Of a DNA stretch of 33,997 nt, positions 1 through 33,997 are shown piece by piece. Origin of the DNA: Thermoleophilia bacterium. GTDB taxonomy: Bacteria > Actinomycetota > Thermoleophilia > Gaiellales > Gaiellaceae. The notes below the pieces were generated by a model, which saw only the letters and a list, made by a program, of their open reading frames with translations, was not told the origin of the DNA and ran no database searches. A program made the translations under genes and the position numbers. The stretch spans positions 1 through 33,997 of the forward strand of contig JABFWJ010000119.1 in NCBI GenBank assembly GCA_013362295.1. The letters are read 5' to 3'. How positions within the stretch are numbered: position 1 is the stretch's first letter; each line of letters opens with the position of its first letter.

Positions 1-474
1 GAGCGCGTGGCGCGCGTCGCGCTCGTCGGCTCGATGCCGCCGCCGGACGGCGTGCGCGCGCTCCCGCGCGACGTGCAAAACGTCATGCGGGTCGCCCGCG
101 TCGCACCGAGAGTCGCCGCGCGTGGGCTGGAGGCGTGGGGGAAGCGCCCGACGCCTCCGACGGGCGACGTCGTCACGGACGAGGCGTATGCGCGCGGTCG
201 GCTCGAGTCGTTCCGCTACGGCGGCTTGTGGCTCGCGCGCGAGCTCGCGTACCTCGCCCGCCCGTGGGGGTTCGAGCTCGCGGACGTCCGAGCACCGGTC
301 ACGCTCTGGTGGGGCGAGCACGACCGCGTGTGCCCGCCGTCGATCGGCCGCGACTACGAGCAGCGCCTCCCGAACGCCAGCCTCCGCCTGCTCGACGACA
401 ACCACCAGATCCTCTTCACCCGCTGGCGCGAGATCCTCGCGGACGTGTCCCGAGGCGCCACGACCTGCGTCTGA
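1..474 (+). CDS. alpha/beta-hydrolase fold protein, C-terminal part (5' end outside window)
   Basis: Open frame from the window edge; 'VTLWWGEHDRVCPPSIGRDYEQRLPNASLRLLDDNHQILF' resembles the alpha/beta-hydrolase catalytic Asp and His regions. Confidence 0.75.
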   Translation, partial: ERVARVALVGSMPPPDGVRALPRDVQNVMRVARVAPRVAARGLEAWGKRPTPPTGDVVTDEAYARGRLESFRYGGLWLARELAYLARPWGFELADVRAPVTLWWGEHDRVCPPSIGRDYEQRLPNASLRLLDDNHQILFTRWREILADVSRGATTCV

Positions 475-613
475 CCCCATTCGCCCCGCGGCTCGCGTCG
501 GGCCTGTGGAAAACCCGCCCGGGATTGGCTCAACCAAGCCGTTGTGTCATCGCTTTCGGCCACGACCGGCGTCTGACACCAGGGTTGTCCCTCGCAGACA
601 GTCCGCGCCGCGC

Positions 614-1204
614 TCAGCGGGGCGGGCGGAGGGCGGCGAACTCGTCGGTCACCTCGAGCCGGTCCGAGGCGAAGCGGAAGAGCGCCGCCGGGCGCCCGCC
701 TGTGCGACCCGGAGCGCGGCGGCCGTCGACGCGCTCGAGCACGCCGCGGCGCACGAGCACGCGCTGCAGGTTCGTCGCCGACACGTCGTGTCCGAGCGCC
801 GCGACGTACACCTCGCGCAGCTCCGAGATCGTGAACGTCGCCGGCGCGAGCGCGAACCCGAGATTCGTGTACGAGAGCTTCGCCCGCAGGCGCGACTGCG
901 CGGCGCCGACGAACGGAAGCGCACTCTCGGCAGCCGGACGCCAGTCCCCGGGCACATCAGCCTCCGACGAGACGAGCCCGAGGTACGCGGTCGCGACGCT
1001 GCCGTCCTCCAGCACGCGCGTCTCGAGTTGCTCGACGTGCGCGAGCACTGCGAGGTCGACGGCGCGGGCGAGGGCCGATTCGAGCGAGTCGCCCGGCGAA
1101 AGGGCCGCCGCCGGGAGCCGGCCGCCGTCGAGAAGCACGTCGAGCCGCCCGTCCCGCGCACGCATGACGACGCCGAGTGCGACATGAGAAGTAGAATCCG
1201 CCAC
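614..1204 (-). CDS. NrtR-like transcriptional regulator: degenerate Nudix domain plus C-terminal winged helix
   Basis: GTG start at 1204; C-terminal 'LSYTNLGFALAPATFTISELREVYVAALGHDVSATNLQRVLVRRGVLERV' resembles the NrtR winged-helix domain; no intact Nudix box (GX5EX7REUXEEXGU). Confidence 0.65.
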   Translation of the reverse strand: MADSTSHVALGVVMRARDGRLDVLLDGGRLPAAALSPGDSLESALARAVDLAVLAHVEQLETRVLEDGSVATAYLGLVSSEADVPGDWRPAAESALPFVGAAQSRLRAKLSYTNLGFALAPATFTISELREVYVAALGHDVSATNLQRVLVRRGVLERVDGRRAPGRTGGRPAALFRFASDRLEVTDEFAALRPPR

Positions 1205-1229
1205 GGTTTTCGTCCCAGAGTCTAAAACC
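1205..1229. promoter_or_regulatory. Dyad GGTTTT-N13-AAAACC in the divergent spacer; candidate operator
   Basis: Perfect 6-bp inverted repeat inside the 36-bp spacer between the NrtR-like gene and the BMP lipoprotein gene. Confidence 0.4.
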
Positions 1230-1240
1230 TCGGAGGGCCC

Positions 1241-2293
1241 GTGAAGAGACTGATCCCCGTGCTGCTGCTCACCGTCGTGCTCGCCGCCGGCTGCGGCTCG
1301 AAGAAGCAGGCGAACACGACGACGCCGTCGACCCCCTCGCCTTCGCCGACGACCACCTCCGGCTCGTCGTCGGGCGCCGGCTTCAAGGTCGGCCTCAGCA
1401 CGGACATCGGCGGCCTGAACGACCGCAGCTTCAACCACCTCGCGTTCGTCGGCCTGACCCGCGCGGGCCAGCAGCTCGGCGTCCAGACGCGTGTCGTCGA
1501 GTCGAAGTCGCCGTCCGACTACATCCCGAACCTGAGCGCGCTCGCGAAGCAGGGTTACGACCTCGTGATCGGCGTCGGCTTCACCGAGATCCAGGCGATC
1601 GAGGCCGTCGCGAAGCAGTTTCCGAAGACGCACTTCGCGATCGTCGACGTGTCGAATGCCGACGAAGGGAACCTCAAGAACGTCGAAGGCCTGCTCTTCA
1701 AGGAGCAGGAGGCCGGGTACCTCGCGGGGTATGCAGCCGGGCTCGCAGCCAAGGCGCGCGCCGGCACCGCCGTCTCGTCGGTGGGAGGGCAGAAGCAGCC
1801 GCCCGTCGACCGCTACATCGCCGGCTACCAGGCGGGCGCCAAGGCCGCCTTCCCCGGCGTGAAGGTGATCAACGGGTACTCGCAGGACTTCGCGAACCAG
1901 GCGAAGTGCAAGGAGGTCGCGCTCAACCAGATCGCGGGCGGCTCGGCCGTCGTCTTCCAGGTGGCCGGCGGCTGCGGCCTCGGGGCGCTCGACGCCGCGA
2001 AGGAGAAGAAGGTCTGGGGCGTCGGCGTCGACGCCGACCAGGGTTACCTCGGAACGTACGTGCTCACGTCCGCGTTGAAGCGCGTCGACACGGCGGTGTT
2101 CGACTCGATCCGCGACGCGAAGTCCGGCACGTTCAAGGGCGGCCAGGACGCCGTGTACGGGATCAAGGACCAGGGTGTCGGCATCGGGAAGTTCTCGCCC
2201 GACGCACCGAAGGGCATCCCGGCCAAGGTGACCGCGATCCGGCAGCAGATCATCAGCGGCAAGATCAGCAACATCCCGACGACCGTGAAGTAG
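1241..2293 (+). CDS. BMP family (Med/PnrA-like) substrate-binding lipoprotein
   Basis: Lipobox 'LAAGCGS'; 'GLSTDIGGLNDRSFNHLAFVGL', 'GYDLVIGVGF' and 'FPKTHFAIVD' typical of BMP lipoproteins; GGAGG ribosome-binding site before GTG. Confidence 0.9.
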   Translation: MKRLIPVLLLTVVLAAGCGSKKQANTTTPSTPSPSPTTTSGSSSGAGFKVGLSTDIGGLNDRSFNHLAFVGLTRAGQQLGVQTRVVESKSPSDYIPNLSALAKQGYDLVIGVGFTEIQAIEAVAKQFPKTHFAIVDVSNADEGNLKNVEGLLFKEQEAGYLAGYAAGLAAKARAGTAVSSVGGQKQPPVDRYIAGYQAGAKAAFPGVKVINGYSQDFANQAKCKEVALNQIAGGSAVVFQVAGGCGLGALDAAKEKKVWGVGVDADQGYLGTYVLTSALKRVDTAVFDSIRDAKSGTFKGGQDAVYGIKDQGVGIGKFSPDAPKGIPAKVTAIRQQIISGKISNIPTTVK

Positions 2294-2310
2294 CGAGAGG
2301 AAGGAGCGGC

Positions 2311-2694
2311 ATGGCCGAGTTGTCCGAGAGACACCAGGAGCTGCTGAAGGGGAAGAACTTCGGCGTCGTCGCCACCGTCGGCGACGACGGGCGCCCGCAG
2401 ACGAGCGTCGTGTGGGTCGACACCGACGGCGAGAACGTCGTCTTCAACACGACGAACAAGCGCGCGAAGGGCCGCAACCTGCGCGCGAACCCGATCGTGA
2501 GCATCAGCGTCTGGGACAACGGCGACCCGTACAGCTACTTCGAGGTGCAGGGCCCGGCAGAGCTGACCGAGGAAGGCGCGGCCGAGCACATCAACGACCT
2601 CTCCCGGCGCTACGAAGGCAAGGACTTCCACACCCCGGTCGACCGCGTGATCGTCCGCGTCCGGCCGCGCAGGGTCCTCGACCACATGGAGTAG
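2311..2694 (+). CDS. PPOX-class, probably F420-dependent, oxidoreductase
   Basis: 'NFGVVATVGDDGRPQTSVVWVDTDGENVVFNTTNKRAKGRNLRANPIVSISV' split-barrel family signature. Confidence 0.88.
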   Translation: MAELSERHQELLKGKNFGVVATVGDDGRPQTSVVWVDTDGENVVFNTTNKRAKGRNLRANPIVSISVWDNGDPYSYFEVQGPAELTEEGAAEHINDLSRRYEGKDFHTPVDRVIVRVRPRRVLDHME

Positions 2695-2739
2695 ACAGCA
2701 CCCGTAGCTGAATACCTGCATAGCCCGTATGCTCGCGCG

Positions 2740-4095
2740 ATGGCCGTGATCGACCTCCGGGCCGCAGCGCAGGACCATCTCTGGCTCCACTTCACGCGCA
2801 TGTTCGGCTACGAGCCGCCCGTGATCGTGCGCGGCGAGCACTGCTACCTCTGGGACGACCGGGGGAACAAGTACCTCGATGCGTTGGCCGGTCTCTTCTC
2901 GGTCAACATCGGCTACTCGTATGGGGACGAGATCGGCCGCGCGGCGCACGAGCAGATGCGCGAGCTGCCGTTCTACACGAACTGGTCGTACGCGCATCCG
3001 CGCGCGATCGAGCTCGCCGCGAAGCTCGCCGAGCTCGCGCCGGAGCACATCAACCGCGCGTTCTTCGTCTCGGGCGGCTCCGAGGCGGTCGAGTCGGCGT
3101 GGAAGCTCGCGCGCCAGTACCACATGGCGAACGGCGAGCGCCGCTGGAAGGCGGTCTCGCGCCGGACCGCCTACCACGGCACGACGATGGGCGCGCTCTC
3201 GATCAACGGCATCCCGGCGTTGCGCGCGCCGTTCGAGCCCCTCGTCCCGGACGTGATCCATGTGCGCAACACCAACCGCTATCACCGGCCGCCGGACGAG
3301 ACCGAGGAGCAGTTCACGCAGTTCCTGCTCACCGACTTGGACGAGGCGATCCAGCAGGCGGGGCCGGAGACGGTCGCCATGGTCATCTTCGAGCCCGTTC
3401 AAAACGCCGGCGGCTCGTTCATGCCCCCGGCCGGCTACTTCCGCGGCGTACGGGAGATCTGCGACCGCTACGGGATCCTGCTCTGCGCCGACGAGGTGAT
3501 CACCGCCTTCGGCCGCACCGGCGAGTGGTTCGGGAGCCTGAAGTTCGACATCCGGCCCGACCTGATCACCTGCGCGAAGGGGCTCTCCTCGAGCTATGCG
3601 GCGATCGGCGCGGTCCTCGTCGCAGACAAGGTCTACGAGGCCTTCGGCACGGAGACCGCGATGTACGCGCACGGCATCACCTTCGGAGGCCATCCCGTCG
3701 GCTGCGCCGTCGCGCTGAAGAACCTCGAGATCATGGAGCGCGAGGGGATCGTCGAGCACGTCGCCGAGACCCAGGACGGCTTCCGCGCGCAGCTCGCGAC
3801 CCTGCTGGAGCTCGACATCGTCGGCGACGTGCGCGGCACCGGCTACCTCTGGGCGCTCGAGCTCGTCAAGGACAAGGCGACGCGCGAGACGTTCGACGAC
3901 GACGAGTCCGAGACGCTCCTGCGCGGCTTCCTCTCGCCGCGCCTCTTCGAGCGCGGGCTGATCTGCCGCGCAGACGACCGCGGCGACCCCGTCGTCCAGA
4001 TCTCCCCGCCGCTCGTGGCCGGGCAGGAGGAGTTCGATCAGATCGTGGGAATTCTCGGTGAGGTGCTCACCGAGGCCTGGCAGCGCATCACCTAA
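2740..4095 (+). CDS. Class III (omega) aminotransferase, PLP-dependent
   Basis: 'FVSGGSEAVESAWKLARQYH', 'GILLCADEVITAFGRTGEWF', 'LITCAKGLSSSYAAIGAVLV' class III motifs. Confidence 0.93.
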   Translation: MAVIDLRAAAQDHLWLHFTRMFGYEPPVIVRGEHCYLWDDRGNKYLDALAGLFSVNIGYSYGDEIGRAAHEQMRELPFYTNWSYAHPRAIELAAKLAELAPEHINRAFFVSGGSEAVESAWKLARQYHMANGERRWKAVSRRTAYHGTTMGALSINGIPALRAPFEPLVPDVIHVRNTNRYHRPPDETEEQFTQFLLTDLDEAIQQAGPETVAMVIFEPVQNAGGSFMPPAGYFRGVREICDRYGILLCADEVITAFGRTGEWFGSLKFDIRPDLITCAKGLSSSYAAIGAVLVADKVYEAFGTETAMYAHGITFGGHPVGCAVALKNLEIMEREGIVEHVAETQDGFRAQLATLLELDIVGDVRGTGYLWALELVKDKATRETFDDDESETLLRGFLSPRLFERGLICRADDRGDPVVQISPPLVAGQEEFDQIVGILGEVLTEAWQRIT

Positions 4096-4116
4096 CACGG
4101 AGCTAGGGAGGCACGG

Positions 4117-5652
4117 ATGACAGCGGTCGCCGAGGAAACGACGACATTCGCACTCGTCGAGAAGAGCAAGCTGATCAAGTCGCTTCGCCACTTCGACATG
4201 GTGTTCTTCACCGTCTGCGCGTTCGTCGGGCTCGACACGCTCGGTACCGTCGCGTCGAACGGCCCCGAAGGCTTCCGCTGGCTCGTCGTGCTCGCGCTCG
4301 TCTTCGTCGCGCCCTACATGCTCGTGATGGCGGAGGTCGGCAGCGCGTTCGTCATGGAGGGCGGCCCCTACGAATGGGTGAAGCTCGCGTTCGGCCGCTT
4401 CCATGGCGGCATCGCCGCGATCCTGTACTGGGTCACGAATCCGTTCTGGGTCGGCGGCTCGCTCGCCTTCATCGCGACCGACTCGTGGCGCGCGAACGTT
4501 TTCGGCGTCGGCCACGGCACGTTCGGCGACTACCTCTTCAAGTTCGTCTTCATCTGGATCTCGATCGGCGTCGCGATCGTGTCGCTGCGCTACGGGAAGT
4601 GGATCCCGAACGTCGGCGGCTTCCTGCGCATCATCGTGCTCGGCTTCTTCTCCTTCACGGTGCTGCTCTACGGGATCGAGCACGGCTTTGCCGGCTTCTC
4701 GGTGAGCGACATGTCGCCGACGAAGGCGGTGTTCCTCGGGCTCGTGCCGGTGCTGCTCTTCAACTACGTCGGCTTCGAGCTGCAGAACGGCGCCGCCGAG
4801 GAGATGGACAATCCACAACGCGACGTACCGATCTCCGTGCTGCAGAGCGGGGTCATCGGCGTGCTCCTCTACGTCGTCCCGATCCTCGGCATCGTCCTGA
4901 TCCTTCCGGCGAAGGACGTGACCGGCATCGGCGGGTTCATCGACGCCGTGACGAAGACGTTCAGCGTTTACGGCGGCGCCGCGCACACGTTGCTCGTGCT
5001 GATGACGATCTGCTTCGTGGGGACGCTCGTGACCTCGGGCGCCGTGTGGATGATCGGCTCGGACCGCATCCAGGCGGTCGCCGCCTACGACGGCTCGTTC
5101 ATCCCCTGGTTCGGCGTGTTCAACAGGACGTTCGGCACGCCGGTCCGCGTGAACGTGATGTCGGGCGTCGTCTCGACGCTCTTCTGCTTCGCCGCGATCG
5201 CGTTCTTCGACAGCGGCGCCGACAGCACCTTCCAGGTCGTGCTCGACATCGCGATCTCGACGACGTTGATCTCGTACGTGTGGATCTTCCCGGCGGCGCT
5301 GAAGCTGCGCTACACGCACCCGGACGTGCCGCGGCCGTACCGGCTCCCGGTCTCGTGGATGTGGGTCGGCTCGCTCCTGATCACGGCCTGGGTCGCGCTC
5401 GGCTCCTTCGTCGCGATCTTCCCCGGCGTGCTCGAGAAGATTTTCGGCGTCCCCTATGACTTCAAGGACAACTGGGGTGTCGGCCGCGGCAAGTTCGAGC
5501 TCTACACGCTGGTGTCGCTCGGGGCGATCATCGCGTTCGGCATCGTCGGGTACATCCTGGGGCGCGACGTCCGCAAGGAAGCAGTGGCGAGCGAAGGCGC
5601 CCGGACCGAGCCGACCCACCTCCCGCCGGACATGGGTGAGCTCCCCGCGTAG
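4117..5652 (+). CDS. APC family amino-acid/polyamine permease
   Basis: About 12 hydrophobic segments; N-terminal 'FDMVFFTVCAFVGLDTLGTVASNGPEGF'; 'YVGFELQNGAAEEMDNPQRDVP'. Confidence 0.9.
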   Translation: MTAVAEETTTFALVEKSKLIKSLRHFDMVFFTVCAFVGLDTLGTVASNGPEGFRWLVVLALVFVAPYMLVMAEVGSAFVMEGGPYEWVKLAFGRFHGGIAAILYWVTNPFWVGGSLAFIATDSWRANVFGVGHGTFGDYLFKFVFIWISIGVAIVSLRYGKWIPNVGGFLRIIVLGFFSFTVLLYGIEHGFAGFSVSDMSPTKAVFLGLVPVLLFNYVGFELQNGAAEEMDNPQRDVPISVLQSGVIGVLLYVVPILGIVLILPAKDVTGIGGFIDAVTKTFSVYGGAAHTLLVLMTICFVGTLVTSGAVWMIGSDRIQAVAAYDGSFIPWFGVFNRTFGTPVRVNVMSGVVSTLFCFAAIAFFDSGADSTFQVVLDIAISTTLISYVWIFPAALKLRYTHPDVPRPYRLPVSWMWVGSLLITAWVALGSFVAIFPGVLEKIFGVPYDFKDNWGVGRGKFELYTLVSLGAIIAFGIVGYILGRDVRKEAVASEGARTEPTHLPPDMGELPA

Positions 5653-5677
5653 TGCGCGCGCGACTACGCTGCGAGGA

Positions 5678-6583
5678 ATGCAGCGCTCGATCGGGATCAC
5701 GCTCGTCGCGGTGGCGGCGGCGCTCTGGGGGCTGGACGCGTGGATCCGGCGCCCGCTCGCGCACTCGACCGCGGTCGCGACGATCGTGTTCGGCGAGCAC
5801 CTGGTGCTCGTCGCGGTCACGCTGCCGCTGCTCCTCGGTGCGCTCGCCGCGCTCTTCCGGCTCGGGTGGCGGTACATCCTCGCGGCCGTGGTGATCGGCG
5901 CCGGCTCGTCGGCCGTGGCGACGATCTTGTTCACGCAGGCTTTCGTCGACGGCGACCCGATCACGCCGGTCGTCCTCCAGAAGCTGCAGCCGGTGATCGC
6001 GGTGGTCGCCGCACGCCTCGTGCTCGGCGAGCGGCCGCGGCCCCGCTTTGCGCTCTATCTCGTGCCGGCCCTGGTCGGCGCCTGGCTGATCGGCGTGCCG
6101 CGTCCGTTCCACCCGTCGGCGCACGGCGTGAAGCCGACGCTCTTCGCGCTCGGGGCCGCCGGGCTCTGGGCGCTCGGCACGGTGCTCGGGCGTTACCTTG
6201 CGCAGCGGCTGGCGTTCCAACACGTGACGACACTGCGCTTCGCGTTCGGCCTGCCGGCGAGCGCGATCGCGCTGCTCGTGCTCGGCGCGCCGGCCTTCGC
6301 GTCGGGCCACGACACGCTCTGGATCGCCGTGCTCGCGCTCGTGACCGGGCTCGTCGCGCTCAGTCTCTACTACTACGGGCTGCGCACGACGCCGGCCGTC
6401 GCCGCGACCCTCGCGGAGCTCGCGTTCCCGATCACGGCCGTGCTCGTCGGGTACTTCAAGTTCGGGTTCACGCTCACCGGCTGGCAATGGGTCGGTGTCG
6501 CGGTGACGACGCTCGTGGTCGCGCTGCTGCCCGTGCGGCCGTACGACCCCGTCGAGTACGTCCCCGCGCCCGCACCGGCGTGA
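5678..6583 (+). CDS. EamA/DMT superfamily transporter
   Basis: Ten hydrophobic segments in two halves; 'AAALWGLDAW...', 'AAGLWALGTVLGRYL', C-terminal 'ATLAELAFPITAVLVGYFKFG'. Confidence 0.85.
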   Translation: MQRSIGITLVAVAAALWGLDAWIRRPLAHSTAVATIVFGEHLVLVAVTLPLLLGALAALFRLGWRYILAAVVIGAGSSAVATILFTQAFVDGDPITPVVLQKLQPVIAVVAARLVLGERPRPRFALYLVPALVGAWLIGVPRPFHPSAHGVKPTLFALGAAGLWALGTVLGRYLAQRLAFQHVTTLRFAFGLPASAIALLVLGAPAFASGHDTLWIAVLALVTGLVALSLYYYGLRTTPAVAATLAELAFPITAVLVGYFKFGFTLTGWQWVGVAVTTLVVALLPVRPYDPVEYVPAPAPA

Positions 6584-7449
6584 CCGACATCACGCTCTGC
6601 GACGTCGGACCGCGCGACGGCCTGCAGAACGAGCCGGACACGCTGCCGCCCGCCGTGCGCGCCGATCTCGTGTCGCGCCTCGCCGCCGCCGGCGTTCCGC
6701 GGATCGAGGCGGTTTCGTTCGTCCGCGACGACCGCGTCCCGCAGATGGCGGGCGCGGAGGACGTGGTCGCCGCTGCCGAACCGGGAGGGGCGGAGCTCAC
6801 GGGGCTCGTGCTCAACGAGCGCGGCTACGAGCGCTTCGCCTCGACGCGGCTCGACCGGGTCAACTGCACGCTCGCCGCCACCGAGGAGTTCAACCGGCGG
6901 AACGGCAACGCCACGCTCGACGAGGCCGTCGAGCGCGTGCGCGCGATCGTCGCGGCGGCAGCGGTTCCGGCGACCGTGACCGTGTCCTGCTCCTGGGGGT
7001 GCCCGTTCGAGGGCGAGGTCGACCCCGGCGTCGTCGCCGACCTGTGTGAGCGCCTCGTCGATGCCGACGAGCTCGTCCTCGCGGACACGATCGGCGTCGC
7101 GACGCCGCGGCGCGTGCGCCGGCTCGTCGAGCGCGTCGCGATCCTCGCGAAGCCGGTCGGCGCGCACCTGCACAACACGCGCAACACCGGCTACGCCGCC
7201 GCCTGGGGTGCGCTCGACGGCGGCGCAACCGTGCTCGACGCCTCGATCGGCGGCCTCGGCGGCTGCCCGTTCTCTCCGCAGGCAACTGGAAATGTCGCCA
7301 CGGAGGATCTCGTGTGGCAGCTCGAGCGCGACGGCGTGCGCACGGGCATCGACGTGGACGCGCTCGTCGCGATCACGCGCCGGCTCGAGCAGCTCCTCGG
7401 GCGCCGCCTCGAAGGCTCGCTCTACCGCGCGGCGAGCTGGCCGGCGTAA
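6580..7449 (+). CDS. Hydroxymethylglutaryl-CoA lyase-like protein
   Basis: 'ITLCDVGPRDGLQNE', 'LADTIGVATP', 'GAHLHNTRNTGYAAAWGALDGGATVLDASIGGLGGCPFSPQATGNVATED'; GTGA overlap with upstream gene. Confidence 0.88.
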   Translation: MTDITLCDVGPRDGLQNEPDTLPPAVRADLVSRLAAAGVPRIEAVSFVRDDRVPQMAGAEDVVAAAEPGGAELTGLVLNERGYERFASTRLDRVNCTLAATEEFNRRNGNATLDEAVERVRAIVAAAAVPATVTVSCSWGCPFEGEVDPGVVADLCERLVDADELVLADTIGVATPRRVRRLVERVAILAKPVGAHLHNTRNTGYAAAWGALDGGATVLDASIGGLGGCPFSPQATGNVATEDLVWQLERDGVRTGIDVDALVAITRRLEQLLGRRLEGSLYRAASWPA

Positions 7450-8009
7450 TGGAGATCTCCGTCGACGGAAAGCGCGTCGTCGAGCTCGAGTCGTTCAGCG
7501 AGGGCGACGCCGACGCTGCAAGGGCCGACGACGCAGAGCTGCTCTGGGTGCACTCCAACGAAGACCTGAGCCCGCACGGGTTCCGTCGCGCAGGCGCGTA
7601 CCTGCGCATGCACGCTGAGCAGGTGCCGGTCCGGGCGCGTGCCGAGCCGCCGCTGCTGGAGGAGCGCGACTACGCGGAGGTACTCGCGCGCGCCTACGCA
7701 GGCCTCTGGGGGCACAAGCACGTGTCGCCGCTCGCGGCTCCGCCCGAGGGCACGGTCGTCGTCGGGGTCCCGGTCGTCGGGCTCTGCCGCGTGTGGACGT
7801 CCGAGCGACTGATCGACGGCCCGGGCGTCCTCCCGGAGGGGCGGTCGCCCGACGCATACGCCTCGCTCCTCGTGGCCGCGTGCGCGGTGCTCGGCCCCGG
7901 CCCTGCCGACCTCGACTCGTGGGGCGACGCCGACGATGTGATCGAGGCCTACGAGGATCTCGGCTTCGACGTCGTCGAGCGCGTGCAGGGCTGGGAGCTC
8001 CCGCTCTAG
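7449..8009 (+). CDS. Conserved hypothetical protein
   Basis: 186-aa frame translationally coupled to the upstream gene (TAATG overlap). Confidence 0.6.
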   Translation: MEISVDGKRVVELESFSEGDADAARADDAELLWVHSNEDLSPHGFRRAGAYLRMHAEQVPVRARAEPPLLEERDYAEVLARAYAGLWGHKHVSPLAAPPEGTVVVGVPVVGLCRVWTSERLIDGPGVLPEGRSPDAYASLLVAACAVLGPGPADLDSWGDADDVIEAYEDLGFDVVERVQGWELPL

Positions 8010-8016
8010 CCCCAAC

Positions 8017-8037
8017 CTGATTCGCGCAGCGAACCAG
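8017..8037. repeat. REP-like palindrome copy A (9-bp arms, 3-nt loop)
   Basis: CTGATTCGC-GCA-GCGAACCAG, one wobble-compatible mismatch; inverted relative to copy B. Confidence 0.75.
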
Positions 8038-8072
8038 ATTGGAGATTCTGTGGTCTGGGTGCGAAGGGCTCG

Positions 8073-8101
8073 AATCTGGTTCGGCTGCGCCGAATCAGAT
8101 T
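8073..8101. repeat. REP-like palindrome copy B (13-bp arms, 3-nt loop)
   Basis: AATCTGGTTCGGC-TGC-GCCGAATCAGATT, one G.U-compatible mismatch; lies between convergent stops at 8009 and 8110. Confidence 0.8.
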
Positions 8102-8109
8102 CACCCGCG

Positions 8110-8595
8110 TCAGACGCGCCACGGCTCGTCCGTGTCCGGGAAGCCGTCGCCGGCGGAGGCGAGCTTCGGGATCAGGAACGAGCGCGCGAACTCGCACACG
8201 ACCTCGCGGCGCTGGTTGACGCCGCGGGTGCGCACGCCGACGATGCCGTGCGTGGGGCGCGACCGCGACTCGCGCACCGACGTCACCTCCGTCTCCGACC
8301 AGATCGTGTCGCCGACGAAGACCGGGTGGGGGAGGCGGATCTCCGTCCATCCGAGGTTCACCGCGCCGGCCTGCGACGTGTCCGCGACGGAGAGGCCGAG
8401 CACCAGCGCGAGCGTGAACGTGGAGTTGACGAGGATGCGGCCCCATTCGGTCTCCTTCGCCGCCTCCTCGTTGAAGTGCAGCTCATTGGTGTTCAGCGTG
8501 AGCATCGTGAAGAGGAGGTTGTCCGTTTCCGTCACCGTGCGTCCGATCGCCGAGCGGTACACCGCCCCGACGCTGAAGTCTTCGTAGTGACGCAT
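8110..8595 (-). CDS. MaoC family dehydratase
   Basis: Hotdog-fold signature '[42 protein letters not shown]' and 'VFVGDTIWSETEVTSV'. Confidence 0.9.
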   Translation of the reverse strand: MRHYEDFSVGAVYRSAIGRTVTETDNLLFTMLTLNTNELHFNEEAAKETEWGRILVNSTFTLALVLGLSVADTSQAGAVNLGWTEIRLPHPVFVGDTIWSETEVTSVRESRSRPTHGIVGVRTRGVNQRREVVCEFARSFLIPKLASAGDGFPDTDEPWRV

Positions 8596-9332
8596 CAGAA
8601 GAACGCGAGCTTCACGATCAGCACGATGGCGACGATTGCGACGACGACCATGACGAGCATCACGAGGCCGCTCGCGGCTGACCTGACCTGTGACCCCGGC
8701 CCGACGAGGGCCTGCTCGAGCTGCCGCTCGACGTAGGCGTTGATCCGCTCCTCGAATCTCGACTCGATCGTGTCCGCCCGCTCCGTCTTCAGCGGCTTCG
8801 ACGCGGCCGGGGCGCCGTCGACGGAGAGCTCGTAGATGTGCTCGTGCTGGATGTCCTTCAGGTTCTGCTGTCCGAGGTCGTGCACCTGGACGCCGTCGGG
8901 CAGCTGGTTGCCGAGGAGCGCGCGGGTCGTCTCGGAGACGAGGATCTGGCCGCCGTGGCCGGCGGCAGAGATGCGCGCCGCCCGCACGACGTCGATGCCG
9001 AGGTAGCCCTCATCGCCGAGGCTCGGCTCGCCGGTGTGCAGCCCCATGCGCACGCGCACCTCGACGCCGTGCGGCCACGTGTGACCGCGCAGCGTTCGCT
9101 GCGCGTCGACGGCGGCGCCGACGGCGTCACGTGCACGCGGGAAGGAGAAGAAGAACGAATCGCCCTGCGTGTCGATCTCCGTTCCGCCGCGGGCGCCGAA
9201 GGCCTCGCGCACGATCCGCCGGTGCTCGCGCGCGAGCTCCGCGAAGTCGTCGCCGAGCTCCTGCAGCAGACGCGTCGAGCCTTCGACGTCGGTGAAGACG
9301 AACGTGACGGTGCCGCCCGGCAGGCCGCTCAT
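8595..9332 (-). CDS. Class III adenylate/guanylate cyclase domain protein with a C-terminal TM anchor
   Basis: '[19 protein letters not shown]', '[13 protein letters not shown]', '[25 protein letters not shown]'; C-terminus '[24 protein letters not shown]'; TGATG overlap with maoC-like gene. Confidence 0.9.
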
Positions 9333-9338
9333 CGCGCC

Positions 9339-9345
9339 TACGCTA
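9339..9345. promoter_or_regulatory. Overlapping antiparallel -10 boxes (TACGCT on +, TAGCGT on -) in an 18-bp divergent spacer
   Basis: +: TACGCT-N6-GTG(9351); -: TAGCGT-N7-ATG(9332). Confidence 0.5.
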
Positions 9346-9350
9346 CCCGC

Positions 9351-11252
9351 GTGAACCGGCTGGCCCAAGAGACGTCGCCGTATTTGCAGCAGCATGCGCA
9401 CAACCCGGTCGACTGGCAGCCGTGGGACGACGAGGCGCTCGCACGCGCACGCACCGAGGACAAGCCGATTCTGCTCTCGATCGGCTACGCCGCGTGTCAC
9501 TGGTGTCACGTCATGGAGCGCGAGTCGTTCGAGGATCCCCTCACCGCGCGGGTGATGAACGACAACTTCGTGAGCATCAAGGTCGATCGGGAGGAACGGC
9601 CCGACCTCGACTCGATCTACATGGACGCCGTGGTCGCGCTGACCGGCCACGGCGGCTGGCCGATGACCGTGTTCCTCAAGCCGACGGGTGAGCCGTTCTT
9701 CGGCGGCACGTATTTCCCGCCCGAGCCGCGGCACGGGCTGCCGTCGTTCAAGCAGGTGCTGCTTGCGATCGCCGAGGCGTGGCAGGAGCAGCGCGACGAG
9801 GTCGACCGCTCCGGCGCAAACCTCGCGGAGCACATCCGCTCGGGCGCGCGGCTGCCGGCGTCGAAGGACCCGCTCACGGCGCAGCTGCTCGACGATGCGC
9901 AGCGCAACCTGCACCACGGCTTCGACCCGCAGTGGGGCGGCTGGGGCAGGGCGCCGAAGTTCCCGCCCGCGCCGGTGCTCGAGTTCCTGCTGCGGCGCGG
10001 GGAGGAGGAGATGACCCGCCGCACGCTCGACGGGATGGCGCTCGGCGGGATGTACGACCTCGTCGGCGGCGGCTTCCACCGCTACTCGGTCGATGAGCGC
10101 TGGCTCGTGCCGCACTTCGAGAAGATGCTGTACGACAACGCGCTGCTCGCCTCCGTCTACCGGCAGGCGTGGCGCCGCTTCGGCGAGGAGCGCTACCGGC
10201 GCATCTCGGACGAGACGATCGACTACGTCCTGCGCGAGCTCGCGCTCGACGGCGGCGGGTTCGCGTCTGCGCAGGATGCGGACACCGCCGGCGTCGAGGG
10301 GCAGACGTTCCCGTGGGCGCCGGGCGAGGGCGCGCCCGAGGAGTTCCTGCAACCGTTCGAGCACGGCCGTTCTGTCCTCCGCGGCGAGCTCGACGACGCC
10401 ACGCGCATGCGGTTGCTCGAGCAACGCGCGCGGCGGCCGCAACCGGCGCGCGACGACAAGGCGATCGCCTCGTGGAACGGCCTGATGCTCGCCGCGCTCG
10501 CACAGGCCGGGCGCGTCGAGCCTGCCGTACGGCTTGCGGGATTCCTGCTCGGGCCGCTCTCCACGGAGGGGGGCCGCCTTCACCGCACCTATCGTGGAAA
10601 AACCCTGCGCGACGGCGTGGCCAAGGGCACGGGATACCTGGAGGACTACGCCGACGTCGCCTACGGCCTGATGGAGCTGCACGTCGCGACCGGCGAGCCG
10701 CGCTGGCTGCGCGAGGCGCACCGGCTCGCGACCCTGGCGGTCGATCTCTTCGCCGACGACGAGAGCGGCGGGTTCTTCCAGGCGCCGCGCGACGGCGAGC
10801 AGCTCGTCGCGCGCAAGAAGGAGCTGGACGACCATCCGACCCCGAGCGGGAACGCGATGATCGCGTACGTCCTCCTACGGCTCGCGCGCATCTGGGGCGA
10901 CGACGAGCTCGAGCGCCGCGGAGTCTCGGTCCTCCGGCTGGTGCGCGACATGCTGACGCGCACGCCGTCGTCGTTCGGCTGGCTGCTCGTCGCGCTCGAC
11001 CAGCACCTCGCGCCGCACCGTGAGCTGGCGATCGCCGGCAGCCCGGACGCGCCGGTCGCGCGCGCCGCCGTCGAGCGGGCCGCCGCGACCGACGTGATCG
11101 CGTTCGGGCCCGCGGAGGACGTGCCGCTGCTCGCGGGACGCACAGAGATAGACGGCCGCGCGGCCGTCTATCTCTGTGAACGGTTTGCCTGCCGCCTACC
11201 TGTTACCGAACCGGATGAGCTTCCCGCTCGCGCTCTGCCTCTTCCGCCGTGA
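9351..11252 (+). CDS. DUF255 / YyaL-type thioredoxin-domain protein
   Basis: '[24 protein letters not shown]', '[21 protein letters not shown]', '[18 protein letters not shown]'. Confidence 0.93.
11141..11178. repeat. Perfect 38-bp palindrome within the 3' part of the DUF255 coding sequence
   Basis: CACAGAGATAGACGGCCG-CG-CGGCCGTCTATCTCTGTG; all 19 bp of each arm match. Confidence 0.95.
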
Positions 11253-11760
11253 CCTCGCGCCGCTCGGCCGCGACCGGCTCGTCTGCCGCGGTGCGGTCGT
11301 AGGTCGCCCTGCGGTCGTAGGCCCCGGGCGCGCGAACCACCTCGGGCTCGGGCTCCGGTGCGGGCGCCGGCTCGAGCGTCAGGCCGAGCGTGTAGCCGAT
11401 GCCGAATGCCAGCACGCCGAGCCAGGTGACGAGCGCCTTGACGACGTACTCGATGCCTGCGGTCTCGGACCACGAGAGCACGTGCGCCCGGAACCAGTTG
11501 CCCTGCGGTTGCATCGCCAACAGCACCCACCCGGCCAGGATCAGGACCGGCAGGAACGCCAGCAGGAACATCAGCGGCGGATTCCCCCTGCGGCCTCTGA
11601 TCTGCGCGAGGCCGAACACGAGCCCGGCCGCCGCGATGATTCCGTACGCCTCCCAGTAGCCGTAGGTCTCTCCCCGCTCCATGTGGGTGGCGGCCCAGAG
11701 GAGGACCCCCGCGACGAGGGCGGCGCCGAGAGTCGCAACTGCTCTGCTTGCTCCAATCAT
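11203..11760 (-). CDS. Membrane protein of unknown function
   Basis: Four hydrophobic segments after '[24 protein letters not shown]', Pro/Glu-rich tail; overlaps convergent DUF255 gene by 50 bp. Confidence 0.65.
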
Positions 11761-11875
11761 CACTTTCTCCTCGCTTTCTGCCTCTGCGGGTAGAACGCCG
11801 GGGACCCCCGAGACGGTTCGCGGGTGCCTCTGGCAAAGGGGAAGCCCCGGCGCGGGGGCGTTAAGCTCACGCCGG

Positions 11876-12610
11876 ATGGCGCTGCTCTCCGTTCGCGACG
11901 TCACTCGCCGGTTCGGCGGCATCGTGGCCATCGACGACGTCTCGCTGGACGTCCAGCCCGGGCAGATCGTGGGCCTGATCGGCCCGAACGGGGCCGGCAA
12001 GACCACCCTCTTCAACGTGATCACGCGCCTCTACCGGCCCGACAGCGGCCGGCTGGACTTCGAGGGGAAGAGCCTCCTGCGCACGCCGCCGCACCGGATC
12101 GTGCGGCGCGGGATCGCCAGGACGTTCCAGAACGTCGAGCTGTTCCGGACGATGACCGTCCTCGACAACGTCCTCGTGGGCGCGCACAGCCGGACGAGGC
12201 CGTTCCGCGGGGGTGCCGCGCGCGGTCACGTGCAGGAGGTCCTCGACTACGTCGGGATCGCCGGCGTCGCGCACAGACCGGTCGCCGGCCTGCCGTTCGG
12301 CACGCTGAAGCGGGTCGAGCTCGCGCGTGCGCTCGTTGCCGAGCCGAAGCTGCTGCTGCTCGACGAGCCCGCCGGCGGCCTCAACCACGAAGAGGTGTCC
12401 GAGCTCGGCGCGTTCATCCGCAAGCTGCGGGAGGACTTCGACCTCACTGTCCTCCTCGTCGAGCACCACATGGGGCTCGTGATGGGGATCGCGGAGCGCA
12501 TCCACGTGCTCGACTTCGGGCGGAAGATCGCCGAGGGATCGCCGGACGAGGTGCAGCGGAATCCCGCCGTCATCGAGGCCTACCTCGGCGCCGACGCATC
12601 CGCCGCGTGA
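11876..12610 (+). CDS. livG: Branched-chain amino-acid-type ABC transporter ATP-binding protein (LivG-like)
   Basis: Walker A 'GPNGAGKTTL', 'IARTFQNVELFRTMTVLDNVLVG', Walker B 'LLLLDEPAGGLN', 'VLLVEHHMGLVMGIAERIHVLDFGRKIAEG'. Confidence 0.9.
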   Translation: MALLSVRDVTRRFGGIVAIDDVSLDVQPGQIVGLIGPNGAGKTTLFNVITRLYRPDSGRLDFEGKSLLRTPPHRIVRRGIARTFQNVELFRTMTVLDNVLVGAHSRTRPFRGGAARGHVQEVLDYVGIAGVAHRPVAGLPFGTLKRVELARALVAEPKLLLLDEPAGGLNHEEVSELGAFIRKLREDFDLTVLLVEHHMGLVMGIAERIHVLDFGRKIAEGSPDEVQRNPAVIEAYLGADASAA

Positions 12611-13341
12611 CGCGCGCTCTCGCCTGGGACGGCTGCGTCAACGTCCGCGACCTCGGCGGGCTGCCGGTCGAGGGTGGCGGCGAGACTCGCTTCGGCGTCC
12701 TGGTGCGCGCCGACAACGTGCGCAAGCTCACCGACGCCGGCTGGGACGCGCTCGCCGACCACGGCGTCACGCGGATCGTCGACCTGCGCTGGCCCGAGGA
12801 GCTCGCCGAGGATCCGCCGCGTGAGCTCGACCTCGACGTCGTGCACGTGTCGCTGCTCGGGGAGCTGGACTCCGACTACGTCGACGACGTGGACGACTAC
12901 CTCGAGGCGAACGACGCCGCCGCCTACTGGAGCTCGTTCTACGGACAGATGCTGGAGCGCTACCGGGAGAACTTCGGCGCCGGGGTCGCCGCGCTCGCGG
13001 ACGCGCCCGGCGGCGTCGTGCTGTTCCACTGCGCAGGCGGCAAGGACCGGACCGGCCTCATCGCTGCACTCGTGCTGCGCGTCGCAGGCGTCGGCATCGA
13101 GGAGATCGCAGACGACTACGCGCTCACCGAGGCATATCTGACGACGGGCTGGGTCGACGCGGCTCCCGACGAGGCCGAGCGTCATCGCCGCCGCTTCAAG
13201 CAGCAGGCGCCTCCCGCCGCGATGGCGCGCACGCTGCATGCGATCGAGGAGCGCTACGGTGAGGTGGCGGCATACCTTCGCGCGGCCGGCGTCACGGACG
13301 ATCAGCTCGACCGTCTGCGGGGACGCCTTGTCGCTTCTTGA
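12607..13341 (+). CDS. Tyrosine-protein phosphatase (HCXXGKDRTG type)
   Basis: P-loop 'FHCAGGKDRTGLIAALVL'; 'NVRDLGGLPV'; GTGA overlap with livG-like gene. Confidence 0.9.
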   Translation: MTRALAWDGCVNVRDLGGLPVEGGGETRFGVLVRADNVRKLTDAGWDALADHGVTRIVDLRWPEELAEDPPRELDLDVVHVSLLGELDSDYVDDVDDYLEANDAAAYWSSFYGQMLERYRENFGAGVAALADAPGGVVLFHCAGGKDRTGLIAALVLRVAGVGIEEIADDYALTEAYLTTGWVDAAPDEAERHRRRFKQQAPPAAMARTLHAIEERYGEVAAYLRAAGVTDDQLDRLRGRLVAS

Positions 13342-14029
13342 GCTGCAGGGCGTCGAGGCGCGCTACGGCGAGATCCGGGCGCTGCACGGCGTCACGCTGA
13401 CGGTCGACGAAGGCGACTTCGTCGCGCTTCTCGGCGCGAACGGCGCGGGCAAGACGACGACGCTGCGCGCGGTGTCGGGCACCGTGAAGACGAGCGGCGA
13501 CGTGCTGCTCGACGGTCAGAAGCTCTTCCGGCGCACGCCGGAAGCGATGGCGCGCCGCGGCGTCGCGCACGTCCCCGAGGGCCGGGGCACGTTCTCGACG
13601 CTCTCGGTGCTCGACAACCTCCGCCTCGGCGCCTGGGTGCACGGCAATGCGGAGCCCCGCGAGCTCGCTCACGTGTTCGAGTTCTTCCCGCGCCTGTACG
13701 AGCGGCGGCTGCAGCAGGCCGGGCTGCTGTCGGGCGGAGAGCAGCAGATGCTCGCGCTCGGCCGCGCGATGATGGCGAGGCCGCGGTTGCTGCTCCTCGA
13801 CGAGCCCTCACTCGGGCTCGCGCCGCGCGTCGCACGCGAGATCTTCGGCGTGCTCGGACGCAAGAACGAGACGGGCACGACGATCGTCGTGGTCGAGCAG
13901 AACGCCACGCTCGCGCTCGAGGCGGCCCAGCACGCGTTCGTGCTGGAGACGGGCCGCGTCGTCCTCGGCGGCGACGCGGCCGACCTGCGCAAGAACGAGT
14001 CCGTCCGAAGGTCCTACCTTGGCTACTGA
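13328..14029 (+). CDS. livF: Branched-chain amino-acid-type ABC transporter ATP-binding protein (LivF-like)
   Basis: 'GANGAGKTTTLRAVSG', 'LLSGGEQQMLALGRAMMARPRLLLLDEPSLGLAP'; TTG start overlapping the phosphatase. Confidence 0.9.
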   Translation: MSLLELQGVEARYGEIRALHGVTLTVDEGDFVALLGANGAGKTTTLRAVSGTVKTSGDVLLDGQKLFRRTPEAMARRGVAHVPEGRGTFSTLSVLDNLRLGAWVHGNAEPRELAHVFEFFPRLYERRLQQAGLLSGGEQQMLALGRAMMARPRLLLLDEPSLGLAPRVAREIFGVLGRKNETGTTIVVVEQNATLALEAAQHAFVLETGRVVLGGDAADLRKNESVRRSYLGY

Positions 14030-14043
14030 GCAAAACCTGGAAG

Positions 14044-14066
14044 CTGGTTCGGCTTCGCCGAATCAG
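14044..14066. repeat. REP-like palindrome copy C (10-bp arms, 3-nt loop)
   Basis: CTGGTTCGGC-TTC-GCCGAATCAG, nearly identical to copy B at 8073-8101; in livF/livH spacer. Confidence 0.78.
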
Positions 14067-14089
14067 ATTCCGGGCCGCCCCGGGACGAG

Positions 14090-14971
14090 ATGACGAACTT
14101 CATCCAGCAGATCGTGAGCGGTCTCGCCTCGGGCGGGATCTACGGGCTGCTCGCCCTTGCGCTCGTTTTGATCCACCGCTCGACCGGCGTGATCAACTTC
14201 GCGCAGGGCGAGATGGCGACGCTGTCGGCCTTCGTCTGCTGGACGCTGATCAGCCACGGTTGGGCGTTCTGGCCGGCCTTCGGCGCCACGCTCGTGCTCT
14301 CGTTCGCCGGCGGCCTCGCCCTCGAGACGACGATCATCCGCCCGATCCAGGGCGGCCCGCTGCTCGGGATCGTGATCCTGACGATCGGCCTCCTGATCGC
14401 GTTCAACGGGCTCGACACGTGGATCTGGGGCGGGGCGGCGAAGCAGTTCCACGGGCCGTTCTCCACGGCGCCGATCCGGGTGGGCGGCGTCGCGTTCTCG
14501 AAGCAGGACCTCGGGGTGATCGCCGTCGCGTTCGTCGTTCTCGCGCTCGTCGGCGTGCTGTTCACACGCACGAGGCTCGGCCTCGGGCTGCGTGCGGCGG
14601 CCGTCAACCCGGACGAGGCGCGGCTCGTCGGCGTTCGCGTGCCGTCGATGCTGGCGCTCGGCTGGGGGCTCGCCGCGGTGCTGGGCGCGATCGCGGGGGT
14701 GATGGCGGCACCGTCGCTCTTCCTCGAGCCGAACATGATGCAGACGGTGCTCCTCTATGCCTTCGCCGCCGCCGTACTCGGGGGGATGGACTCGCCGCTC
14801 GGTGCCGTCGTCGGCGGGCTGCTGCTCGGCGTGCTGCTGAACCTCGTCGGGACGTACGTTCACTGGATCGGCGGCGAGCTGCGCCTCGCGACGGCGCTCG
14901 CGGTGATCCTCGCGGTCCTGCTCGTGCGCCCGTCCGGGCTGTTCGGCCGTGCGGCAGCGAGGCGCGTGTGA
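14090..14971 (+). CDS. livH: Branched-chain amino-acid ABC transporter permease (LivH-like)
   Basis: 'GLASGGIYGLLALALVLIHRSTGVINFAQGEMATLSAFV', 'AAVLGGMDSPLGAVVGGLLLGV'. Confidence 0.92.
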   Translation: MTNFIQQIVSGLASGGIYGLLALALVLIHRSTGVINFAQGEMATLSAFVCWTLISHGWAFWPAFGATLVLSFAGGLALETTIIRPIQGGPLLGIVILTIGLLIAFNGLDTWIWGGAAKQFHGPFSTAPIRVGGVAFSKQDLGVIAVAFVVLALVGVLFTRTRLGLGLRAAAVNPDEARLVGVRVPSMLALGWGLAAVLGAIAGVMAAPSLFLEPNMMQTVLLYAFAAAVLGGMDSPLGAVVGGLLLGVLLNLVGTYVHWIGGELRLATALAVILAVLLVRPSGLFGRAAARRV

Positions 14972-15942
14972 GGCCGAAACAGGTGGCGTTCGGGCTCGGC
15001 GTGCTGGTCCTCGTGGTGCTGCCCTTCGTGCTGAGCGACTTCCGGACGGTGCAGCTCGCGACCGTCGGTGCCTACTTCATCGCGATCCTCGGCCTCGACG
15101 TGCTGACCGGCCACAGCGGCCAGATCTCGCTCGGCCACGGCGCGTTCATGGCGGTCGGCGGCTACACGACGGCGATCCTGATGGCGAACCACGGGGTGCG
15201 CGACCTCGTGACGATCCCGATTGCTGCCGCGGTCGCGGGCGGGATCGGCCTCGTGGCCGGAGTCCCCGCACTGCGCCTCTCCGGGCTCTACCTCGCCCTC
15301 GCGACGTTCGGGATCGCGGTCGTCCTGCCGACGATCCTCAAGAAGTTCGATCACTTCACCGGCGGCTCGACCGGCATCACGCTGTTCGGCAAGCCGACGC
15401 AGACCGGCCACGGCGTCGGCGTCTGGGGCTTGACGAACAACCAGTGGCTGTACGTGCTCACGTGGACGATCGGTTGCGCGCTGTTCCTGTTCGCTTGGTG
15501 GCTGCTCGACTCGCGCTTCGGGCGCTCGCTGCGCGCCGTGCGCGACAGCGAGCTCGCGGCGGCGGCGTCCGGCGTCAACCGCGCGAAGTACAAGGTGCTC
15601 GCCTTCGGCGTGTCCGCCGCGTTCGCGGGCGTCGCGGGAGCGCTGTTCGCGATCAACGTCGCGTACACCTCGCCCGACACGTTCCCGATCACGCTCTCGC
15701 TCTACCTCCTCGTCGGCGCGGTCGTCGGCTTCTTCGGCTCGATCTGGGGTGCGGCGCTCGGCGCGCTGCTGATCCAGTTCCTGCCGGACATCGTCGGGCT
15801 GATCCCGCACGTCGACCCGAAGCAAGGCGGGCCGACGACGTTCTTCTTCGGCCTCGTGCTCGTCGTCTTGATGCTCGCCCTTCCGCTCGTGCTGCGCGTC
15901 GCGTCTCGGGTCGCGAATCGCGGGTACCTTGGGGCGCGATGA
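14968..15942 (+). CDS. livM: Branched-chain amino-acid ABC transporter permease (LivM-like)
   Basis: 'AILGLDVLTGHSGQISLGHGAFMAVGGYTTAIL', 'GRSLRAVRDSELAAAASGVN'; GTG start overlapping livH stop. Confidence 0.92.
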   Translation: MRPKQVAFGLGVLVLVVLPFVLSDFRTVQLATVGAYFIAILGLDVLTGHSGQISLGHGAFMAVGGYTTAILMANHGVRDLVTIPIAAAVAGGIGLVAGVPALRLSGLYLALATFGIAVVLPTILKKFDHFTGGSTGITLFGKPTQTGHGVGVWGLTNNQWLYVLTWTIGCALFLFAWWLLDSRFGRSLRAVRDSELAAAASGVNRAKYKVLAFGVSAAFAGVAGALFAINVAYTSPDTFPITLSLYLLVGAVVGFFGSIWGAALGALLIQFLPDIVGLIPHVDPKQGGPTTFFFGLVLVVLMLALPLVLRVASRVANRGYLGAR

Positions 15943-17147
15943 CCCGGAATCTCTGCGCGCTCGCACTCGCCGCACTCGCCCTCGCCGGCATCGCAGCGGC
16001 CTCGACGTCCGGCACGCCCGGAGTGTCGTCCACGACGATCACGCTCGGCTCGAGCGGGCCGCTGACCGGCGAGGCGGCCGCCGCCGCAGGCGTGCTGCGC
16101 GGCGCGGAGGGCTACTTCAAGTACGTCAACGCGCGCGGCGGCGTGAACGGCCGCAAGATCGACTTCAAGTACCTCGACGACGGCTACGACCCGTCGCGAA
16201 CGGTGCAGAATGTGCGCCAGTTGATCCAGCAGGACAATGTCTTCGCGTTGTTCTCCGTGGTCGGCACGAACGGCAATCTCGCGATCCGCGACTTCGCGAA
16301 TGCGTCCGGCGTGCCCACCGTGTTCTCCGCCTCCGGCGCGACGACCTTCGGCAAGGAGTACGCGAAATATCCGTGGACGATCGGTTACCTGCCGCCCTAT
16401 GCGGAGGAGGGCCAGCTCTACGCGAAGCACATCCTCGCGACGAACGCGAAGAAGGCGAAGATCGCCGTCCTCTACCAGAGCGACGATTACGGGAAGGATG
16501 TGCTCGCCGGCTTTCGCAAGGGCCTCGGCGCGAAGGCCCGGTCGTTGATCGTGCAGACCGTCGGCTACGACCCGACGGCATCCGACGTCCAGTCGCAGGT
16601 CGCGCAGCTGAAGGCGAGCGGGGCGAACACGTTCTGCATCTTCGCTTTCGGCAAGTTCGCGATCCAGTCGTTCGTCTACGCGAACAAGCTCGGGTGGAAG
16701 CCGCAGATCTACGTCAACGACGTCGCATCGGCGTCGTCGATCATGCTGCTGAACCCCCAGTCGACGGCCGAAGGCGCGATCTCCATCCTGTGGGGCAAGG
16801 ATCCCGCGACGCCGAAGTTCAAGAAGGACGCGGGCACCGCGCTCGGCGCGAAGATCGTCAAGAAGTACATCCCCGGCGGAAACCCGTCGGACGGCTTCCT
16901 GATCGCCGGGATGGCCGAGGCGTTCTCGATGGTCGATGCGCTCAAGGCGGCCGGCAAGAACCTCACGCGCAAGGGCCTGATGAACGCCGTCACGCACATG
17001 AACGAGGCGAACAACCCGTTCCTCGTCCCCGGCGTCAAGGTGCACACGACGCCGACGTTCCGCTTCCCGATCGCGTCCGCCCAGCTGCAGCGCTGGCACA
17101 ACCGCCACTGGGAGCCGTTCGGCGGCGTGCAGTCCGCGAAGCTTTAG
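15939..17147 (+). CDS. livK: ABC transporter substrate-binding protein (LivK-like, periplasmic-binding type I)
   Basis: Signal peptide; 'ITLGSSGPLTGEAAAAAGVLRGAEGYFKYVNARGGVNGRKIDFKYLDDGYDPSRTVQNVRQLIQQDNVFALF'; ATGA overlap. Confidence 0.92.
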   Translation: MTRNLCALALAALALAGIAAASTSGTPGVSSTTITLGSSGPLTGEAAAAAGVLRGAEGYFKYVNARGGVNGRKIDFKYLDDGYDPSRTVQNVRQLIQQDNVFALFSVVGTNGNLAIRDFANASGVPTVFSASGATTFGKEYAKYPWTIGYLPPYAEEGQLYAKHILATNAKKAKIAVLYQSDDYGKDVLAGFRKGLGAKARSLIVQTVGYDPTASDVQSQVAQLKASGANTFCIFAFGKFAIQSFVYANKLGWKPQIYVNDVASASSIMLLNPQSTAEGAISILWGKDPATPKFKKDAGTALGAKIVKKYIPGGNPSDGFLIAGMAEAFSMVDALKAAGKNLTRKGLMNAVTHMNEANNPFLVPGVKVHTTPTFRFPIASAQLQRWHNRHWEPFGGVQSAKL

Positions 17148-17175
17148 ACGCCGGCCGCGCGGGAAGAGGCTCGAG

Positions 17176-17382
17176 ATGGCTGTTCTCCTCGTCGACGACC
17201 GGGACGGCAGGATCCTCGACGAGCTCGAGACCGTCGAGGACGCGCAGCGCGTCCTCGAAGGGTGGGCGAGGGACGACGGCAGCATTCCGGACTATCTCTG
17301 CCTGGTCGAGCTCCGCTCGCATCATGGCGCGATCCTCGGCACCCACTCGTCCGTCAAGATCCGCCCGCTGCGGGGACGCTAG
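17176..17382 (+). CDS. Small hypothetical protein (68 aa)
   Basis: Complete frame downstream of livK with a GAAGAGG-type upstream region. Confidence 0.5.
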   Translation: MAVLLVDDRDGRILDELETVEDAQRVLEGWARDDGSIPDYLCLVELRSHHGAILGTHSSVKIRPLRGR

Positions 17383-17407
17383 GACCGCGGAACGAAGTCG
17401 CGCGCGG

Positions 17408-18058
17408 TCAGACGTGAGCGAGCACGCGCTCGAGCGGGCGAGGTACTTCGTCCAGATCGAGCGCATCGACGAGCAGGCGCGCGTACCGGAGCTTGCGGCG
17501 GTCGGCGCTCCCCATGAAGCGCCGCAGCTGCCGTTCGAGCGGCTGTCCGCGCCAGGCCGGCTGCTTCTGGAACGTGCGGAAGGAGCCGAGGTCGCCCTGG
17601 GAGTCGAGGACAGCGACGACCGAGGCCGCGCCGAGCGCACGGATCAGCTCGTCCTCCAGGTCTTCGTGACAGACGTGGAAGCCCAGCCGCTCCATGTCGA
17701 GGCGCGTGAGCCGGGAGCCGAAACCCGCCCGCTCGAGGCTGCGCCGGAACACATCCGCCTCGCCCGCGTCGCAGAGGCCGGCCAGCCTGACGTTCGGCCC
17801 CTGTGTTCTCCGTCCCCGTGGCCCGAACCGGGTGAGGAAGCGGTGGATTGCCTGCGCGCCTCCGATCGGCACGATCAGGATCCCTTCGCGGTCGAGCTCA
17901 CGGCCGTGGCGTGCTGCGAGCGTCTCGAGCGCGATCTGGTCGCTGATTCCCTCCACGAGCACGATCGCGCGCGCGCCGTCCGCCCGGGCGAGCGCCCGTC
18001 TCGTCGCCGGCGGGCCTCCGCCGGGCAGTGCTTCGATGCGCAGCCGAGGCTCCTCCAC
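17408..18058 (-). CDS. Stand-alone TOPRIM domain protein (OLD-family-like TOPRIM)
   Basis: 'AIVLVEGISDQIALETLAARHG...GILIVPIGGAQAIHRFL...VRLAGLCDAGEADVFRRSL...HEDLEDELIRALG'; GTG start at 18058. Confidence 0.75.
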   Translation of the reverse strand: MEEPRLRIEALPGGGPPATRRALARADGARAIVLVEGISDQIALETLAARHGRELDREGILIVPIGGAQAIHRFLTRFGPRGRRTQGPNVRLAGLCDAGEADVFRRSLERAGFGSRLTRLDMERLGFHVCHEDLEDELIRALGAASVVAVLDSQGDLGSFRTFQKQPAWRGQPLERQLRRFMGSADRRKLRYARLLVDALDLDEVPRPLERVLAHV

Positions 18059-18120
18059 AGCCCGAATCTTCGCAGCGCACGCGCGCCGACGGCGATCTCC
18101 GGGACCGGGCGCACCTGTGG

Positions 18121-18149
18121 TTGACTCTGCGCGACGAAGCGGATACAGA
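18121..18149 (+). promoter_or_regulatory. Candidate sigma70-type promoter for the cNMP-binding gene
   Basis: TTGACT -35, 17-nt spacer, TACAGA -10; GGAGG upstream of ATG 18186. Confidence 0.4.
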
Positions 18150-18185
18150 CTTCGGCACTCACCTGCCGGAAGGAGGCGCAGGCCC

Positions 18186-18575
18186 ATGGATGCGAGACGG
18201 CTCGAAGGCGTCGGCTTCTTCTCCAACCTGTCGAAGAAGGAGCTGGCGAAGCTCGCGCAATGGGCGGACGAGGTCTTGGTTCGTGCCGGCGACCGGCTGG
18301 CGACCGAAGGCGACTTCGCGCACGAGTTCTTCGTGATCGAGGAGGGCTCGGCCGAGGTGACGCAGAACGGCGAGCGGATCGCAGAGCTCGGCCCGGGCGA
18401 GTTCTTCGGCGAGATCGGCCTCCTCGAGACGGAGCGGCGGACGGCGAGCGTCGTGGCGACGACGCCGATGCGGCTGATCGTGATGTTCCAGCGCGAGTTC
18501 AAGCAGATGGAGCGCGAGCTGCCGACGGTCGCCGAGCGGATCCGTGCCGCGATCCGCGCGCGGCTCGACCGGTAG
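18186..18575 (+). CDS. Stand-alone cyclic nucleotide-binding domain protein
   Basis: 'GDFAHEFFVIEEGSAEV' and phosphate-binding-cassette-like 'GEFFGEIGLLETERRTASVVA'. Confidence 0.9.
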   Translation: MDARRLEGVGFFSNLSKKELAKLAQWADEVLVRAGDRLATEGDFAHEFFVIEEGSAEVTQNGERIAELGPGEFFGEIGLLETERRTASVVATTPMRLIVMFQREFKQMERELPTVAERIRAAIRARLDR

Positions 18576-18581
18576 CCCGGC

Positions 18582-19085
18582 GTGGACCGCTCGCAGCTTC
18601 AGGCCGTGCAGGCGCCGCTCAAGGAGCGCTACGCCGAGGATCCCGGAACGGCGCTCGTGACGCTGCACGCCGCAGGGCAACTCGGCGAGGAAGAGGTTGC
18701 CTGCACCGTCGCGACCGGCCGCGCCCTCGTCGAGGCAGGACTCCATCCCGCGACCGGCGGGACCGGCCTGCTCGCCTGCTCGGGCGACATGCTCCTGCAG
18801 GCCCTTGTCGCGTGCGCCGGGGTCACGCTCCGCGCCGTGGCGACCGCGCTCGAGCTCGACGTGCGCGGCACGGTCCATGCCGAAGGCGACCTCGACTTCC
18901 GCGGCACGCTCGGTGTCGCAAAGGACGAGCACGTCCCGGTCGGTTTTCGCGCGATCCGGCTCGGCTTCGAGCTCGAGCACGCATTGACGGCGGACGAGCT
19001 TGCGAGGCTGATCCGCCTCACGGAGCGGTACTGCGTCGTCTACCAGACGCTCGCCGGCGGGGTGCCCGTGGACGTGTCCTTCTAG
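18582..19085 (+). CDS. OsmC family protein
   Basis: 'GGTGLLACSGDMLLQALVACAGVTLRAVATALELDVRGTVHAEGDLDFRGTLGV' and C-terminal 'LTERYCVVYQTLAGGVPVDV'. Confidence 0.85.
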   Translation: MDRSQLQAVQAPLKERYAEDPGTALVTLHAAGQLGEEEVACTVATGRALVEAGLHPATGGTGLLACSGDMLLQALVACAGVTLRAVATALELDVRGTVHAEGDLDFRGTLGVAKDEHVPVGFRAIRLGFELEHALTADELARLIRLTERYCVVYQTLAGGVPVDVSF

Positions 19086-19145
19086 GAACTCGTTTCAGGC
19101 GAAATCCGGGCTCGCCGGGCGGGGTGTTCCTGCCATCATCAAGAG

Positions 19146-19985
19146 ATGCCGCCGCTCGATGCGAAGCAGCGGGCGAGCCTGCCCGACAGCGCCTTCGCCT
19201 ACATCGATTCCAGCGGGAAACGCCGGCTCCCGATCAACGACGCGTCGCACGTCCGGAATGCTCTCGCCCGGTTCGGCCAGGTGCATTTCGAGGACGAGGC
19301 CGCCCGCGACGCGGCGCGGACGCGTCTCCTGCGGGCGGCGAAGAAGTACGGCGTCGTCCCGATCGGGTTCGTCAGCGCGGAGCTGCAGCCGCAGCGGAAG
19401 CTCCCGAAGGGCCAGGTGACCTTCCTCCTCACCGACATCGAGGGCTCGACGGAGCTGCTCCAGCACCTCGACGATCGCTATCCGGCGCTGCTCACCGCCG
19501 TCCGCAAGGCGATGCGCGCCGCGGTGCGCCAGGCTGGGGGGCGCGAGGTGGACGTGCGCGCGGACGACCTGTTCGCCGTCTTCGAGCAGGCCCCGGCGGC
19601 GCTCGAGGCTGCGATCGCGATCCAGCGGGCCATGCGTGCGGGCCCCTGGCCCGACGCTGTCGACGTCCGCGTGCGGATCGGCGTGCACAGCGGCCGTCCG
19701 ACGCTCACCGACACCGGCTACATCGGCCTGTCCGTGCACGCGGCGGCGCGCATCTGCTACGCGGCGCACGGCGGCCAGATCGTCCTCTCCTCCTCCGTGT
19801 ACTCGGCGGTCCAGGAGGCCCTTGCCGAGGGCGTCGCGCTCAGGAGCCTCGGCGCCTGGCGGTTCCAGGGGCTGCGCGAGCCGGAGGATCTCTACCAGGT
19901 CGAAGCGGCCGACCTGCTGGCCGAGTTTCCGCCGCTGCGCTCCGCGATCGCGGTCGAGAAGCGCCGTCGAGCCGCCCGCGGCTGA
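19146..19985 (+). CDS. Class III nucleotide cyclase with N-terminal phage-structural-like (DUF6582-like) segment
   Basis: N-term 'LPDSAFAYIDSSGKRRLPINDASHVRNALARFGQVHF'; cyclase 'VTFLLTDIEGSTELLQHL', 'EVDVRADDLFAVF', 'LSVHAAARICYAAHGGQIVLS'. Confidence 0.85.
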   Translation: MPPLDAKQRASLPDSAFAYIDSSGKRRLPINDASHVRNALARFGQVHFEDEAARDAARTRLLRAAKKYGVVPIGFVSAELQPQRKLPKGQVTFLLTDIEGSTELLQHLDDRYPALLTAVRKAMRAAVRQAGGREVDVRADDLFAVFEQAPAALEAAIAIQRAMRAGPWPDAVDVRVRIGVHSGRPTLTDTGYIGLSVHAAARICYAAHGGQIVLSSSVYSAVQEALAEGVALRSLGAWRFQGLREPEDLYQVEAADLLAEFPPLRSAIAVEKRRRAARG

Positions 19986-19995
19986 GCGTCGACCG

Positions 19996-20469
19996 TCAGA
20001 GCAGCAGCCCCATCTCGATCGTGTCCCACAGCTCGCCGCTCGTCCGGCGGTACTGCTTGACGCGCCGTCCCTCCTCGACGAAGCCGTATTTCCGGTAAAG
20101 CGCCAGCGCCGCCGCGTTGTGGGCGAAGACGCTGAGGATCACCTTGTGCAGGCCGCGTGCGCGCGCGTCCTCGATCGCCGCTTCGAGCAGCGCCGAGCCC
20201 ACCCCGCGGCCACGCCACTCGCGTGCAACCGCCATTCCGATCTCGCCGAAGCCGTGAGGGCTCGAGTCGAGATGCACCGAGCCGACGATCTCGGCGCCGG
20301 AGGCCGCGACGGTCGTCCCGTCGAGCGTCCACGAGGCAGCACGCGACTCGAGGTCGATGGGCGGCTCCGTGGCGATGCCGTCCCGTTCCTCGGCGACGGC
20401 AGCGAACAGGAGCGCGAGCGGCCTGCGGTCGACGTCGCGGGCGGGGCGAACCTCGAACGGCGAGGGCAT
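19996..20469 (-). CDS. GNAT family N-acetyltransferase
   Basis: 'IGMAVAREWRGRGVGSALLEAAIEDARARGLHKVILSVFAHNAAALALYRKYGFVEEGR' acetyl-CoA binding motif. Confidence 0.92.
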   Translation of the reverse strand: MPSPFEVRPARDVDRRPLALLFAAVAEERDGIATEPPIDLESRAASWTLDGTTVAASGAEIVGSVHLDSSPHGFGEIGMAVAREWRGRGVGSALLEAAIEDARARGLHKVILSVFAHNAAALALYRKYGFVEEGRRVKQYRRTSGELWDTIEMGLLL

Positions 20470-20523
20470 CACGCTGCAGCTTCGCGGAAGGAGCCTGTCG
20501 ACGCAGGACGAACTGGACCGCCC

Positions 20524-21588
20524 GTGCGCCGCTGCATCGCGCTCATCTCCGTCACCGGTGCGTTGGCGGCCGCCCCGGCCGTCCACGCTGCCGGAAACCC
20601 GCAGATCGCCGGCCTGCAGGTCGCTCTGCGCGCGCACGGCCTCTATCTGGCGCAGATCGACGGCATCGCGGGCCCGAAGACGGCTGCGGCGGTGCACTCG
20701 TTCCAGCGCAAGCACGGGCTGCCCTACGGCGTCGCCAACGCGCGCATGCGCGCCGCTCTCGGCCCGCTCGGCCGGCCGCTCTTCGGCACCCGGATCCTCC
20801 GCCGCGGCGACTTCGGCTGGGATGTCTCGGTGCTCCAGTTCCTGCTCACGCGCCGCGGCGTGTACTCGGGTGCGCTCGACGGGTACATGGGCCGCGAGAC
20901 GACGGTGGCGCTGCGCCGCTACCAGCGCTCGATGCATCTGCTGGCGGACGCCGTCGTGGGGCCGCGCACGCTGTCGGCGATCGTTCGGCGCGACGCGGTC
21001 CCGATCCGCACGCATCCGGTTTCCTCCACGCACACGAGGATCCATGTCGTGCGCAGCGGCGACACGCTGACTGCGCTTGCCGCGCGCTACCGCACGACGA
21101 TCGCCGCGCTCGCGTCCGTCAACCACATCGACCCGGCGCGGCCGATCGTGATCGGCCAGCGCCTGCGGCTGCCCGCGCAATCGCCCTCGCTCACGCCGCA
21201 GCGCCTCGACGTCCGCGGCATGCTCGACCAGTGGTCGGGGCGGCTCGGCGTCGACCACCACCTCGTGCGCGCGCTCGCGTGGATGGAGTCCGGCTTCCAG
21301 ACGGAGATCGTCTCGTCCGCCGGCGCGCGCGGCGTCCTGCAGACGCTCCCGACGACGCGGCGGTACGTCGAACGGGTGCTCGCCGGCCGCAGAATTCCGC
21401 AGAGCGTCGACGGCGACATCGAGGTCGGCATCCTCTATCTGCGCCATCTGCTGCAGACCTTCCGGGGGGACGAGCGTCTCGCGCTCGCCGGCTGGTACCA
21501 GGGCGAGCGCGCGGTCCGCAAGCACGGCTTGTACAAGGTGACGAAGCCGTTCGTCGCGAACGTGCTCGCATTGCGGAGCCGGATGTAA
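20524..21588 (+). CDS. Secreted protein with two peptidoglycan-binding repeats, LysM and lytic transglycosylase domain
   Basis: Signal peptide; 'GLYLAQIDGIAGPKTAAAVHSFQRKHGL', 'IHVVRSGDTLTALAARYRTTIAALASVNHI', 'HHLVRALAWMESGFQTEIVSSAGARGVLQTLP'. Confidence 0.9.
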   Translation: MRRCIALISVTGALAAAPAVHAAGNPQIAGLQVALRAHGLYLAQIDGIAGPKTAAAVHSFQRKHGLPYGVANARMRAALGPLGRPLFGTRILRRGDFGWDVSVLQFLLTRRGVYSGALDGYMGRETTVALRRYQRSMHLLADAVVGPRTLSAIVRRDAVPIRTHPVSSTHTRIHVVRSGDTLTALAARYRTTIAALASVNHIDPARPIVIGQRLRLPAQSPSLTPQRLDVRGMLDQWSGRLGVDHHLVRALAWMESGFQTEIVSSAGARGVLQTLPTTRRYVERVLAGRRIPQSVDGDIEVGILYLRHLLQTFRGDERLALAGWYQGERAVRKHGLYKVTKPFVANVLALRSRM

Positions 21589-21597
21589 CCTCGGGCC

Positions 21598-22383
21598 ATG
21601 CGGGTCGCGCTGTGCCTGGTGGTGACCGCCCTCTTCGTGGTACCGCTGGCCCTCGCCTCGCCGATCGGGCCGGACCCCATCCGCCGCCCGCACGTCGTTC
21701 TCCAGTGGGAGCAGACGCGCGCGCTGAACGCCGCTCTGCGCCGCGGCGAGCCGATCTACTGCGGCGGCGGGCATGCGAACGTCGTCGCGTTGACGTTCGA
21801 CGACGGGCCGGGACCGTTCACCGAGCAGCTCCTCGAGCTGCTCCGGCATGCGGGCGCGCATGCCACGTTCTTCGTCGTCGGGAGCCGGCTGCAGGACTGG
21901 CCCGACGCGCCGCACGCCGAGTCGCAGGTCGGTGTGATCGGGAACCACACGTGGTCGCACGCGCATCTCACGACGATGCCGACCTGGCTCGTCTGGGCCG
22001 AGCTCCTGCGGACGCAGTACGAGACGCTGCAGGTCCTGGGCTGGAAGCCGCGCCTCTTCCGTCCGCCGTACGAGCAGCACAACGCGGCGACCGACAGGGT
22101 CGTGCGCTCGCTCGGGCTCGTGCAGGTCATGTGGTCCGCGACGTCGGGCGACGACCTCCGGCACCCGACGAGGAGATCGGTCGCACGCAACGTGATCCGC
22201 GAGCTCCGCCCCGGCGCGATCGTGCTGATGCACGACATCCATCCCTGGACGATCGAAGCAATGCCGGCGATCCTCGCTGCGATCCGCGCGCGCGGACTGC
22301 GCGCGGTCTCGATCCCCGAGCTGCTGGTGCTCGACCCGCCGAGGCCGCGTCAGCAGTGCGCGTTCGCGCCCGGCCTCGACTAG
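21598..22383 (+). CDS. Polysaccharide deacetylase (NodB homology)
   Basis: 'VALTFDDGPGPFTEQLLELL', 'GNHTWSHAHL', 'RPPYEQHN', 'IVLMHDI'. Confidence 0.92.
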   Translation: MRVALCLVVTALFVVPLALASPIGPDPIRRPHVVLQWEQTRALNAALRRGEPIYCGGGHANVVALTFDDGPGPFTEQLLELLRHAGAHATFFVVGSRLQDWPDAPHAESQVGVIGNHTWSHAHLTTMPTWLVWAELLRTQYETLQVLGWKPRLFRPPYEQHNAATDRVVRSLGLVQVMWSATSGDDLRHPTRRSVARNVIRELRPGAIVLMHDIHPWTIEAMPAILAAIRARGLRAVSIPELLVLDPPRPRQQCAFAPGLD

Positions 22384-22982
22384 GACGCAGCCGCTAACTG
22401 CTCGAATGCGCGCTCGAACACCGCGCGGGGCTGCGCTCCCGGAACGAGCAGCTTGCCGTCGATCACCCAGGCGGGAATGCCGTTGACCCCCACCGACTGC
22501 GCGTGCGCGGTCGAGGCGTGCACGCGCTCGCGGTACTCGTCGGTCGCGAGTACGCGCTCGACGTCGTCCGCGGGCAGGTCGTGCAGTAGCCGCCGCAGCT
22601 CGTCCCGGTCGCCGATGTCGACTCCGTCGCGCCAGTAGGCGTCCATCGTCCGACTGTGGATCTCCTCGTGACGGCCGATGTCTCGCGCCAGCTCGGTCAG
22701 CCGGAGCGCGTCGAACGAGTTCGGAACGGTCTCGGGATTCGGGTTGTACGCGAGGCCCTCTTCTGCGAACCGCTCCTGCAGGCGCTGCTGGAAGGAGTCT
22801 CCGTAGCGAGCAGTCAGCGCGGCCCGGGGCAATCCGGCGCGTGGATACTCGGGGTGGAGATCGAACGGAAGCCACGTCACCTCGGCGTCGTACCGGCGCC
22901 GGAGCCACTCGGCCAGCGGCTGGCCGATGCGGCAGAACGGTCAGATGTAGTCCGACCAGACGAGTATCTCGTGCGCGGCCAT
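22380..22982 (-). CDS. DsbA/FrnE-like thiol-disulfide oxidoreductase; candidate selenoprotein with in-frame TGA at codon 14 (U-P-F-C)
   Basis: ATG at 22982 abuts the lysA stop; MAAHEILVWSDYI-[TGA]-PFCRIGQPLAEWLRRRYDAEVTWLPFDLHPEYPRAGLPRAALTARYG..., no other in-frame stop until TAG at 22380-22382; TGA replaces the first Cys of CPFC. Confidence 0.7.
22909..22927 (-). promoter_or_regulatory. Candidate bacterial SECIS stem-loop downstream of TGA (22943-22941)
   Basis: UCGGCCAG-CCG-CUGGCCGA, 8-bp perfect stem beginning 13 nt after UGA; opening one pair gives loop GCCGC. Confidence 0.4.
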
Positions 22983-24242
22983 CTATGTCTCCAACGCCAG
23001 CAGGTCGTCGACGGTCTCGCGGCGGCGGATCAGACGCGCCTCGCCGTCACGCACGAGCACTGCGGGCGGGCGGGGGACCGCGTTGTACGTCGACGACATC
23101 GCGAGCGTGTATGCGCCTGTCACCGGCACGGCGAGCAGGTCGCCTCGGCGCGGCTCCGGCAGGTCGACCCGCTCGATCAGGACGTCGCCGGACTCGCAGT
23201 GCTTTCCGGCGACCGAGTACGGCTCCGCAACGTCCTCGTCGGCGCGGTTCGCGAGCAGCGCCGTGTAGCGCGCGTTGTACATCGCGGGGCGCGGGTTGTC
23301 CGACATGCCGCCGTCGACCGTGACGTACGTCGTTGCGGCGCTCGCCCGCTTCACGCCGCCGACCGTGTAGAGCGTCACGCCCGCGCGCGAGACGAGTGAG
23401 CGGCCCGGCTCGAAGATCAGCTGCGGATCCGGGAGACCCTGCAGAGGCCACGTGCGCTGCAGCTCGCCGAGGAGGCCGCCGACGAACTCCTCGATCGTGA
23501 ACGACGGCTCCTCGAGCACGTGCCGCACGCCGAGCCCACCGCCGAGGTCGATCACGCGCGGTGTCCACCCGAGCTCGGCCCGCAGGCGGACCGCGAAGCT
23601 CGAGATCCAGTCGACGGTCATCAGCGAGGCGCCGAAGTGCAGGAGCTGCGATCCGACGTGGACGTGCAGCCCCTCGCATTCCGGCAGCCGCCGGATCGCC
23701 TCGACCGCGTCGTCCGGCGGGAGCCCGAACTTCGATCCGTGATGCGCGGTCTTCACCGCTTCGTGCGTGTCGGCTTCGATCCCCGGCGTGACCCGGACGA
23801 GGAACCGGGTCGCGTCGATCGCCCGCGCACGCTCGAGCTCCTCGAGCGAGTCGAGCACGATCAGTGCGCCGGAGCCCGCGGCCCGGCGGAGCAGCTCGTC
23901 CTCCTTGTTGTTGCCGTGGATCACGAGCCGCTCGCCTGGGACCCCCGCGCGGAGCGCAAACTCCAGCTCGCCGACCGTCGAGACGTCGGCGCCGAGGCCC
24001 TCCTCGGCCAGGACCTGCAGCACCGCGACGGAGGGAAATGCCTTCGTGCCGTAGGCGACGAGCGCGCCCGGGGCGGCGGTCAGGTACGCGCGCGCGTGGC
24101 CGCGGATCGTCGCCTCGTCGTAGACGACGACCGGCGTGCCGAACTCGCGCGCGAGCTCGGTCGAGCGCACACCGCCGAGCACGAGCTCGCCGTCCGCGAC
24201 GCGTGCGGTGTCGGGCAGGAGATCCGTCAACACGGCAGGCAT
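22983..24242 (-). CDS. lysA: Diaminopimelate decarboxylase
   Basis: 'GTPVVVYDEATIRGHARAYL', 'YGTKAFPSVAVLQVLAEEGLGADVSTVGELEFALRAG', 'HGNNK', 'HVHVGSQL', 'CESGDVL'; start may alternatively be ATG at 24251. Confidence 0.93.
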   Translation of the reverse strand: MPAVLTDLLPDTARVADGELVLGGVRSTELAREFGTPVVVYDEATIRGHARAYLTAAPGALVAYGTKAFPSVAVLQVLAEEGLGADVSTVGELEFALRAGVPGERLVIHGNNKEDELLRRAAGSGALIVLDSLEELERARAIDATRFLVRVTPGIEADTHEAVKTAHHGSKFGLPPDDAVEAIRRLPECEGLHVHVGSQLLHFGASLMTVDWISSFAVRLRAELGWTPRVIDLGGGLGVRHVLEEPSFTIEEFVGGLLGELQRTWPLQGLPDPQLIFEPGRSLVSRAGVTLYTVGGVKRASAATTYVTVDGGMSDNPRPAMYNARYTALLANRADEDVAEPYSVAGKHCESGDVLIERVDLPEPRRGDLLAVPVTGAYTLAMSSTYNAVPRPPAVLVRDGEARLIRRRETVDDLLALET

Positions 24243-24249
24243 TCTGCTC

Positions 24250-26268
24250 ATGCCGATGCTCGCAGCGCTCGCCGACCTCGCACATCGCCGCAGCCGCGCG
24301 ATCGCGGTTGGGGCGCTCGCGATCGCGCTCGCGGCCGCCTGGTTCGGGGCGTCGACTCCGTCGCGGCTCGAGTCGAGCGATAACGACTTCCAGGACAGCT
24401 CGTCGGAGAGCTTCCGCACGCTCGACCTGCTCTCGCGCGCGACCCACGTCCTTCCGGGCCCCTCGCTGGTCGTCGTCGCTCCGCCTCGCGAGGCGCGTGC
24501 CGCCGCGGCGCAGCTGAGGCGCGACCCGGCGGTCGCTCGTCTGCAGGCTCCCGCGGCGGTGTCGCGTGACGGTCGGCTGGTGCTCGTGGCCGCGTGGTTT
24601 CGCACGCACGGTTCGGCAGCGGCCCCGAACGTCTCGCAGCTCGCGCGCTCGCTGCCGGGAATCGTCGGCGGCGCGGCACTCGCGAACGAGCAGGTGGGCA
24701 GGCAGTCCGAACGCGACCTGGTGCGGGCCGAGCTGATCGCGTTTCCGCTCCTGCTTCTGCTTGCGCTCTGGATCTTCCGCGGCGTCGTCGCCGCGCTGCT
24801 CCCCGTCGCCGCGGGCCTACTCGCGTTGTTGCTGACGCTCGCGCTCTTGCGGCTCGTCAACGACGTCCGTCCGATCTCGGTCTTCGCGCTCAACCTCGTC
24901 ACGGGCGCCGCCATCGGGCTCGCGATCGACTACAGCCTGTTGCTCGTCACGCGGTACCGCGAGGAGCTCGCCCGCCGCGGGCCGGGGCGCGAGCCGCTGC
25001 GCGCGACGCTCGCGACCGCCGGCCGGACGGTCGCGTTCAGCGCGGGGACGGTCGCCGCGGCGTTTGCGTCGCTCCTCGTCTTCCCGCTGCCGTTCCTGCG
25101 CTCCATGGCGATCGGCGGGATCATCGTCGCGCCTCTGGCGGGGCTCGTTGCGCTCGTCCTGCTGCCGGGGCTGTTCGCCCTGCTCGGCGCGCGCGTCAAC
25201 GTGCTCGCGCCGCGCCGCTGGCAGCGCGCCGCCGAGCGCGCCGCGCGGGCGGAGCAACGCGGAGCCTGGTATCGCTTTGCGCGCTGGGTGATGGCGCGGC
25301 CTGCGCGTGTCGCGCTCGGCTCGGCGGCGCTCCTCGTCGCGCTCGGCGTGCCGTTTCTCGGCGTGCGCTTCGTCGTCGTCGATGCGAGCGTCCTCCCATC
25401 GAGCTCGAGCGCCCGCCGCGCCGACGACACGCTGCGCGAGCGGTTCGCACCCGGGCTCGATGCGCCGCTGCACCTCCTCGTGCGCGCGCGGAGCCCGGCG
25501 CCGACGATCGGTGCGATCCGGCGGCTCACCGGCGTCTCGCGGGTCGCTGCGCCCCAGCGCGTCGCTCCGGGCCTGTGGACGGTCGACGTCGTGCCGCGCA
25601 CGGGTGCGATGAGCGAGCAGACGAAGCAGCTCGTGCGGGACGCCCGCGGGCTCCCGGGTGTCGCCGCGACCGGCCGCACCGCGTGGTATCTCGACACGGC
25701 CGCGAGCCTGCGAAACAGGCTCCCGCTCGCGCTCGCGCTCCTCGCGCTCACGACGTTCGCGCTGCTGTACCTCGTCACTGGCTCGCTCGTGCTCCCGCTG
25801 AAGACGCTCGCCGTGAACGTGCTCGGCCTTTCGGCCGCGTTCGGGATGCTCGTGCTCGTCTTCCAGGACGGCCGCCTCGAGTGGCTGTTGCGCTACCGCA
25901 GCCAGGGCGCACTCGAGCTCACGCAGCCGGTGCTCCTCTTCGCGATCGCGTTCGGGCTCGCGACCGACTACGGCGTCTTCCTGCTTTCGCGGATCAAGGA
26001 AGCACACGACGCCGGTCTGCCGAACCGCGAGGCGGTCGCGCTCGGTCTCGAGCGGACGGGACGGGTGATCACGGCCGCGGCGCTCCTCTTCTGCGTCGCG
26101 GTCGGCGCATTCGCCACCTCGGGCGTCCTGATCGTGAAGGAGCTGGGGCTCGGGATAGCCTTCGCCGTGGCGATCGACGCGTCGCTCGTCCGGGCACTGC
26201 TCGTTCCCAGCCTGATGGCGCTGCTCGGCGACTGGAACTGGTGGCCGCGGAGGCAATTTCGCCGCTAA
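24250..26268 (+). CDS. MMPL family (RND-type) transporter
   Basis: 'AIGLAIDYSLLLVTRYREELARRG', 'AFGLATDYGVFLLSRIKEAHDAG' repeated MMPL motifs, about 11-12 hydrophobic segments. Confidence 0.9.
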   Translation: MPMLAALADLAHRRSRAIAVGALAIALAAAWFGASTPSRLESSDNDFQDSSSESFRTLDLLSRATHVLPGPSLVVVAPPREARAAAAQLRRDPAVARLQAPAAVSRDGRLVLVAAWFRTHGSAAAPNVSQLARSLPGIVGGAALANEQVGRQSERDLVRAELIAFPLLLLLALWIFRGVVAALLPVAAGLLALLLTLALLRLVNDVRPISVFALNLVTGAAIGLAIDYSLLLVTRYREELARRGPGREPLRATLATAGRTVAFSAGTVAAAFASLLVFPLPFLRSMAIGGIIVAPLAGLVALVLLPGLFALLGARVNVLAPRRWQRAAERAARAEQRGAWYRFARWVMARPARVALGSAALLVALGVPFLGVRFVVVDASVLPSSSSARRADDTLRERFAPGLDAPLHLLVRARSPAPTIGAIRRLTGVSRVAAPQRVAPGLWTVDVVPRTGAMSEQTKQLVRDARGLPGVAATGRTAWYLDTAASLRNRLPLALALLALTTFALLYLVTGSLVLPLKTLAVNVLGLSAAFGMLVLVFQDGRLEWLLRYRSQGALELTQPVLLFAIAFGLATDYGVFLLSRIKEAHDAGLPNREAVALGLERTGRVITAAALLFCVAVGAFATSGVLIVKELGLGIAFAVAIDASLVRALLVPSLMALLGDWNWWPRRQFRR

Positions 26269-26278
26269 GATGCGGCCG

Positions 26279-26299
26279 ATGGAGCTGCTGCTTACGTAG
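26279..26299 (+). CDS. Leucine-rich leader peptide MELLLT (alternatively MRPMELLLT from 26270)
   Basis: ATG GAG CTG CTG CTT ACG TAG located between a TAAGAT -10-like box and an intrinsic terminator upstream of leuS. Confidence 0.6.
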   Translation: MELLLT

Positions 26300-26340
26300 C
26301 GCAGGGAGCACCCGCGGCGACGCCGCGCCGATCTCCCGCG

Positions 26341-26363
26341 GCCTCTCGTTCGAGAGGCTTTTT
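26341..26363 (+). terminator. Intrinsic terminator/attenuator in leuS leader
   Basis: GCCTCTCG-TT-CGAGAGGC followed by TTTTT. Confidence 0.8.
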
Positions 26364-26398
26364 CGTCTCCGGGCCTCTTTTCACGGCAGGGAGCATTC

Positions 26399-28771
26399 GT
26401 GAACGAGTACGACGCACACGCAATCGAGAAGAAGTGGCAGTCGGTCTGGGAGGCAGAACAGACCTTCCACGTCGACAACCCGGCGCCGGGCACCGCGCCC
26501 GACGACGAGCACTTCTACATGCTCGAGATGCTCCCGTATCCGTCGGGCAGCCTGCACATGGGGCACGTGCTGAACTACACGCTCGGCGACGTCGTCACCC
26601 ACTTCAAGCGCCGCAACGGGTGCAAGGTGCTGCGTCCGATGGGGTTCGACTCCTTCGGGTTGCCGGCCGAGAACGCCGCGATCAAGGACGGCGGGCATCC
26701 GCTCGAGATCACGGAGCGCAACATGGAGGCGATCCGCGTGCAGATGCGCCTGATGGGGTGGGCGATCGACTGGCAGCGCGAGGTGTCCGCGCACGAGCCG
26801 ACCTACTACCGCTGGACGCAGTGGCTGTTCCTGAAATTCTTCGAGCACGGCCTCGCGTACCGGAAGGCCGCGCCGGTGAACTGGTGCCCGAACGACCAGA
26901 CGGTGCTGTCGAACGAGCACGTCGTCGACGGCCGCTGCTGGCGCTGCGGGTTCGTCGTCGAGACACGGAACATGGAGCAGTGGTTCTTCAAGATCACCGC
27001 GTACGCCGATCAGCTGCTCGACGACCTGGAGACGATCGATTGGCCCGAGCGCACGAAGAAGATCCAGCGCCAGCACATCGGCCGCTCCGAGGGCGCGGAG
27101 GTGCTGTTCCGCATCGAGGAGCTGGACCGCGACGTCGCCGTCTTCACGACGCGGCCCGACACGCTGTTCGGCGCGACGTTCTTCGTCGTCGCTCCCGAGT
27201 CGCCGCTCGTCCAAGCGCTGGCAGGCGGAGACGAGGAGGTGCTGACGTATGCGAGCATCGCGGCCGCGCGCCCGACCGAGGAGCGCGCGACCCGGGAGAA
27301 GAGCGGCGTCTTCACCGGCCACTACGCGACGAACCCGGTCAACGGCGAGAAGCTTCCGGTCTGGATCGCCGACTACGTGCTGATGGAGTACGGAACGGGC
27401 GCGATCATGGCGGTGCCCGCCCACGACGAGCGCGACCTCGAGTTCGCGAAGCAGTACGACCTCCCGGTCCGGGCGGTGATCGACGAGCACGGCAGGCTGG
27501 TCGGCTCAGGCGAGTTCGACGGGCTGCCCTGGCGCGAGGCGATCCCGCGCATCGTCACGTGGCTGAGCGGGCGCGGTCGGGCGAAGCCCGCGATCAACTA
27601 CCGCCTGCGTGACTGGAGCTTCTCGCGCCAGCGCTACTGGGGCTGCCCGATTCCGATCGTCTACTGCCCGGAGCACGGAGCGGTGGGCGTGCCGGAGGAC
27701 CAGTTGCCGGTTCTGCTGCCCGAGGTCGAGGACTACCGGCCGAAGGGCAAGCCGCCGCTGGCGTCGAACCTCGATTTCATCAACACGACGTGCCCGAAGT
27801 GCGGCGGCCCGGCGCAGCGCGAGGCGGACACGATGGACACGTTCGTCGACTCGTCCTGGTACTTCCTGCGCTACACCGATCCGCACAACGAGCACGCGCC
27901 CTTCGATCGCGCGATCGCGGACTTCTGGATGCCGATCGACCAGTACATCGGCGGCATCGACCACGCGAAGGGACACCTCCTATACTCGCGCTTCTTCGTG
28001 AAGGCGATGAACGACTACGACATGCTCGGCGTGCGCGAGCCGTTCGCACGTCTGTTCCACCAGGGCTGGGTGAAGCTCGCCGGGAAGCGGATGTCGAAGT
28101 CGCAGGGCGGCGTGTCGCCGAACGAGCTGATCGATCGGTTCGGTGCCGACGCGATCCGCATCTACATCCTCTTCCAGGGTCCCGCCGACCAGGACATCGA
28201 CTGGACGCCGGACGGCATCGACGCGACGGTGCGGTTCATCCGCCGGCTATGGCGGGTCGTGCACGAGGCGGCGGCCCGGCCGCCGTCGCCCGAGGGCGTC
28301 GACACGCCGCTTGCGCGGAAAGCGCACGAGACGATCGCGCGTGTCACGGACGACGTCGACCGCCGCTTCGTCTTCAACACGCCGATCGCCGCAGTGATGG
28401 AGCTCGTGAACGAGTTGTCGAAGGCGCCCGACGATCCGGCCGCGCGCTTCGCGGCGGAGACCGCCGTCTCGGTGCTGCAGCCGTGGACGCCGCATGTGGC
28501 GGAGGAGCTCTGGGGCGTGCTCGGTCACGACTCGCGCCTGTGGGAGGCGGCGTGGCCGGTCGCGGACGAGACGATGCTGCAGCGCGAGACGATCGAGCTC
28601 GTGCTGCAGGTGAACGGGAAGGTGCGCGACCGTGTGCGGGTGCCGGCCGGGCTGCCGCAGGACGAGCTCGTCGCGCATGCGCGGGCGTCCGAGAAGGTGC
28701 GGGCGCACCTGAACGGCGAGGAAGGGCGCGTGATCGTCGTGCCGGACAAGCTCGTCAACATCGTCATCTAG
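26399..28771 (+). CDS. leuS: Leucyl-tRNA synthetase
   Basis: 'MLPYPSGSLHMGHVLNYTLGDV' (HIGH-type), 'KMSKSQGG'-type 'GKRMSKSQGGVSPNELI', LeuRS editing and C-terminal regions. Confidence 0.98.
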   Translation: MNEYDAHAIEKKWQSVWEAEQTFHVDNPAPGTAPDDEHFYMLEMLPYPSGSLHMGHVLNYTLGDVVTHFKRRNGCKVLRPMGFDSFGLPAENAAIKDGGHPLEITERNMEAIRVQMRLMGWAIDWQREVSAHEPTYYRWTQWLFLKFFEHGLAYRKAAPVNWCPNDQTVLSNEHVVDGRCWRCGFVVETRNMEQWFFKITAYADQLLDDLETIDWPERTKKIQRQHIGRSEGAEVLFRIEELDRDVAVFTTRPDTLFGATFFVVAPESPLVQALAGGDEEVLTYASIAAARPTEERATREKSGVFTGHYATNPVNGEKLPVWIADYVLMEYGTGAIMAVPAHDERDLEFAKQYDLPVRAVIDEHGRLVGSGEFDGLPWREAIPRIVTWLSGRGRAKPAINYRLRDWSFSRQRYWGCPIPIVYCPEHGAVGVPEDQLPVLLPEVEDYRPKGKPPLASNLDFINTTCPKCGGPAQREADTMDTFVDSSWYFLRYTDPHNEHAPFDRAIADFWMPIDQYIGGIDHAKGHLLYSRFFVKAMNDYDMLGVREPFARLFHQGWVKLAGKRMSKSQGGVSPNELIDRFGADAIRIYILFQGPADQDIDWTPDGIDATVRFIRRLWRVVHEAAARPPSPEGVDTPLARKAHETIARVTDDVDRRFVFNTPIAAVMELVNELSKAPDDPAARFAAETAVSVLQPWTPHVAEELWGVLGHDSRLWEAAWPVADETMLQRETIELVLQVNGKVRDRVRVPAGLPQDELVAHARASEKVRAHLNGEEGRVIVVPDKLVNIVI

Positions 28772-28775
28772 CTCC

Positions 28776-28806
28776 TTGACATCCGTACCGAGGTACGGGT
28801 TTTACA
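28776..28806 (+). promoter_or_regulatory. MerR-family-type promoter/operator
   Basis: TTGACA - 19-bp spacer containing CCGTACC-GA-GGTACGG - TTTACA; GTG start 6 nt downstream at 28812. Confidence 0.65.
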
Positions 28807-28811
28807 GTCAG

Positions 28812-29826
28812 GTGAAAAGCCCGCTGCTACACGTGACGAACGGCGAGAGCGCGGGCAAGACACTTCGGCGGACGAATCTCGGCGGCGCGGTTCTGTCGTG
28901 GCAGGACGTGCTGCACGAGGGACCGGTACCCGCCGGCTCTCGTGCGTCGCTGCGCGCGGCCCGCGCCGCGTTCCGGAGCCCCTGCGGGGGGGGGAGCACG
29001 CGTACGCGCGCGGGCGCGCTCGAGCGGCGCGACCGGCACCTCGTCGGCGCGCTGCGCGACGGGCGCCGCGTCGTGCTCTGGTTCGAGCACGACCTGTACG
29101 ACCAGCTCCAGCTCCTCGACGTGCTTGCGCTCGTGGCGGAGAGCGGCGCCGGCAGCGCGCGGGTCGAGCTCCTCGTCGTCGGCTCCTTTCCGGGCCGGCC
29201 CGCGTTCCACGGCCTCGGCGAGCTGACGGCCGAGGAGCTGGAGTCGCTCTGGTCGGAGCGGCGACCCGCCTCGACCGACGTCGTCGCGCTCGCGGCCGAG
29301 GTGTGGGATGCGGTGCGCACGCCGGCGCCCGACGCGTGGGCGGGCTTCGCCGCCGCCGACCTCGCGGGGCTGCCGTTCGCGGCCGCGGCGCTGCGGAGGC
29401 TGCTCGAGGAGCTCCCCGCGGCCCGTGACGGGCTCTCGGCCACGGAGCGGCGTGCGCTCGCCGCCGTCGCGGCGGGGGCGGACACGCCGTTCGCCGCGTT
29501 CGTCGCGGTGCAGGAGATGGAAGACGCACCGTTTCCTCGGCGACGCGTGGTTCTACCGCACCCTGGCACAGCTCGGGGCAGGCGGGTCGCGGCTCGTCGA
29601 GACCGGGAACGGCGGGCAGCTGCCGTTGCCGCCGCCGCTCGGCGACCTTCACGCCTTCGGTGGGTTGCGCCTGCGCCTGACGCGCGACGGCGAGCGCGTG
29701 CTGGAGGGCGAGGCCGATCGCGTCGAGCTGCTCGGCATCGACCGCTGGGTGGGCGGCACGCACGTGCGTCCGGGCGCGGTCTGGCGCTGGGACGCGGACG
29801 CGTCCCGGCTCCTTCCGCCGCACTAG
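28812..29826 (+). CDS. DUF1835-like protein, reading frame disrupted (+1 shift needed at about 29532-29535)
   Basis: 'SPLLHVTNGESAGKTLRRTNLGGAVLSWQDVLHEGPVPAGSR', 'LWFEHDLYDQLQLLDVLALVAE', 'LLVVGSFPGRPAFHGLGELT' in one frame; 'FLGDAWFYRTLAQL...EADRVELLGIDRWVGGTHVRPGAVWRWD' in the +1 frame. Confidence 0.7.
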
Positions 29827-29893
29827 CCTCGAATTCCACTTTCGGCACGGACCCGTTTCACACGCGTCACAGCTTTCCCGGCAGCCTCTCGGG

Positions 29894-30505
29894 ATGGCGA
29901 CATTCCCTCTCGGCGTGCACGGCCGCCGCCTCCTCGCGGGGCTCTTGCTCCTCCTCGTGCTGCTGCTCGTCGCCTGGCGGCATGCACGGCGCGCGGACGC
30001 GCCGGCGCCGCTGCAGGTCGCACCGATCTCGCCTGCCCGCCGATCGCCGTCTGCGCCGCGCCCGCGCATGCTGATCGTGGACGTCGCTGGCGCCGTTCGC
30101 CGGCCGGGTCTCGTGCGGCTGCGCGAGGGCGCGCGCGTCGCGGACGCGGTCGCGCACGCAGGCGGGCTCGCCCGCGGCGCTGTGCGGGCCGGCGTCAACC
30201 TCGCCGCTCCCCTGGCCGACGGCCAGCAGGTGCTCGTGCCGGACGGCGGTGCTGCCGGTCCTGCCGGTGCTGCCGGTTCGGTCGCCGGCTCCGCGGCCCC
30301 GACCGCCCCGACGGCGCCTGTCTCGCTCAGCTCGGCGACGGCGGAGCAGCTCGACGCCTTGCCCGGGGTCGGCCCGGTCACGGCCCAGAAGATCGTCGCC
30401 TACCGAGAGCAGCACGGCGCGTTCCGCACCGTCGACGAGCTGGACGCGATCCCGGGGATCGGGCCCGCCCGCATCGCCGACCTGCAGGGGCTGGTCGTCC
30501 CGTGA
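29894..30505 (+). CDS. comEA: ComEA family DNA-binding protein (SLBB plus helix-hairpin-helix)
   Basis: N-terminal TM, 'VDVAGAVRRPGLVRLREGARVADAVAHAGG', 'ATAEQLDALPGVGPVTAQKIVAYREQHGAFRTVDELDAIPGIGPARIADLQGLV'. Confidence 0.92.
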   Translation: MATFPLGVHGRRLLAGLLLLLVLLLVAWRHARRADAPAPLQVAPISPARRSPSAPRPRMLIVDVAGAVRRPGLVRLREGARVADAVAHAGGLARGAVRAGVNLAAPLADGQQVLVPDGGAAGPAGAAGSVAGSAAPTAPTAPVSLSSATAEQLDALPGVGPVTAQKIVAYREQHGAFRTVDELDAIPGIGPARIADLQGLVVP

Positions 30506-31953
30506 GCAGACTGCTGCCGGCACACGTCCTCGTGGCCGCGGCGGCTCTCGGCCTCGTGGCGTCGGACCTCTTACGCCTGCGTGTGCAGGCGATACTCGAG
30601 CTGCCCGCGGCCGCCGCGGGAGCGCTGCTGCTCCCGGTCGCCGCGCGCCTTGCCGGTGCCGTGGTGTTGCTGCTCCTCCTCGGCTGGTGGTGGGGATCCG
30701 TCCGGCTCGACACACTCGATCGCAGCCCGCTCCTCGCGCAGGTCGGCCGCGCGGGCCACGCGCTCGTCGAGGTGACCGGTGCGCCCCGGGTCGGGCGGTT
30801 CGACCTGCGGCAACCCGGACGCGTGCGTGTCTTCGGGGGACAGGGTCTCGACGAGCGAGTGCAGCTCGAGTTTCCCCTGGGCCGCGCGCCGCCGCAGGGC
30901 GCGCTCATCGACCTGCTGGCGGTCGTGCGGTTGCCACGCGCCTCGGCCGACGGCTTCGACGAGCGCACGTGGCTGCGCCGGCAGGGCATCCACGTCGTCC
31001 TCCGGGTCGACGCCTGGAAGGACACCGGCCGCCGCCGTGGCGGGCTCGCGGGAGCCGGCGACCGGCTGCGCGCGTGGCTGCGCCGCGCCTCCGTTCCCGG
31101 GCTGGCGGGAGAACGCCGCGCGGTCCTGGACGGCGTGGTGCTCGGCGACGACAACGGTCTCTCGCCGGAGCTGCAGCAGGCGTTCCGCAGGTCGGGGCTC
31201 TATCACCTCCTGGCGGTCTCCGGACAGAACGTCGTGCTGCTCGCGGCGGGCATGCTGTGGCTCGCCTGGGCGGTCGGGATCCCGCGCGCCTGGGCCCATG
31301 CCGCAGCGGTAGGGGCGATCCTCGCCTACGTGCTTGCGGTCGGGCCGCAACCGTCCGTGATCCGGGCGGCGGTCGCGGGCGCCGCGACATCGGTCGCCTG
31401 GCTGCTCTCGCGCGAGCGCGATCCGTGGCACGTCTTGCTGCTCGCCGCCGTCGTGCTGCTCGCGTGGAACCCGTACACGGTCGCGGATGCCGGCTTCCAG
31501 CTCTCGTTCGCCGCCGTGCTCGCGATCTTCCTGGCGGTGCGTCCGCTCCTGCGCACGCTGGAGGGTTACCCGGTTCCGGCCAGGCTCGGCGCGGCGGCCG
31601 CCGTCTCGGCCGCGTGCAGCGTCGCGACGGCGCCGATCCTCTGGCTGCAGTTCGGTGCGGTGCCGTTGCTCGGCATCGTCGCCAACGTCCTCGTCGAGCC
31701 GGTGATCGCCACACTGCTCGCGCTTGCGTTCGCGACGGCGGCCCTCGATCCGGTCGTGCCGTCGCTCGCCGCGGCGCTCGCATCGCTGAACGGGCTGCTG
31801 GCCGCCTACGTGGTCTTCTGCGCCCGGGCGGTCGCCGCCGTGCCGTTCGCACAGGTACGCGGCAGCGGCGCGGCGATCGCCGCCGCCTGCTCCCTCGGCA
31901 CGGCTGCCTATGCTTGGCGGCGATGGCGGACGAGCTCAAACCGGCGTACCTGA
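30502..31953 (+). CDS. comEC: ComEC/Rec2 family competence membrane protein lacking a C-terminal metallo-beta-lactamase domain
   Basis: 'GVVLGDDNGLSPELQQAFRRSGLYHLLAVSGQNVVLLAAGMLWLAW'; frame ends about 483 aa with no HXHXDH region. Confidence 0.88.
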   Translation: MSRLLPAHVLVAAAALGLVASDLLRLRVQAILELPAAAAGALLLPVAARLAGAVVLLLLLGWWWGSVRLDTLDRSPLLAQVGRAGHALVEVTGAPRVGRFDLRQPGRVRVFGGQGLDERVQLEFPLGRAPPQGALIDLLAVVRLPRASADGFDERTWLRRQGIHVVLRVDAWKDTGRRRGGLAGAGDRLRAWLRRASVPGLAGERRAVLDGVVLGDDNGLSPELQQAFRRSGLYHLLAVSGQNVVLLAAGMLWLAWAVGIPRAWAHAAAVGAILAYVLAVGPQPSVIRAAVAGAATSVAWLLSRERDPWHVLLLAAVVLLAWNPYTVADAGFQLSFAAVLAIFLAVRPLLRTLEGYPVPARLGAAAAVSAACSVATAPILWLQFGAVPLLGIVANVLVEPVIATLLALAFATAALDPVVPSLAAALASLNGLLAAYVVFCARAVAAVPFAQVRGSGAAIAAACSLGTAAYAWRRWRTSSNRRT

Positions 31954-32909
31954 TCGCGGGCGGTGATCGGCCGAAGGTCGACCGCGCCGTTGCGCGACTT
32001 CGCAGCCGCTTCGACGTCGACGCCGTCGAACTGCTGCTCGCAACCGAGACGAGCGGCGACGATGCCGTTGCGGCCTGCAACGTGATGGGGCTGTTCGGCG
32101 CGGGGACCCGGCTCGTCGTCGTCGAAGGCGTCGAGGCCTGGAAGGCCGCGGACGCGAAGGCCGTCGCGGCCTACCTCAAGGCCCCGGCCCCGGGCACGAC
32201 GCTCGCCCTGGTCGCAGGCGAGCTGAAGAAGGACGCCCCGATCGCGAAGACAGTCGCCGCCGCCGGCGACGTGTTGATCTGGGACGTGACCACGAAGGCG
32301 ATGCCGCGCTGGATCGCCGACCAGTTCAAGCTCCACGGGGCGAAGGCCGACGCCGACGCGTGCCGTCTGCTCGCAGAGCTCGTCGGCGACGATCTCTACG
32401 AGCTCGCCGGCGAGGTCGAGAAGATCGCGACGTGGGCCGACGACGCGGAGGTGACGCCGGCCGACGTGGAGGCGCTGGTCGCACCGCGCGCCGAGTCGCC
32501 GCCCTGGAACCTCACGGACGCGTGGGGCAAACGCGACGTGGGAGCCGTGCTCCGCGAGGCCGAGAAGATGCTCGACCGCACCGGCGATCCGGTCTCGAGG
32601 ACGATCCCGCGTCTCGTCGGCAGCCTGACCAGGCACGTGCAGCGTGCGCGCGCGGCGCACCGGCTCGAAGAGCAAGGGCTCTCGGCCCAGGAGGCCGCGG
32701 CGCGGCTCGGCATGAAGCCGTACCCCACCCAGAAGCTGTTCGGCCAGGTGCGGCAGTTCAGCGCGGCCGAGCTCGACGATGCGCTGATCCGCCTGGCCGA
32801 GCTCGACCATGCGCTCAAGGGCGGGTCGCGGCTCGCGAACGAGCTCGAGCTGGAGCGTGCGCTCGTCGACATCACGCAACCTCGCGCCGCGGTCAGAGAG
32901 CCGGCGTAA
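31923..32909 (+). CDS. holA: DNA polymerase III subunit delta
   Basis: 'PAYLIAGGDRPKVDRAVARLRSRF', 'LVVVEGVEAWK', 'LVGDDLYELAGEVEKIATWADDAEVTPADVEALV'. Confidence 0.9.
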   Translation: MADELKPAYLIAGGDRPKVDRAVARLRSRFDVDAVELLLATETSGDDAVAACNVMGLFGAGTRLVVVEGVEAWKAADAKAVAAYLKAPAPGTTLALVAGELKKDAPIAKTVAAAGDVLIWDVTTKAMPRWIADQFKLHGAKADADACRLLAELVGDDLYELAGEVEKIATWADDAEVTPADVEALVAPRAESPPWNLTDAWGKRDVGAVLREAEKMLDRTGDPVSRTIPRLVGSLTRHVQRARAAHRLEEQGLSAQEAAARLGMKPYPTQKLFGQVRQFSAAELDDALIRLAELDHALKGGSRLANELELERALVDITQPRAAVREPA

Positions 32910-32921
32910 GCGGGCCGGAGA

Positions 32922-33194
32922 CTAGGAGTCGGAGGCGGAGCCGGCCACGATGCGGGCCGCCTGCGACTTCTTCCGCGCGCCGGCGTTCCGGTGCAGCGCG
33001 CCGCGTGCGACCGCGCGGTCGATCAGCTTGACGAGTGCCCGATGCTCTTCGTCGACCGTCGAGGCGTCTCCGCTCTCGGCCGTGGTCGCCAGCCGCTTGG
33101 CGAGCGTCTTGATCGACGAGCGATAGCGCAGGTTCTCCAGGCGCTCTTCCGCCGCGACCCGGACGCGCTTCTTCTGTTGCTTGATGTTCGGCAT
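32922..33194 (-). CDS. rpsT: 30S ribosomal protein S20
   Basis: 'MPNIKQQKKRVRVAAEERLENLRYRSSIKTLAKRL...LHRNAGARKKSQAAR'. Confidence 0.97.
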   Translation of the reverse strand: MPNIKQQKKRVRVAAEERLENLRYRSSIKTLAKRLATTAESGDASTVDEEHRALVKLIDRAVARGALHRNAGARKKSQAARIVAGSASDS

Positions 33195-33281
33195 GAGGAG
33201 AGAAATGCCCGCTCGTGCGGGCGCCGGAACGGTAGCAGAGGGCTCCTGCGACCGCCCGCCCGCGTAACGTTCAAGCCTCTA

Positions 33282-33997
33282 GTGGCCGACGACGCGACCA
33301 CGAGCGGTCCGGGAGAGGCCGCCGACCCGGCGGCGGGTCCGGTCTCCGAGCGACCCGCCCGGCGGCTCGCCCTCTCGACCGCCATCTTCTCCTTCGCAAC
33401 GGCCCTCTCCCGGATCCTGGGCCTCGTCCGGGAAGTCGTCGCGAAGAACTACTTCGGCGTTCGTGGCCCCGTGAACGCCTTCGAGATCGCGTTCCTCGTC
33501 CCGAACACGATCCGCGCGCTCGTCGCGGACGCCGCGCTCTCGTCCGCATTCGTCCCCGTCTTCAGCGACCTGCTCGAAAAGGGCGAGCGCCGCCGCGCGT
33601 GGCGCGTCGCGTCGTCGCTCTTCTGGCTGACGCTGCTCGGGCTCGGAGCCTTGACCGCGCTCTTCGTGCTCGTCGCCCAGTGGGCGATGCCACCGCTCTA
33701 CCCGCACTACCACCCGCTGCTGATCGGCCTCTCGCAGTTGCTCTTCCCGATCGTCGCGCTGCTCGGCGTCTCGGGGATCGTCGTCGGGATCCTCAACACG
33801 TACGACGAGTTCTCGATTCCCGCGCTGACGCCGGTCGCGTGGAACGTCGTGATCATCGGCGGGCTGGTCTTCGGCGTCCCGCACGTGCACGGCACCGACC
33901 ACAAGCTGTACGTCTACGCGGGCTCGATCCTCGCCGGGACGGTCGTCCAGGTACTCCTGCCGATCCCGTGGCTGCGCGGACGCGACGGCCGGCAGAT
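33282..33997 (+). CDS. murJ: MurJ/MviN lipid II flippase, N-terminal part (runs off window)
   Basis: 'ATALSRILGLVREVVAKNYFGVRGPVNAFEIAFLVPNTIRALVADAALSSAFVPVFSDLLEKGERRRAWRVASSLF'. Confidence 0.93.
   Translation, partial: MADDATTSGPGEAADPAAGPVSERPARRLALSTAIFSFATALSRILGLVREVVAKNYFGVRGPVNAFEIAFLVPNTIRALVADAALSSAFVPVFSDLLEKGERRRAWRVASSLFWLTLLGLGALTALFVLVAQWAMPPLYPHYHPLLIGLSQLLFPIVALLGVSGIVVGILNTYDEFSIPALTPVAWNVVIIGGLVFGVPHVHGTDHKLYVYAGSILAGTVVQVLLPIPWLRGRDGRQ

Follow-up and report, generated by a model that had tools for sequence, protein, structure and literature searches.

A predicted selenocysteine insertion element in an FrnE-type DsbA gene of Thermoleophilia

Described DsbA-like selenoproteins and the Thermoleophilia locus

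DsbA-like selenoproteins with a UxxC active site entered the selenoprotein catalogues with the Sargasso Sea study, where they appear under COG2761 (PMC1088965), and the GOS selenoproteome is also among their sources (PMC2398784). A 2026 review lists them as DsbA-like form 1, with the domain PF01323 and the motif UxxC (PMC13188914). In the bacterial SECIS (bSECIS) model given there, a loop of 3-9 nt with a G within its first two positions sits on an upper stem of 4-16 bp, the energy is -7.5 kcal/mol or lower, and the apical loop lies 16-37 nt past the Sec UGA (PMC13188914). Some real bacterial SECIS elements fall outside this model, according to papers on bacterial selenoproteins. The locus compared here with these systems lies on the minus strand of a 33,997-nt stretch of DNA from a Thermoleophilia bacterium (contig JABFWJ010000119.1), hereafter the window (Table 1).

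Table 1 Positions of the predicted selenoprotein gene, its hairpin and the adjoining upstream gene in the window
Feature	Position	Strand	Details
CDS, predicted DsbA/FrnE-like selenoprotein	22383..22982	-	200 codons; ATG at 22982; TAG at 22382-22380; predicted Sec is residue 14
In-frame UGA (predicted Sec codon)	22941..22943	-	First position of the UxxC active site; TGC/TGT (Cys) in other orthologues
Apical hairpin, predicted bacterial SECIS	22909..22927	-	Stem of 8 bp, or of 7 bp in the open form, whose loop GCCGC begins 20 nt after the UGA
Complete predicted SECIS stem-loop	22904..22933	-	MFE structure, architecture shared by relatives, pair counts
lysA-like PLP decarboxylase, upstream	22983..24251	-	PF02784 (E 6.5e-43), PF00278; synteny

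Compared by family description, the window protein shares with DsbA-like form 1 the Pfam domain, a UxxC motif with predicted Sec in first place and a putative bSECIS within the coding sequence after the UGA; it differs in lineage, Thermoleophilia (Actinomycetota) being without a report in the literature searched. COG2761 is presumably the FrnE family, and the solved structures nearest to a profile of the protein and its relatives are FrnE (PDB 5cnw/5cp1, E 3.9e-35) and SCO1869 (PDB 3gl5, E 6.4e-33). Both matches extend over the whole length, and the one to 5cp1 aligns the query CPfC (Sec read as Cys) with CPWC, although 5cp1 carries Cys where the window protein would carry Sec. As an in-frame stem-loop just after a UGA, with a dependence on SelB and tRNA-Sec that we infer here, the hairpin resembles the E. 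coli fdhF-type SECIS but differs from it in sequence and loop. Both the mechanism and the kind of family are thus already known, since DsbA-like UxxC selenoproteins have been on record from the Sargasso Sea study onwards. The Thermoleophilia member is apparently undescribed in the literature searched, and full-text searches, covering few subscription papers, gave no report of selenocysteine or selenoproteins for Thermoleophilia or Gaiella that seemed relevant from its title and abstract.

The feature is in all likelihood a bacterial SECIS that serves SelB-dependent insertion of Sec into an FrnE-type DsbA selenoprotein. The mRNA hairpin, directly 3' of the UGA and within the coding sequence, would be recognised by SelB together with Sec-tRNA(UCA), and UGA codon 14 would be read as Sec instead of terminating translation after 13 residues. 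The sequences themselves show a conserved gene with an in-frame UGA, the alternation of Sec and Cys codons among orthologues, the Sec machinery and a selection on the hairpin that is confined to UGA genes, while the binding of SelB, the insertion itself and the location, activity and substrate of the enzyme are predicted. The product would have a thioredoxin fold with UPFC as its active site; it probably works in the cytosol as a thiol/selenol-disulfide oxidoreductase or isomerase.

A conserved gene with an in-frame UGA

Read as an amino acid, the UGA leaves open a frame of 200 codons with the sequence WSDYIUPFCRIGQ around codon 14, in which UPFC is the active-site motif and its U is encoded by the UGA. 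Pfam DSBA (PF01323) matches almost the entire protein, without a break at the UGA (E 1.4e-31), and NCBIfam gave no family for it. The region after the UGA is evidently translated and under purifying selection, because in comparison with the nearest congener its dN is 0.18 against a dS of 0.61 (dN/dS ~0.29). Upstream, the stop codon of the lysA-like gene abuts the selenoprotein ATG, a lysA-like gene precedes the selenoprotein gene in seven close relatives as well, and in the window the two are likely co-translated. A GGAG stands a few bases 5' of the ATG. Two ordinary neighbours in the window are an MMPL-family transporter (24256-26265, plus strand) and an ORF with a match to a guanylate-cyclase catalytic domain (8598-10835, minus strand).

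Among 129 genomes of the order searched in six frames, at least 30 have an orthologue interrupted by exactly one TGA, located at the position of the UGA, and six have a close orthologue with Cys and no stop. Searching the whole class and scanning named genomes enlarged both sets. Their close members carry the labels of Thermoleophilia or of MAGs from other actinobacteria, apart from a few with different labels. The TGA-bearing relatives were separately assembled, share ~42-75% identity and contain no further internal stop, and aligned homologues that lack the UGA have Cys at the corresponding position. The protein therefore has what marks a member of this selenoprotein family, namely a DSBA domain in which a putative Sec UGA takes the place of the first active-site cysteine, while homologues have Cys there. 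The conserved TGA bears directly on whether the codon is a real stop, owing to a pseudogene, to faulty sequencing or to a Cys codon turned nonsense by mutation in the MAG, with the hairpin a chance GC-rich inverted repeat. The source genome is a draft MAG (498 contigs, 82.6% complete) and perfect 8-bp hairpins occur in ~1% of 40-nt stretches, which leaves some room for such an origin, but it is extremely unlikely given a TGA retained at one codon by so many independent assemblies, the low dN/dS beyond it and the Sec machinery in the genome. Assembly error is excluded because the TGA is conserved across genera, and together with a pseudogene it was rejected in practice, the dN and dS values included.

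Under standard annotation the gene would be ended after 13 codons or started downstream, with loss of the active site in dozens of Thermoleophilia genomes, and ordinary annotation would split a selenoprotein gene such as this in two. Further DsbA homologues with internal stops were also seen. One member of the class (G153) has two DsbA/FrnE copies on contigs C18 and C42 with one in-frame TGA each, and families f7 and f9 seem to hold a second branch of Sec-bearing DsbA proteins, which is more distant. A distant DsbA/FrnE homologue (G310:C25:11551-12165) has one in-frame TAG in place of TGA and is likely a pseudogene or an error.

The genome of the window encodes the components expected of a selenoprotein host: a tRNA-Sec with a UCA anticodon, a full-length SelB (329 bits), a SelA cut by a contig end, and SelD. 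Other matches to the tRNA-Sec model that were checked proved to be ordinary tRNA-Ser or tRNA-Leu genes and were rejected. The selB gene (46-1752) and the tRNA-Sec gene (9912-10003) lie ~8 kb apart on a single 10-kb contig (L184, G000:C270). Two FdhA-like formate dehydrogenase genes of the same genome have a TGA at the canonical Sec site, in the contexts SCNRT-U-HAPS and ENQARI-U-HSST; the two loci are L180:436 (G000:C266) and, on the minus strand, L181 at 898 (G000:C188). A third fragment (C266:4441-4656) also contains one TGA. Of 62 genomes compared, 41 have the UGA form and 21 the Cys form, and SelB exceeded its curated cut-off in 32 of the former and 2 of the latter (Fisher p 2.7e-7, relatedness ignored); the nine UGA-form genomes that lacked a match over the cut-off are mostly incomplete MAGs. 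The machinery, the Sec-site TGAs of the FdhA-like genes and the co-occurrence of SelB with the UGA form together indicate that the UGA most probably encodes Sec.

That a conserved gene contains an in-frame UGA does not itself name an amino acid, and the codon could instead yield Trp, Gly or Cys, through reassignment across the whole genome or through suppression by a near-cognate tRNA. The probability of this is negligible, as the residue is Cys in the aligned homologues without UGA and a dedicated tRNA-Sec and SelB exist. In addition, the lysA-like gene of the closest congener terminates in UGA directly before the selenoprotein ATG, which shows that the genus still uses UGA for ordinary termination. 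Genome-wide reassignment was rejected on the strength of this stop and of the tRNA-Sec and SelB.

Fold of the hairpin and the bacterial SECIS model

On the minus strand, 13 nt separate the UGA from UCGGCCAG-CCG-CUGGCCGA, in which UCGGCCAG and CUGGCCGA form a stem of 8 bp, all Watson-Crick, and the CCG triloop starts 21 nt past the UGA. This arrangement had been proposed in the initial annotation and was confirmed exactly. RNAfold likewise recovered the 8-bp hairpin, placing it atop a lower stem GCCGC/GUGGC in which 22933-22929 pair with 22908-22904 and A 22928 is bulged.

Taken by itself, the window hairpin is modest evidence, because 11 of 200 dinucleotide shuffles were equally stable (z -1.94) and a perfect 8-bp Watson-Crick stem with a loop of 3-8 nt is found in ~1.1% of the GC-rich window's 40-nt stretches and downstream of 6 of its 524 TGA trinucleotides. 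The initial caution that GC-rich hairpins are common by chance is fair for the single sequence. An Rfam search of the window matched no family.

Measured against the published model, the loop begins within the 16-37 nt range, at 20 nt for the open loop GCCGC and at 21 nt for CCG. The open form, with a 5-nt loop, a 7-bp stem and -12.0 kcal/mol, lies inside the limits for loop, stem and energy, and so does the MFE form (3-nt loop, 8-bp stem, -13.9 kcal/mol). An early loop G is present only when the closing G-C pair is opened, at a cost of 1.9 kcal/mol, and is lacking from the MFE loop CCG; the opened loop with G in first place, as originally suggested, is what the published rule calls for. In most close relatives the loop is already open, with the 7-nt sequence AGNNNAC and G second. 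Some stem-loop satisfied the whole bSECIS rule in 29 of 36 Sec genes versus 5 of 14 Cys orthologues (Fisher p 0.005), and the remaining seven Sec genes failed the simple model.

Selection on the hairpin: Sec genes compared with Cys genes

In this gene set, Sec and Cys orthologues, having the RNA element or lacking it, form a natural comparison. Synonymous resampling of the whole stretch, scored by MFE, gave a mean z of -1.35 in Sec genes against -0.50 in Cys genes (Mann-Whitney p 0.019); as this metric was too blunt, a constrained hairpin, the best one centred on the loop position, was substituted, a choice made after the whole-stretch result. The test set comprised 36 Sec genes, 14 Cys orthologues and 33 distant Cys homologues with a mutual DNA difference above 10%, and the null consisted of 1000 sequences per gene in which the protein was fixed and synonymous codons were drawn from the gene's own usage.

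Against this null the Sec genes had a mean z of -1.95 and a mean energy of -20.2 kcal/mol, with p<0.05 in 23 of 36, versus a mean z of -0.15, an energy of -9.2 and none of 14 at p<0.05 in the Cys orthologues, values and counts that are not independent trials because the sequences are phylogenetically related. The distant Cys homologues behaved similarly to the latter (mean z -0.21, p<0.05 in 1 of 33), and the window gene itself reached z -2.40 (p 0.03). When the test was slid along the Sec genes, the signal peaked at offset 0 (z -1.67), with -0.88 at +27 nt and -0.39, values nearer zero or positive ones elsewhere. UGA genes thus keep the hairpin and Cys orthologues can do without it, as would be expected of a SECIS, and it is these comparative tests that make the hairpin evidence strong. 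Two outcomes had been set beforehand as speaking against the SECIS interpretation, namely UGA homologues without a stem-loop at this spacing and equal conservation in Cys homologues; neither was observed, and the interpretation is supported.

Covariation differed between the subgroups. In the sister subgroup xERA (19 ungapped genes), 90.4% of the cells of a 12-bp stem are paired, versus 25-56% when the stem is slid, and seven cells are altered on both sides, a number reached by none of 500 shuffles. Because the clearest pair joins third codon positions on both sides and is seen as C-G, G-C and U-A, the compensatory changes fall at wobble positions, and the xERA stem is maintained by changes that are synonymous as well as compensatory. 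The 15 genes of the window's own subgroup pair in 82.7% of cells, in a bulged register, and compensatory changes were looked for and none found; support for the hairpin in this subgroup accordingly comes from the synonymous-codon null.

Perhaps the UGA encodes Sec while the hairpin is idle, a by-product of a conserved protein and GC-rich codons, and some other structure directs insertion. The protein sequence does favour pairing here (null mean of ~-13 kcal/mol in Sec genes), the window's subgroup is without compensatory change, and some Cys genes (L119, L047) form a hairpin too. This is nevertheless very unlikely, as the Sec genes, unlike the Cys orthologues, exceed a null that holds amino acids and codon usage constant, the signal is maximal at the offset of the hairpin, and synonymous compensatory changes are found in the sister subgroup.

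A broader reading, to which we give an even chance, is that the orthologues constitute an undescribed, lineage-wide Thermoleophilia subfamily of FrnE-type selenoproteins, in which Sec and Cys would be exchanged with gain and loss of selB and the SECIS would occur in two registers outside the GG/GU consensus. As part of the same joint reading, one register would have a bulge and the 7-nt loop AGNNNAC, and the other would be a continuous stem of 12-13 bp with a GAG-containing loop. The use of selenium by this group is without a description in the literature searched. The published loop consensus favours G followed by G or U, whereas in the open form of the window loop the G precedes C instead of the commoner G or U, and relatives have AGNNNAC, CGAG or UGAG; the set thereby adds predicted SECIS examples that depart from the usual loop consensus.
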